From assembly GCA_002256995.1 (NCBI GenBank), contig NCGX01000016.1:1-57009 (forward strand): 57,009 bases of DNA, written 5' to 3'. Position numbers and translations under genes: made by a program. Under the pieces are notes generated by a model. The model had not been told where the DNA came from. It did no database searches and worked only from the letters and a program-made list of their open reading frames with translations. Source of the stretch: Hydrogenophilales bacterium 16-64-40. GTDB lineage: Bacteria; Pseudomonadota; Gammaproteobacteria; Burkholderiales; Thiobacillaceae. Shown in pieces: positions 1 to 57,009 of the stretch. Positions within the stretch are counted from its first letter, which is position 1. Each line of letters starts with the position of its first letter.

Positions 1-426
1 GGCGCCCATGTTGACGATGTCAAGCGAGCCGTCGGCCTTTTTCACCAGCCAGGTCCAGCCGGAACCGAAGTTGCCGACGGCGCTGGTCTGGAAGGCTTTT
101 TTGAATTCGTCGAGGCTGCCCCACTTGGCGTTGATGGCGTCAGCCAAGGCGCCGGTGGGCGCACCGCCGCCGTTGGGGGTGAGGCAGTTCCAGAAGAAGG
201 TATGGTTCCACACTTGGGCGGCGTTGTTGTAGACGCCGCCGGCGGGCGCGGACTTGACGATGTCCTCGAGCGACTTGCTCTCGAAGTCGGTGCCCTTGAT
301 CAGGTTGTTGAGATTGGTCACATAGGCCTGATGGTGCTTGGCGTAGTGGTATTCGAAGGTTTCCTGTGACATGTGCGGCGCAAGCGCATCCATGGCAAAG
401 GGCAGTGCGGGCAAGGTGTGTTCCAT
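1..426 (-). CDS. sodB: Fe-type superoxide dismutase, C-terminus off the window
   Basis: Cytoplasmic enzyme that dismutates superoxide to oxygen and peroxide. The first 142 codons are present. The N-terminus reads [20 protein letters not shown], followed by the iron-ligand helix [11 protein letters not shown] and the [15 protein letters not shown] segment typical of the Fe/Mn SOD family. The [10 protein letters not shown] form suggests the iron type. The reading frame runs off the left edge, so the C-terminal metal ligands are not visible. It is the last gene seen of a minus-strand series (hypothetical, haemoglobin, Rieske remnant, sodB) that begins at a sigma-54 promoter. A role in protecting nitrogenase from superoxide is inferred from that context. 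Confidence 0.93.
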
Positions 427-475
427 GAAGGTGTCCTGAAATTGAACAAGTTACGAATCCCGTGCCGATCGGGGT

Positions 476-667
476 TTAGGCGAGGCGGCAAGGGGTGATG
501 TCGGCGGTATCGACCAGCACTTCGCCGTTTTCGATCTTCAGCGGATGTTCGGCGAGGGCGCATGGCTTGCCCTTGATGCAGTCGCCCGATTCGCCGCTGA
601 ATTCCCAGTCGTGGTGGGTACAGGTCAACACCGTGCCATGGAAGCGCGCATCGGCCAGCGGATCATT
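476..667 (-). pseudogene. 5'-truncated Rieske [2Fe-2S] protein remnant
   Basis: The frame encodes the second half of a small Rieske ferredoxin: DPLADARFHG, then the CTHHDWEF ligand motif (C-x-x-H), then GKPCALAEHPLKIENGEVLV. The first ligand pair, C-x-H, which should lie just before the DPLAD stretch, is missing. At that point the sequence runs into the last codons of the haemoglobin gene in another frame, and no start codon with a ribosome site fits. I read this as a deletion that removed the 5' half of a Rieske gene and fused the rest to the haemoglobin stop. Without the first Cys/His pair it could not hold a Rieske cluster. A programmed frameshift fusion with the haemoglobin is a less likely alternative. 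Confidence 0.65.
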
Positions 668-1064
668 CCGGCTGGTTGCGCATGAAATCCGCGGTCTTGA
701 AGAAGGCGGCCTGCAGTTCCGTCTGCAGGGCGGCCTCAAGTTCCCGGTCCTGCATGGCGCGCTGCATGCATCCCAGCCACTGGTCGCGCTTGCTCACGCC
801 GATGGCAAAGTGCGCGTGACGGCGGCGCAGGAATGGCTGACCGACGTGCTCGGCGAACAGCGCGGGTCCGCCCGTCCACTCGCTGAGAAACCAGAACAGC
901 TTGTTGCGGGATTCGGCCAGGTCCGCGGGATGCAGTTTGCGGATGCCGTAATAGTCGGGGTCCTCGTCCATCAGGTCGTAGAAGCGATCGACCAGTTCGC
1001 GCACGCCTTCCGCCCCGCCGAGACGGCCGTAATGGGGATTGGCAATGACGGTCTCAGCGTTCAT
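663..1064 (-). CDS. Group II truncated haemoglobin
   Basis: A 133-residue haem protein of the trHbO type. Visible hallmarks are LGGAEGVRELVDRFYDLM near residues 15-32, the proximal His at about residue 83 in RRRHAHFAIGVSKRDQW, and the Trp of the G helix just after it. Group II truncated haemoglobins bind oxygen very tightly or detoxify NO and peroxide. The gene lies 97 nt behind a hypothetical gene transcribed from a sigma-54 promoter and ahead of sodB, so oxygen or NO control during nitrogen fixation is the likely job (inference). The stop codon overlaps the Rieske remnant. Confidence 0.9.
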   Translation of the reverse strand: MNAETVIANPHYGRLGGAEGVRELVDRFYDLMDEDPDYYGIRKLHPADLAESRNKLFWFLSEWTGGPALFAEHVGQPFLRRRHAHFAIGVSKRDQWLGCMQRAMQDRELEAALQTELQAAFFKTADFMRNQPE

Positions 1065-1110
1065 GGTGCGGGCATCCTGGAGGGCGGAGTCGATTCATGC
1101 CGCAGGAATA

Positions 1111-1138
1111 CCCTGCCCGGACCTTCGCCCGGGCAGGG
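1111..1138. other. GC-rich stem-loop between two genes of the defence operon
   Basis: A perfect 10-bp inverted repeat (CCCTGCCCGG / CCGGGCAGGG) with an 8-nt loop lies in the 97-nt gap between the hypothetical gene and the haemoglobin gene. No T-run follows in the direction of transcription. It may stabilise or process the transcript, or partly terminate it. Confidence 0.55.
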
Positions 1139-1161
1139 GGAGCGGCAGGTTCAATCCCGGA

Positions 1162-1752
1162 TCAAACCGGACGGTTCTCGTTGGGGTTGCGCACCGGACC
1201 CATGACGGCCAGGCCTTCCTCGTAGCTCATGGTGGGGAAGGTGTCGGAAAATTTCAGCGCGGTCTCGGCGATTTTGTCCACCTTGCCGGCCGAATTCAGA
1301 CGCTTGAGGTCGATGCGCTCCAGGTACAGCAGATCCAGCAGTTCGTTGTAAACCGTCGCTTCGTCGATGGGCAGCACATAGAACGTCGCGCCGCGGTAGG
1401 GGACCTGATAGCGCGTGCTGAGATCGATGTTGTTGCAGAACAGGAAGTACTTGCCCTCTGGCGTCAGGGTGGAACCCATCGCGTCCGCCAGCGGTTTCAG
1501 GTATTCGAAGGAAAGCAGATAGGCCGCCATGAAATCGAGTCCCGGCTTGCCTTCATGCGCCACGGCGATCACCTGATCGGCCGTAAGCTCCGGCGGGCGC
1601 GCTTCGTCTGCATACTGCGGCGCGAACTTGATGGCGATTTCGCCACGAAATCCGAAGCGGCCGGCTTCGCCGGTGGCGTCCTTGAATACCGGATTCTGCA
1701 AGCGCTTATCGGCATCGAGTTGTTTGAAGGCGGTCTGGTCTAGCGTGGTCAT
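1162..1752 (-). CDS. Hypothetical protein, first gene of the NifA-linked defence operon
   Basis: A 196-residue soluble protein with no signal peptide, membrane segment or cofactor motif that I recognise. It starts MTTLDQTAFKQLDADKRLQN, has a DFMAAYLLSFEYLKPLADAMG helix region and ends NPNENRPV. There are few cysteines. It is the promoter-proximal gene of the unit that continues with the truncated haemoglobin and sodB. A good sigma-54 promoter lies 48 nt upstream and a NifA-type site further up. From this I infer a role in oxygen, NO or redox protection of nitrogenase; the sequence itself gives no biochemical clue. Confidence 0.8.
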   Translation of the reverse strand: MTTLDQTAFKQLDADKRLQNPVFKDATGEAGRFGFRGEIAIKFAPQYADEARPPELTADQVIAVAHEGKPGLDFMAAYLLSFEYLKPLADAMGSTLTPEGKYFLFCNNIDLSTRYQVPYRGATFYVLPIDEATVYNELLDLLYLERIDLKRLNSAGKVDKIAETALKFSDTFPTMSYEEGLAVMGPVRNPNENRPV

Positions 1753-1799
1753 GGTGGGCTCTTTGCAAAAGTTGAAGGGGTTTCGATCAAGCTTGCTGC

Positions 1800-1815
1800 A
1801 GCAAGAGCAATGCCA
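1800..1815 (-). promoter_or_regulatory. Sigma-54 promoter for the hypothetical-haemoglobin-sodB operon
   Basis: On the minus strand the sequence is TGGCATTGCTCTTGCT. It has the required GG-N10-GC spacing and matches the TGGCAC-N5-TTGCW consensus at nearly every conserved base. It lies about 48 nt before the ATG at 1752. The TGT-N10-ACA site at 1883-1898 is at a suitable upstream distance. Confidence 0.8.
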
Positions 1816-1882
1816 GCAGCGCCAACAATCCTAAGTCCATGATCCGGCACCGAAATGCCGGAATCTCACGCCGCACGCTCCG

Positions 1883-1898
1883 TGTCATGAATGCGACA
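1883..1898. promoter_or_regulatory. NifA upstream activator site
   Basis: TGT-CATGAATGCG-ACA fits the NifA consensus TGT-N10-ACA exactly. It is about 70 bp upstream of the minus-strand sigma-54 promoter at 1800-1815 and about 230 bp from the plus-strand one, so it probably serves mainly the defence operon. Confidence 0.7.
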
Positions 1899-2032
1899 AA
1901 AGGCGCGTTCTGTTGGGCTGTGGTCTGCAAGGCCCCGTCGTCGAAGCACATCACGCACGGTTCGCCATGGGGCGCGGCGGGGGCCGGCCCATGGCTTGAC
2001 GCGACTGCGCCCGGAAAAAACAGCAGCGCCTT

Positions 2033-2048
2033 TGTCGCAAAACAGACA
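2033..2048. promoter_or_regulatory. NifA upstream activator site
   Basis: TGT-CGCAAAACAG-ACA fits TGT-N10-ACA exactly. It lies about 80 bp upstream of the iscS sigma-54 promoter, the usual distance for NifA acting through DNA looping. Confidence 0.75.
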
Positions 2049-2126
2049 AAGCCTACACGGGCGGATCCCGCCCAGTCAGGCAATTTTGTTATGTCTATTC
2101 AAGCGCTTATCACTATTTATCAGACA

Positions 2127-2142
2127 TGGCACATGAGTTGCT
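2127..2142 (+). promoter_or_regulatory. Sigma-54 promoter of the isc operon
   Basis: TGGCACATGAGTTGCT matches the sigma-54 consensus at all conserved positions with exact GG-N10-GC spacing. It lies 70 nt before the iscS start. Together with the NifA-type site at 2033-2048 it places the whole Fe-S operon under nitrogen-fixation control. Confidence 0.9.
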
Positions 2143-2211
2143 TTTAGTCAGGCATGACCGGCGGCGCACCATGCCGCCCCCACAACGCAAGCCAACCCGA
2201 GCGAGACGTTC

Positions 2212-3423
2212 ATGCCCAAGGTACCCATCTATCTCGATTACTCCGCGACCACGCCGATCGACCCGCGCGTGGCGGAAAAGATGATCCCGTACCTGACGGA
2301 AAAATTCGGCAACCCGGCCTCGCGTTCGCACGCCTTTGGCTGGGATGCGGATCAAGCCGTGGAGCAGGCGCGCGAAGAGGTCGCGGGGCTGGTGAACTGC
2401 GATCCCAGGGAAATCGTCTGGACGTCGGGTGCAACCGAGTCGGACAACCTCGCCATCAAGGGCGCGGCGCAGTTCTACAAGGGCAAGGGCAAGCACCTGA
2501 TCACCGTGCGCACCGAACACAAGGCGGTGCTCGACCCGATGCGCGAACTGGAACGGCAGGGCTTCGAAGTCACCTATCTCGATCCCGAGCCGAGCGGGCT
2601 GATCGATCTGGACAAATTCACCGCCGCCATCCGTCCCGACACCATCCTCGCCTCGGTCATGCACGTGAACAATGAGATCGGTGTGATCCAGGACATCGAC
2701 ACCCTCGGCGAACTCTGCCGTGCCAGGGGCGTGCTGTTCCATGTGGACGCGGCGCAGTCCACCGGCAAGGCGCCGATCGACCTTGGCCGTCTCAAGGTGG
2801 ACCTGATGTCGTTCTCTGCCCACAAGACTTACGGCCCCAAAGGCATCGGCGCCCTGTACGTGCGGCGCAAGCCGCGCATCCGCATCGAGGCGCAGATGCA
2901 CGGCGGCGGCCACGAGCGCGGCATGCGTTCCGGCACGCTGGCCACGCACCAGATCGTCGGCATGGGCGCAGCCTTCCGCATCGCCGCAGAGGAAATGGCG
3001 ACCGAGAACGAACGCATCCGCATGCTGCGCGACAAGCTGTGGGCCGGCATCAGCAGCATGGACGAAGTGCACCTCAACGGCGACATGCAGCGGCGCGTGC
3101 CGCACAACCTCAACGCGAGCTTCAATTTCGTCGAGGGCGAATCGCTGATGATGGCGATCAAGGATCTCGCGGTCTCCAGCGGCTCGGCCTGTACCTCGGC
3201 CAGCCTGGAGCCGTCCTACGTGCTGAAGGCGCTGGGCCGCAACGACGAGCTGGCGCACAGCTCGATCCGCTTCTCCATCGGCCGTTTCACCACCGAGGAA
3301 GAAATCGACTACGCCGTGCAGCTGCTCCACAAGCACGTCGGCAAGCTGCGCGATCTGTCGCCATTGTGGGACATGCACTGCGCCGGCGTAGACCTGAATT
3401 CCGTGCAATGGGCCGCACATTAA
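2212..3423 (+). CDS. iscS: Cysteine desulfurase, IscS type
   Basis: PLP enzyme (403 aa) that removes sulfur from L-cysteine and hands it to the scaffold IscU. The PLP Lys is at about 205 in [11 protein letters not shown]. The sulfur-carrying Cys is at about 327 in [14 protein letters not shown], the long-loop form that separates IscS from NifS. The N-terminus [20 protein letters not shown] and the length match IscS. It is the first gene of an isc operon driven by a sigma-54 promoter. A separate true nifS lies at 21345, so this strain has two desulfurases in one nif region. Confidence 0.95.
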
Positions 3424-3425
3424 TC

Positions 3426-3522
3426 ATGGTGAGGCGTGAGGGGTCAGGGGTCAGGAGTCTGGTTGTGCGCTGCGCGCGGCCGGTTCTCACACCTCACGCC
3501 TAGCGCCTCACCCCTTACCGGA
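3426..3522. repeat. GTGAGG/CCTCAC inverted-repeat region between iscS and iscU
   Basis: The 108-nt iscS-iscU gap holds short tandem units such as GTGAGG, GTGAGGGGTCAGG and GGTCAGGAG on the left. The complementary CACCTCACGCC and CGCCTCACCCC units are on the right, allowing a long imperfect hairpin. A similar arrangement is found between nifD and nifK at 37221-37294. It may set the ratio of the first gene to the following ones. Confidence 0.55.
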
Positions 3523-3531
3523 GGTAACGAC

Positions 3532-3954
3532 ATGTCTTACAGCGACAAGGTACTGGACCATTATGAAAATCCCCGCAACGTCGGGGCGCTCGAAGCGGAC
3601 GACGAATCGGTGGGCACCGGCATGGTCGGTGCCCCGGCCTGCGGCGACGTGATGAAGCTGCAAATCAAGGTGAACGACGACGGCATCATCGAGGAGGCAC
3701 GCTTCAAGACGTACGGCTGCGGTTCGGCCATCGCCTCCAGCTCGCTGGTGACCGAATGGGTCAAGGGCAAGACGCTGGATCAGGCGCTTGAGATCAAGAA
3801 CACCGCCATTGCCGAGGAACTGGCGCTGCCGCCGGTCAAGATCCACTGCTCGATTCTGGCCGAGGACGCGATCAAGGCCGCGGTCGCCGACTATCGCAAC
3901 AAGCACGAAGTCGTCAGCGCCGGCTATGCAGCTTGCGATCCGGCTGCCGCCTGA
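3532..3954 (+). CDS. iscU: Fe-S cluster assembly scaffold IscU
   Basis: Scaffold (140 aa) on which [2Fe-2S] and [4Fe-4S] clusters are built. The three ligand cysteines are at 37 (GAPACGD), 63 ([10 protein letters not shown]) and 106 ([12 protein letters not shown]). The LPPVK motif recognised by the chaperone HscA is at 99-103. The start is the ATG behind a strong GGAGGT ribosome site. It is IscU-like in length, without the extra domains of NifU, and no nifU is present elsewhere in the window. It may therefore be the scaffold for nitrogenase Fe-S clusters here (inference). Confidence 0.96.
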
Positions 3955-3977
3955 GCCCCCTGAAGGAGAAACGCGCC

Positions 3978-4325
3978 ATGGACATGCAGACGACAGCCAG
4001 CCCCATCATCTTTACCGATGCGGCTGCAATCAAGGTCAAGGAAATCATCCTGGATGAAGGCAATGCCGCGCTCAAGCTGCGCGTCTCCGTTTCCGGCGGC
4101 GGCTGTTCCGGCTTTCAGTACGGCTTCAGCTTCGACGAGAACAGCGCTGCGGACGATACCGTGGTGGAGAACTGCGGCGTCACGCTGCTGGTCGATCCGA
4201 TGAGCTACATGTACCTGATGGGTGCCGAGATCGACTACAAGGAAAGCCTCGAAGGCGCGCGCTTCGTGATCAACAACCCGAATGCCGTGTCGACCTGCGG
4301 CTGCGGCGAATCGTTTTCGGTGTAG
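3978..4325 (+). CDS. A-type Fe-S carrier (ErpA/IscA family)
   Basis: A 115-residue A-type carrier that passes Fe-S clusters from the scaffold to target proteins. The three cysteines that bind the cluster are visible in [12 protein letters not shown] and in the C-terminal STCGCGESF motif. The N-terminus and the FSFDEN.. segment resemble ErpA more than IscA. It follows iscU by 23 nt and is followed by a second A-type gene after 10 nt. The start is the ATG behind GAAGGAG. Confidence 0.9.
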
Positions 4326-4335
4326 GGGAGGGGAC

Positions 4336-4659
4336 ATGGCTATCACGCTGTCGGAACGCGCCGCCAACCGGGTGCAAAAATTCCTCGACCAACGCGGCAA
4401 GGGGGTTGGCCTGCGCCTGGGCGTGCGCACCAGCGGCTGCTCCGGCATGGCCTACACGCTTGAGTTCGTGGACGAAACCCTGCCCGATGACATTGCCTTC
4501 GTGTCCTACGGCGTCACCGTGCTGATCGATCCCAAGAGCCTGACCTTCCTCGAAGGCACCGAACTGGATTTCGTGCGTGAAGGCCTGAACGAAGGCTTCA
4601 AATTCAACAACCCCAACGTGAAGAATTCCTGCGGCTGCGGCGAAAGCTTCAACGTATAG
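4336..4659 (+). CDS. iscA: A-type Fe-S carrier IscA
   Basis: A 107-residue carrier with the IscA pattern: [13 protein letters not shown] at the start, [14 protein letters not shown] in the middle and [11 protein letters not shown] at the end, giving the three conserved cysteines. The region upstream of the chosen ATG has a GGGGAGGGG ribosome site. It sits between the ErpA-like gene and hscA. With the nif-type IscA at 18614, the window holds three A-type carriers. Confidence 0.93.
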
Positions 4660-4668
4660 GAGAACAGC

Positions 4669-6537
<1,869 letters not shown>

Positions 6538-6545
6538 GGAACCTA

Positions 6546-6884
6546 ATGCCGCAAATCATCGTACTGCCGCATGCCAGCCTGTGTCCGGACGGCGACGCGC
6601 TGGATGCCGCAAGCGGCGCCACCATTTGCGACAGCCTGCTCGCCGCTGGAATCGAACTCGACCATGCGTGCGAACAATCCTGCGCCTGCACCACGTGCCA
6701 TATCATCGTGCGCGAAGGATTCGCCTCCCTGAATGCATCCACCGAAGTGGAAGACGACCTGCTCGACAAGGCATGGGGCCTGGAGCCGCAATCTCGCCTC
6801 GCGTGCCAGGCCATCGTCGACGGCACCGACCTGGTGATCGAGATTCCCAAGTACTCGATCAACATGGTCAAGGAAGGGCATTGA
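6546..6884 (+). CDS. fdx: ISC-type [2Fe-2S] ferredoxin
   Basis: A 112-residue adrenodoxin-type ferredoxin that supplies electrons for cluster assembly. Four ligand cysteines are visible: HACEQSCACTTCH gives C-x5-C-x2-C, and the fourth is in RLACQ. The C-terminal VIEIPKYSINMVKEGH is typical of isc-operon Fdx. It follows hscA after 8 nt and closes the operon; iscX is not present behind it. Confidence 0.95.
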   Translation: MPQIIVLPHASLCPDGDALDAASGATICDSLLAAGIELDHACEQSCACTTCHIIVREGFASLNASTEVEDDLLDKAWGLEPQSRLACQAIVDGTDLVIEIPKYSINMVKEGH

Positions 6885-7118
6885 GCTTTCCCTGATCGCT
6901 TTCTCCGGAGTTGGCCCCTGCGCACCGGCATCCCGCGGGTGCGCGCATTGGATTCCAGGCATGCGACATGAAGGTCAAGGTGCTGCAGCCTTCCGGGGGG
7001 GCAGGGGCCGTCCTGCTATCTGCATCTCGCGCCCGCACACCGGGACTGACCCGCGCCCGCTGCACCACCGGTCCCGCTCAAGCCTTCGTCGCGCCTGCCA
7101 TGACGTCGCAGGCCGCCC

Positions 7119-7134
7119 TGTCGCAATCCCTACA
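7119..7134. promoter_or_regulatory. NifA upstream activator site of the nifV operon
   Basis: TGT-CGCAATCCCT-ACA matches TGT-N10-ACA. It lies about 85 bp upstream of the sigma-54 promoter at 7218-7233. The rest of the 386-nt gap between fdx and nifV holds no credible gene. Confidence 0.7.
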
Positions 7135-7217
7135 ATCCCCGACAAATGTCGCTTACGCCCCTTCGGCCGCTCCCCGCCATAACCTGTAACTGACTGATTG
7201 AACATCACAATTTACTC

Positions 7218-7233
7218 TGGCACGCCCCTTGCT
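7218..7233 (+). promoter_or_regulatory. Sigma-54 promoter of the nifV operon
   Basis: TGGCACGCCCCTTGCT is a full match to TGGCACG-N4-TTGCW. It lies 38 nt before the nifV ATG. It is a separate promoter for nifV and the genes behind it, rather than read-through from the isc operon alone. Confidence 0.9.
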
Positions 7234-7270
7234 GATTGCTGGTTGAAAGCACTTCTTCTTCGGAGCGGAC

Positions 7271-8413
7271 ATGGCCCAATCTTCTGTAATCGTCAATGAC
7301 ACGACCCTGCGCGATGGCGAGCAGACCGCGGGCGTGAGCTTCAGCGCAGAAGAACGCATCGCCATCGCGCGCGCCCTGGCCGCTGCGGGCGTGGCCGAAA
7401 TGGAAGTGGGCATCCCGGTCATGGGGCCGGAAGAACGCGAGAGCATTCTCGCCATCGCCAGCCTGGGCCTGCCGTCGAGCCTGATGGTCTGGGGCCGCAT
7501 GTGCGAACCCGATCTCATGGCCGCCGCCAGCTGCGGCGCGCATGTCGTCAATCTGTCGATCCCCGTTTCCGATATTCAAATCCGCCACAAGCTGGGACGC
7601 GATCGGGAATGGGTGCTGGACACCGTCAGCCGTTTCGTCAACCGCGCCCAGGACATGGGCATGGACGTCAGCGTCGGCGGTGAAGACGCCTCGCGCGCGG
7701 ATCCGGATTTTCTGCTACGCGTGGTCGATACGGCGCAGGCTGCCGGCGCGCGGCGCTTCCGCTTCGCCGACACGCTCGGGCTGCTGGACCCGTTCAGCAC
7801 CTACAAGCGCATGAACCAGCTGCGCGAGGCGACGGATCTCGAACTCGAAATGCACGCCCACAACGACCTCGGCATGGCCACGGCAAACACGCTGGCCGCC
7901 GTGCTGGCGGGCGCCAGCCACGTCAACACCACGGTCAACGGCCTGGGCGAACGCGCCGGCAATGCCGCGCTGGAGGAGACCGTCACCGCGATGCACCATC
8001 TCTACAACATCGAGACCGGCATCGACAGCCGCCACTTCCCGGAGATCTCGCGCCTGGTATCGATTGCCTCGGGCCGTCCGGTTCCGGTCAACAAGAGCAT
8101 CGTCGGCGATGCCGTGTTCACCCACGAGTCGGGCATTCACGTGGACGGTCTGATCAAGAACCCGCTCAACTACCAGGGCGTGTCTCCGGAAGCCGTCGGG
8201 CGCACCCACACGCTGGTGCTCGGCAAACATTCGGGTTCCAGCGCGGTGATGCATGCGTATGCCGGGATCGGCATTGCGCTCACGGAATTCGAAGCCAGGG
8301 CGATGCTCGCGCGCATTCGGGAACACGCCGTTGCCACCAAGCGGACGCCGAGCACCGCCGACCTCGAACGTTTTTATCTGGAAGCGATGCCGCGCGCATC
8401 GGTTCAGTCCTGA
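7271..8413 (+). CDS. nifV: Homocitrate synthase NifV
   Basis: Condenses acetyl-CoA with 2-oxoglutarate to give homocitrate, the organic ligand of FeMo-co. The 380-residue protein starts with the catalytic [16 protein letters not shown] motif and has the metal-binding [17 protein letters not shown] segment. It lacks the C-terminal regulatory domain of isopropylmalate synthase. The position between a sigma-54 promoter and cysE-nifW supports the nif role over leucine or lysine biosynthesis. Confidence 0.95.
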
Positions 8414-8427
8414 CCGGGAGAAGCACC

Positions 8428-9228
8428 ATGACCGCGATGATCGATCCGCAGACCCTGGCCGCCCCGGCGCCGCTACCTGCCCCCGGCCTGTGGGCGCTGC
8501 TGCGCGAAGACATCGCCTGCGTGTTCCAGCGCGACCCCGCCGCGCGCACCACCTGGGAAGTCATCACCACTTACCCCGGCATCCATGCCCTGTTCTGGCA
8601 TCGCCTCAGCCACGTGTTGTGGGGGCGTCGCTGGCGCTATCCCGCGCGCTTCATGAGCTTCTTCGCGCGCATGTTCACCCAGATCGACATCCATCCCGGC
8701 GCCACCATCGGCCGCCGCTTCTTCATCGACCACGGCTGCGGGGTCGTCATCGGCGAGACCGCCGAGGTCGGCGACGACGTCACGCTCTACCACGGCGTCA
8801 CCCTCGGCGGCGTCTCCTGGAATCCCGGCAAGCGTCATCCCACCCTGTGCGACGGCGTGGTGGTGGGCGCAGGCGCGAAGATCCTCGGCCCGATCACGGT
8901 CGGATACGGCGCGCGCGTCGGCGCGAATTCGGTGGTGATCCAGGATGTGCCGGACAGCATGACGGTGGTCGGCATCCCCGGCCGCGTGGTGCTGCCGGAG
9001 AGCCAGCGGCGCATCACCCAGCAGGGCATCGACCTGGACCACCACCTGATGCCGGACCCGGTGGGCAAGGCGATTTCCTGCCTGCTCGAACGCATCGCCC
9101 ACCTGGAAAAGCGTCTGGGCGTATCGCCGGATGGCGAGGCGACGCCGGCCACGAACGACTGCGCCACCTGCAGCGACATCTGCGAGCCGACTCATCAGGC
9201 AAGCAGACCGAGACGAACCACCCACTGA
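8428..9228 (+). CDS. cysE: Serine O-acetyltransferase
   Basis: Makes O-acetylserine, the precursor of cysteine. The 266-residue protein has an N-terminal helical domain ([16 protein letters not shown]) and a left-handed beta-helix of hexapeptide repeats. These include [26 protein letters not shown] and LYHGVTLGG. The final 20 residues contain CATCSDIC. It follows nifV after 14 nt. A nif-cluster copy would raise the cysteine supply for the desulfurases NifS and IscS when Fe-S demand is high; this is known from other diazotrophs. Confidence 0.93.
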
Positions 9229-9248
9229 ACTTCACCGACGGGAAAACC

Positions 9249-9578
9249 ATGAGCGACCTACTCAAATACATGAGCACCTTTTCAGCGGCGGAAGAGTTCC
9301 TGGACTATTTCCAGGTTTCCTACGACCAGGCCGTCGTCAACGTGAACCGGCTGCACATCCTGAAGCGCTTCAACCAGTATCTGCGCGCCACACCGGGTAC
9401 GGCGGAGATGGACGACGGCACGCTGCACGGCGTGTGCAAGGAGACGCTGAACAAGGCCTACAGCGACTTCGTCAACTCCACGGCGGCGCAGGAGAGGGTG
9501 TTCAAGGTATTCCAGGACACGGACGGCAAACAGCACGTGTCTCTCGACAGCATGCGCTCGGCACTGTCGTCCCGCTAG
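9249..9578 (+). CDS. nifW: Nitrogenase stabilising/protective protein NifW
   Basis: A 109-residue NifW. Recognisable parts are FSAAEEFLDYFQVSYDQAVVNVNRLHILKRFNQ (read in two overlapping pieces) and AYSDFVNSTAAQERVFKVF. NifW binds the MoFe protein and helps its maturation or protects it from oxygen. The start is the ATG behind GGGAAAACC, with MSDLLKYMSTF as N-terminus. It lies between cysE and fixA. Confidence 0.9.
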   Translation: MSDLLKYMSTFSAAEEFLDYFQVSYDQAVVNVNRLHILKRFNQYLRATPGTAEMDDGTLHGVCKETLNKAYSDFVNSTAAQERVFKVFQDTDGKQHVSLDSMRSALSSR

Positions 9579-9589
9579 GAGCAATCATC

Positions 9590-10435
9590 ATGCATATCGT
9601 CGTTTGCATCAAGCAGGTTCCGGACAGCGCGCAGATTCGCGTGCATCCGGTGACCAACACCATCATGCGCCAGGGCGTGCCGGCCATCGTCAATCCCTAC
9701 GACCTGTTCTCGCTGGAAGAAGCGCTGCGCCTGAAGGACGAATATGGCGGCCGCGTCACCGTGCTGTGCATGGGGCCGCCGCAGGCGGAAGCCGCGCTGC
9801 GCAAGGCGATTTCCTTCGGCGCAGACGACGCCATCCTGGTGACCGACCGTGCCTTCGCCGGCTCCGACACCCTGGCCACCAGTTTCGCGCTGGCGTCCGC
9901 CATCAGGAAAATCCAGGAGGACATGCCGGTGGACATCGTCTTCGCGGGCAAGCAGACCATCGACGGCGACACCGCGCAGGTCGGCCCCGGCATCGCCAAA
10001 CGGCTGGACCTGCAGTTGCTGACCTACGTCTCCAGCATCGTCAACCTCGATCTGGACAAGCGGGAAATCACCCTGCATCGCCGCGCGGAAGGCGGCGTAC
10101 AGGTGTTGCAAACCCGGCTGCCCTGTCTCATCACCATGCTCGAAGGCACCAACGAAATGCGCTTCGCGACCATGCCCAACATGTTCCGCGCCGCGCGTTA
10201 TCCCCTCAAGCAATGGGACAAGGACGCCGCCGGCATCGAGGACGTGACCAAGATCGGCCTCAAGGGCTCACCCACCATCGTGAGCAAGGTGTTCGCACCG
10301 CTGGCCAAGACGGTGCGCGCCGAAATCATCGACTGCGAAAACAAGCAGCCCAAGGATCTTGCCGTCACGCTGCTGACGAAGATGTTCACCAAGTACCCGG
10401 ACCTGGCCGAAGAAATCGGCAAGGCCAACGCCTAG
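9590..10435 (+). CDS. fixA: Electron transfer flavoprotein beta subunit FixA
   Basis: The 281-residue beta subunit of the bifurcating FixABCX complex, which uses NADH to reduce ferredoxin or flavodoxin for nitrogenase. It starts MHIVVCIKQVPDSAQIRVHP. The FAGKQTIDGDTAQVGPGIA segment is the ETF-beta signature. fixB follows after 24 nt. Confidence 0.95.
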   Translation: MHIVVCIKQVPDSAQIRVHPVTNTIMRQGVPAIVNPYDLFSLEEALRLKDEYGGRVTVLCMGPPQAEAALRKAISFGADDAILVTDRAFAGSDTLATSFALASAIRKIQEDMPVDIVFAGKQTIDGDTAQVGPGIAKRLDLQLLTYVSSIVNLDLDKREITLHRRAEGGVQVLQTRLPCLITMLEGTNEMRFATMPNMFRAARYPLKQWDKDAAGIEDVTKIGLKGSPTIVSKVFAPLAKTVRAEIIDCENKQPKDLAVTLLTKMFTKYPDLAEEIGKANA

Positions 10436-10459
10436 AACGCAAACCGGAAGGACTGAGTC

Positions 10460-11560
10460 ATGAGTGAAGCAACTGAACAGGAACCACCGAAGAAACCCGC
10501 CGGTCGGCGCAAGTTCGAATTGGATCCGCGCCTGGCGTCCTATCAAGGCGTGTGGGTATTCGTCGAACACGAGCGCGGCGTCGCCCATCCCGTGTCGTGG
10601 GAACTCATGGGTGAAGGCCGCAAGCTCGCGGACAAGCTCGGCGTCCCGCTGGCCGGCGTGGTGATGGGCGCGCCCGGCATCCAGACGCGGCGCTTCTGCG
10701 AGGAGGCCTTCCACTACGGCGCCGACCTGTGCTACCTGATGGAAGATCCGGTCATGGCCGACTATCGCAACCAGCCCTTCACCAAGGGGCTGACCGATCT
10801 GGTCAACGCCTATCAGCCGGAAATCCTGCTGCTCGGCGCCACCACCCTCGGCCGCGATCTGGCGGGCAGCGTCGCCACCACCTTGCAGACCGGCCTCACC
10901 GCCGACTGCACCGAACTCAACATCGACATGGAAAACCGCAGCCTGGCGGCCACCCGTCCCACCTTCGGCGGCAGCCTGCTGTGCACCATCGTCACCCTCA
11001 ACTACCGGCCGCAGATGGCCACGGTGCGGCCCCGGGTGATGAGCATGCCGAAAAAGGACGAGACGCGCAGCGGCAGCATCACCGAACATCCGCTCGGCAT
11101 GATCGAAACCGACATCGTCACCAAGGTGCTCGAATACATTCCGGACAACCTCGCGGGCAAGCCGCAACTGCCCTTTGCCGACATCATTGTCTCCGGCGGG
11201 CGCGGCATGAAGCGGCCGGAGAATTTCCAGCTGATATGGGACCTGGCCAAGGTACTGGGCGCCGAAGTTGGCGCAACCCGCCCGGTGGTGCAGGCGGGCT
11301 GGGTGGAGCTGGATCGGCAGGTCGGCCAGTCCGGCAAGACCGTGCGCCCCAAGCTCTACATCGCCGCCGGCATTTCCGGCGCGATCCAGCATCGGGTGGG
11401 CATGGACGCATCGGACGTGATCATCGCCATCAACAGCGACCCCAACGCGCCGATCTTCGACTTCGCCACCTACGGCATCGTCGGCAACGCGATGACGATA
11501 TTGCCGGCGCTCACCGACGCATTCCGGCAGCAGCTTGCAACCTTGAAAGTGGCCGTCTAG
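10460..11560 (+). CDS. fixB: Electron transfer flavoprotein alpha subunit FixB
   Basis: The 366-residue alpha subunit of FixABCX. An N-terminal extension rich in Lys, Pro and Arg precedes the ETF domain, which starts at about residue 30 ([13 protein letters not shown]). The C-terminal FAD-binding domain carries [31 protein letters not shown] and [20 protein letters not shown]. It works with FixA in electron bifurcation. Confidence 0.95.
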
Positions 11561-11585
11561 TCGCGCCCCGCACAGGAGAAGAACC

Positions 11586-12884
11586 ATGGACGAAAAATTC
11601 GATGCCATCGTGATCGGCGCGGGGCCTTCCGGCAACGCCGCCGCCTACACCATGGCCCGCGCCGGACTGAAAGTGCTGCAGGTCGAGCGTGGCGAATACC
11701 CCGGCTCCAAGAACGTGCAGGGCGCGATCCTGTACTCGAAGGCGCTGGAGGAAATCATTCCGGATTTCCGCGAGGATGCGCCGCTCGAGCGTCACCTCAT
11801 CGAGCAGCAGATGTGGGTGCTGGACGATGAATCCTATATCGGCACCACCTACCGCTCCGCCGAGTTCAACCAGGAGCCGTTCAACCGCTACACCATCATC
11901 CGCGCCCAGTTCGACAAATGGTTCTCGAAACGGGTGCAGGAGGCGGGCGCGCTGGTGGTGTGCGAAACCACCGTCACCAACCTGCTGATGGACGGCAACC
12001 GCGTGATCGGCGTGCAGACCGACCGTGAGAACGGCGCGATCTACGCCGACGTGGTGGTGCTTGCCGACGGGGTGAATTCGCTGCTGGCGAAAAAGGCGGG
12101 CTTCCACGCCGAACTCGAACCCAGGGACGTGGCGCTGGCGGTGAAGGAAATTCATTTCATGCCAGAAGAAACCATCCAGAGCCGCTTCAACATCGGCGAG
12201 GGCGAAGGCGTGGTGATCGAGATGGCGGGCAAGATCACCCAGGGCATGATGGGAACCGGCTTCCTCTACACCAACAAGGATTCGCTCACCATCGGCGTCG
12301 GCTGCATGCTGTCCGACTTCAAGCAGCAGAAGATCACGCCCTACGAACTGCTGGAAAAGATGAAGGCGCACCCCGCGATCAAGCCGCTGCTCGCGGGCGG
12401 CGAGATGAAGGAATACACCGCGCACCTGATCCCCGAAGGCGGCTACAAGGCCATGCCCAAGCTCTATGGCGAGGGCTGGATGATCGTGGGCGATGCCGGC
12501 ATGTTCGTCAACGCGGTACACCGCGAAGGCTCCAACCTGGCGATGACCACCGGCCGCTACGCTGCCGAGACGGTGATCGACCTGAAGGAAAAGAAACTGC
12601 CGATGACGGCGGCGAACCTTGCCTTCTACCAGGGACGGCTGGAAGACAGCTTTGTCATGAAGGACATGAAGAAGTACAAGAACATGCCGGAGATCTTCCA
12701 CAAGAACAATCATTTCTTCACCACCTATCCCGAACTGCTGAACAAGGCTGCCCACACCATGCTCACCGTGGACGGCGTGGACAAGAAAACCAAGGAGCGC
12801 GAGATTCGCAAGAGCTTCAAGCAGCGGCGCTCCCTGTTCGGATTGATGGGCGACGCTTACAAAATGTGGAGGGCATTCGAATGA
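11586..12884 (+). CDS. fixC: FixC, ETF-quinone oxidoreductase-like flavoprotein
   Basis: A 432-residue FAD protein with the dinucleotide motif [19 protein letters not shown] at the N-terminus and [19 protein letters not shown] near residue 300. In FixABCX it carries one bifurcated branch to quinone and interacts with FixX. fixX overlaps its stop codon (ATGA), indicating translational coupling. Confidence 0.95.
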
Positions 12885-13189
12885 ATACCACCGAAATAAT
12901 CCCCGTAAAAGTTGAAGAAAAGCTGTTCCAGAACCGCTACCGCGTCGATGCCGGCAGGCCGCATATCAGCATCATCAATCAGGACACCTGCAGGGTGGAG
13001 TGCAAGACCCAGGAATGCACGGTCTGTTGCCCGGCGGGCTGCTACACCGCGGAAGGAAACGGCCAGGTTGTGCTGATCACCGATGGCTGCCTGGAGTGCG
13101 GCACCTGTCGCATCATCTGCTCGACTTATCGCAACGTGGACTGGGAGTATCCGCGCGGCGGCTACGGCATCCTGTTCAAGTTCGGCTGA
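12881..13189 (+). CDS. fixX: Ferredoxin-like protein FixX
   Basis: A 102-residue ferredoxin-like subunit of FixABCX. The cysteine clusters are [20 protein letters not shown] and [13 protein letters not shown]. The C-terminal [15 protein letters not shown] tail is characteristic of FixX and ETF-QO. The ATG overlaps the fixC stop. Confidence 0.95.
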
Positions 13190-13194
13190 ATGTC

Positions 13195-13656
13195 ATGGAA
13201 GACATCAACCTGTTTCTCGCGCACGCCGTCGAGCTGGAACGGGAGGCGGCACGGCGCTATGAAGAACTTGCCGACAGCATGCGTACCGACGGCAACACGG
13301 AAGTCGAGAAATTCTTTCGCCAGATGGCGGTCTTCTCCCGCAAGCATCTCGCGCAGGCGGTGGAGCGGGGCGGGTTTCGCCTGATCCCTGCGCTGACGCC
13401 GACCGAATACGTTTGGCCCGATGGTCTAAGTCCCGAGCAATTTGACTGGATCGGCGTCGACTGCATGATTGACGTCAACAATGCGCTTGAGATTGCCCTG
13501 GATGGTGAGCGTCGCGGCCACGCCTTCTACGCCGACATCGCGACCATCACCGGGGATCCTGAGGTCAGGGCGATGGCTCAGGAGTTTGCCGCCGAAGAAG
13601 CGGAACACGTGGCTGAACTGGAAAAGTGGATCGACCGCTATGCGTCGCAAAAATGA
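13195..13656 (+). CDS. Ferritin-like/rubrerythrin-type di-iron protein
   Basis: A 153-residue all-helical protein. It has VELEREAARRYEELADSM in the first helix pair and ALDGERRGHAFYADIA plus FAAEEAEHVAELEKW in the second. These are spaced like the Glu and E-x-x-H ligands of rubrerythrin-type di-iron sites. No rubredoxin domain is seen. It lies 5 nt after fixX, so it is probably translated with the fix genes. Peroxide reduction or iron storage during nitrogenase synthesis is a reasonable inference. Confidence 0.8.
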   Translation: MEDINLFLAHAVELEREAARRYEELADSMRTDGNTEVEKFFRQMAVFSRKHLAQAVERGGFRLIPALTPTEYVWPDGLSPEQFDWIGVDCMIDVNNALEIALDGERRGHAFYADIATITGDPEVRAMAQEFAAEEAEHVAELEKWIDRYASQK

Positions 13657-13761
13657 ACCCATCACCCTAACCCGAGTTCAAAAACCCGCAGGTATGGCGT
13701 AAAGCCGCACGCGCGGATCATTCCCTGTCTTGTTCATTTGTCCTGAGAAAGAGTCACCTCC

Positions 13762-14082
13762 ATGCCGAAACCTGAAAAACACGTTTTTATCTGCGTCCAG
13801 AATCGCGGACCCGGCCACCCCCGCGGCTCCTGCATGCAAAGCGGCGCCACCGAAGTCTGGGAGGAGTTCGCCTACGCTTTCCAGCAGCGCAACCTGAACG
13901 GCCGTTTCGCCCTCAGCAACTCCGGCTGCCTCGGCCCCTGCAACGGCCCGCATGTACTGGTTTATCCCGAGGGTGTCATGTACGCAAAAGTCACCAAGGA
14001 AGATGTCGCAGCCATCGTCGATGAGCACTTGCTCGGCGACAAGCCGGTGGCGCGCCTGCAACTGCCCCCGGAAATCTGGTGA
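13762..14082 (+). CDS. Thioredoxin-like [2Fe-2S] ferredoxin
   Basis: A 106-residue protein of the thioredoxin-like ferredoxin family. The cluster ligands are a Cys at FICVQNRG, a Cys in RGSCMQSG and the pair in NSGCLGPCNGP. Family members occur in nif clusters (for example the FeSII-like and Aquifex-type ferredoxins), where they may carry electrons or protect nitrogenase. It is followed by an overlapping TPR-like gene (GTG inside the stop region), which suggests the two products are used together. Confidence 0.85.
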   Translation: MPKPEKHVFICVQNRGPGHPRGSCMQSGATEVWEEFAYAFQQRNLNGRFALSNSGCLGPCNGPHVLVYPEGVMYAKVTKEDVAAIVDEHLLGDKPVARLQLPPEIW

Positions 14083-14546
14083 ACGCCATCCCCGGCATCG
14101 CCGACGGCGCGCTGCCGCCCGGCGTGGCCGACTGGCTGGCGCAGGGGGCGGCGTCCTACCACAACACCGAGCGCGCGGAATTCCTGCTGTGCACCGCGCA
14201 GGCGCTCGCGCCCGAATGCCTGCCGGTGTACTTTGCCCTGTACAAGTTCTACTTCTACAAGCGCATGCTGCCGCAGGCGGAGGAAGTCGCCCTGCACGCG
14301 CTCGAGATCGCCGCGCGCCAGGGCGGGTTCAGCCCGGACTGGGCCCGGCTCGATGTGCATTCAACCGATTGGCGCCGCGTCGATGCGCCGCAGCACTTCT
14401 ATCTTTTCACCCTCAAGGCGCTCGCATTCATCCGCCTGCGGCTGGGGCGCAGCGAAGACAGTCACGCGCTCCTTGCCAAGCTGCAGGAACTGGACCCGCT
14501 CGACACGGTGGGGGCATCGGTGATCCGGGACCTGGCGGCGGACTGA
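14079..14546 (+). CDS. TPR-like protein, paralogue of the gene at 19002
   Basis: A 155-residue helical protein starting at GTG inside the ferredoxin stop region. It has tetratricopeptide-like segments: ALAPECLPVYFALYKFYFYK, then HFYLFTLKALAFIRLRLGR and ELDPLD. The same blocks in the same order occur in the 188-residue product at 19002 (ALAPGHAAVLIALYRFYFYK, FYLFTLKACGYLQMRLGR, ELDPSD). Both copies lie in nif operons. I know no assigned function; an adaptor role in nitrogenase maturation is only a guess. Confidence 0.75.
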   Translation: MNAIPGIADGALPPGVADWLAQGAASYHNTERAEFLLCTAQALAPECLPVYFALYKFYFYKRMLPQAEEVALHALEIAARQGGFSPDWARLDVHSTDWRRVDAPQHFYLFTLKALAFIRLRLGRSEDSHALLAKLQELDPLDTVGASVIRDLAAD

Positions 14547-14586
14547 TTGCCGCCGGCTATTCGCGCGCCTGCCGGGGTGTCCAGCG

Positions 14587-14753
14587 CTAGTGTCGTGAAT
14601 CAGAAATAGCGGAACAAGATAAAACGGATGGATTTTTTCGCAGGGCAAGGCGCGAGGAGGCGACATAGTCGAGACTATGGCAACGACGAGCAACGCCGCC
14701 ATGCGGAAAAAGACGCCGTTTTATGTTTCGATATTTCTGATTCACGACACTAG
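14587..14753. repeat. 167-bp inverted-repeat element (MITE-like), copy 1
   Basis: An element with perfect 22-bp terminal inverted repeats (beginning CTAGTGTCGTGAATC) and a partly palindromic interior: ATAAAACGG..TTTTTTCGC is mirrored by GCGGAAAAAGACGCCGTTTTAT. A closely similar copy is at 46708-46875. It has no transposase. It lies between the TPR-like gene and the nifA promoter and can fold into one long hairpin. Small ORFs inside it are artefacts of the repeat. Confidence 0.85.
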
Positions 14754-14785
14754 CCCCCTGGCGGAGGCGGCTCTGCCCTGCGTCT

Positions 14786-14801
14786 TGGACCGGAAATTGC
14801 T
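14786..14801 (+). promoter_or_regulatory. Candidate sigma-54 promoter of nifA
   Basis: TGGACCGGAAATTGCT keeps GG-N10-GC spacing and the TTGCT element, with TGGAC in place of TGGCAC. It lies 57 nt before the proposed nifA start. No TGT-N10-ACA site was found between the TPR-like gene and this promoter. Activation by another factor (NtrC) or by NifA from a distance remains possible. Confidence 0.5.
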
Positions 14802-14857
14802 TGTTTAAGTAATGATGGTTGAACTGATTTAATACTTGAAGGTCTTTAAAGGGTTCA

Positions 14858-16501
14858 ATGAAGGGTGGAGATATGGGTGCGATATCAGAGCATGAGACGG
14901 GCATGGAACTCACAACTATCTATGAAATCAGCAAGATACTGAGTTCATCCCTGGACCTGAACAAGACGGCGCGGGACGTGCTCGGCGTGCTGTCCTCGCA
15001 TCTCAAGATGCGGCGGGGCATGGTCAGTTTGGTGCAGCCATCCGGCGATCTGCACGTTGTTGAGGCAACCGGCATGTCCGCCGAGGCGGCCCGCCGGGGG
15101 CGTTTCCGCAAGGGCGAGGGCATTACGGGCAAGATCCTTGGGACCGGCATGCCCATGGTGGTGCCGGATGTGGCGAAGGAGCCGCTTTTCCTGAATCGAA
15201 CCGAGTCCCGCAGCCTGGCGGAAGGGCGCGTCGTTGCCTTTATCGGCGTGCCGATCAAGGTCGGACGGGAAACCGTTGGCGTACTGAGCGTCGACCGTGA
15301 AATGGACGGCGAGCCGGGCAATTTCGAGGCCGATGTGCGCTTCCTGGCCATGGTGGCGAATCTCATCGGCCAGACCACCCGCCTGCACGACAGGGTGGCT
15401 GCCGAGCGCGAGGAACTGATGCAGCGACAGCATCGCCTGCAGAAGGAATTGCAGGGCAAGTACAGCCTGGACAACGTCATCGGCCACAGCAAGCGCATGC
15501 AGGATGTTTTCGCCGAAGTGCACCAGGCAGCGCCAGGCAAGTCGACCGTTCTGCTGCGCGGCGAAAGCGGCACCGGCAAGGAAGTCATCGCCCGCTCGGT
15601 TCACTATCTGAGCCCGCGCAAGGGCGCGCCGTTCGTCAAGGTGAACTGCGCTGCGCTGTCCGAAACGCTGCTCGAATCCGAATTGTTCGGCCACGAAAAG
15701 GGATCGTTCACCGGAGCGACCCAGGAACGTAAAGGTCGCTTCGAAATGGCCCAGGGCGGCACCCTGTTCCTGGATGAGATCGGAGAGATCTCGCCGATGT
15801 TTCAGACCAAGTTGCTGCGCGTGCTGCAGGAGCGGGAATTCGAGCGGGTGGGCGGCAACAAGTCGATCAAGGTGGACGTGCGCCTGATCGCGGCCACCAA
15901 CCGCAATATGGAAGAGGATGTGGCCAAGGGCACATTCCGCGCCGACCTCTACTACCGCGTCAACGTGGTGAGCATCTTCCTCCCCCCATTGCGCGAGCGA
16001 CGCGAGGATATTCCGCCGCTCATTGAGCATTTTCTGGACAAATTTAACAAGGATAACGATCGCAAGCTTTCCATTACGCCGGCCGCGATGGCGGTGATGC
16101 TCAAGTGCAACTGGCCGGGCAATGTGCGCGAGTTGGAGAATTGCATCGAACGTACCGCGACAATGACGCGGACCAGCACGATCCAGGATGTGGACTTGCC
16201 GTGTCAGCAGAACAAGTGTTTTTCGCAGGTGCTGCAGCACTATGGTGAGGCGCAGCAGGTGATACCTATCGAGCTGGCCGGTCACGTTTCTGTTGCTGGC
16301 TCGCCGCTGGCCTCAGGCAGCGATATTGCTGAAGCCAATGCGGGCACCGAGCCGACGCACATGACCGAACGCGAGCGTCTGGTGTGGGCAATGGAGCAGT
16401 GCGGGTGGGTGCAGGCGAAAGCCGCGCGCCTGCTGAACCTGACGCCGCGCCAGATCGGTTACGCACTGTCGAGATACAACATCGAAGTCAAACGTCTTTA
16501 A
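14858..16501 (+). CDS. nifA: Nif-specific transcriptional activator NifA
   Basis: A sigma-54 activator of 547 aa. A GAF domain occupies about residues 25-175. The AAA+ domain has Walker A GESGTGKE (235-242) and Walker B GTLFLDEIGE (301-310). The C-terminal helix-turn-helix is about 505-545 (QAKAARLLNLTPRQIGYALS). Cys417, Cys429, Cys449 and Cys454 form C-X11-C-X19-C-X4-C, the motif that makes NifA oxygen-sensitive and independent of NifL; no nifL is seen. The sigma-54 contact loop reads GSFTGA instead of GAFTGA. A second ATG at 14873 is also possible. NifA should activate the sigma-54 promoters listed elsewhere in this window. Confidence 0.96.
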   Translation: MKGGDMGAISEHETGMELTTIYEISKILSSSLDLNKTARDVLGVLSSHLKMRRGMVSLVQPSGDLHVVEATGMSAEAARRGRFRKGEGITGKILGTGMPMVVPDVAKEPLFLNRTESRSLAEGRVVAFIGVPIKVGRETVGVLSVDREMDGEPGNFEADVRFLAMVANLIGQTTRLHDRVAAEREELMQRQHRLQKELQGKYSLDNVIGHSKRMQDVFAEVHQAAPGKSTVLLRGESGTGKEVIARSVHYLSPRKGAPFVKVNCAALSETLLESELFGHEKGSFTGATQERKGRFEMAQGGTLFLDEIGEISPMFQTKLLRVLQEREFERVGGNKSIKVDVRLIAATNRNMEEDVAKGTFRADLYYRVNVVSIFLPPLRERREDIPPLIEHFLDKFNKDNDRKLSITPAAMAVMLKCNWPGNVRELENCIERTATMTRTSTIQDVDLPCQQNKCFSQVLQHYGEAQQVIPIELAGHVSVAGSPLASGSDIAEANAGTEPTHMTERERLVWAMEQCGWVQAKAARLLNLTPRQIGYALSRYNIEVKRL

Positions 16502-16506
16502 GATAT

Positions 16507-16538
16507 GGGCGCGCTTGCCTGTACAAGCAAGCGCGCCC
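16507..16538 (+). terminator. Stem-loop after nifA
   Basis: A perfect 12-bp inverted repeat, GGGCGCGCTTGC / GCAAGCGCGCCC, with an 8-nt loop starts six bases after the nifA stop. Only a weak T content follows, so it may terminate inefficiently or protect the 3' end. Confidence 0.6.
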
Positions 16539-16560
16539 ACTGTTACCTGCCTTTCCCCGC

Positions 16561-16576
16561 TGTAGCCTTCACGACA
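16561..16576. promoter_or_regulatory. NifA upstream activator site 1 of nifB
   Basis: TGT-AGCCTTCACG-ACA matches TGT-N10-ACA. It lies about 100 bp upstream of the nifB sigma-54 promoter, with a second site 41 bp further on. Confidence 0.65.
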
Positions 16577-16601
16577 ATTTCATTTCCCAGTCATCCCTGT
16601 T

Positions 16602-16617
16602 TGTAGCAACTGCGACA
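16602..16617. promoter_or_regulatory. NifA upstream activator site 2 of nifB
   Basis: TGT-AGCAACTGCG-ACA matches TGT-N10-ACA and lies about 57 bp upstream of the sigma-54 promoter. The 41-bp offset from the first site is close to four helical turns, which would put both NifA dimers on one face of the DNA. Confidence 0.7.
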
Positions 16618-16673
16618 AACACATGGCGTCGCTAAGTACTTCAATTGTCAGCCATTTCTGAAAGTTTAATGAA

Positions 16674-16689
16674 TGGCACGCTTGTTGCT
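16674..16689 (+). promoter_or_regulatory. Sigma-54 promoter of nifB
   Basis: TGGCACGCTTGTTGCT is a perfect consensus match. It lies 84 nt before the nifB start and should drive the long operon that reaches the SIR2-like gene at 25700. Confidence 0.92.
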
Positions 16690-16772
16690 AAATGCTCATG
16701 CATGAACGCATTTAGCGGGCGATCGGTTCCAGGGTCGCCACGGGTTGAAGTTGAAACGGACAGGAGCCAAGC

Positions 16773-18338
16773 GTGGACAATCAAGCAAGTGTGGTGGGCA
16801 CAGGAAGCGATCAGAGCCTGCATCTGAATCTGGATCAGATCCTGCAACAGGCGGCGGAGCACAAAGGCTGCGGCACCTCCAGCGAGGGCGGGAAAGCCAG
16901 CTGCGGCTCATCCACTGCCCCGGAAGACATGGATCCGGCGGTGTGGGAAAAGGTGAAAAACCATCCCTGCTACAGCGAGGAGGCGCATCACCATTACGCA
17001 CGCATGCACGTGGCCGTGGCGCCGGCGTGCAATATCCAGTGCAACTACTGCAATCGCAAATACGACTGCGCCAACGAAAGCCGTCCCGGCGTGGTGAGCG
17101 AGAAGCTCACCCCGGAGCAGGCGTCCAAAAAAGTGCTGGCCGTGGCCTCCACCATTCCGCAAATGACGGTGCTGGGCATCGCCGGCCCCGGCGACCCCCT
17201 GGCGAACCCGGCAAAAACCTTCAAGACGTTCGACCTGATCTACAACGCCGCGCCCGACATCAAGCTGTGTCTTTCGACCAACGGCCTGTCGTTGCCGGAC
17301 CATGTCGAGACCATCAAGAAGTACAACGTCGACCACGTGACCATCACCATCAACATGGTCGATCCGGAAGTCGGGCAGCACATTTACCCGTGGATTTTCT
17401 GGAAGAACAAGCGCGTCACCGGCATCGAGGCCGCCCGTATCCTGCATGAACGGCAGATGCTGGGGCTGGAGATGCTGACCGCGGCCGGCATTCTGTGCAA
17501 AGTGAATTCGGTGATGATCCCCGGCATCAACGACAAGCATCTGGTCGAGGTGAACAAGGCGGTCAAGTCGCGCGGCGCCTTCCTGCACAACATCATGCCG
17601 CTCATTTCCGCGCCGGAACACGGCACGGTGTTCGGCTTGAACGGCCAGCGCGGCCCCACGGCGCAAGAGTTGAAGGCGCTGCAGGACAGCTGCGAGGGCG
17701 AGATGAACATGATGCGGCACTGCCGCCAATGCCGCGCCGACGCGGTGGGCTTGCTGGGCGAGGACCGCTCGTCCGAATTCAGCACTGAAAAAGTCATGGA
17801 AATGGACATTCAGTACGACGCCGAGGGCCGCAAGGCCTACCAGGAAAAAGTGGAAGTGGAACGCCAGGCGACCGTGCTGGCCAAGCAGGCCGAGATGGCC
17901 GATCTGGAGGCCGAGTTCAGCGGTCTGAAGGTTCTGATCGCCGTTGCGACCAAAGGCCACGGCCGGGTCAACGAACACTTCGGCCACGCCCAGGAATTCC
18001 AGATCTACGAACTCAGCACCCAGGGTTCCAAGTTCGTGGGCCATCGCCGCGTCGATCTCTACTGCCAGGGCGGCTACGGCGAGGAAGACACCCTGCCGAC
18101 CGTGATCCGCGCCATCAACGACTGCGTCGCGGTGTTCGTGGCCAAGATCGGCGGCTGCCCGAAAGACAGCCTGAAAGCGGCGGGCATCGACCCGGTGGAC
18201 AAATACGCGCACGAGTTCATCGAGCAGTCGGCGGTGAAGTACTTCAAGGAATACCTGGCGAAAGTGAAGTCCGGAGAAGTGGTGCACGCCGCCCGCGGTG
18301 ATGCCGACATCCGCCAGGGCGCCTACATCGCTGCATGA
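16773..18338 (+). CDS. nifB: FeMo-co biosynthesis radical SAM protein NifB
   Basis: Builds NifB-co, the carbide-containing [8Fe-9S-C] precursor of FeMo-co. The 521-residue protein has the radical SAM motif [14 protein letters not shown], followed by the [12 protein letters not shown] segment. The C-terminal 120 residues form a NifX-like domain ([19 protein letters not shown]). The start is a GTG behind CAGGAG. It heads a continuous same-strand series of genes. Confidence 0.97.
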
Positions 18339-18382
18339 AGTCGCCGCACAAAATTTAAAGCAACCCTGTTAGGAGAATCACC

Positions 18383-18604
18383 ATGGCTTTCAAAATCATC
18401 ACGTCCCAATGCACGGCCTGTTCGGCATGCGAGCCGGAGTGCCCCAACAACGCCATCCGCGAGAAGGACGGCACCTTCATCATCAAGCCGGAGAAATGCA
18501 CCGAGTGTCTCGGCTACTTCGACGATCCCCAGTGCGTCGCGGTGTGCCCGGTCGACGACACCTGCGTGATCGACAACAGCTACCCGCGTTACGTGGCGGC
18601 CTAG
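18383..18604 (+). CDS. fdxN: 2[4Fe-4S] ferredoxin, FdxN type
   Basis: A 73-residue bacterial ferredoxin. The first cluster motif is [12 protein letters not shown] (C-x2-C-x2-C-x3-C-P). The second, [18 protein letters not shown], has the longer C-x8-C spacing. Ferredoxins directly behind nifB supply electrons or clusters for NifB-co formation. It follows nifB by 44 nt, with an AGGAG ribosome site. Confidence 0.93.
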
Positions 18605-18613
18605 GAGCGCAAG

Positions 18614-18979
18614 ATGGAACTTAAACTTACCCCCGCAGCGGAAAAATTCATCAGCCGCATGGTTCGTTTCGGCGGCGCCGGAGAGAACGCCGGCTTCCGC
18701 CTGATGGTTAGCGCGGGCGGCTGTTCCGGGCTGGCCTCCGAGTTCACGGTGGAAGCCGCTGCGCTTCCCGGCGACGCCGTCGTCGAAGTCAATACGGTCA
18801 AGTTCTTCCTGCCGGCGGAAAGCCGCTTGCTGCTGGAAGGCGCGACCATTGATTTCTCCGAATCGCCGACCGGGGGCGGGCTCAGTTTCGCCACCGCCAC
18901 GCCCTCGACCTGTGGCTCCTGCGGCAGTTCCAGCAGCAGTTCCAGCATCGATATTTCCGGCCTCGGCCACAAGCACTAG
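18614..18979 (+). CDS. Nif-type IscA (HesB family) Fe-S carrier
   Basis: A 121-residue A-type carrier. The first Cys is in SAGGCSGLASEF. The C-terminal pair is in STCGSCGSSSSSS, which has C-x2-C instead of the usual C-x-C and is followed by a serine run. Nif-type IscA proteins help load Fe-S clusters on nitrogenase proteins. The serine-rich tail and altered Cys spacing set it apart from the two isc-operon carriers. Confidence 0.88.
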   Translation: MELKLTPAAEKFISRMVRFGGAGENAGFRLMVSAGGCSGLASEFTVEAAALPGDAVVEVNTVKFFLPAESRLLLEGATIDFSESPTGGGLSFATATPSTCGSCGSSSSSSSIDISGLGHKH

Positions 18980-19001
18980 GGCGAGGCACGGTGAGCGGGC
19001 G

Positions 19002-19568
19002 ATGCGTACAAGCAGTGCGACAGAGGGCAGGGCGGTGACGGCGCCATCGGCCATTCCGGCGGACATGGATCCCCAATGGCTGGCGAGTGCCTGCCTGGGC
19101 GGCCATCTGCCGGAACCGGTCGAGCAGCACTTGCGCCTGGCGGGTCTCCATTACCAGAACGACGCAGTTGCCGAGAGCCATCTGTTTCAGGCGCAGGCGT
19201 TGGCGCCTGGCCACGCAGCGGTGTTGATCGCCCTGTACCGGTTCTATTTCTACAAGGGGCGTCTCGGCGATGCGCTGGAGGTGGCGGATCGCTGCCTGCT
19301 CAAGGCGGCGCGCGACAACCGGTTGAACGCGGATTGGCGCCAGGTGCGGCGCGGCGATGCGGAATTCAGCAGCTACGACGCCATCCTGCCGCGCTTCTAC
19401 CTGTTTACCCTGAAGGCCTGCGGCTACCTGCAGATGCGCCTGGGCCGGCTGGAACAAAGCCACGACACGCTGACCAAGATGCTGGAGCTCGACCCGAGCG
19501 ACAAGCTGAACGCCACGGTGCTGCTCCAGGTGCTGGCTCGCCACGGGCAGGAGGACGAGGATGAGTGA
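19002..19568 (+). CDS. TPR-like protein, paralogue of the gene at 14079
   Basis: A 188-residue protein of helical repeats. After an N-terminal stretch rich in Ala, Ser and Thr it has LHYQNDAVAESHLFQAQALA, ALYRFYFYKGRLGDALEVAD, FYLFTLKACGYLQMRLGR and LELDPSDKLNA. The central and C-terminal blocks match the product of 14079 in order and spacing. It overlaps the LRV gene by 8 nt. An ATG at 19065 is an alternative start. Its function is unknown; the coupling suggests it works with the LRV Fe-S protein. Confidence 0.78.
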   Translation: MRTSSATEGRAVTAPSAIPADMDPQWLASACLGGHLPEPVEQHLRLAGLHYQNDAVAESHLFQAQALAPGHAAVLIALYRFYFYKGRLGDALEVADRCLLKAARDNRLNADWRQVRRGDAEFSSYDAILPRFYLFTLKACGYLQMRLGRLEQSHDTLTKMLELDPSDKLNATVLLQVLARHGQEDEDE

Positions 19569-20370
19569 GCCGAGCCTGAACGAGCTGGGCCCGCCCGTCG
19601 ACTGGCAAGGCTGCGAGGTGGATTGCGCAGGCTGTTCCCGCCAGGGCCTGCTCGAACAGGAACGCTGCCGCCCTGGCCTTGCCTGCGTGCACGACCGCTA
19701 CGCCAAGCGCATCGACCGGTTCTTTTTCTGGAATCCGGCGCTGGCCGGGGATTACCTGACGCATCCCTATTTCGAAGTGCGCGCGGTGGCGGCCAAATAC
19801 GTGGATGTGTTTCAGCTGCCGCAGCTGATCCTGGACCCGGACGAGACCGTGCGCTGGAGCGCGGCGCTCAGGCTGCCCCCCAAACAGCTGCTGACCCTGG
19901 TGTGCGACCCGCACCGCGAAGTGAGGATCCGGGTGGCGTCGCGCCTCGCCCCCCACGATCTGGGCGGCATGATCGGCGACCCGGATTACTACGTGCGGCA
20001 GGTGGTGGCGCGGCGCCTCCCGGAAACCCTCCTGACCAGGATGGTGCGGGACGTGGATTCCGAGGTTCGTCACATGGTGGCAAGCCGGATCGGCGATGCC
20101 TGGCTGCCGGGCATGGCCAAAGACGCGGATGCCGGCGTTCGCTGCGAAGTGGCCAGGCGGATGAAGCCGGGGCAGCTGCATCTACTGCTGGACGATCCGG
20201 ACTGGCGTGTGCGCCACGAAGTGGCAAGCCGGGCCGAGCTGGACCACGTGAAGCGGCTGGCGAACGACGAGGATGAGCTCGTGCGGAGCATCGCCCGCCA
20301 GCGCCTCGGCGGGGGTGGCGCCGGCATCAGTCGGCTGGTGACGCAGAAGCAAGCGTGCCTGCCATTTTAG
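19561..20370 (+). CDS. LRV-repeat 4Fe-4S protein
   Basis: A 269-residue protein. An N-terminal Cys cluster (C18, C22, C25, C36, C42: GCEVDCAGCSRQ.., RCRPGLAC) is followed by tandem leucine-rich-variant repeats of about 24 residues, such as VRWSAALRLPPKQLLTLVCD, VRIRVASRLAPHDLGGMIGD and VRHMVASRIG. The family founder is the LRV protein of the Azotobacter vinelandii nif region. The Fe-S head plus superhelical repeats suggest a binding platform; its client is unknown. Confidence 0.88.
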   Translation: MSEPSLNELGPPVDWQGCEVDCAGCSRQGLLEQERCRPGLACVHDRYAKRIDRFFFWNPALAGDYLTHPYFEVRAVAAKYVDVFQLPQLILDPDETVRWSAALRLPPKQLLTLVCDPHREVRIRVASRLAPHDLGGMIGDPDYYVRQVVARRLPETLLTRMVRDVDSEVRHMVASRIGDAWLPGMAKDADAGVRCEVARRMKPGQLHLLLDDPDWRVRHEVASRAELDHVKRLANDEDELVRSIARQRLGGGGAGISRLVTQKQACLPF

Positions 20371-20394
20371 TGATCAATTTTCAGGAGTCGGAAA

Positions 20395-20748
20395 ATGGCC
20401 AAGATCAGTCGAGATAGCGACGTCGTGGAGCTCACCGCCCAGCCGATATTCGAATATGGGCAGAAGGTGAAGTCACTCAAGGTGGTGCGGAATGACGGCA
20501 CCTATGCCGGCAAGGACATAGGCGAAATCCTGGTGAAGAAAGGCGAAATCGGCTACGTCACCAGCATCGGCACGTTCCTCCAGCAGTTCTATATCTACGG
20601 CACCGAGTTCATCGAGAGCGGCAACCGGGTCGGCATGCGCGGCAAGGAGCTGGAAGCCACCACCGATGCCATTCCGGCAGCCGTCAGCGAGGTTTCGACA
20701 ACCGGCGCCGAATCCCAGCCGGCCGCTATTTCGGAGGTGACAGCATGA
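20395..20748 (+). CDS. nifZ: NifZ
   Basis: A 117-residue NifZ-domain protein with PIFEYGQKVKSLKVVRNDGT, IGEILVKKGEIGYVTSIGTF and QQFYIYGTEFIESGNRVGMR. NifZ helps form the second P-cluster of the MoFe protein. The last 40 residues are Ala/Ser/Glu-rich. The next gene encodes a second NifZ-like domain and overlaps the stop (ATGA). Confidence 0.92.
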   Translation: MAKISRDSDVVELTAQPIFEYGQKVKSLKVVRNDGTYAGKDIGEILVKKGEIGYVTSIGTFLQQFYIYGTEFIESGNRVGMRGKELEATTDAIPAAVSEVSTTGAESQPAAISEVTA

Positions 20749-20984
20749 TCGAGCCACGCGAAGCGAAATATCAATGGGGCCAGCGTATTCAGGCGACGGT
20801 CGATATGTTCAACGACGGCAGTTATCCCGATCGTGAGTCGGGCGCCTTGCTGGTGAGTAACGGCACACCGGGTGAAATCGTCAACGTGGGCTACCACGAG
20901 GAATTCAATTTGCCGGTCTACATGGTCGAGTTTCAGGAGAGCGGCGTAGTGGGGTGTCTCGAGGAAGAGATTACGCCGGCGTGA
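20745..20984 (+). CDS. Second, short NifZ-domain protein
   Basis: A 79-residue protein comprising one NifZ domain: YQWGQRIQATVDMFNDGSYP, GTPGEIVNVGYHEEFNLPVY and VEFQESGVVGCLEEEITPA. NifZ of some diazotrophs is about 150 residues, so the pair may correspond to a split or duplicated NifZ. The ATG overlaps the stop of the upstream nifZ. Confidence 0.85.
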   Translation: MIEPREAKYQWGQRIQATVDMFNDGSYPDRESGALLVSNGTPGEIVNVGYHEEFNLPVYMVEFQESGVVGCLEEEITPA

Positions 20985-21000
20985 GGCATGGGAGCGGAAG

Positions 21001-21348
21001 GTGGGCGATGTGGCAAGACAGCCTGGTTGCATGCACCCGAACGATGTGGATCGCAAACGCATCGAACGGGCCTTGGCCACGCGGGTGCGCTACCGCTACG
21101 TCAGCCCGGACGTGCAGGCGGACGAGGCGGGCTACCGGATTCAGAGTCCCTGTTGCTCGCGCAATGTCGACAAGACCGGCGGGGTGGTCGATATCGCACG
21201 GCTGGAATATGTCGCCGATTCGCGGGCGTGGCGTTTGTACCGCAAGGACCATGCGCAGCGCGAGTGGCAGTTTTACAAAGAGTTCAGCGCCTTGAACGCG
21301 CTGCTGCAATTTTTGAATCGGGACCCGGATCGGACCTTTTGGCAATGA
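21001..21348 (+). CDS. Conserved hypothetical protein between nifZ and nifS
   Basis: A 115-residue protein starting at GTG behind GGGAGCGGAAG. It is rich in Arg and aromatic residues (ATRVRYRYVSPDVQADEAGY, REWQFYKEFSALNALLQFLN) and has a CC pair in SPCCSRN. I see similarity only in outline to small uncharacterised proteins (possibly DUF3024). It overlaps nifS by 4 nt, so translation is coupled. An ATG at 21031 would give a shorter form but lacks a ribosome site. Confidence 0.75.
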   Translation: MGDVARQPGCMHPNDVDRKRIERALATRVRYRYVSPDVQADEAGYRIQSPCCSRNVDKTGGVVDIARLEYVADSRAWRLYRKDHAQREWQFYKEFSALNALLQFLNRDPDRTFWQ

Positions 21349-22493
21349 CGGACACCAACATTTATCTGGACAACAACGCCACCACGGCGCTGGCGCCCGA
21401 GTGCGTGGAACCGGTGCTGGCCTGCCTGCGCGACAGCTACGGCAACCCGTCCAGCAAGCATGCCGTCGGCGAGCGTGCCAAGGCGCAGGTGATGCAGGCC
21501 CGCGCATCGGTGGCGCGGCTGCTGAATGCGGCACCTGCCGAGATCGTGTTCACCGCCAGCGGCACCGAAGCCAATCACCTGGCGATCGCGGGCGCGCTGG
21601 CGGCACGTCCGGGCAAGCTTCATGTGGTGGTCAGTGCGGTGGAACATCCGTCCACCCTGGATTTGCTGGCGCATCTGGAAGCGACCGGCCTCCGCGTCAC
21701 GCGCTTGCCGGTCGATCGGGACGGAATGCTCGATCTCGCGGCGCTTGAGCAGGCGATCACGCCGGACACCGCGCTGGTATCGCTGATGTGGGCCAACAAC
21801 GAAACCGGCGTGCTGTTTCCGATCGCGGAAGCCGCGCAGATTGCCCGCTCCCGCGGGGTTCTGTTTCACACCGATGCGGTGCAGGCGGCAGGCAAGATCC
21901 CGCTCGACCTGGCGCAGGTGCCGGTCGATCTGCTTACGCTGGCCGGGCACAAGTTCCACGCGCCCAAGGGGTTGGGGGCCCTGTTCGTGCGCAAAGGCCT
22001 GAAGCTGCAGCCCATGCTGTTCGGCCATCAGGAGCGCGGCCGCCGCGGCGGCACCGAGAACGTCCCAGCCATTGTCGGCATGGGCGTGGCCTGCGAACTC
22101 GCGGCACGCGAACTGGACGCCAAAGCCGTGGCGATGGCGGCCCTGCGGGACCGGCTCGAAACCGGCGTGCGCCTGCGCATTCCCTGCGCCCGCATCAACG
22201 GCGGCACCGCGTTGCGGGCCGGCAATACCAGCAGCGTGCGCTTCGGCGAACTGCCGGCAGAGGCCATCCTCGACAAGCTGGACAAGACCGGCATCTGCGC
22301 CTCGTCCGGCGCGGCCTGCACCGCCGGCGGCAGCGCGCCGTCCCATGTGCTGACAGCCATGGGGCTGAGCGAGGCCGAAGCGCTGGCGACGGTCCGCTTT
22401 TCCTTGAGCCGGTATACGACCGAAGCCGAAATCGACCACGTGATCGATGCATTGGCTGCAATTTTGAAACGCATGACCGCCGAGGCGGCTTGA
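21345..22493 (+). CDS. nifS: Cysteine desulfurase NifS
   Basis: Nitrogenase-specific desulfurase (382 aa). It starts MTDTNIYLDNNATT. The PLP Lys is at 203 (LAGHKFHAPKG) and the active Cys at 325 (ASSGAACTAGGSAPSHVL), the short-loop NifS form. Its usual partner NifU is not in this window, so it may feed IscU of the isc operon or NifB directly. This is distinct from IscS at 2212. Confidence 0.95.
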   Translation: MTDTNIYLDNNATTALAPECVEPVLACLRDSYGNPSSKHAVGERAKAQVMQARASVARLLNAAPAEIVFTASGTEANHLAIAGALAARPGKLHVVVSAVEHPSTLDLLAHLEATGLRVTRLPVDRDGMLDLAALEQAITPDTALVSLMWANNETGVLFPIAEAAQIARSRGVLFHTDAVQAAGKIPLDLAQVPVDLLTLAGHKFHAPKGLGALFVRKGLKLQPMLFGHQERGRRGGTENVPAIVGMGVACELAARELDAKAVAMAALRDRLETGVRLRIPCARINGGTALRAGNTSSVRFGELPAEAILDKLDKTGICASSGAACTAGGSAPSHVLTAMGLSEAEALATVRFSLSRYTTEAEIDHVIDALAAILKRMTAEAA

Positions 22494-22530
22494 AGCACTC
22501 ACTTAACCAACACGCCAACAAGGAAACACC

Positions 22531-22740
22531 ATGAAAGTGATGCTCAGAAAAGACGCCAAGGGAATCTTGTCCGCCTACATCCCGAAGAAGGACCTGGAAG
22601 AGCCCATCGTGTCGATGGATCAGGCCGACATGTGGGGCGGCGTCGTCACGCTGGCCAACGGCTGGCGTCTGGAACTGCCGGCGATGGGGCCGGAGACGGT
22701 ATTGCCGTGCACCGTGGAAGCGCGTCGGCTGGGAGAGTGA
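22531..22740 (+). CDS. nifT: NifT/FixU family protein
   Basis: A 69-residue NifT. It begins MKVMLRKDAKGILSAYIPKK and has the typical WGGVVTLANGWRLELP core. The function of NifT is unknown; deletion in other diazotrophs gives no strong phenotype. It lies between nifS and a small conserved gene. Confidence 0.92.
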   Translation: MKVMLRKDAKGILSAYIPKKDLEEPIVSMDQADMWGGVVTLANGWRLELPAMGPETVLPCTVEARRLGE

Positions 22741-22742
22741 AG

Positions 22743-23003
22743 ATGATTACGCAAGACGATCTTGGGCGTATCGATGGATTGCTGACGGCACCTGCCGCCG
22801 GCAGCAATCCACTACCGGATTTTCGCGGCAGCTTCCCGGGCCTGTCGCTGACTCGCTGTGACGCGTTCGATATGCGCGACGAACAGGCATTCCGCGAATA
22901 CCCGGGGTTCAACCTCTATCTGGTGGACGGGCGCGATCACTGCTGGCACATCACCCGCGACCCGAATGCCGCCACCGGCATCGTTGTGGCTGCACGCAAT
23001 TAA
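22743..23003 (+). CDS. Small nif-cluster protein, DUF6129-like
   Basis: An 86-residue protein: MITQDDLGRIDGLL, DFRGSFPGLSLTRCDAFDMR, FNLYLVDGRDHCWHIT, ATGIVVAARN. I recall this pattern from small proteins common in proteobacterial nif clusters (DUF6129). Two cysteines and several His are visible but no clear metal motif. It is 2 nt behind nifT and 9 nt ahead of the DegT-fold gene. Confidence 0.75.
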   Translation: MITQDDLGRIDGLLTAPAAGSNPLPDFRGSFPGLSLTRCDAFDMRDEQAFREYPGFNLYLVDGRDHCWHITRDPNAATGIVVAARN

Positions 23004-23012
23004 GGAAACATC

Positions 23013-24161
23013 ATGAGCGAAGGCTGGATTCCCCTCTCCGACCCCGACATCAGTCAGCTTGAACTGGATGCGGTGCGTGACGTGCTCACCTCGCCGCGCC
23101 TGAGCCAGGGGCCGGCGGTCGCCTCCTTCGAATCCACTTTTGCCGCGTACACCGACCGCCGGCACGGCGTGGCAATGGCCAGCGGCACCCTGGGGCTGCT
23201 GCTGGCATTGAAGGCAATGGGCATCGGGCCGGGGGATGAGGTGATCGCTTCGCCCTACAGCTGGCATCAGATCGCCCATGCCATCGCGCTGGCCGGCGCC
23301 ACCCCCGTGTTCGCCGACATCGAGTACTGGTCGGGCACTCTGGCGCCCGACAAGGTCGTGGCGAAGATCACGCCGCACACCCGCGCCATCCTGGCGGGCA
23401 ACACCAACGGCCACCCCGCTCCCTGGGAGGCGCTGCGTGAAATCGCCACCAACCATGGCCTGCGGCTGATCGAGGATTCCACCGAAGCGATCGGCTCGAC
23501 TTACCAGGGGCGGCGGGTCGGCGGTTTTGGCGACTGCGCCGTGTTCGATTTTTCCCAGCCGAGCGCACTCACCTGCGGCGAGGGCGGCATGGTGGTGACC
23601 GACGACGCCGAACTGGCGAGCAAGCTTCGCTATCAGCGTACCCGCAAGACCAACGAGCGATTTTCCGTGGTGATCGGCGGCAATGTGCCGTATCAGGCCG
23701 GCATGAGCGAGCTGTCGGCGGCGCTGGGATTGACCCAGCTGCAGCGCATCGACCAGATCCTCAACCGGCGCAAGCAGGTCGAGCAGATTTACTACGACTT
23801 CGTCAAATCGTTCGAGGGCATCAAAGACCCCTACATCGGCCCGGATGTGACCGAAGTGCACTGGTTTCTGTATCTGGTGCATCTCGGCACGCGCTTTTCC
23901 AAAAGCAGCCGCGATGCCATCGTCAACGACCTGCACACCGAGAAGATCGAGAGCGCGGCGTACTGCCAGCCGCAGCATCTGCAGGCGTTTTATACCCAAC
24001 TGGGCTATCGCAAGGGCGATTTCAAGGTCACCGAAAAAGTGGCCGATCGCATCATTGCGTTGCCTTTTCACGCGCATGTGAACGAAGCCCAGGTGGGCTT
24101 CATCGTGCAGACCGCCAAGGACGCCTCGATCAACATCGGTGCGGGCGCGGCGATCTACTAA
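23013..24161 (+). CDS. DegT/DnrJ/EryC1-fold protein lacking the PLP lysine
   Basis: A 382-residue protein with the complete fold of sugar aminotransferases: ASGTLGLLLALKAMGIGPGD, IEDSTEAIGSTYQG (Asp155) and GEGGMVVTDDAELASKLR. In active members the PLP Lys lies in FSFHxxK just before the GEGG loop. Here the stretch is FDFSQPSALTCGEGG, and Ser184 takes the Lys position. It should therefore not form the usual internal aldimine. It could be a dehydratase-like variant, a non-PLP binding protein or a degenerate enzyme. Its place in the nifB operon, between small nif genes and a ferredoxin, suggests a nif-linked role. Confidence 0.85.
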   Translation: MSEGWIPLSDPDISQLELDAVRDVLTSPRLSQGPAVASFESTFAAYTDRRHGVAMASGTLGLLLALKAMGIGPGDEVIASPYSWHQIAHAIALAGATPVFADIEYWSGTLAPDKVVAKITPHTRAILAGNTNGHPAPWEALREIATNHGLRLIEDSTEAIGSTYQGRRVGGFGDCAVFDFSQPSALTCGEGGMVVTDDAELASKLRYQRTRKTNERFSVVIGGNVPYQAGMSELSAALGLTQLQRIDQILNRRKQVEQIYYDFVKSFEGIKDPYIGPDVTEVHWFLYLVHLGTRFSKSSRDAIVNDLHTEKIESAAYCQPQHLQAFYTQLGYRKGDFKVTEKVADRIIALPFHAHVNEAQVGFIVQTAKDASINIGAGAAIY

Positions 24162-24272
24162 TCATGTGGGCAGCTTCAGGAATCGCAGCGAGCACCCGCA
24201 AGGCCGCGCAGTAGATTGATCGATATGCCCATGACTTACATCCGACTCAGCAAACACCCAAGGAGCAATGCA

Positions 24273-24563
24273 ATGCCAACGTTAACCATCAATCCCTCCG
24301 GCAAGACCGTCCCCTCCACCGAGGGCATGAGCATCCTCGAAGCCGTGCTCGCGGCCGGCGTGAAGATGCCGCACAAGTGTGAAGGCAAGGCCGAATGCGG
24401 CTCCTGCCATATCTTCGTCGTCGAAGGCCGCAAGACCCTGTCAAAAGCCCAGCGCGCCGAGAATGAAAGACTCGATGCCATCGTCGGCGTCAGCTCGAAC
24501 TCGCGCCTGGCCTGCCAGGCAAAACTGGGCACCGAGAACGTGACGGTGGAATTGCTGGACTGA
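24273..24563 (+). CDS. [2Fe-2S] ferredoxin
   Basis: A 96-residue ferredoxin of the adrenodoxin/Fdx type. The ligands are KCEGKAECGSC (C-x5-C-x2-C) and RLACQ. I chose the ATG behind AGGAG; upstream in-frame codons lack a ribosome site. It resembles the small ferredoxins found in other nif regions and could pass electrons to nitrogenase or to maturation steps. It lies 111 nt behind the DegT-fold gene; no sigma-54 promoter is seen in the gap. Confidence 0.9.
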   Translation: MPTLTINPSGKTVPSTEGMSILEAVLAAGVKMPHKCEGKAECGSCHIFVVEGRKTLSKAQRAENERLDAIVGVSSNSRLACQAKLGTENVTVELLD

Positions 24564-24608
24564 CCTGACTGTTGTCCGGGCTATTTAATTCATTCAAGGA
24601 GTAACACC

Positions 24609-24821
24609 ATGGAAAACGAAGAAATGATGATTCATGTGCGCTTTGCCCCCGACGGAACGGTGGTGAAGATCAGCGAATGCCCCAGTGAGCTGAGCACGCA
24701 GCAGTGGTTCAACCTGCTCGCCAGTTCCACCACCGATCACTACGAGACCCTGTCCGGCGGACGCGCCCTGTTCCGCCTCCCGAAGCAGCAGGTCGACCAG
24801 CTGAAATCGTCGGCGGCCTGA
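24609..24821 (+). CDS. Small conserved protein next to the SIR2-like gene
   Basis: A 70-residue protein (MENEEMMIHVRFAPDGTVVK, ISECPSELSTQQWFNLLASS, YETLSGGRALFRLP). It has one Cys and no signal peptide or membrane segment. The start follows AAGGAGTAACACC. It lies 12 nt ahead of the SIR2-like gene, so the two products are probably made together. Function unknown. Confidence 0.78.
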   Translation: MENEEMMIHVRFAPDGTVVKISECPSELSTQQWFNLLASSTTDHYETLSGGRALFRLPKQQVDQLKSSAA

Positions 24822-24833
24822 GGAGAAACCATC

Positions 24834-25700
24834 ATGAAAAAGACCGACACCCTGCTGAACGAAATCATTTCGCACCTGGAAGTGGGCGGCATCGTCCCCT
24901 ACCTGGGGCCGGGGGTGCTCGATCTGATTCCGGGCGGCAGCCCGGTTCCCAATTCTCCCGCGGCGCTGGTGCAGCATCTGGTGGCGAAATCGAGCGTGCC
25001 GTTCAAGATACGCGGCAACCTCACCGCCACCGCGCAGTACATCGAGAACTTCAAGCACCGCAAAACCCTAGTGGGGCATATGGCGGAAGCCTTTGCCCCC
25101 GAGGTGCCGCCCACCGTCCTGCATGAGTACCTGGCGAGCATCGTGCGCAAGCCCCTGCTGATCGTCGACGCCTGGTACGACAACGCCATGGCCACGGCCC
25201 TGCAGTTGCGCAACCTGTGGGGGCAGCTGCAAGGGGTGAGCCAGTCCGAGCATTTCGGCACCTGGGTGCATTACTTCCGGCCCAACGGCATGCAGGCCGA
25301 CCCCTTCGAGGCGGACACCTGGGACACCCTGCTCTACAAACCCATGGGCTCGATCGCCCCGGCCAAAAACTTCCTCGTGTCCGACACCGATTTCGTCGAA
25401 GTGCTCACCGAGATCGACATCCAGACCCCGATCCCCGACATCGTCCAGCAGCTGCGCAGCGACCGCCATTTCCTCTTTCTCGGCTGCCGCTTCCGCACCC
25501 AACTGGAGCGCACCTTCGCACGCCAGATCATGAAGCGTTCTTCCGACACCCACTGGACAGTGCTGCCGGGCGAACTCAGCCGCAACGAAGCGCGCTTCCT
25601 GGAAGAGCAGAACATCCAGCGCATCGACATGCCGCTTGATGAATTTGTCGGGCTGCTGGCCGGCGAAGAGCAGGTGGAAAAGCTGGCCGTTGCCGTCTGA
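24834..25700 (+). CDS. SIR2-like domain protein, last gene of the nifB operon
   Basis: A 288-residue protein with SIR2_2-like outlines: GGIVPYLGPGVLDLIPGG (Gly-rich nucleotide loop), LLIVDAWYDNAMATAL (in place of TTNYDxxLE), LLYKPMGSIA (in place of KLHGS) and HFLFLGCRFRTQLERTFARQ. Active SIR2-family NADases keep an Asn, Asp and His in these positions. Here the His of the LHG motif is replaced, so activity is doubtful. Members occur in nif clusters of other proteobacteria. It is paired with a 70-residue protein. A hairpin follows the stop codon. Confidence 0.78.
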   Translation: MKKTDTLLNEIISHLEVGGIVPYLGPGVLDLIPGGSPVPNSPAALVQHLVAKSSVPFKIRGNLTATAQYIENFKHRKTLVGHMAEAFAPEVPPTVLHEYLASIVRKPLLIVDAWYDNAMATALQLRNLWGQLQGVSQSEHFGTWVHYFRPNGMQADPFEADTWDTLLYKPMGSIAPAKNFLVSDTDFVEVLTEIDIQTPIPDIVQQLRSDRHFLFLGCRFRTQLERTFARQIMKRSSDTHWTVLPGELSRNEARFLEEQNIQRIDMPLDEFVGLLAGEEQVEKLAVAV

Positions 25701-25710
25701 CGCGGCGCAC

Positions 25711-25741
25711 TCGTCGAGATCGGTCCCGCCGGTCTCGACGA
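25711..25741 (+). terminator. Stem-loop at the end of the nifB operon
   Basis: A 13-bp stem with one mismatch (TCGTCGAGATCGG / CCGGTCTCGACGA) and a 5-nt loop lies 10 nt after the SIR2-like stop. There is no T-run. It marks the probable end of the operon. Confidence 0.6.
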
Positions 25742-26369
25742 TATGCCCATGCTTCTGACATTGCTGGAATATCTGCCGCGTAGTGCTGGCAGCACGGGCG
25801 GCTGCATGTCCCCCCTGTTTAGCGACCACAACACTCCTTTCGCGCGTGCTTGCTACGAGCGCGCCGCTTCACCCGTTTATCTATGATTTTGCTGCGGTGC
25901 TGGCCTTGGGCGTCATCGGGTTCGGGAGTGGGCGCATTCGGCCAGAAGCGGAAATTCAGGCTGGGGAGGTCAACGTCTCTTGTTCGGCCGAAGCGGTCTT
26001 ACGCCCAGCAAGGCTAATACATCCGCTATGGGCTTGCGGATTCAACCGATCGACGCAGATCAGTAACGCCGAGTGTCCGCTTCATATTTCCGTGAATGCG
26101 CACTTCCGACCCGGAAGAGACGTTCGGCCTTCCACGTCATGACAGTCGGAAAGTAAACCTTTTATGTCGGTCGCCAAACCCTTAACAGTTTTCAGTCGCG
26201 GGATCGCCGCGCTGGTCAGCTTGTCCCAGCAAAATGGACGTTATAGAAAGGTCGTTTTGCGTAGAAATCGTGGTACGTCCCCTATTGCTCGTCTTTTTCG
26301 CAGTTCGCTCCACCCACCCCTCTCCCGGGGGGAGAGGGAGACGCCGCGGCGTCCCGGGGACCCGAGAGC
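25742..26369. other. Intergenic region without a credible gene
   Basis: About 630 nt between the nifB operon and the convergent lipoprotein gene. No reading frame looks coding. It contains a small hairpin of the CCCTCTCCC/GGGAGAGGG kind (26318-26338) and an adjacent palindrome GACGCCGCGGCGTC (26340-26353). The latter two could serve as the terminator of the lipoprotein gene. Confidence 0.6.
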
Positions 26370-28649
26370 TTATCTGCTCGTCAGGGACTTGGCTCCCTTG
26401 ATGAGGCTCTGCAACTCGTCGGGGGTGATGCGGCCGTCGTCGGCTGCCTGGAGAGAGAAGCTGTGGAGTAGCAGCGCACGCCTGGCCTGGGGGTCGCGTC
26501 GGCGTGCGTCGTCCAGCGGCAAGGGGCGGAGCTTGATGGCTACTGACACCACATCACCAGAGACGCCGGCGGCAGCTGCGACCGCAGGGATGAGCGACGT
26601 GACGATGCCCTCCGTGGTTGCGTCTGCGAGGAAATGGCTGAAGGCGCGGTGCTGCGTCTGGCTCGTTGAGCCCAGCACGTCGGTCACAGTCGCGGTTGCC
26701 CGCACCTCGTAGATCCCATTCGGGTCGCTTGGGAACGAGATCTGGACAGACTCGTTGGGGATCTTCCCGGGGTACGCGACAACCTGGACTGCGGCGCCAG
26801 GCTTGGCGGCGGCCGCCGTCGAGTCCGCTGTGCTGACCGGAACGGAACGCCCGGTGACGAGGTCGGTCGCCTCGAACGTCCATGCGGCCTTGATCGGTGT
26901 TGGGGTACCGAAGAGCGCCTTGGTTTCGCCTTCCTCATCGCGCCTTAGCACCTCGTTGAGCCGCTCCACGAACGGCGATCCTTCCTCAAGCGACGCCCGC
27001 CCGTCCTTGCGCATAGCGTAGTGGGGGAGGACGCTCAGCCGCACGGCTCCTGCCCGCATGACCTTGAGGTTGGCGGCGGGATCGGTCGGGAGGCCTCCGG
27101 CCGCCTTGATCACACTTTGCCACGCCCCCGCCGGCGCCTGCGAGGCGACCTCGACCTTCTCGTCCACCAAGGCTGCCAGAGCCAGGCCTGGCCAGGTCGC
27201 CTCGAGGCGGGCGTTCGATGACAGCTCGAAGGAGAGCTCAACGCGGTCGAGAAGCGGTACGCCCTTGACGACACCGCCGGCTCGGGCTGGGTCGGGCTCG
27301 TACGGCAACGGCCGGCGTGCGGAGGGAGCCCGCAGCTCCACACTCTTCACGGTGACGCTCTGGTGTGCGCGGCCTTGTAGTTCAGCAACTGCGACCTTGA
27401 GGTCACCCACCAAAGCGGGCCGCCCATCGATCTCCGTCACTCGCATGGACGAATGGTCGCCGGTGGTGCGGAGCAGGACCTGGGTCGCGACCTCAGGCAG
27501 GACGACTGGAGGCAAGATACCGCCCACCTCCTTCTTGGTCACGTAGAGGATGTGGTAGCCCTCCTCGCCGTCGTTGTTGACGCCCGTCTTCGTGATGATG
27601 GCCACGTAACCTTGGAGGGTGTTGTTGGCTCGCCGGCAGACGTCGGTGAAGGTCACGCCGAGATCGACATCCCTTGGCTGGTTCTCCATGGCCCGTAGCA
27701 CGATCTGGCCGTCGTACTGGATGGCGTGTCCGGTGGCGTCATCGGCGTCCTTCCTTGCCTCCGCGTCGTCGCCAGTGACGACGTTGCGGGCGAAGGCCTC
27801 GCCGATTCCGAACTCGACGACCGGTCCCAGTGGGCGGGCGGAGAACGCGAGCTTGAACCTAGCCGTCATGGGCGCGGCGCCCCACTCGCGCCAGCCAGGC
27901 GGGAGGCTGCCCTCGATGTCGAAGTCGTCCTCGGTGTCGAAGCGGTTGGAGTCGTCCTGCAGCGTCATCAGCCAGTAGAGGTCCGCGTCATGCCAGCGCT
28001 CCTTCCACCATGTCAGCTCAGCGGGGTGGATTTCGGGGCGATGGCCGTGGACGCACTCGCGGATCCACGGGCCGTACGCGCAGATCTGGCGCCCCTCGAG
28101 GACCGAGCTGCCGGTGCTCTTTGGGAACCACGGGTTTTCCTCGAAGCTGTCGTCGGGCGTCAGCTCCGCCTCCATGCAGTCGTTCTCGCCGACGCAGCTT
28201 TGCCAGTCGTCATCCACGCACCACGTGCCGCTACCGCCCTTGTAGGGCAGGACATCGGTGATGAGGTGCTCGAAGCCGGGAGCCGGGATGATAAAGTTGT
28301 TCCAGTCCATCTCCGCCCCCGAGCCGTCGTAAACGTTGAAGTGGTGCAGCTGGCCGCACAGCGTTTCCTTGTATCCCGAGTTCGGGTACCAGTTGTCGAT
28401 GACGGACCCGAACCTCTCGGCGGGGAAGTCGGCGATGTAGAAGCCGACCGGGTCTTCGCCCTTGACCCCCTGCAGCTGGTCGACGACGCGGTTCCACTCC
28501 GCTACCGCCTCCGCCGTGCACACCGGCGTCGTGGCGCTGGTGAGGACGACGTTGGTTCGTGCGCAGGCCGCAAGGAACAACGCCAACACGGCGACCGCGG
28601 TCGCCGTGCTGCCTCGGGCGCGGCGAGATTGTATGTGTCTGACACGCAT
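26370..28649 (-). CDS. Large secreted lipoprotein of unknown function
   Basis: A 759-residue protein. The chosen ATG has a strong GGAGGAGG ribosome site and gives a lipoprotein signal: MRVRHIQSRRARG, hydrophobic AVAVLALFLAAC with the LAAC lipobox, then the mature chain. The N-terminal third has many Cys and Trp residues (WCVDDDWQSCVGENDC). The C-terminal half looks like repeated beta-rich domains and ends with an EF-hand-like DDGRITPDELQSL. The frame stays open 29 codons upstream to an ATG (MTKYTIDQLPELPLDEPP..), but that would bury the signal. It is flanked by repeats and an IS remnant, and I know no relatives in nif regions. Acquisition by transfer is likely. Confidence 0.75.
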   Translation of the reverse strand: MRVRHIQSRRARGSTATAVAVLALFLAACARTNVVLTSATTPVCTAEAVAEWNRVVDQLQGVKGEDPVGFYIADFPAERFGSVIDNWYPNSGYKETLCGQLHHFNVYDGSGAEMDWNNFIIPAPGFEHLITDVLPYKGGSGTWCVDDDWQSCVGENDCMEAELTPDDSFEENPWFPKSTGSSVLEGRQICAYGPWIRECVHGHRPEIHPAELTWWKERWHDADLYWLMTLQDDSNRFDTEDDFDIEGSLPPGWREWGAAPMTARFKLAFSARPLGPVVEFGIGEAFARNVVTGDDAEARKDADDATGHAIQYDGQIVLRAMENQPRDVDLGVTFTDVCRRANNTLQGYVAIITKTGVNNDGEEGYHILYVTKKEVGGILPPVVLPEVATQVLLRTTGDHSSMRVTEIDGRPALVGDLKVAVAELQGRAHQSVTVKSVELRAPSARRPLPYEPDPARAGGVVKGVPLLDRVELSFELSSNARLEATWPGLALAALVDEKVEVASQAPAGAWQSVIKAAGGLPTDPAANLKVMRAGAVRLSVLPHYAMRKDGRASLEEGSPFVERLNEVLRRDEEGETKALFGTPTPIKAAWTFEATDLVTGRSVPVSTADSTAAAAKPGAAVQVVAYPGKIPNESVQISFPSDPNGIYEVRATATVTDVLGSTSQTQHRAFSHFLADATTEGIVTSLIPAVAAAAGVSGDVVSVAIKLRPLPLDDARRRDPQARRALLLHSFSLQAADDGRITPDELQSLIKGAKSLTSR

Positions 28650-28845
28650 GGTGGTTCCTCCTCCCATGGTGGAATTGAGCGCTGGCGGTTCATCTAGCGG
28701 TAGTTCAGGCAACTGGTCGATTGTGTACTTGGTCATGCTCACGGCCCTTCTCCTCTTCAGCCAAAAAGGTTGACCACAAGTCATAGGGGCATGAGCCGAT
28801 CTGGTTTGGGGGCCATCGAGACCCGCAAACCGATACCGCTGGCAA

Positions 28846-29124
28846 TCATCCGCACCTGCCGCAGCTCGATCTTTGCGAATTGAAGCACTTTTCGATGTTA
28901 TAGAACGTCTCGGACCCAAAGATATTGAAGCAGCCCGCGTACCAGCAGTATTTAGTTCCGTTTTCGCAGCCTTCTAGGTAACAGAAAACAAGCCAGCGAT
29001 ATTCCTTCAGCCATTGAAACTGATAGCACCACTTGGTCACTGTCCTAGTGCATGTGCGGAACCATTGCCACGGCCAATATCCTGGGCACCAATATCTCTC
29101 GGTAACTTCTACCTGCTGAGCCAT
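28846..29124 (-). CDS. Small Cys/Trp/Tyr-rich protein
   Basis: A 92-residue protein with 10 Cys and 8 Trp. Segments include RYWCPGYWPWQWFRTCTRTV, WCYQFQWLKEYRWLVFCYLE and YCWYAGCFNIFG. No signal peptide is seen. The ATG lies behind GAAGGAAGAAG, which supports translation. Base composition is clearly lower in G+C than the neighbours. It lies 196 nt upstream of the lipoprotein gene on the same strand and may share its transcript. I do not recognise the family; a disulfide- or metal-stabilised small protein or a secreted peptide is possible. Confidence 0.6.
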   Translation of the reverse strand: MAQQVEVTERYWCPGYWPWQWFRTCTRTVTKWCYQFQWLKEYRWLVFCYLEGCENGTKYCWYAGCFNIFGSETFYNIEKCFNSQRSSCGRCG

Positions 29125-29494
29125 GATCTTCTTCCTTCAGCGTTATGACCCTATATTTGTAGGACAAAGGCTGGGCGACCGGTATACAACTTTAGTTGTA
29201 GTGGGAGCGCGAATCGCTGCGGGCGCAGGTGGCCTGTTTGACGCACTGTACTTTCCCTAGTGGAGGGTGGGGACGATGGACCTTGCGGCTCCGGCGCACT
29301 AAAGATGGCGGCCGATGGCGACGCGCAAGAGCGCAAAGAGTGGGTAAGCCGTTCGGTAGTGATACAGCGGCTTGGAAGTGATACAAATGAAAAGGGCCTG
29401 CATCGCTGCAAGCCCTTTGATTTGGTGCGCCATTACAGACGAAGCTGGGCACTGGACTGAGACCATTTCCTTGCCCCGCCGCTATAGCGCCAGA
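29125..29494. other. Intergenic region with a hairpin, no credible gene
   Basis: About 370 nt with no convincing reading frame. An imperfect hairpin at 29391-29418 (AAAGGGCCTGCA / TGCAAGCCCTTT) could act as a terminator. The sequence is of mixed composition and looks like decayed mobile or island DNA. Confidence 0.55.
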
Positions 29495-29645
29495 TCAAGG
29501 GAAGGTCTGCATAACTCCCCCCAATCATCCCGGAATCTGAGACAGTATCGCCATGAAACAAATCAGCCTTGCTGCCACCGGATTCGAGATTGTGACCAAA
29601 CGAACGCGCAAGCGCGAATTTCTTGATGAGATGAACCAGTGGGCT
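29495..29645 (+). mobile_element. IS5-family remnant (left end and start of transposase)
   Basis: GGGAAGGTCTGCATAACTCC resembles the left end of IS5-type elements. From 29553 a frame begins MKQISLAATGFEIVTKRTRK, then REFLDEMNQW, like the N-terminus of IS5-family transposases. After about 30 codons it breaks into a repeat-like stretch (CCACGGCGCTGCGCGCCTCG). The rest of the element is gone. It marks past insertion next to the rhodanese gene. Confidence 0.6.
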
Positions 29646-29685
29646 GGATCGCCACGGCGCTGCGCGCCTCGCGATGACGGCAAGC

Positions 29686-30477
29686 TCAGGCTGCCGTCGC
29701 CAGCATTTTCTTTTCAACCCCGCGCAGCAGGCGCAAACACTCGATGGTGGCGGCCATGTCCAGCGCGCTGAAACCGTCCTGGGTTTCGAGTTGCGGGTTG
29801 GCGCCGGCGGCCAGCAGCGCTTCCACCACGGCATGCTTGCCGGTGGAGGCGGCGTACATCAGGCAGGTGGCGCCATTGTCGTTCTGGTGGTCGAGGTCGA
29901 TGCCGGCGCGGATGAGCAGGTCCATGGTTTCCAGGCGCTCGCCCACGCAGGCCATCCACAGCGCATTGTTGCCGTCGATGTTGACGGCGGCCAGATTGGT
30001 GCCGGCCTGCAGCAGTTCGAAAATGGCGCCGGTCTCGCCCGCTTTGCTGGCGCGCATCAGCGGGGTGATGCCGTTTGCAGCCGGGGTGTCGAGATCGTCG
30101 GTGGGATAGCCGTTTGCCTGCAGCCACTGCGCAAGTTGCGGGCTGATGACGGGCGGCGTCGTGCTTTTCTGCGCGCGCTGCCAGGCGGCGAAGCCGCCGT
30201 CCAGGCTGTAGACCTCGGAAAAGCCGAAGTCGGCGAACATCTGGCCGTAGGTCTGGCTGGCGTTGCCGTGGTAGCAGTAGAGCAGCACCGGCGTGGCCGT
30301 GGGCGTGCCGACGAGGAGGGCGTCGAGGTTGGCGCTGGATAGGCGGCGGGCGTTGGCGATGTGCGCCCGGTTGTAGTTGTCCGGGTCGCGCGAATCCAGC
30401 ACCAGCACCTTGTCGCGGGCAAGCAACTGGGCGGCGGTGGCGGGGTCGATGCGCTTGAAGCTTCTGTCTTTGCTCAT
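29686..30477 (-). CDS. Rhodanese-ankyrin repeat protein
   Basis: A 263-residue fusion. The N-terminal rhodanese domain (about 1-110) has the active loop LYCYHGNASQTYG with its Cys. The C-terminal half has ankyrin repeats (NGITPLMRASKAGETGAIFE, DGNNALWMACVGERLETMDL, NGATCLMYAASTGKHAVVEA). Rhodaneses move sulfane sulfur, and similar proteins are found in the nif regions of other diazotrophs. The start is chosen at MSKDRSF; it overlaps the stop of the upstream dehydrogenase gene (ATGA). No sigma-54 promoter is visible ahead of the pair. Confidence 0.87.
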   Translation of the reverse strand: MSKDRSFKRIDPATAAQLLARDKVLVLDSRDPDNYNRAHIANARRLSSANLDALLVGTPTATPVLLYCYHGNASQTYGQMFADFGFSEVYSLDGGFAAWQRAQKSTTPPVISPQLAQWLQANGYPTDDLDTPAANGITPLMRASKAGETGAIFELLQAGTNLAAVNIDGNNALWMACVGERLETMDLLIRAGIDLDHQNDNGATCLMYAASTGKHAVVEALLAAGANPQLETQDGFSALDMAATIECLRLLRGVEKKMLATAA

Positions 30478-32075
30478 GGGGTGTCCTCCATATCTGCGAT
30501 GCGGTCGGGGTAGGGCGGCAGGGTGGTGATGCGCGTATCGGTCAGCGCGCACCCCACGGTGAAGTGGTAAAGCGACTGGAAGCGCTTGCCTTGCAGTCCG
30601 AGCAGTTCGTGGAAGGCGTCGTCGAGAAAACAGCCGATGCCGGTGCCGCGCAGCGCCAGGGTTTCGGCTTCCAGATACAGCACGTGGCCGAGCAGGCCCG
30701 CTTCCCAGTGCAGCTGGCGGTAGCGCCAGGCGTCTTCTTGCACCTTGGCTTCGAACTCGGCCAGCATGCCCAGCGAGAAGCAGCTGTCGGCGGCGATCGA
30801 CTGCGCGCAGCTCACCGCGCGGGCGACCTTGTGCCACTTGCCTGCCTGCAGGCGATAGAGCGGCAAATGGCCGGGGCAGCCTTCGGCTTTCTGCCATTCG
30901 AATTCATCGCTCAATGCCTGCCGCAGTCTTGATTCGGCCCCGGCCTCGCGCACCAGGATGTACAGGCCTGGCGGCACGCCGTCCACGCGGTGCACGAAAA
31001 ACACCGGATGGATGGCGGGCGCGTAGTCCCAGATGTCCCACGGCGCCTGCGGGCGTGGCAGCAGGCTGTCGACCAGATGGTAGAAGTCGGCCGCGGCCAT
31101 TTCGAATTGCGGGTCGAAGCGCTGGGCGCTGCGCCGGCCCATGATGACTTCGGGCGCGGGAAGGTGGGTGGCGGCGCTGCCGGGCGGGTAATTGCGCGGC
31201 GGCGCGGCGGCCTCGTCATGCCTGCTTTCGGTGGCCGAGGCGACTTCGTCGATGACCGGCCAGTGGTACATGGGATGCGGGTCGAGGAGGTTGGCCTGGC
31301 CGCGCCAGTGGGTGTCGGCGGCGTCCCATGGCGCGGGTTCGGCAACCACCTGGGGCCGGGCCGGGTCGACGATCTGCGCGGGTCTTGTGAGTTGCACTAG
31401 CAGGTCCGGCTCCTCGCGCTCGGCATCGGCGTAGTCCTGGTCGCGCCCGGTGCCCAGCAGCGCAGCCAGGCGCCGGCTGTTGCAGCCGGCCACCAGGCGC
31501 AGTTCCCAGCCCAGCAGGGCGGCGGCGTAGCGTAGCGCGGCCAGCGCATGGCCGACGTCGAGCTGGCAATAGCGGAAGGCGCGCTCGCCGTATTTCCAGG
31601 CTTCGCGCCAGTGGATGGAAGACAGCCCGATCCACAGGCCGGGCGGGTGCGCCGCCGTGGAGAGGCAGCGCTGCTCCAGCGCGTGGTTGCGGCTGGCGTA
31701 GTGGTAGAGGCCGGCGTCCAGTCCCGCGACGCCGTGCGCGATCACATAGGCCTCGGTCGGGTGCAGGTTGCCGCTCGACGGGTTGCAGCGCAGCGCCCAG
31801 CGGTCCGGCCCGTATTCCTTCCAGGCGGACAGCCCGAGCGACAGCTGCAGCAGGGCGCCGATCGAATCCAGGGAGAATTCGGGCGCTGCCCGGTCTTCGC
31901 CGATATGAGCAAGCCGGCCCGCGCAAAGCGGCAGGCGGAAGGACGGGCAGCCCGCAAACGCGCGGAAGGGATCGGGCTGGCTGGTCCAGTCCAGCGTCTC
32001 CGGGCCGGAGGCATAGCGACCGGGCCGGTGCTTGGTGCGCTCGTGGTAGGCGATGGCGATGTCGGCGGCGTTCAT
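30474..32075 (-). CDS. SagB-type nitroreductase-fold dehydrogenase
   Basis: A 533-residue protein with two nitroreductase-like domains. The first includes RCNPSSGNLHPTEAYVIAHG, and the second contains PEVIMGRRSAQRFDPQFEM and ALRGTGIGCFLDDAFHELLG. SagB/ThcOx-type FMN enzymes oxidise azolines in peptide antibiotics, but many stand-alone double-domain proteins have other, unknown roles. No cyclodehydratase or precursor peptide gene is adjacent. It is translationally coupled to the rhodanese-ankyrin gene. Confidence 0.83.
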   Translation of the reverse strand: MNAADIAIAYHERTKHRPGRYASGPETLDWTSQPDPFRAFAGCPSFRLPLCAGRLAHIGEDRAAPEFSLDSIGALLQLSLGLSAWKEYGPDRWALRCNPSSGNLHPTEAYVIAHGVAGLDAGLYHYASRNHALEQRCLSTAAHPPGLWIGLSSIHWREAWKYGERAFRYCQLDVGHALAALRYAAALLGWELRLVAGCNSRRLAALLGTGRDQDYADAEREEPDLLVQLTRPAQIVDPARPQVVAEPAPWDAADTHWRGQANLLDPHPMYHWPVIDEVASATESRHDEAAAPPRNYPPGSAATHLPAPEVIMGRRSAQRFDPQFEMAAADFYHLVDSLLPRPQAPWDIWDYAPAIHPVFFVHRVDGVPPGLYILVREAGAESRLRQALSDEFEWQKAEGCPGHLPLYRLQAGKWHKVARAVSCAQSIAADSCFSLGMLAEFEAKVQEDAWRYRQLHWEAGLLGHVLYLEAETLALRGTGIGCFLDDAFHELLGLQGKRFQSLYHFTVGCALTDTRITTLPPYPDRIADMEDTP

Positions 32076-32088
32076 GGCAATGTCTGAC

Positions 32089-32158
32089 GTAGGAGCGGCG
32101 TCCACGCCGCGATTGTCCGTATGCGACCCACCCATCGCGGCGTGGACGCCGCTCCTAC
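32089..32158. repeat. REP-like inverted repeat with 25-bp arms
   Basis: Perfect 25-bp arms (starting GTAGGAGCGGCGTCCACGCC) separated by 20 nt. This type of extragenic palindrome is common in pseudomonads and betaproteobacteria. It lies just upstream of the dehydrogenase gene. Confidence 0.85.
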
Positions 32159-32187
32159 GACGATAACGGGATTCTTGAGCAGCCTGG

Positions 32188-32273
32188 GTAGGTTGGGCTG
32201 CCAAGCCCAACATTTCCTCATTCGCCGGGTAGTCCGCATTGTGTTGGGCTTCACTTCATTCAGCCCAACCTAC
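32188..32273. repeat. Pair of GTTGGGCT hairpins
   Basis: GTAGGTTGGGCT (32188-32199) and AGCCCAACCTAC (32262-32273) form the outer arms. Inside are two smaller hairpins of GTTGGGCT/AGCCCAAC. The unit resembles the widespread GTAGGTTGGGCTGA repeat of proteobacteria. A further palindrome, GCGTACATGTACGC, is at 32302-32315. The region from 32076 to 32336 holds no gene. Confidence 0.75.
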
Positions 32274-32336
32274 ACCGCTGGGCGTTACCCATGCCGTCAT
32301 TGCGTACATGTACGCGATGACACGCCTTGCCTGGAT

Positions 32337-33251
32337 TCATTTCCCACTCCTTTGCGCCAAGGCCAGCAGCGCCTCGGTCTGCGTCTCGATGCGGCGCCGG
32401 ATTCCCTTGTCCAGCTTCTTCAGCCAATACCCGGGAATGCCGGCAACCCCATAGGCCGCGCCCGCCAGCATGCCGGCCAGCGCGCCGTTGGTGTCGGCGT
32501 CCTCGCCACGATTCACCACCTCGGTCACGCAGGATTCGAAACCGTCCGTGCGGAAGAAGGAGTGAAGAACCGTCTGTACCGTATCGACAATGTAGCCCGA
32601 AGCGCGTTTGGGATAGGGGTCGAAGCGGAACGCCGGAAAGTCTGAGATCAGACGATTCGCTTCCGCGCGGCAGCCCTTGATTCCACCGCCCTGAACCAGG
32701 GTTCGCGTCATCCTGCCGAGCGCCAGGGTCGCGGCGTCCGACAAGGGGTGGTGATGGGTGATATGGCATTGTTCCAGGCTCGCGCGGCTGAACGCGCCAT
32801 CGTCGTCAAGCGTCGCCAGCGCCAGCGGCAGGTTGCGCATGCAGGCGCCGTTGCCGGCATTGCCTTCCTGCGGCGAACCGGCCAGCGTGCCGTCCGTCAT
32901 GTAGCGCTGGATGCCGCGGCGGCAGGTGTTGCCCACATCCACCGGCCCGGCCCTGAACCAGGCCACGAAGGCATCGGCGGCAGCCGTCGCGTTCCAGCCG
33001 CCGCTGTCGATGAGCGACTGCCCCAGCGCCAGCGCCATCTGCGTGTCGTCGGTGGTCTGGCCCGGTTTGAGTTTGAGCCAGCCGCCGCCAACCATGTCGC
33101 GGTGCATGCCGTAGGCGTGCTGAATTTCGACGGGCGTCATGAATGCAACCGTTGCGCCCAGGGCATCGCCGACGGCGAAGCCGAGATAGGCGCCCAGTGC
33201 ACGTTCGTGTACTTCATCCGCTCTATGCCCCCGCAGCGCGGCAGCAGTCAT
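32337..33251 (-). CDS. draG: ADP-ribosyl-[dinitrogen reductase] hydrolase DraG
   Basis: Removes ADP-ribose from the Arg of NifH and so reactivates nitrogenase. The 304-residue protein has the binuclear metal motifs GQTTDDTQMALALG near residue 70 and RGEDADTNGALAGMLAGAAY near 255. The NifH at 34689 carries the target Arg102. The partner transferase gene draT is not present in this window. The start overlaps the stop of the receiver-like gene (ATGA). Confidence 0.9.
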   Translation of the reverse strand: MTAAALRGHRADEVHERALGAYLGFAVGDALGATVAFMTPVEIQHAYGMHRDMVGGGWLKLKPGQTTDDTQMALALGQSLIDSGGWNATAAADAFVAWFRAGPVDVGNTCRRGIQRYMTDGTLAGSPQEGNAGNGACMRNLPLALATLDDDGAFSRASLEQCHITHHHPLSDAATLALGRMTRTLVQGGGIKGCRAEANRLISDFPAFRFDPYPKRASGYIVDTVQTVLHSFFRTDGFESCVTEVVNRGEDADTNGALAGMLAGAAYGVAGIPGYWLKKLDKGIRRRIETQTEALLALAQRSGK

Positions 33252-33670
33252 GAAGCATGAATCGGAATGCCTGCGAGCTTGCGCCCCAGCATTCCATCGA
33301 CCCTTCTGCGCACGGTTTCCACCGTTAGCGGTTTCACCAGCAAGCCATCGATGCCCGCGCCTTGGCAGTCTGCCACCAGCGGATCCTCGCGGTTGTCGGC
33401 CACCAGCAGAATCTTCGCGCTGGTCAGGCGCGACCGGATAAGCGGCAACACATCCATCCCGCGCTCGCGCACGACATCGATGCCCAGCAGCAGCAGGTCG
33501 GGCTTCCACTCGATGCTCTTGTCGAAAGCCGCTTCGAGGCTGGACAGGTCATGGGTCTCGTTCTCGTCGTGCAGCATGAACTGCAGCGCCATGCGTGTGA
33601 TGTCGTCGTTGGCCACCACGAACAGGCGTTTGTTGTCCACCGCTTTTGCACTCTCTACGCCGATTTGCAT
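33248..33670 (-). CDS. Receiver-like (CheY-fold) protein coupled to draG
   Basis: A 140-residue single-domain protein: DNKRLFVVANDDITRMALQF, KPDLLLLGIDVVRERGMDVL (possible phospho-Asp in GID), LTSAKILLVADN and GIDGLLVKPLTVETVRRRVD (Lys of the receiver fold). No output domain. The start MQIGVESAKAV was chosen because the longer frame has no good ribosome site. It is the first gene after a sigma-54 promoter and is coupled to draG, so it may tune DraG or signal to it (inference). Confidence 0.8.
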   Translation of the reverse strand: MQIGVESAKAVDNKRLFVVANDDITRMALQFMLHDENETHDLSSLEAAFDKSIEWKPDLLLLGIDVVRERGMDVLPLIRSRLTSAKILLVADNREDPLVADCQGAGIDGLLVKPLTVETVRRRVDGMLGRKLAGIPIHAS

Positions 33671-33711
33671 CGCACTTCTCCCGGGTGTCTTGTCTATGGA
33701 AATCAGGGAAA

Positions 33712-33727
33712 AGCAAGAAGCGTTCCG
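33712..33727 (-). promoter_or_regulatory. Sigma-54 promoter of the receiver-draG unit
   Basis: On the minus strand: CGGAACGCTTCTTGCT, with exact GG-N10-GC spacing, CGGAACG in place of TGGCACG, and a perfect TTGCT. It lies 41 nt before the receiver-like start and about 60 bp from the NifA-type site at 33783-33798. Confidence 0.6.
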
Positions 33728-33782
33728 GTGGCGCAGCCCATGGTCGCATGGGGCTTGCGGCTCGAACGGCACACAAATGTCG

Positions 33783-33798
33783 TGTCGCATGTCGGACA
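33783..33798. promoter_or_regulatory. NifA upstream activator site shared by draG and Rrf2 units
   Basis: TGT-CGCATGTCGG-ACA matches TGT-N10-ACA. It lies between two divergent sigma-54 promoters, about 60 bp from one and about 85 bp from the other, and may serve both. Confidence 0.65.
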
Positions 33799-33881
33799 AG
33801 GCAGGGGTGAATGTAGGGTTGGCGACAAAGAATGAATGCCTGCGATCGGCCATGGCGGCGGGCTGGCGGGATGCGGAAGCG

Positions 33882-33897
33882 TGGCACGCGCGTTGCT
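33882..33897 (+). promoter_or_regulatory. Sigma-54 promoter of the Rrf2-type regulator
   Basis: TGGCACGCGCGTTGCT is a perfect consensus match, 26 nt before the regulator ATG. It shows that the Rrf2-type gene belongs to the nif regulon. Confidence 0.88.
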
Positions 33898-33923
33898 TCG
33901 ATAGAACGACTAAAGGGGCCGCC

Positions 33924-34379
33924 ATGATTTTCTCCCGCACCAGCCAATATGCCATCCAGGCGATGATCTACCTGGCCACCCAGCCGAGCGGGAAGCGGCT
34001 GCTTAGCCGTGAGATCGCACAGAGCCTGGGCGTGCCGTCGCCCTATCTGGCCAAGATTCTTCAGGACCTGAGCCGGGGGAAGCTGCTGCATTCGTCGCGC
34101 GGCCGCTGTGGCGGATTCAGTCTGCGCGCCGACGCCGGCAAGACCAGTTTGCTCGATGTCGTCCTGCTCACGGAAGGCGTCCGCATGGATCGCGAGTGCC
34201 TGCTCGGGCTCAAGGTCTGCCAGGACGAGACGGCCTGTCCCCTGCATCGCAAGTGGAAACCCGTCAAGAAAGAACTCCTCGCCAGCCTGGGCAGCATAAC
34301 CCTGACCCGCCTTGCGCAGGCTGTTCAAAGCGGCCAATACCGGTTGGCCGATCTGCCGCTGGCACTGTCGCGGCGCTGA
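33924..34379 (+). CDS. Rrf2-family Fe-S transcriptional regulator
   Basis: A 151-residue regulator of the IscR/NsrR family. A winged helix at the N-terminus (SQYAIQAMIYLATQPSGKRL) includes the RGRCGGFSLRAD wing. Three cysteines (C92-X6-C99-X5-C105) are placed like the Fe-S ligands of IscR, where the spacing is usually C-X5-C-X5-C. It could sense Fe-S status, oxygen or NO. It is transcribed from a sigma-54 promoter directly ahead of nifH. Whether it controls the isc operon, which lacks iscR, is an open question. Confidence 0.88.
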   Translation: MIFSRTSQYAIQAMIYLATQPSGKRLLSREIAQSLGVPSPYLAKILQDLSRGKLLHSSRGRCGGFSLRADAGKTSLLDVVLLTEGVRMDRECLLGLKVCQDETACPLHRKWKPVKKELLASLGSITLTRLAQAVQSGQYRLADLPLALSRR

Positions 34380-34410
34380 AGGTTTTTCTCCTTGTTTTTT
34401 CCCTTGGGCT

Positions 34411-34426
34411 TGTCCCCTTCGCTACA
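34411..34426. promoter_or_regulatory. NifA upstream activator site 1 of nifH
   Basis: TGT-CCCCTTCGCT-ACA matches TGT-N10-ACA and lies about 100 bp upstream of the nifH promoter. Confidence 0.65.
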
Positions 34427-34440
34427 GCTTTTCAGGTGTT

Positions 34441-34456
34441 TGTCGCGTTTGCAACA
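34441..34456. promoter_or_regulatory. NifA upstream activator site 2 of nifH
   Basis: TGT-CGCGTTTGCA-ACA matches TGT-N10-ACA, 30 bp from the first site (about three helical turns). The AT-rich stretch between it and the promoter (34470-34500) could be a place for DNA bending, but I could not fit the IHF consensus. Confidence 0.75.
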
Positions 34457-34525
34457 AGCGGCTCAAGCCTATTTATCAAACAAAATCACCATTCAAATCA
34501 TGGCGTTAACTTGTTTTAAGTTGGG

Positions 34526-34541
34526 TGGCACGGTCGTTGCT
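34526..34541 (+). promoter_or_regulatory. Sigma-54 promoter of nifHDK
   Basis: TGGCACGGTCGTTGCT is a perfect consensus match, 147 nt before the nifH start. The long leader may help mRNA stability. Confidence 0.95.
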
Positions 34542-34673
34542 GAGTACTGGGCGTGCAGCGAATGTTTTGCCGGATCCGTATCCGAAATAAGAAGAAGAAG
34601 AAAAGGTGCGCAGCAGGATTTTTCGAGTCGGCCGAGTGCTTGCTGCCAGGGTGAATCGATTTTGAACTTTTAA

Positions 34674-35585
<912 letters not shown>

Positions 35586-35761
35586 CCGAGTCTCGTCGCC
35601 TGCGCGCACCCTGTTTTTTGGGGCGGCGCAAGGGCGGCGGACTCAACAGAGGGAGACCTCTGCCAAGGGCATCGCCGGCTTGTCGCAACGGTGCCATTCG
35701 CAGAGCTTTCCCGGGAACCGGGATGCCGGTGTTTAGTGTTCACATCAAACAGGAGGGCGAA
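35586..35761. other. nifH-nifD spacer, no gene
   Basis: A gap of 176 nt with a G/C-rich centre (TTTTTTGGGGCGGCGCAAGG) and no credible reading frame. Spacers here often carry processing signals that keep nifH mRNA above nifDK; I see no clean stem-loop. Confidence 0.6.
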
Positions 35762-37213
35762 ATGAGCCTCACAGTCGAGCAAGTCAAAGAAAGAAACCAG
35801 GACCTCATCAAAGAGGTGCTGGAGGTCTATCCGGATAAAACCGCCAAGCGGCGCGCCAAGCACCTTGGCACCTTCGAGGAAGGCAAGTCGGACTGCGGCG
35901 TGAAGTCGAACGTCAAGTCGATCCCGGGCGTGATGACCATCCGCGGTTGCGCCTACGCCGGTTCCAAGGGTGTGGTGTGGGGCCCGATCAAGGACATGAT
36001 CCACATCAGCCACGGCCCCGTCGGCTGTGGCCAGTACTCATGGGCCGCGCGCCGCAACTACTACATCGGCACCACCGGCGTGGACAGCTTCGTCACCATG
36101 CAGTTCACCTCCGACTTCCAGGAGAAGGACATCGTTTTCGGCGGCGACAAGAAGCTGGAAAAGATCATGGACGAGATCCAGGTGCTGTTCCCGCTCAACA
36201 AGGGCATCACCGTGCAGTCCGAGTGCCCGATCGGCCTGATCGGCGACGACATCGAGGCAGTGTCGAAGAAGAAGTCCAAGGAATACGACGGCAAGACCAT
36301 CGTGCCGGTGCGCTGCGAGGGCTTCCGCGGCGTGTCGCAGTCGCTCGGCCACCACATCGCCAACGACACCATCCGCGACTGGATTTTCGACAAGGGCGAC
36401 AAGCATCCCGAGTTCGTCGGCACCCCGTATGACGTGGCCATCATCGGCGACTACAACATCGGCGGCGACGCCTGGGCTTCGCGCATCCTGCTGGAAGAAA
36501 TGGGCCTGCGCGTGATCGCGCAGTGGTCCGGCGACGGCTCCATCGCCGAGCTGGAGAACTCGCCCAAGGCCAAGCTCAACGTGCTGCACTGCTACCGCTC
36601 GATGAACTACATCTCGCGCCACATGGAAGAGAAGTTCGGCATTCCCTGGGTCGAGTACAACTTCTTCGGCCCGTCCAAGATCGAGGCGTCCCTGCGCGAA
36701 ATCGCCAGCCACTTCGACGACAAGATCAAGGAAGGCGCCGAGCGCGTCATCGCCAAGTACCGCAAGATGATGGACGCGGTGATCGAGAAGTACAAACCGC
36801 GCCTGGCCGACAAGACCGTGATGCTGTTCGTCGGCGGCCTGCGCCCGCGCCACGTGATCGGCGCCTACGAGGACCTGGGCATGAATGTGGTCGGCACCGG
36901 CTACGAGTTCGGCCACAACGACGACTATCAGCGCACCACGCACTACGTCAAGGACGGCACGCTGATCTACGACGACGTCACCGGCTACGAGTTCGAGAAA
37001 TTCGTCGAGAAGATCCAGCCCGACCTGGTCGGCTCGGGCATCAAGGAAAAGTACGTGTTCCAGAAGATGGGCGTGCCCTTCCGTCAGATGCACTCCTGGG
37101 ACTACTCGGGTCCGTACCACGGCTACGACGGCTTTGCCATCTTCGCCCGCGACATGGACATGGCGATCAACAACCCGGTGTGGGGCCTGACCAAGGCGCC
37201 CTGGAAGAAGTAA
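35762..37213 (+). CDS. nifD: Nitrogenase MoFe protein alpha chain NifD
   Basis: A 483-residue alpha chain. P-cluster ligands are Cys63 ([11 protein letters not shown]), Cys89 ([10 protein letters not shown]) and Cys155 ([11 protein letters not shown]). FeMo-co ligands are Cys277 ([10 protein letters not shown]) and His444 ([13 protein letters not shown]). The chosen ATG follows AGGAGGGCGAA; the open frame upstream is a shadow over nifH. Val71 next to Cys63 corresponds to the residue that controls substrate access. Confidence 0.98.
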
Positions 37214-37220
37214 TCGTTCG

Positions 37221-37294
37221 GTGAGGGTGAGGGGTGAGGAGCCTGGGTCAACCCGGCTTTCCACCTCACGCCTCACAGCACACACCTCACAGAA
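37221..37294. repeat. GTGAGG/CCTCAC inverted repeat between nifD and nifK
   Basis: Units such as GGTGAGGGTGAGGGGTGAGG on the left and CACCTCACGCCTCAC and CACACCTCAC on the right can form a long imperfect stem. The same motif family fills the iscS-iscU gap at 3426-3522. Confidence 0.6.
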
Positions 37295-37311
37295 TTTGAA
37301 GGAGAAACAGC

Positions 37312-38850
37312 ATGACTCAGGACGTAGAAAACGTAGTCGACCACCTCAACCTGTTCCGTAGCCCGGAATACAAGGAGATGTTCGCGGACAAGCGCAAGAA
37401 TTTCGAATTCGCCCACCCCGACGACAAGGTCGAGGAAATGGCCGAATGGACCAAGGGCTGGGAATACCGCGAGTTGAACTTTAAGCGCGAGGCGCTGACC
37501 GTCAACCCGGCCAAGGCCTGTCAGCCGCTGGGTGCGGTGTTTGTCGCGGTCGGATTTGAAGGCACGATCCCCTTCGTGCATGGTTCGCAGGGGTGCGTCG
37601 CCTACTACCGCAGCCACTTCAGCCGCCACTTCAAGGAGCCTTCCTCCTGCGTGTCGTCTTCCATGACGGAAGATGCAGCGGTGTTCGGCGGCCTCAACAA
37701 CATGATCGACGGCCTGCAGAACACGCACTCGATGTATAAGCCGAAGATGATCGCGGTCTCCACCACCTGCATGGCGGAAGTGATCGGCGACGACCTCAAC
37801 GGCTTCATTTCGACAGCGCGCGAAAAGGGCAGCGTGCCGGCAGACTTCCCCGTGCCTTACGCCCATACCCCGGCTTTCGTCGGTAGCCACATCACCGGTT
37901 ACGACAACGCGCTCAAGGGCATCGTCAGCTACTTCTGGGAAGGCAAGGAACGCACGCCGACCGAGAAGATCAACTTCATCGGCGGCTTTGACGGCTACAC
38001 CGTCGGCAACCTGCGCGAAGTCAAACGCATCTTCGGCCTGATGGGAATCGAGCACACCATCCTGGCCGACAACAGCGATGTGTGGGACACCCCGGCCGAC
38101 GGCGAATTCCGCATGTACGACGGCGGCACCACGCTGGACGATGCCAAGGCTGCGCTCAATGCCAAGGCCACCATTTCGATGCAGCAGTACTGCACCGAGA
38201 AGACCCTGGACTACATCGCCAAGACCGGCCAGGAAACCGTGGCTTTCAATCACCCGGTGGGCGTGGCGGCGACCGACAAATTCCTGATGGAACTGGCGCG
38301 CATCACCGGCAAGCCGATTCCCGACGCGCTGACCAAGGAACGCGGCCGCCTGGTGGACGCCATCGCCGACTCCAGTTCGCACATCCACGGCAAGAAGTTC
38401 GCCATCTACGGCGATCCGGACCTGTGCTACGGCCTCGCCAGCTTCCTGATGGAGCTCGGCGCCGAGCCGACGCACGTACTTTCGACCAATGGCGGCAAAG
38501 AATGGGAAATCAAGATGCAGGCGCTGTTCGACAGCTCGCCCTTCGGCAAGAGCTGCCATGTCTACCCGGGCAAGGACCTGTGGCACATGCGCTCGCTGCT
38601 CAATACCGAGCCGGTGGATTTCCTGATCGGCAACACCTACGGCAAGTACCTGGAGCGTGATACCGGTACCCCGCTGATCCGCATCGGCTTCCCGGTGTTC
38701 GACCGCCACCATCACCACCGTTATCCGGTGTGGGGCTACCAGGGCGCGATGAATGTGCTGGTGTGGCTGCTGGACAAGATCTTCGACGAAATGGACAAGA
38801 ACACCATCGTCCCGGCGAAGACCGACTACAGCTTCGACATCATCCGGTGA
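37312..38850 (+). CDS. nifK: Nitrogenase MoFe protein beta chain NifK
   Basis: A 512-residue beta chain. P-cluster ligands are visible in [26 protein letters not shown] and [12 protein letters not shown]. The N-terminal extension that wraps over NifD is present ([17 protein letters not shown]). It follows nifD by 98 nt. The start has GAAGGAG upstream. Confidence 0.98.
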
Positions 38851-38888
38851 GTCGAGAGCGGAGAGCTGAGAGTAGAGGGCGGTAAGCG

Positions 38889-38908
38889 GTCGGCCCGATC
38901 GGGCCGAC
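38889..38908. other. Perfect 20-bp palindrome between nifK and nifE
   Basis: GTCGGCCCGATCGGGCCGAC is fully self-complementary and lies in the 100-nt nifK-nifE gap. In RNA it would be a stem with little loop, which may reduce read-through from nifHDK into nifEN. No sigma-54 promoter is seen in the gap. Confidence 0.6.
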
Positions 38909-38950
38909 TGCAAACCGGATGCGACAGGACCAAGGCCGGGAGCAGCGACC

Positions 38951-40396
38951 ATGAGTACATTGAGCAGCAAGGTCCAGGAAGTCTTCGACGAGCCCGCCTG
39001 CGGCAAGAATCAGGCGAAATCTGAGAAGGAGCGCAAGAAGGGCTGCACCAAGCAGTTGCTGCCCGGCGCGGCAGCCGGTGGCTGTGCGTTCGACGGCGCG
39101 AAAATCGCGCTGCAGCCGATCACCGATGTCGCGCACCTGGTACACGGCCCCATTGCCTGCGAAGGCAACTCTTGGGACAACCGCGGCGCCAAGTCTTCCG
39201 GCTCCAGCCTCTACCGCACCGGCTTCACCACTGACATCAACGAACTCGACGTGGTCTACGGCGGCGAGAAGCACCTGTTCAAATCGGTCAAGGAAATCCT
39301 CGACAAGTACGATCCGGCTGCCGTGTTCGTCTACCAGACCTGCGTCACCGCGCTGATCGGCGATGACATCGAGGCGGTGTGCAAGGCCGCCACCCAGAAA
39401 TTCGGCAAGCCCGTGATTCCGGTCGACGCGCCCGGCTTCGTCGGCAACAAGAATCTCGGCAACAAGCTGGCCGGCGAAGCGCTGCTCGACTATGTGATCG
39501 GCACCGAAGAACCCGAGACCACGACCCCCTACGACATCAATATCATCGGCGAGTACAACCTGGCCGGTGAATTGTGGCAGGTCAAGCCGCTGCTGGACGA
39601 AATGGGCGTGCGCGTGCTGGCCTGCATTTCCGGCGACGCCAAATACAAGGAAGTCGCCTACTCACACCGCGCCAAGGCAGCGATGATGGTGTGCTCCAAG
39701 GCGATGATCAACATCGCCCGCAAGATGGAAGAGCGCTACGAAATCCCCTTCTTCGAGGGCTCCTTCTACGGCATCACCGACATGAGCGACTCGCTGCGCA
39801 ACATCGCCAGGCTGCTGGTGGAGAAGGGCGCGCCCGCTGAACTGCTGGAACGCACCGAAGTCATCATCCGGCGCGAGGAAGCAGCGTTCTGGGAACTGAT
39901 GGAGCCTTACAAGGATTCCCTCAAAGGCGTGAAGGTGCTGCTCATCACCGGCGGCGTGAAGTCCTGGTCGGTGGTCTCCGCGCTGCAGGAAGTCGGCATG
40001 GAAATCGTCGGCACCAGCGTGAAGAAATCCACCCTCGAAGACAAGCAGCGCATCAAGGAACTGATGGGCGAGGACGCCCACATGGTCGACGACATGACGC
40101 CGCGCGAAATGTACAAGATGCTGAAGGATGCGCAGGCCGACATCATGCTGTCGGGTGGACGCTCCCAGTTCATCGCGCTCAAGGCCAAGATGCCCTGGCT
40201 CGACATCAACCAGGAACGCCATCACGGCTACGCTGGCTACGACGGCATGGTGGCCCTGGTGCGCGAGATCGACAAGTCGCTGAGCAATCCGGTCTGGGAG
40301 CAGGTGAGGAAAGCTGCACCGTGGGATATCCCGGAAACGCCTGCTTGCGAAGAAGCGACCGTCGCGGAAGCGCTCGTCGAGCAGGAAGCCGCCTGA
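38951..40396 (+). CDS. nifE: FeMo-co scaffold protein NifE
   Basis: A 481-residue homologue of NifD that forms the NifEN scaffold for FeMo-co. Cys residues are seen in [27 protein letters not shown] and [11 protein letters not shown]. It lacks the His used by NifD to bind finished FeMo-co. The region includes [20 protein letters not shown]. nifN follows 13 nt later. Confidence 0.97.
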
Positions 40397-40409
40397 GGGA
40401 GCGCACACC

Positions 40410-41777
40410 ATGGCCATCGTCACCCACCTCAAGAAATCCTGCGCGGTCAATCCGCTCAAGATGAGCCAGCCGATCGGCGCGGCGCTGGCCTTCATGGGGC
40501 TGAACAACTGTATGCCGACGCTGCACGGATCGCAGGGGTGCACCGCCTTCGGCCTGGTGCTGTTCGTGCGCCACTTCAAGGAAGCGGTGCCGATGCAGAC
40601 CACCGCCATGAACGAGGCCACCACCATCATGGGCGGCTACGACAACGTCGAGCAGGCCATCCTCAACATCCACAAGCGCGCCCAGCCGGCCATCATCGGC
40701 ATTGCTTCCACCGGCCTCACCGAAACCAAGGGCGACGATGTGGACGGCTATCTGGCCCTGATCCGCAAGAAGCATCCGGAGTTGGACGAGGTGGCGCTGG
40801 TATACGTCTCGACGCCGGACTATGTCGGCGCGTTTCAGGACGGCTGGGCCAAGGCGGTGGCCAAGATTGTGAAGGAACTGGCCGAGCCCGGCCCGCGCAT
40901 CGCCGGGCAGGTCAATGTGCTCGCCGGCAGCCACCTCACCCCCGGCGATCTTGAAGAGGTCCGCGAACTGGTGGAAGCCTTCGGCCTGACGCCGATCATC
41001 CTGCCGGACCTGTCGGGTTCGCTGGACGGCCATATTCCGGACAACTTCAGCCCCACCACCCTGGGCGGCACCACGCTGGCGGATCTGCGCGCCAGCGGGC
41101 GTTCCGAATTCACGCTCGCCATCGGCGAACACATGCGCGAGGCCGCGCAGACCCTGCAGGACACATGCGGCGTGCCGTTCGATGTGCTGGAAAGCCTCAC
41201 CGGGCTCGACGCCAACGATCGGCTGATGAGCCTCTTGGCAGAGAAATCCGGGCGCCCGGCGCCGAACAAGTACCGCCGCCAGCGCAGCCAGTTGATGGAT
41301 GCCATGCTGGACGCGCACTTTTATTTTGGCGGCAAGAAAATCGCCATCGGCGCCGAGCCGGATCTGCTGCTTGCCGTCGGCAAGCTGTTCGTCGGCATCG
41401 GCGCGGAACTCACCGCCGTGGTGACGACCACGCAATCCCCGGTTCTGGAACACCTGCCGGCGCAGGAGGTGCTGATTGGCGACCTGGAAGACCTGGAACA
41501 GCGGGCGCAGGGCTGCGACCTGCTGGTGACCCACTCGCACGGCCGCCAGATGGCGGAGCGGCTGAACCTGCCTTTCCTGCGCATGGGCATCCCGATGTTC
41601 GACCGGCTGGGCGCGGCGCACCAGGTGACGGTGGGTTACCGCGGGACGCGCAACCTGATTTTTGAAGTGGCCAACATGTTTATGGCGGCGTCGCACGAGC
41701 CGGGGCCGGACGATTGGCGTCAACCCGCATCGGAGGAATCGGGATGCGGAAGTTGTACGTCGGCTGCGGCGCATTGA
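40410..41777 (+). CDS. nifN: FeMo-co scaffold protein NifN
   Basis: A 455-residue partner of NifE, similar to NifK. Hallmarks are KKSCAVNPLKMSQPIGAALA, HGSQGCTAFGLVLFVRHF and NEATTIMGGYDNVEQAI. The C-terminus is GCGSCTSAAAH, with a small Cys pair. NifEN receives NifB-co and passes FeMo-co on to NifDK. Confidence 0.96.
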   Translation: MAIVTHLKKSCAVNPLKMSQPIGAALAFMGLNNCMPTLHGSQGCTAFGLVLFVRHFKEAVPMQTTAMNEATTIMGGYDNVEQAILNIHKRAQPAIIGIASTGLTETKGDDVDGYLALIRKKHPELDEVALVYVSTPDYVGAFQDGWAKAVAKIVKELAEPGPRIAGQVNVLAGSHLTPGDLEEVRELVEAFGLTPIILPDLSGSLDGHIPDNFSPTTLGGTTLADLRASGRSEFTLAIGEHMREAAQTLQDTCGVPFDVLESLTGLDANDRLMSLLAEKSGRPAPNKYRRQRSQLMDAMLDAHFYFGGKKIAIGAEPDLLLAVGKLFVGIGAELTAVVTTTQSPVLEHLPAQEVLIGDLEDLEQRAQGCDLLVTHSHGRQMAERLNLPFLRMGIPMFDRLGAAHQVTVGYRGTRNLIFEVANMFMAASHEPGPDDWRQPASEESGCGSCTSAAAH

Positions 41778-41814
41778 CAGCGGCTCGGGTGAACCCTTTT
41801 CCAACGGAGGCGAT

Positions 41815-42234
41815 ATGAAAGTAGCGTTTTGTACACAGGACATGAAGCGGGTTGACGCCCACTTCGGCTGGGCGAAGAGCATCGCCATCTACGAAGTGAC
41901 GTCCGACGACGCCCATTTTCTCGAAACGATCGTGTTCGACGGCGACCTCGAGGAAGACGGCAACGAGGACAAGCTGGCACCGAAGCTGGAAGCGATCAAG
42001 GACTGCTCCATTCTCTATGTGGCGGCGATCGGCGGTTCGGGCGCGGCACGCGTGGTGGCCGCCAAGATCCATCCGATCAAGGTGCAGGAGCCGGAAGCGA
42101 TTGACGACATCCTGGTCAAGCTGCAAGGGGTGCTGAAGGGCACGCCGCCCCCGTGGCTGCGCAAGGCCATCGAAAAAGAGCAGGGCAAAAAGACATTCGA
42201 TTTTGACGAAGAAGAGGTTGAACAAAATGCTTAA
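41815..42234 (+). CDS. nifX: NifX
   Basis: A 139-residue carrier that binds NifB-co and the VK-cluster between NifB and NifEN. It begins [20 protein letters not shown], the NifX signature also found at the end of NifB. The C-terminal tail is charged ([11 protein letters not shown]). The next gene overlaps it by 8 nt. Confidence 0.95.
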
Positions 42235-42706
42235 CGCTGAAGCCACCGTGAGCGATAGCGCTGCCGATCCGATGCAGTCGCTGTTCGTGAAAGAACTGAT
42301 CAAGCAGTGGCGTGCCCAGGACACGCACGGCGTATGGGAGGGCAAGAGCAACGAAAAACTGCTCGAGCCCTACATCATCACCAAAGAGCAGCGCCGGCAA
42401 CTGCCGATCATCGGCGACCCCGACCCGGAAACCCTGTGGCGGATGGAGTTGTACTACAACGCCATCGGGCTGGCCATCGAGCGGCAGACCGGCGTGATGG
42501 TGACGCCGATGATGAAAATGTCCCACGAGGGTTTCGGCCGCATGGTGCTGCTGGCGGGTCGCCTGATCGCGGTCAACAAACAATTGCGCGACGTCAACCG
42601 CTTCGGATTCGAGAGCATGGAAAAGCTCGCTGAAGAAGGGGAAAAGCAGGTTGCGGCAGGCGTCAGTATGGTGAATCAGTTTCCCGACGCGGCCAGGTAT
42701 GAATAA
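42227..42706 (+). CDS. NifX-associated protein (DUF269)
   Basis: A 159-residue protein of the NifX-associated family, found almost only next to nifX. Recognisable parts are [40 protein letters not shown] and [20 protein letters not shown]. Function unknown. The start is the ATG behind GAAGAGGTTG and overlaps nifX. Confidence 0.92.
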
Positions 42707-42788
42707 GCCGCGTTGGTGCGCGGCGAGTGGGCGGATGTGAATCCAAACCGGGTTCAGGACGCCGAATGAAGCTGAAAAGGAGCAAATC

Positions 42789-43109
42789 ATGGCTGTAATT
42801 CTTGAACGCGGAATGGACGTCGACGTACCCCATTGGATCGACATTATCGAAAACGAAGATTTCGAGCAGTATTTAGCCGGGATCGCGGCGAAGTCTGAAG
42901 GGAAGGACAACATGGAAGACAAGGAAACCCTCAAGGCAGAGGTGAAGAAACTCAATGCTCGCGCCATGGAAGCGCGCATGGCGCTGCACGACCTGTCGGA
43001 GGAGCTGCCCGCCGGGCTGGAGACGGTGATGGACGTCGCCCAGCAAACGGTCATCGCTTTCCAGAGTCTGGATGCGGCGCGCAAGAAGCTCGCCGCCGCC
43101 ACGTCGTGA
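42789..43109 (+). CDS. CCE_0567-like small metalloprotein with N-terminal extension
   Basis: A 106-residue protein. The C-terminal 65 residues (MEDKETLKAEVKKLNARAME, ARMALHDLSEELP, FQSLDAARKKLAAA) match the two-helix CCE_0567/DUF683 nif proteins. These are usually about 70-80 residues. The first 40 residues (MAVILERGMDVDVPHWIDII, ENEDFEQYLAGIAAKS) are extra. AAGGAG precedes this start, but an internal ATG at 42912 also has a ribosome site (GAAGGGAAGG), so two forms may be made. Confidence 0.82.
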   Translation: MAVILERGMDVDVPHWIDIIENEDFEQYLAGIAAKSEGKDNMEDKETLKAEVKKLNARAMEARMALHDLSEELPAGLETVMDVAQQTVIAFQSLDAARKKLAAATS

Positions 43110-43117
43110 GGTGAACC

Positions 43118-43441
43118 ATGGGCAATCCGGTCACTATCACCCTGCCCGACGGGCGGAGCTGGACGCCGAAGTTCGTCCACGCCATCAACGAGGAGAAGTG
43201 CATCGGCTGCGGCCGCTGTTTCCGGGTGTGCGGGCGCGACGTGCTGCAACTCAAGGGCGTGAACGAGGACGGAGAATATGTCGAGGTCGCCCTGGACGAC
43301 GATGACGATGACGAAGGCGAAGGCGAATACGAGAAGAAGGTCATGACCATCGCCAACCAGATGAACTGCGTCGGCTGCGAGGCGTGCGCCAAGATCTGCC
43401 CGAAGAAGTGCTATGACCACGAAGTGATGGAGGCGGGCTGA
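43118..43441 (+). CDS. fdxB: Ferredoxin III, nif-specific 2[4Fe-4S]
   Basis: A 107-residue ferredoxin with [11 protein letters not shown] and [15 protein letters not shown]. Between the two clusters is an acidic insert ([20 protein letters not shown]). Nif-specific ferredoxin III donates electrons to NifH or to maturation proteins; the acidic loop could mediate docking. nifQ starts 2 nt after its stop. Confidence 0.93.
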
Positions 43442-43442
43442 C

Positions 43443-44087
43443 ATGCGCCGCGAGCTGCTCGATTACGACCTGTTGATGCGCCATGCGCGCGACCCCGATG
43501 ACGTGCTGGCGCAAACCTTCGCGCGCGTCGTCATGGCGGCGGCGCGCGGCACGCTCGCTGCGCCCGGCGTTGGCATGGGGCTGGATCGCATGCGCTTCGG
43601 CGCGCTGGTGGCCTGCTACTTCCCCGGCGCGGACGTGCAACTGTTCGGCACCGCCTGCGATCCTGCCGCGCCTTGCGCCGATTGCACACCAGTGCCCTCG
43701 GACGAGTTCGACGACCTGGTGCAGCTGCTGCTGGAACATCGCAGCGACGAATCCGAACAAACCGAGTGGCTGGCCTACGCCATCGCCAGCGGCTGCATGG
43801 GCGGCGACCATCTTTATCAGGACATGGGCCTGCCCGACCGCCAGGCCTTATCGGATCTGATGGCGCGGCACTTCGGCACGCTGACGGCGAAGAACAGCGC
43901 CAACATGAAGTGGAAGAAATTTCTCTACAAGCAGTTGTGCGACCGTGCCGAAGTGCGCGCCTGCAGCGCGCCCTCGTGCCAGGTGTGCGTCGACTACCAG
44001 AAGTGCTTCGGCCCCGAGGACGACAGCGGGCTGGGCGCCTTGGCGGTGGCCAGCGGCAGGGCGGCCCGTGAAACGCAGCCTGTCTGA
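43443..44087 (+). CDS. nifQ: NifQ
   Basis: A molybdenum donor for FeMo-co (214 aa). The C-terminal C174-X4-C179-X2-C182-X5-C188 motif (CSAPSCQVCVDYQKC) binds the Mo-Fe-S precursor. There is an additional Cys group at residues 72-81 (CDPAAPCADC). The gene lies directly before modABC, linking molybdate uptake and use. Confidence 0.95.
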   Translation: MRRELLDYDLLMRHARDPDDVLAQTFARVVMAAARGTLAAPGVGMGLDRMRFGALVACYFPGADVQLFGTACDPAAPCADCTPVPSDEFDDLVQLLLEHRSDESEQTEWLAYAIASGCMGGDHLYQDMGLPDRQALSDLMARHFGTLTAKNSANMKWKKFLYKQLCDRAEVRACSAPSCQVCVDYQKCFGPEDDSGLGALAVASGRAARETQPV

Positions 44088-44141
44088 GGCCGCTTTCCGC
44101 AGGGCCTATATGATTCATAATCACCGAAGGTAAATTGCTGA

Positions 44142-44900
<759 letters not shown>

Positions 44901-44912
44901 TCAAGTGACGCG

Positions 44913-45602
44913 ATGCCGAGTGACACGATATTGAGCGATACGGCGCTCTCCGCCGTCTGGCTGACCCTCCGGCTCGCCACGGTCACCACGCTGCTGCTGT
45001 TCCTCATCGGCACGCCCATCGCCTGGTGGCTGGCGCGCACCCGCTGCTGGCTGAAGGCGCCGGTCGGCGCCATGGTGGCCTTGCCGCTGGTGCTGCCGCC
45101 GACGGTGATCGGCTTCTATCTGCTGGTGGTGATGGGGCCGCAGGGGCCCGTCGGCCAGCTCACCCAGGCGTTGGGCCTGGGCGTGCTGCCGTTCACCTTT
45201 TGGGGCCTGGTCGTCGGATCGGTGCTGTATTCCATGCCCTTCGTGGTGCAGCCGCTGCAGAACGCCTTTGACGCAATCGGCGAACGTCCGCTGGAAGTGG
45301 CGGCCACCCTGCGCGCCGGGCCGTGGGACACCTTCTTCAGCGTGGTGCTGCCGCTGGCACGGCCCGGCTTCATCACCGCCGGCATCCTCGGCTTTGCGCA
45401 CACCGTGGGCGAGTTCGGCGTGGTGCTCATGATCGGCGGCAACATCCCGGACCAGACGCGGGTCGTGTCGGTGCAGATATACGACCACGTCGAAGCGCAG
45501 GAATACGCCCAGGCGCACTGGCTGTCGGCGGGCATGCTGGCGTTCTCATTCGTGGTGCTGCTGCTTCTCTACCTCTTCAATCCGAACGGGCGGCGGCGAT
45601 GA
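44913..45602 (+). CDS. modB: Molybdate ABC transporter permease ModB
   Basis: A 229-residue inner-membrane permease with about five transmembrane helices, including [20 protein letters not shown] and [20 protein letters not shown]. The EAA loop region is [20 protein letters not shown]. The stop overlaps the modC start (ATGA). Confidence 0.94.
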
Positions 45603-46687
45603 GCGAGGCTGTCACCATCCGGGCGCGCTTCCGCGTCGCGCATCCCGGCTTCGTGCTCGACGTGGACCTGCAACTGCCCGGACGCGGCGTCAGCGCCCTG
45701 TTCGGGGCGTCGGGTTCCGGCAAGACCACCTGCCTGCGCGCCATCGCCGGTCTGGAGCACGCGCCGGGCGGCTATCTCAGTGTGAACGGCGAGGTCTGGC
45801 AGGACGACAGCCGCGGCGTGTTTCTGCCGACGCACCAGCGCCCGCTGGGCTACGTGTTCCAGGAAGCCAGCCTGTTTCCCCACCTGAGCATCCGCCGTAA
45901 TCTGGAATACGGCATGCGGCGGGTGCCGGTGGCCGCTCGCCGCGTGTCGCTGGACCAGGCGGTGGAACTGCTGGGCATCGCGCCGCTGCTCGACCGCATG
46001 CCGGACAAGCTCTCCGGCGGCGAAAAGCAGCGCGTCGCCATCGCCCGCGCGCTCGCCGCCAGCCCGCGCATCCTGCTGATGGACGAACCGCTGGCCGCGC
46101 TCGACCTGAAACGCAAGAATGAAATCCTGCCCTATCTGGAACGCCTGCACGGCGAACTCGACATCCCCGTTCTATATGTCAGCCACGCCCCCGACGAAGT
46201 CGCGCGTCTGGCCGATCACCTGGTGGTATTGGAACAGGGCCGCGCGCTCGCCAGTGGCCCCCTGGGCGAAACCCTGGCGCGACTCGATCTGCCGATTCGC
46301 CTGGGCGAAGACGCCGGGGTCGTGCTGGAGGGGGAAGTCGCCGAACTCGATGCGGAATGGCATCTCGCCCGCGTCGCCTTCGCCGGCGGCAGCCTGTGGG
46401 TGCGCGACAGCGGCGTGCCGGTGGGCCAGCACGTGCGCGTGCGCATTCTGGCGCGCGACGTCAGCATCGCCCAGGACGCCCACACCGACAGCAGCATCCT
46501 CAACATCCTCCCCGCCTGCGTCGAGCAACTGGCGGACGACACCCACCCGGCGCTGGCGCTGGTGCGGCTGAATGCCGGTGGCGTCCCACTGGTTGCACGC
46601 ATCACGCGGCGCTCCGCCGCCAGGCTGCAACTGCGTCCGGGTCAGACCGTGTGGGCACAGATCAAGGCGGTGGCGCTGGTGGGATAA
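45599..46687 (+). CDS. modC: Molybdate ABC transporter ATPase ModC
   Basis: A 362-residue ATPase. Walker A is [17 protein letters not shown], the ABC signature [16 protein letters not shown], Walker [12 protein letters not shown]. The C-terminal part contains a Mop-like molybdate-binding domain ([20 protein letters not shown]). The start is the ATG that overlaps the modB stop. Confidence 0.95.
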
Positions 46688-46707
46688 AAGGCTCGATTCC
46701 GCGCGCG

Positions 46708-46875
46708 GCTAGTTTCGTGAATCATAAATAGCGGGACAAGATAAAACGGATGGATTTTTTCGCAGGGAAAGGCACGAGGGGGCGCCATAGCTGGCTCTAT
46801 GGCAACGACGAGCAACGCCGCCATGCGGAAAAAGACGCCGTTTTATGTTTCGATATTTAAGATTCACGACACTAG
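46708..46875. repeat. Inverted-repeat element (MITE-like), copy 2
   Basis: A 168-bp relative of the 14587-14753 repeat with most of the sequence conserved. The interior and both ends match; the left end has CTAGTTTCGTGAATC, slightly diverged from the right end. It lies between modC and the convergent helicase gene. The helicase stop codon and the two to three codons before it are inside the right end. Confidence 0.85.
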
Positions 46876-48510
46876 TCCGAGCCGTCCCAGCATTGCAGCC
46901 GCCGCCCGTTCCGACACCACCAGCACCAGCTTCATCGTCGCCCGCGTCATCCCCACGAATAGTTTGCGCAATGCCGTTCCGTCGAGTTCCTCGAAGTCGA
47001 TCTCGGTGAAGACGATGCACAGCGCGGACTGGCCCTTGAAGCGGTGGACCGAGTCGACGAGGAGTTCGCCTTCGGAATAGACCGGGCTGCCCAACAGGTC
47101 GTAGCGGCCGGTGAAGGCCTTGAGGGAGTGCGGGCCCAGTTTGTCGAGCGGGGTGAAGATCGAGTGCTCGCGGCCGCGGTAGGTGACGAGCGCGATGCTG
47201 TCCTTCTTGAAGCCGGCGCCGAGGCCGCGGGTGATGGCGGTCTTGGTCTTGTCCATCAACTCGGCGTGGCTGGCGTAGGTGAGGATTTCCACTTCAGAGC
47301 CGTCGAGCGGGCTGCCGGATTCGATCGGCCGCGCCGGTCCGACCATACGCTGCAGGTAAGCCAGGATGTCGCGCGGGGTGCGGTAGTTGGTCTGCGTGCG
47401 CAGGACGACCCAGCCGGGCAGTTCGACCGGCGGGCGGCCGTACAGGTTCTGCATCGGGTCTTCCAGCCACCAGGCGCGGCCGGCGGGACGCAGGAGCTTC
47501 ATCAGGTTGTCGCGCCAGGCGGGCTGGAAGTCCTGGCCTTCGTCGATGACGAGTTCGTCGAACTGCCAGCCGGCGGCGGGCTGGTAGCCGGCGATGAAGG
47601 TTTCCAGCGCCTCGAAGGCGCCGGGCCGGGTGAAGTCGGGCACCTGCCCGGTCGAGCGCAGGATGCGGTCGCACAGCTGGTGGTAGGTGGCGACCGTGGC
47701 GCCGGCGGGGGCGATCAGCGCGACATGGTCGGCCAGCGGACGGTTGTAGCAGACGTAGAGCGGGCGCCGGCCGGCGTGCACCGCATCCTGCAGCACGTTG
47801 AGCGCGAGTTGGGTCTTGCCGGAGCCGGCGGTGCCGATGACGCGCAGGCGGAACGGTTCGCACTCGATGTTGCGCGCCCATTCGGTGAGCCCGCCGGAGA
47901 GCCGGGTGTAGAGGGTGCGCGCCTGGCCGATCACGGTGGCGACGTCAGGCACCAGCCGCAGTTCGTTGCGCAGGAAGCGGTGGATCTCCGCGGCAAGCGG
48001 CCGCGCCGGGTCGTGCTCGGGCAGCAGGCTACGGATGGTGTGGATCAGGTGTTCGCGGCGGTTGGCGTCGACGATGCGCGCGGGATCGATGCCGGCGGTG
48101 CCGGGCTGCCTGACGCTGTAGTCGGGACAGTAGAGCAGGCTGTCGAGCGTGGGCTTCTCTGCGGTGCAGTATTGATGGAGACGTTTGCGCAATGCCTCGA
48201 CCGATCGGGTCATCTGCGCCGGGACGAGCTTTTCTTTCTTGTCGTACTGCTTGGACAGCCCCTCCGGCGTCTCGCTGAGATACCCCGATTTCTGCTCGAT
48301 CAGCAGCAGATTGCCGGCCGGGTTGACGATGGCGAAGTCGATCTCGCCGACCAGCGCGTGGCCCTGGTTAACGCGCGTCCAGTGCACGCCGTGGTAGACG
48401 GTGTAGGCGTCGGGCAGGCCGCCGGCGAGCAGCGCCAGGGTTTCGATCTCGCGCTGTTCAGCACCTGTGGCCGGCAACGCCTGCCAGCCTGCCGGGATGA
48501 TGTGTGCCAT
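46864..48510 (-). CDS. NERD-domain UvrD/Rep-like DNA helicase
   Basis: A 548-residue protein. An N-terminal nuclease-related (NERD) domain (residues 15-115, with VGEIDFAIVNPAGNLLLIEQ) is fused to a superfamily 1 helicase core. Walker A is GTAGSGKTQLAL, motif II VIDEGQDFQPAW, and the later motif LFVGMTRATMKLVL. The role is probably DNA repair or defence. The last residues (LVS and stop) are encoded by the end of the adjacent repeat element, so the original C-terminus may have been altered by its insertion. Confidence 0.85.
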   Translation of the reverse strand: MAHIIPAGWQALPATGAEQREIETLALLAGGLPDAYTVYHGVHWTRVNQGHALVGEIDFAIVNPAGNLLLIEQKSGYLSETPEGLSKQYDKKEKLVPAQMTRSVEALRKRLHQYCTAEKPTLDSLLYCPDYSVRQPGTAGIDPARIVDANRREHLIHTIRSLLPEHDPARPLAAEIHRFLRNELRLVPDVATVIGQARTLYTRLSGGLTEWARNIECEPFRLRVIGTAGSGKTQLALNVLQDAVHAGRRPLYVCYNRPLADHVALIAPAGATVATYHQLCDRILRSTGQVPDFTRPGAFEALETFIAGYQPAAGWQFDELVIDEGQDFQPAWRDNLMKLLRPAGRAWWLEDPMQNLYGRPPVELPGWVVLRTQTNYRTPRDILAYLQRMVGPARPIESGSPLDGSEVEILTYASHAELMDKTKTAITRGLGAGFKKDSIALVTYRGREHSIFTPLDKLGPHSLKAFTGRYDLLGSPVYSEGELLVDSVHRFKGQSALCIVFTEIDFEELDGTALRKLFVGMTRATMKLVLVVSERAAAAMLGRLGLVS

Positions 48511-48685
48511 GGGAAGCCGGGGTGATGGTGACCCGCGGATTGTACAGTGGCCAGTGGCGGCGAATGTGCCGTGGCGATGGCAACAATCGGTGTGCGGGCC
48601 TGGAAGCGGACGGGCGGAAAAGCTGCGGCAGGAAACCGCCGGATCCGGCAGTGAACGCGGTGCTTTGACTGGGTACGACGGAAAA

Positions 48686-48763
<78 letters not shown>

Positions 48764-48833
48764 AGGCAGATGGCGGGTTCAGGTGCGCTGAACCCCTTTT
48801 GAAGAACTACCGGGAAAATCAACAACTGCGCGG

Positions 48834-49802
48834 TCAGAAACTTCGGTCAACCGCGAAAGCCGCCAATTGTAACAAAGCTGCCTTGGAATTTGAATCCGCC
48901 AGACAAGAAATTGCTGAATTGGCCATCCGGCTTTCGCGCTGTGCGGCTTCGCGGGTGTACTGCAGGGCGTTGGTGTCCTTGATGGCGGCGAGCACGCTCT
49001 GGAATTCGGAGAGTCCGCCGTGCTCGATGGCCTGGCGGATGCTGGCGGCCTGCTCCGGGGTGCCGTGCTTCATTGCATACAACAGCGGCAGGGTGGGTTT
49101 GCCCTCGGCGAGGTCGTCGCCGATGTTCTTGCCGGTCTTGAGGAAGTCGCCGGAGTAGTCGAGCACATCGTCGATCAGCTGGAAGGCGGTGCCGAGGTGC
49201 ATGCCGTAGCGCGCCAGGGCGTCTTTCTCTTCCTCGGTGCCGCCGCCGATGACGGCGCCCAGGCGGCCCGCGGCTTCGAACAGCTTGGCGGTCTTGTAGC
49301 GGATGACGCGCAGGTAGTTCTCTTCGTCGATGTCGGGGTCGTGGCAGTTGAGCAACTGCAGCACTTCGCCTTCGGCGATGGTATTGGTGGCGCCGGAGAG
49401 GATGCGCATGACTTCCATGTTGTCGATGCCGACCATCATCTGGAACGCCCGCGAATAGAGGAAGTCGCCGACCAGTACGCTGGCGGCGTTGCCGAACAGC
49501 GCGTTGGCGGTTTCGCGGCCACGCCGCAGCTCGGATTCGTCGACCACGTCGTCGTGCAGCAGGGTGGCGGTATGGATGAATTCAACCACCGCGGCGAGCT
49601 CGTGGTGCGCGCGTCCCGAATAGTTGAAGCAGCCGGCCGACAACAGCACCAGCGCCGGGCGCAGCCGCTTGCCGCCGCTGTTGATGATGTATTCGGAGAC
49701 CTGGCGGATGAGCACCACGTCGGAATACAGGCTTTGGCGGATGACATGATCGACGGCGAGCATGTCGTCTGCCAGAAAGGATTGCAGGCTCTCCAGAGAC
49801 AC
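48834..49802 (-). CDS. ispB: Octaprenyl diphosphate synthase
   Basis: Makes the polyprenyl side chain of ubiquinone. The 322-residue protein has the two aspartate-rich motifs LLHDDVVDESELRRG and FQLIDDVLDYSGD. The length and the start MSLESLQSFLADDM match IspB; the start codon is GTG. It is divergent from rplU, the common arrangement in proteobacteria. Confidence 0.93.
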   Translation of the reverse strand: MSLESLQSFLADDMLAVDHVIRQSLYSDVVLIRQVSEYIINSGGKRLRPALVLLSAGCFNYSGRAHHELAAVVEFIHTATLLHDDVVDESELRRGRETANALFGNAASVLVGDFLYSRAFQMMVGIDNMEVMRILSGATNTIAEGEVLQLLNCHDPDIDEENYLRVIRYKTAKLFEAAGRLGAVIGGGTEEEKDALARYGMHLGTAFQLIDDVLDYSGDFLKTGKNIGDDLAEGKPTLPLLYAMKHGTPEQAASIRQAIEHGGLSEFQSVLAAIKDTNALQYTREAAQRESRMANSAISCLADSNSKAALLQLAAFAVDRSF

Positions 49803-49908
49803 GATATGGGCTTATTATTAGGAAACCTTGCAATGGTAGCAGCCCACCGGGCTTTTTCATCGCAATGCATCCGTGCCATGCGCCTATTCAAATAGCCCGC
49901 CAAATGGT

Positions 49909-49937
49909 TTGACTTGTTGCAGCATCACCGTTAAAAT
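49909..49937 (+). promoter_or_regulatory. Sigma-70 promoter of rplU-rpmA
   Basis: TTGACT, a 17-nt spacer and TAAAAT match the -35 and -10 elements. The predicted transcript begins about 35 nt before the rplU ATG. Confidence 0.7.
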
Positions 49938-49976
49938 CTCGCGCTTTCCCGGGATCGAATTGGTTGGAGACCCCCC

Positions 49977-50288
49977 ATGTACGCAGTCATCAAAACCGGC
50001 GGCAAGCAATATCGCGTGAGCGCCGGTGACAAACTTAAAATTGAAAAGCTCGAAGCCGACATCGGTAGCGAGATCACCTTTGATCAGGTGCTGATGGTCG
50101 GCGATGGTGCCGACATCAAGATGGGCGCGCCCATGCTGCGCGGTGCCACGGTTACAGCCACTGTGCTGAACCAGGCTCGCGGAGACAAGATCAAAATCTT
50201 CAAGATGCGCCGTCGCAAGCACTATCGCAAGAGCCAGGGCCATCGTCAGCACTTCACCGAAGTGCAAATCGGCGGCATCACCGCATAA
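49977..50288 (+). CDS. rplU: Ribosomal protein L21
   Basis: A 103-residue 50S subunit protein, recognised by [20 protein letters not shown] and [20 protein letters not shown]. It is followed by rpmA after 12 nt, the standard order. Confidence 0.98.
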
Positions 50289-50300
50289 GGAGCTCATACC

Positions 50301-50564
50301 ATGGCACACAAGAAAGCAGGCGGCAGTTCGCGTAACGGCCGCGATTCAGAGTCGAAACGTCTGGGCGTGAAGCGCTACGGCGGCGAGCTGGTTCTGGCTG
50401 GCAACATCATCGTGCGTCAGCGCGGTACCCAGTTCCACCCCGGCGACAACGTCGGCATCGGCAAGGACCACACCCTGTTCGCCAAGGCGCACGGCACGGT
50501 CAAGTTCGAAGTCAAGGGCGCTGCCCGTCGCCGCACGGTTCGCATCGAGCCGGTCGCAGTTTAA
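50301..50564 (+). CDS. rpmA: Ribosomal protein L27
   Basis: An 87-residue 50S protein. It starts [20 protein letters not shown], and the [20 protein letters not shown] segment is typical. The N-terminus reaches the peptidyl transferase centre. Confidence 0.98.
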
Positions 50565-50611
50565 TTGACTCGAGGCTGAGTTGATTTGAGCTGAATCCGA
50601 TTCGTTCGCCG

Positions 50612-50644
50612 AAAAGCCCTGTCCGTCGGATGGGGCTTTTTTGT
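50612..50644 (+). terminator. Rho-independent terminator after rpmA
   Basis: AAAAGCCC and GGGGCTTTTTT form a stem around GTCCGTCGGAT, followed by a T-run. It lies 48 nt after rpmA and may separate it from obgE or act as an attenuator. Confidence 0.8.
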
Positions 50645-50674
50645 TTGTGCAGAATTAATTAGGCTATCTCCAAT

Positions 50675-51751
50675 ATGAAATTCATCGACGAAGCCAAAAT
50701 ACAGGTTATCGCTGGCAACGGCGGAGATGGCAGCGCTTCGTTCCGCCGCGAGAAAAACATTCCCTTTGGCGGCCCCGATGGCGGCGACGGCGGGCGTGGC
50801 GGCAGCGTGATCGCGGTGGCCGACCGCAACATCAATACCCTGGTCGAGTTCCGCTTCAAGCGCATCTTCAAGGCGCAAAAGGGCGAAGGCGGGCGCGGTG
50901 CACAATGCTATGGCAAGGGCGGCGAGGATCTGATTGTCCGCGTGCCGGTGGGCACCGTGTTCACCGACACCACCAGCGGCGAAGTGGTCGCCGACCTGGC
51001 CGCGGACGGACAGTCGGTTTGCCTGGCCCGTGGCGGCAAGGGCGGGCTGGGCAACCTGCATTTCAAGTCGAGCACCAACCGCGCACCGCGCCAGCACACG
51101 CTGGGCGAACCGGGCGAGGAATGGGAGCTGGAGATGGAACTGAAGGTGCTGGCCGACGTCGGCCTGCTGGGCATGTCCAACGCGGGCAAGTCGACCTTCA
51201 TCCGTGCCGTCTCGGCGGCGCGCCCCAAGGTGGCCGACTATCCGTTCACTACGCTGGCGCCCAATCTGGGCGTGGTTCGGGTGGACAGCGAACGCAGTTT
51301 TGTCATCGCCGACATTCCGGGACTGATCGAGGGTGCGGCAGAAGGTGCGGGACTCGGTCACCAGTTCCTGCGCCATCTGCAGCGTACGCGGGTGCTGCTG
51401 CATCTGGTCGATATTTCGCCGCGCTGGGAAGACGGCGACCCGGTGCACGAGGCGCGCGCCATCGTCGAGGAACTGCGCAAGTACGACCAGAAGCTGTATG
51501 ACAAGACACGCTGGCTGGTGCTGAACAAGATTGACATGGTGGACGAGGCCGAACGCGAGGCCGTGGTAGCCAAATTTGTGGCGGACTACGAATGGACCGG
51601 GCCGGTGTTCGCGATTTCAGCGCTCGACGGCACCGGTTGCACTGCGCTCACCTATGCGGTGATGGATTATCTGGGCACGCAGGCAGCCGTGGTGCTGGAG
51701 GAAGACGAACCTGCGGCGGCCTCGCCTGCCTCCGCCCCCCCCGCTGCTTAA
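50675..51751 (+). CDS. obgE: GTPase ObgE/CgtA
   Basis: An essential GTPase for ribosome assembly (358 aa). It has the N-terminal Gly-rich Obg domain ([20 protein letters not shown]), the G1 motif [30 protein letters not shown] and the NKID motif ([11 protein letters not shown]). The stop overlaps the convergent stop at 51748. Confidence 0.97.
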
Positions 51752-52020
51752 GCTGTCTGCGACTCGGCCGGCGCTGTGCCGCCGACCCGTTTCCAGTCGT
51801 TTTCCAGCAGCGCTACCTGATATTTCGCCCAGCGGGCGAATTCCGGCGGGCTGCAATGGCCTTTTTTGCGGCGGCAGGCGCCGGCGATTCCCTTGAAGTG
51901 ATAAACCGTTTCACCGGTTTCGGCGTCGGTGGCGATTTCGGCCAGTTGGCGCACGCCCCAGCTGCGGCCGTAGGCGCCGTTGCTGTAGAAAAATCCTAGC
52001 TTGAGTTCATCCTGGATCAT
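51748..52020 (-). CDS. Small conserved hypothetical protein
   Basis: A 90-residue soluble protein ([52 protein letters not shown]). Two Cys, no signal. It overlaps the cbbO stop by 4 nt, so it is translated with that gene. Function unknown. Confidence 0.75.
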
Positions 52021-54137
52021 GTCGTGATGCGTCGATAAATGTCGGTGACTTTCACCGGTAATTGTCGCACGTCATCCAGAATGATGTAACGCGCCGCGCC
52101 GTACATGTGCGGCAGGTAGTCGCGCGCTTCGCGGTCGAGCGTGACGCAAAAGGGATGAATGCCGGTGCGGCTGGCTTCCAGCAGCGCCATGCGCGTGTCC
52201 TCGACGCCGTACTGGCCCCGGTAGACATCGAAATAATCGTCCGGACGGCCGTCCGACAGCGTCACCAGCACGCGGGTTTTGGCCTCGACCTGGTTCAAAA
52301 GCTTGGTCATGTGGCGCAGTGCGAAGCCCATGCGGGTGTATTCCTGCGGGCGGATGCCGGAGATACGCGCCTTCACCTCGTCGCCGTAGGCTTCGTCGAA
52401 GGTCTTGATGCGGAACAGCTCACACCTTTTTCGGGTCGTCCCGGAAAAACCGTAGATCGCGTAGCGGTCGCCCAGCAGCTCCAGCGCCTCGCACAGCAGG
52501 ATCAGCGCCTCGCGCTCGGCCTCGTTGATCCAGCCCTTGGTCGAGCCGCTCATGTCGACCAGGAAGGCCACCGCGATGTTGCGCTCGGCGCGATGCAGGC
52601 GGACGAACAGGCGGTCGCTCATCTCGCGTCCGTCCTTCGCATCGGCAAGCGCCTCGATCAGCGCGTCGAGGTCGATCTCGTCGCCCTGGGTCTGCCGCTT
52701 GTCGAGGCGGTTCTCGTCGCGCAGCGCCTCGAACTTGCGGCGCAGGTGCTTGACCACGCCGGCGTATTTGGCCAGCGTGTCGCGATAGAAACTGTCGTGG
52801 ACCGGCGTGACCGTTTTCTCCCGCATCACGCACCAGTTCTTGCGGTAGTGCTGACGGCCGTGGTTCCACTCGGGATACAGCTCGGCGCCGTGCTCGTGGT
52901 AGGTCCCCTGCCACACGGCATCGGGGTCGTCTGGCTGGCCGAACACGCGGTTCGGGTCGTATTCGCCGTCGCCCGCCGGGACGAGGTAGTCCGGGGGGAT
53001 CTCGCCGAAATCGAGATACACCGAGGTGAGCAGCTGCCTGACGCCGTCGGGCGGGGCGATCGGGGCGTCGTCCAGGGTGAGGTCGAAATCGAGCTGGCCG
53101 TTTTCGTCGCGCGGCGTCACCTCCAGCTCGGGCGGCGCATCGGCGGCGGCCTGCGGATCGGGCTGCGCGGCCGTGTGCTCTTCCAGCAGTTCGGCCAGCT
53201 TGATGCGCAGCCGCGCCTTTTCCTTGTCCAGGCGGGCGGCACGGGCGGCGGCAATCGCATCCGGGCGCAGGCAGCCCTGGTCGCTCCACTGCGGACAGTC
53301 GGCCTCGTCGTAGGCGGCACCGAGCAGGGCCAGGCTGTCATCGAGCGTTGCCTGTTCGGCAGCCAGCGTCGCCTCGAAACGCTGCCATGCGGGCGGCAGT
53401 TCGGGGTCGAGTTGCGCGCGCAGGCGCTGCATCTCGCGGTGCAGCCCCGGCAGTTCGCGCGCGATGCGCGCAGTGAGGCGCAGCGTTTCCAGCGCGTAAA
53501 GTCGGGTGAGGGCGCGTTCGGGATCGGCATAGCCGGCGGCAATTGCGGCGTGATCGACGCGCAGGCTGCCGTAGCGGGTTTGCGCCCACAGCAGCGCAAC
53601 GGTGATTTTGGCGAGCTGAAAATTGTCGTCCAGGTTCGGCAAGGCGGCGATCAGCGGCGGCAGCACGATGCGCTCGCCGTCGGTCCAGGCGGCGTCGCCT
53701 TCCTCAAGCTTCAACCGCCGGCCGGAGAGGCCGCAGACGAAATTGCCCAGCACCGGCGCGATGTCCTCGAACAGCGCGCCGGCGGCATCGTGCCGATGCT
53801 GGTCTTCGTCGAAGGTGTCGACCTGCTCCATCACCCTGAGCGCGTTCTGCAGGCCGGTGCGGTCGAACACGTCGCAGGTGTGCACCGCCCACGCTTCGAG
53901 CAGGCGCCGCTCCATGCGCGGCAACAGCGCGGGCGCGCGGCGGCCGAACTGCCAGGCGAGCGTGATGTGGGTGGAGGCGATGCGGCGAATCCAGCCGAGG
54001 ATGAAGTCCTGCTCGTCGCGCACCAGGGCAGTGAGCTCGGCCGCGAGTTCCTCGACCTTGAAATAGGTGAATTCGGTTTCTAGCCAGACGTGGAGACTGG
54101 CTTCCATTTCAGCTGCGGTGAGCGGCGGCTGCGCCAT
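52017..54137 (-). CDS. cbbO: CbbO/NorD-type von Willebrand factor A protein
   Basis: A 706-residue protein. A long helical N-terminal region is followed by a C-terminal VWA domain with the MIDAS motif DMSGST (VAFLVDMSGSTKGWINEAER) and the later LVTLSDGRPDDYFD. It works with a MoxR-type ATPase (CbbQ/NorQ) to remodel a client enzyme; for CbbQO the client is Rubisco. No Rubisco gene is in the window, so the exact client is uncertain. The cbbQ-like gene lies just upstream. Confidence 0.85.
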   Translation of the reverse strand: MAQPPLTAAEMEASLHVWLETEFTYFKVEELAAELTALVRDEQDFILGWIRRIASTHITLAWQFGRRAPALLPRMERRLLEAWAVHTCDVFDRTGLQNALRVMEQVDTFDEDQHRHDAAGALFEDIAPVLGNFVCGLSGRRLKLEEGDAAWTDGERIVLPPLIAALPNLDDNFQLAKITVALLWAQTRYGSLRVDHAAIAAGYADPERALTRLYALETLRLTARIARELPGLHREMQRLRAQLDPELPPAWQRFEATLAAEQATLDDSLALLGAAYDEADCPQWSDQGCLRPDAIAAARAARLDKEKARLRIKLAELLEEHTAAQPDPQAAADAPPELEVTPRDENGQLDFDLTLDDAPIAPPDGVRQLLTSVYLDFGEIPPDYLVPAGDGEYDPNRVFGQPDDPDAVWQGTYHEHGAELYPEWNHGRQHYRKNWCVMREKTVTPVHDSFYRDTLAKYAGVVKHLRRKFEALRDENRLDKRQTQGDEIDLDALIEALADAKDGREMSDRLFVRLHRAERNIAVAFLVDMSGSTKGWINEAEREALILLCEALELLGDRYAIYGFSGTTRKRCELFRIKTFDEAYGDEVKARISGIRPQEYTRMGFALRHMTKLLNQVEAKTRVLVTLSDGRPDDYFDVYRGQYGVEDTRMALLEASRTGIHPFCVTLDREARDYLPHMYGAARYIILDDVRQLPVKVTDIYRRITT

Positions 54138-54147
54138 CAGGTGCCCA

Positions 54148-54960
54148 TCAGAAAATCGATGAGGAGAGTTCCTGGATGGCCTTGAGCATGTCGTCGTCGT
54201 CGGTGACGGCCTGGGCGACCGCGGCCTTGCAGGCGGAGACGGGGCTCACCCCGTCGGCGATGAGCTTGCCGGCATGCACCAACAGCCGCGTCGAGGCGCC
54301 TTCCTCCAGTCCGCTGCCCTTGAGGTTGCGCGTCATCTGCGCAAAGCGCACCAGACTGCTGGCCACGGCGTCGGACACGCCGGATTCGGTGGCGACGATG
54401 CGGCGTTCGAGTTCGGCCGACGGGTAGTCGAATTCCAGCGCAACGAAGCGCTGCCGGGTCGACTGCTTCAGGTCCTTGAGCACGCTCTGGTAGCCGGGGT
54501 TGTAGGAGATGGCAAGGCAGAATTCGGGCGGGGCCTCGACTTCGAGGCCGAGCTTTTCCATCGGCAGGGTGCGGCGGTCGTCGGCCAGCGGATGGATCAC
54601 CACCATGGTGTCCTTGCGCGCCTCAACCACTTCATCCAGGTAGCAGATGCCGCCTGCGCGCACGGCTCGGGTGAGCGGACCGTCGACCCACACAGTTTCG
54701 CCGCCCTTCACCAGATAGCGGCCCACCAGGTCGGACGCGGTGAGGTCGTCGTGGCACGACACGGTGATCAAGGGTCTTTTGAGCCGCCACGCCATGTGTT
54801 CCATGAAGCGCGTTTTGCCGCAGCCGGTGGGGCCCTTCAGCAGCACCGGGATCTGTTGCCGCCAAGACGCTTCGAACAACAGGATTTCGTCGCCGACGGC
54901 TTCGTAGTATGGCTCTTTTTCGATCAGGTGGTGCGCAGGGTCTTGAGTGCGGGCATTCAT
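54148..54960 (-). CDS. cbbQ: CbbQ/NorQ-type MoxR AAA+ ATPase
   Basis: A 270-residue AAA+ ATPase. Walker A is [19 protein letters not shown], Walker [21 protein letters not shown]. It forms a chaperone pair with the VWA protein and could activate Rubisco (CbbQ) or nitric oxide reductase (NorQ). The position beside aprA in a sulfur oxidiser favours a CbbQ-type assignment, but this is inferred. Confidence 0.87.
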
Positions 54961-54975
54961 GGTCGGGATGGGTTT

Positions 54976-55437
54976 TTAAAAGCAGGCGGATTGCTGTTTT
55001 TTGCGTTCGAGATCCTGGACTTCCAGATTCCACGCGTCCATTTGTTTCTGCGTGTAGCCCTTGCGGCGCGCCTGGTCCATCTTGTCGAACACGCGCCCCA
55101 GCTTGTCGGTCAGCGTGTCGCACTGGCGTGCCGACGTCCGTGCCGCAGGCTTGCCGGTGGTGCGCTGGGTGTCGAGGCGCAGGGTGGCGGTCTCATTGGG
55201 TGGAGGCGCTGCCCTGGGTGCTTCAGGCTCGACCGGGACCGGCGCGGGACGCGCCTGATCGGGTTCCGGCGCAAGATCGATTTCCACCTTGCGGGCTTGC
55301 CGGGCATTGAGGCAGGGCAGGTTGGAATAGGTGACCTTGCCTTCTGCGTCGATGCACTTGTTGAGCGTGGCCTGCGCCGATGCACCAGCGGGGAGCAGGG
55401 CCGGCAACGCGAGCAGGAGAAGTGCAAGCAAACGCAT
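54976..55437 (-). CDS. Secreted DUF4124-type protein
   Basis: A 153-residue exported protein. A signal peptide (LLALLLLALPALLPAGASAQ) is followed by the short CIDAEGKVTYSNLPC domain typical of DUF4124. A Pro/Ala-rich linker and a charged C-terminal helix (KMDQARRKGYTQKQMDAWNL) follow. Function unknown; probably periplasmic. Confidence 0.8.
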   Translation of the reverse strand: MRLLALLLLALPALLPAGASAQATLNKCIDAEGKVTYSNLPCLNARQARKVEIDLAPEPDQARPAPVPVEPEAPRAAPPPNETATLRLDTQRTTGKPAARTSARQCDTLTDKLGRVFDKMDQARRKGYTQKQMDAWNLEVQDLERKKQQSACF

Positions 55438-55439
55438 GT

Positions 55440-56351
55440 TCAGTGTTCGCCCGAGTACTTGTCGTCTTCCAGTTCCATCTTTTTCTGGAATCCGGCTTCC
55501 TTGTTCTGCTCGGCCAGGGCACGCTTGCGTGCCAGACGTTTTTCATACGCCCCCGGGTGCTGCTCGACGAAGTCTTCGCCGAACAGCGCGTGGCGCAGGA
55601 AATTCATGCCAAAGTCGAGCAGGGCTTCGTCGTCGGCGATCAGGGCCGCCATGACCTCGACTGGAATGTTGTAGGTGTCGTTGAAGCTCGGGCTCATGAC
55701 GAACGCACGGAAACGGTCGACGTCGTAGCTCGCCATGAAAAACAGCTGGTTGGAAATCGGCGTGGGCGTGCCGATGGCCGGGCCGGCGGACTTGCGCTTG
55801 ACCACCAGCTGGCGCCAGGCACGGGCCTTCTCGTCGTATTCGGTGACGCCCTGTTCGGTCCTGTATTGCTCGATGGTCTGCGTCTTGTTTTCGAAATGGC
55901 CGAGGCAGTGCGGCTCCTTCACCATGGCATAGGCGCTGCGGTCGACGTATTCGTCGGAGCGGCGCATGGTCAGCAGCGCGACCGGATAGTAACGGCAGGA
56001 GGTCGGACGATCTTCGTAGACGCCGCAGCCTTCCGGGGTCATGAACTGGCAGGCGGTGCCGCCTTCGACCGGCTTCAGCTTCACGCCGGGCATGCCGTCC
56101 TTGTCCATCTCGAACGGCACCGAATACTGATTGAGAAATTCGCCGGACGACATGTCCAGGCGCTTCTTCAGGCGCAGGATGTCGTAGGGGGTGAGCGGAA
56201 TGTCGATGTTGCTACAGCAGGCATTCCAGCACTTGACGTCGCGATGGCAGCGAAACTGCAGCGTCGCGTCTTCGGTCAGCATGATGGGTTTGACCGGACT
56301 GCCCGCAAACGGGGAGTCTTCGATCATGTCTTTAAATTCGGCTTCGTTCAT
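55440..56351 (-). CDS. YkgJ-type Cys-cluster protein
   Basis: A 303-residue protein of the CxxCxxCC zinc/iron-cluster family. Cys positions are CHRDVKCWNACC at residues about 35-46, then CQFMTPEGCGVYEDRPTSCR. The start MNEAEFKDMIEDSPF follows GAGAGG. It lies 184 nt behind aprA on the same strand. It may be a metal-binding or Fe-S protein; function is unproven. Confidence 0.82.
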   Translation of the reverse strand: MNEAEFKDMIEDSPFAGSPVKPIMLTEDATLQFRCHRDVKCWNACCSNIDIPLTPYDILRLKKRLDMSSGEFLNQYSVPFEMDKDGMPGVKLKPVEGGTACQFMTPEGCGVYEDRPTSCRYYPVALLTMRRSDEYVDRSAYAMVKEPHCLGHFENKTQTIEQYRTEQGVTEYDEKARAWRQLVVKRKSAGPAIGTPTPISNQLFFMASYDVDRFRAFVMSPSFNDTYNIPVEVMAALIADDEALLDFGMNFLRHALFGEDFVEQHPGAYEKRLARKRALAEQNKEAGFQKKMELEDDKYSGEH

Positions 56352-56478
56352 TTTGCAACCTCTCGGGGCTCGGCCCCACACTTCAAAAAACCATCAACCT
56401 ACAGTCGGGAGTGCGTAGGGTACGCGCTTTCGGCTGGATGCTGAACAACCCTGCATGCCTTGCTGTTATTGAAGCCGG

Positions 56479-56507
56479 AAAAAAACCGGGCGCCTGATGG
56501 CGCCCGG
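56479..56507 (-). terminator. Rho-independent terminator of aprA
   Basis: On the minus strand, CCGGGCGCC-ATCA-GGCGCCCGG is followed by a run of seven T. It lies 29 nt after the aprA stop and is a textbook intrinsic terminator. Confidence 0.92.
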
Positions 56508-56535
56508 AGTTTACTGCCTGGCTAATTCTTGCGAA

Positions 56536-57009
56536 TTAGTGGGCAGCGGGCTTGAACAGCTTGGATTTGTCGACCAGATCCACGTGGGCGCGCTTGAAGC
56601 AGTTCCACTGTTTGGATTCCTTGTCGTACACCGAGTTCACGAAACAATGCCAGTTTTCCTCATCGACAAAGTTTTTGTCCATGCGGTAGTAGAAGCCGGG
56701 GTAACGGCTTTCCTGACGGAACTGGATGTGCTTCATGTGGGCTTCGGCCGTCAGGATGCGGTGGTAGTTTTCCCACGCGCGCAGCAGTTCGTGCAGGTCT
56801 TTCGCACGCATCTTCTCTGCATCTTCCTTCAGCATGTTCAGCTTTTCTTCAGCCACGCCCAGCATGTTGGCGTTGGTCGTGTAGTAGGTCGCGACGCCGG
56901 CCACATACTCGTCCATGATCTTCTGCAGACGGAACTGCAGCATCTTGGGCGTGATGTAGTTGGGGTTGACGTCGATCGCCGTGGTGTAGTCCTTGTGCTC
57001 GAGGTAGGT
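56536..57009 (-). CDS. aprA: Adenylylsulfate reductase alpha subunit, C-terminus only
   Basis: The last 157 codons of AprA, the FAD subunit that in sulfur oxidisers converts sulfite and AMP to APS in the reverse direction. The visible chain runs from TYLEHKDYTTAIDVNPNYIT to VDLVDKSKLFKPAAH. The family segments RQESRYPGFYYRMDKNFVDE and WNCFKRAHVD are clear. The start and the FAD-binding part lie beyond the right edge; aprB is expected there. This gene is the main clue to sulfur-oxidising metabolism. Confidence 0.93.
   Translation of the reverse strand, partial: TYLEHKDYTTAIDVNPNYITPKMLQFRLQKIMDEYVAGVATYYTTNANMLGVAEEKLNMLKEDAEKMRAKDLHELLRAWENYHRILTAEAHMKHIQFRQESRYPGFYYRMDKNFVDEENWHCFVNSVYDKESKQWNCFKRAHVDLVDKSKLFKPAAH

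Follow-up and report, generated by a model that had tools for sequence, protein, structure and literature searches.

Divergent NifA/sigma-54-type promoters between a nif-linked isc operon and a globin gene group led by an unnamed nif-linked gene in Hydrogenophilales bacterium 16-64-40

The window analyzed here, a stretch of 57,009 nucleotides from contig NCGX01000016.1 of Hydrogenophilales bacterium 16-64-40, opens with two gene groups that face away from each other across a 459-bp gap, which lies between the start of an unnamed gene, designated hyp (position 1752, minus strand), and the start of iscS (position 2212, plus strand). The genes and sites on both sides of this gap, together with related features farther along the window, are listed in Table 1. 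The original prediction placed hyp, a truncated haemoglobin and sodB on one side and the isc genes on the other. The genes were found as predicted, except that sodB is cut by the contig start (its product scored 231.5 bits against a SodB model cut-off of 348) and is a putative member of the operon. A Rieske fragment between globin and sodB had not been part of the prediction.

Table 1. Genes and control sites of the divergent region and other features of the nif region
Feature	Position	Strand	Remarks
sodB, cut by contig start	1..426	-	PF00081, PF02777; putative operon member
Rieske ferredoxin gene fragment, N-terminal part missing	479-658	-	between globin and sodB; intact homologue in L096 has PF00355
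truncated globin	663-1064	-	PF01152, 115.8 bits against a cut-off of 21
hyp, 196-aa unnamed protein of nif-linked family	1162-1752	-	leads minus-strand operon
sigma-54 -24/-12 site facing hyp	1801-1815	-	TGGCATTGCTCTTGC; single departure from TGGCAC-N5-TTGC; in 8/8 head-to-head relatives
TGT-N10-ACA, NifA-type upstream site (UAS) of minus promoter	1883-1898		67 bp from its -24 end
TGT-N10-ACA, NifA-type upstream site (UAS) of plus promoter	2033-2048		78 bp from its -24 end
sigma-54 -24/-12 site facing iscS	2127-2141	+	TGGCACATGAGTTGC; exact match; in 8/8 relatives, one with an altered base
iscS of nif-linked isc operon	2212-3423	+	TIGR02006 over cut-off
iscU	3532-3954	+	TIGR01999 over cut-off
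erpA	3978-4325	+	NF010147 over cut-off
iscA	4336-4659	+	TIGR02011 over cut-off
hscA	4669-6537	+	TIGR01991 over cut-off
fdx	6546-6884	+	TIGR02007 over cut-off
composite promoter	7218		before nifV (7271)
nifA, presumed activator	14858-16501	+	TIGR01817, 751.5 bits against a cut-off of 528.85; 12.6 kb away
composite promoter	16674		before nifB (16773)
composite promoter	33882-33896	+	two UAS (33783, 33812)
composite promoter	34526		before nifH (about 34689)

Two sigma-54 promoters facing apart, with two exact TGT-N10-ACA sites between them, had been predicted for the gap, and both pairs were recovered, the predicted promoter coordinates being correct within one base. Each promoter contains the GG and GC of the -24/-12 element at the set spacing, and the two UAS are the only TGT-N10-ACA sequences in the gap. 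Neither type of site is distinctive by number within the window. Thus, TGT-N10-ACA alone was present 12 times as compared with 6.6 expected, a count that was reached in 4 of 100 shuffles, and shuffled sequence contained more -24/-12 matches (81.5, two mismatches allowed) than the window (60). In the whole genome, the simple -24/-12 pattern had 38 matches as opposed to 8 for its reverse. The 3.1-Mb genome was also scanned with a composite pattern (TGT-N10-ACA, 50–110 bp, TGGCAY-N5-TTGC) and with the reversed pattern as a control. The composite matched nine times at six promoters, all inside the nif region of the window and including both divergent promoters of the gap, and the reversed control gave no match. 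NifA is an enhancer-binding protein that acts with sigma-54 under nitrogen-fixing conditions, and an IHF site often sits between the UAS and promoters of this type.

Conservation of these sites was evident from comparison with other hyp loci. Relatives of hyp numbered 186, and the best 80 of these were studied as loci. Eight of the best 80 (L002–L009, with L004 from Sulfuriferula multivorans TTN) have hyp and iscS head to head and are referred to as isc-type relatives; L010 was placed outside the conservation count because of a short flank that contained neither iscS nor the sites. Both promoters and an exact copy of the UAS at 2033 were kept in all eight relatives. The UAS at 1883 was exact in five, differed by a single base in L007 and L009, and was not found at the corresponding place in L003. 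In an alignment of nine sequences, invariant columns made up 13 of 15 in the plus promoter, 10 of 15 in the minus promoter, 13 of 16 in the UAS at 2033 and only 1 of 16 in the UAS at 1883, with 55 of 397 invariant among all other columns. In the hyp tree, the nine isc-type proteins were separated from the others by a branch whose support of 94 is just below the mark.

The setting of hyp in the best 80 of 186 loci was more often opposite nifH (65 loci) than opposite iscS (8 loci), with neither gene within the stretch in 7. A globin gene was directly upstream in 39 of the 80 loci, and draT, draG and a nifO-like gene were present in 45, 42 and 40, respectively. Promoters were counted in the 73 loci with a divergent nifH or iscS, the seven of 80 without either being uncounted. 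A hyp-facing sigma-54 site with no more than one departure was noted in 69 of the 73, and 67 of these had a UAS 40–160 bp behind it, as compared with a mean of 1.38 sites (maximum 6) and of 0.02 sites with a UAS in a mononucleotide-shuffle control. In three of the 69 loci (L015, L055 and L062), the site was about 1 kb from the globin gene. Sites within one departure were absent from L025, L034, L068 and L079, and no hyp-facing sigma-54 site was seen in Bradyrhizobium L095, L128 and L129 or in the divergent loci L134, L136 and L139. In L128 and L129, hyp is downstream of fixA. In Bradyrhizobium BWA-3-5, hyp is opposite iscA-like, nifU-family and nifS genes, and the sigma-54 site faces the nifS side only. 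The arrangement in the window resembles divergent nif promoters at which nifHDK faces a draT-type operon, since these likewise combine -24/-12 elements with TGT-N10-ACA and since hyp leads the side opposite nifH in 65 of the 80 loci, but differs from them in that hyp is opposite a duplicated isc operon rather than nifHDK. A strict partnership of hyp with DraT/DraG was considered and rejected, as draT, although present in 45 of 80 loci, had no significant match in the window.

Dependence of a hyp homologue on nifA was noted in published data for Paraburkholderia phymatum STM815. The homologue of this strain, BPHY_RS38250 (Bphy_7752), is 58.5% identical to hyp of the window and faces nifH. In Table 1 of PMC8305402, Bphy_7752 has a log2 fold change of -11.54 in nifA-mutant nodules, as compared with -7.11 for Bphy_7751, -7.72 for Bphy_7750, -7.40 for nifH and -10.05 for nifD. 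The value for Bphy_7752 is the last finite one in the part of the table covered here, below which are genes without reads in the mutant. The locus tag Bphy_7752 appears once in the main text of PMC8305402, the one paper found to list it, and goes unnamed in the main text of two related papers (PMC5979394, PMC5748707). The -24/-12 site that faces hyp in P. phymatum is TGGTACGGATGTTGC, and no exact TGT-N10-ACA was found in the corresponding gap. The lead genes of P. phymatum and the window are homologous, and the former is strongly dependent on nifA according to the tabulated values (PMC8305402), but the genes that follow differ, being ankyrin-repeat and zinc-ribbon genes in P. phymatum as opposed to globin and sodB in the window.

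Control of both sides by NifA and sigma-54, as originally predicted, is well supported at the level of sequence by the results of the composite scan, conservation in all eight isc-type relatives and sites in 69 of 73 loci, together with the RNA-seq values of the homologue in a nifA mutant.

Searches with the protein encoded by hyp against Pfam (E up to 1) and NCBIfam (E up to 0.01) yielded no match. None of 46 family members scanned matched NCBIfam, and only stray Pfam matches were noted among these 46, namely PD40 in three (best E 0.00057) and DUF7063 in one. The alignment of the family (A1) comprised the window and 45 of the 80 loci. On ten plasmid records (five from Paraburkholderia, two each from Cupriavidus and Bradyrhizobium and one from Methylococcus), hyp is annotated in each case as 'hypothetical protein', and no account of the present arrangement of hyp, globin and isc genes was recognized in listings of open-licence PMC papers.

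The distribution of hyp was closely associated with that of nifK. Among carrier genomes of the best 80 of 186 relatives, a nifK match was present in 77 of 80 (48 of 50 and 29 of 30), with 74 of 80 over the model cut-off. An early reading, in which nitrogen fixation was absent from most betaproteobacteria with hyp, was therefore wrong. The three of 80 carrier genomes in which no nifK match was found were those of L002, L009 and L071, and the L071 locus itself contains nifH. In a survey of 399 genomes of the order to which the window belongs, hyp was detected in 41, nifK over the cut-off in 55 and both in 39 (Fisher p 1e-38). Of the 41 hyp carriers, nine had only distant matches (E 1e-20 to 1e-13) and one had a fragment. 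Two carriers lacked a nifK match over the cut-off, namely G160, which is the genome with the fragment, and G427, in which the nifK match was below the cut-off. Conversely, no hyp was detected in 16 of the 55 nifK genomes of this survey. The hyp family appears to be found almost only in nitrogen fixers.

The isc genes of the plus arm are a second copy of a set present elsewhere in the genome. The window set scored below the corresponding Nif models (457 bits against 530.75 for NifS and 141.3 against 273.3 for NifU). Homologues of its iscS, iscU, iscA, hscA and fdx that are 70–88% identical (79% for iscS and 70% for hscA) were found on contig C1, where ORFs recognizable by reading as iscR and hscB are also present. 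In contrast with this housekeeping operon, the window copy carries erpA and is without iscR before iscS, and with no more than 10 bp between iscA and hscA it has no hscB in place. No TGT-N10-ACA was found in the 14 kb read at the C1 copy, and the strand that encodes its isc genes had no sigma-54 site with one departure or fewer. Since window IscS shares 94% identity with IscS of L004 as compared with 79% with the copy of its own genome, the nif-linked copy probably arose before these lineages diverged. Like the NifU/NifS pair, the window set provides an additional, nif-linked sulfur donor and scaffold alongside the housekeeping genes, but it is of the IscS/IscU type with ErpA, IscA, HscA and Fdx. 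Second copies of the globin (73% identical, C43) and of SOD (94% identical, C32) were noted as well, and isc, globin and SOD, each with another genomic copy, are a nif-dedicated duplicate set. Farther along the window, another cysteine-desulfurase-like gene (21354-22454, plus strand) is 40% identical to window IscS.

Among isc-type relatives, hyp is followed by globin in 3 of 8 (L002, L004 and L005) and by sodB in only 2 of 8 (L004 and L005), and the conserved member of the minus arm is therefore hyp rather than sodB. In the remaining five (L003 and L006–L009), two small genes follow hyp instead; these had no Pfam match when tested in L007. The gap between globin and sodB is 236 bp in the window, 918 bp in L004 and 86 bp in L005, with Rieske remains within it in the window and L004. 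The contig starts inside sodB, and the position of the gene at this place is supported by L004 and L005. Rieske genes also follow hyp in Methylococcus, where the globin adjoining hyp is annotated as group II; in Bradyrhizobium such a gene adjoins hyp, and in L132 it is next to the globin.

The relationship of globins to hyp was examined in a tree of 46 hyp-linked and 26 unlinked globins (72 in total), from which rows with a stop or fewer than 95 amino acids and L082 (the window's own gene again) were left out; many forks were unresolved with 129 columns. A single clade of hyp-linked globins was rejected (AU p 0.000217), and globin and hyp therefore came together at least twice. Globins downstream of hyp were in two separate places in the tree, represented by the isc-type loci and by three genomes of family f37. 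Across the order, globins of any kind are widespread, being present in 159 of 250 genomes. In the genome of L003 (G271, with identical nifK and hyp coordinates), about 23 kb separate hyp from a related globin, which has a Rieske gene nearby; the 10 kb read around that globin contained no sigma-54 site. The repeated pairing of globin and hyp in these sequences is the best evidence here for what may be a shared task. The proposal that the minus arm is an oxygen-defence operon is partly supported: globin directly upstream of hyp in 39 of 80 loci and the separate origins of linked globins speak for it, whereas the low frequency of globin (3 of 8) and of sodB (2 of 8) among isc-type relatives speaks against it, and sodB is its weakest part.

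Together, these findings favor, with a probability of roughly 0.65, a divergent NifA/sigma-54 region with an isc arm and a hyp-globin(-sodB) arm in which one switch would both build and shield clusters. NifA presumably bound at 2033 would activate the plus promoter and thereby the nif-dedicated duplicate ISC genes, adding cluster assembly for nitrogenase, while NifA at 1883 would activate the minus promoter and expression of hyp, truncated globin and, by possible read-through, sodB. Products of hyp and the globin gene might then remove or sense O2, NO or superoxide at the sites of nitrogenase cluster assembly and use, a shielding role suggested by gene identity and repeated pairing. A more specific proposal, somewhat short of an even chance and so advanced tentatively, is that hyp encodes an unrecognized nif gene product, partnered by globin and in some lineages by Rieske proteins, that shields or loads nitrogenase clusters and that came to face a duplicated ISC operon in a Sulfuriferula/Thiobacillus-type lineage, giving a build-and-shield module under one NifA switch. 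Part of this tentative proposal is that hyp is among the most NifA-dependent genes of its hosts.

A truncated globin within a nif cluster is also a feature of the cyanobacterium Nostoc, the window globin being similar in this respect to Nostoc glbN, which lies between nifU and nifH; glbN is not known to be under NifA/sigma-54 control or to have a hyp partner.

Shielding by the minus arm has to be weighed against the view that hyp contributes to the maturation, electron supply or regulation of nitrogenase (e.g., by acting on NifH, together with DraT/DraG or by delivering clusters) and that globin and sodB are mere passengers of its promoter. This view is in agreement with the position of hyp opposite nifH in 65 and iscS in 8 of 80 loci, with draT following in 45, and with its position opposite iscA-nifU-nifS genes in Bradyrhizobium L095 and divergent L134, the flavodoxin-like gene that adjoins it in L134 and L135 and the 41 of 80 loci without globin directly upstream. 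It is nevertheless judged the less likely view, though a serious rival, given that globins came beside hyp at least twice, that Rieske genes recur near hyp or its globin and that draT has no significant match in the window.

Whether sodB belongs to the NifA transcript is a closer matter, and the alternative that it has its own promoter and is merely downstream is given almost even odds. Linkage in only 2 of 8 isc-type relatives argues for a separate sodB, as do the intervals from globin to sodB, which contain Rieske remains and measure 236 bp (window) and 918 bp (L004). On the other side are the gap of just 86 bp in L005, the 94% identical second SOD, which could be the housekeeping copy, and the result of a weak consensus scan, in which no sigma-70-like promoter or terminator-like site was found between 400 and 1752. 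Activation of the sigma-54 promoters by another protein such as NtrC, with incidental TGT-N10-ACA sites, is conceivable as sigma-54 promoters serve several activators, but is very improbable in view of the confinement of the composite to the nif region of the genome and the retention of its sites in relatives, and also of the dependence of the P. phymatum homologue on nifA in the tabulated data (PMC8305402).

Of greater interest in the window are the unnamed family of nif-linked proteins, whose genes have NifA-type promoters, and the nif-linked ISC duplicate. The ways in which nitrogen fixers assemble O2-sensitive clusters and keep them from damage are of practical concern, for example in moving nitrogen fixation into plants. 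In this regard the hyp family is a concrete candidate that tracks nifK, has NifA-type promoters in several bacterial families and met globins repeatedly, and the duplicated ISC set shows that in nature ISC-type genes can take the place of NifU/NifS under control of apparent NifA type.

Several other genes were noted in hyp loci. Divergent relatives of hyp that are about 30% identical (L134:2071-2718 and L135:5182-5865) adjoin flavodoxin-like genes; L134 is from the genus and L135 from the family of the window, and hyp of L134 is also opposite iscA-nifU-nifS-like genes. The two small genes that follow hyp in five isc-type relatives (L007:6652-6960 and L007:6965-7267, products without a Pfam match) are downstream of nifK in other places. 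Within the window, a draG-like ADP-ribosylglycohydrolase gene (32355-33254, minus strand; PF03747) is 51% identical to a draG. A SIR2-like protein (24834-25700, plus strand; PF13289) has a similar ORF cluster in 12 hyp loci, and a SIR2 family gene adjoins nifT in Bradyrhizobium L095. A 92-aa ORF rich in Trp, Cys and Tyr (28846-29124, minus strand) may not be a gene, and a Nitroreductase-family protein (30474-32213, minus strand; PF00881) has a similar ORF cluster in 13 other hyp loci.
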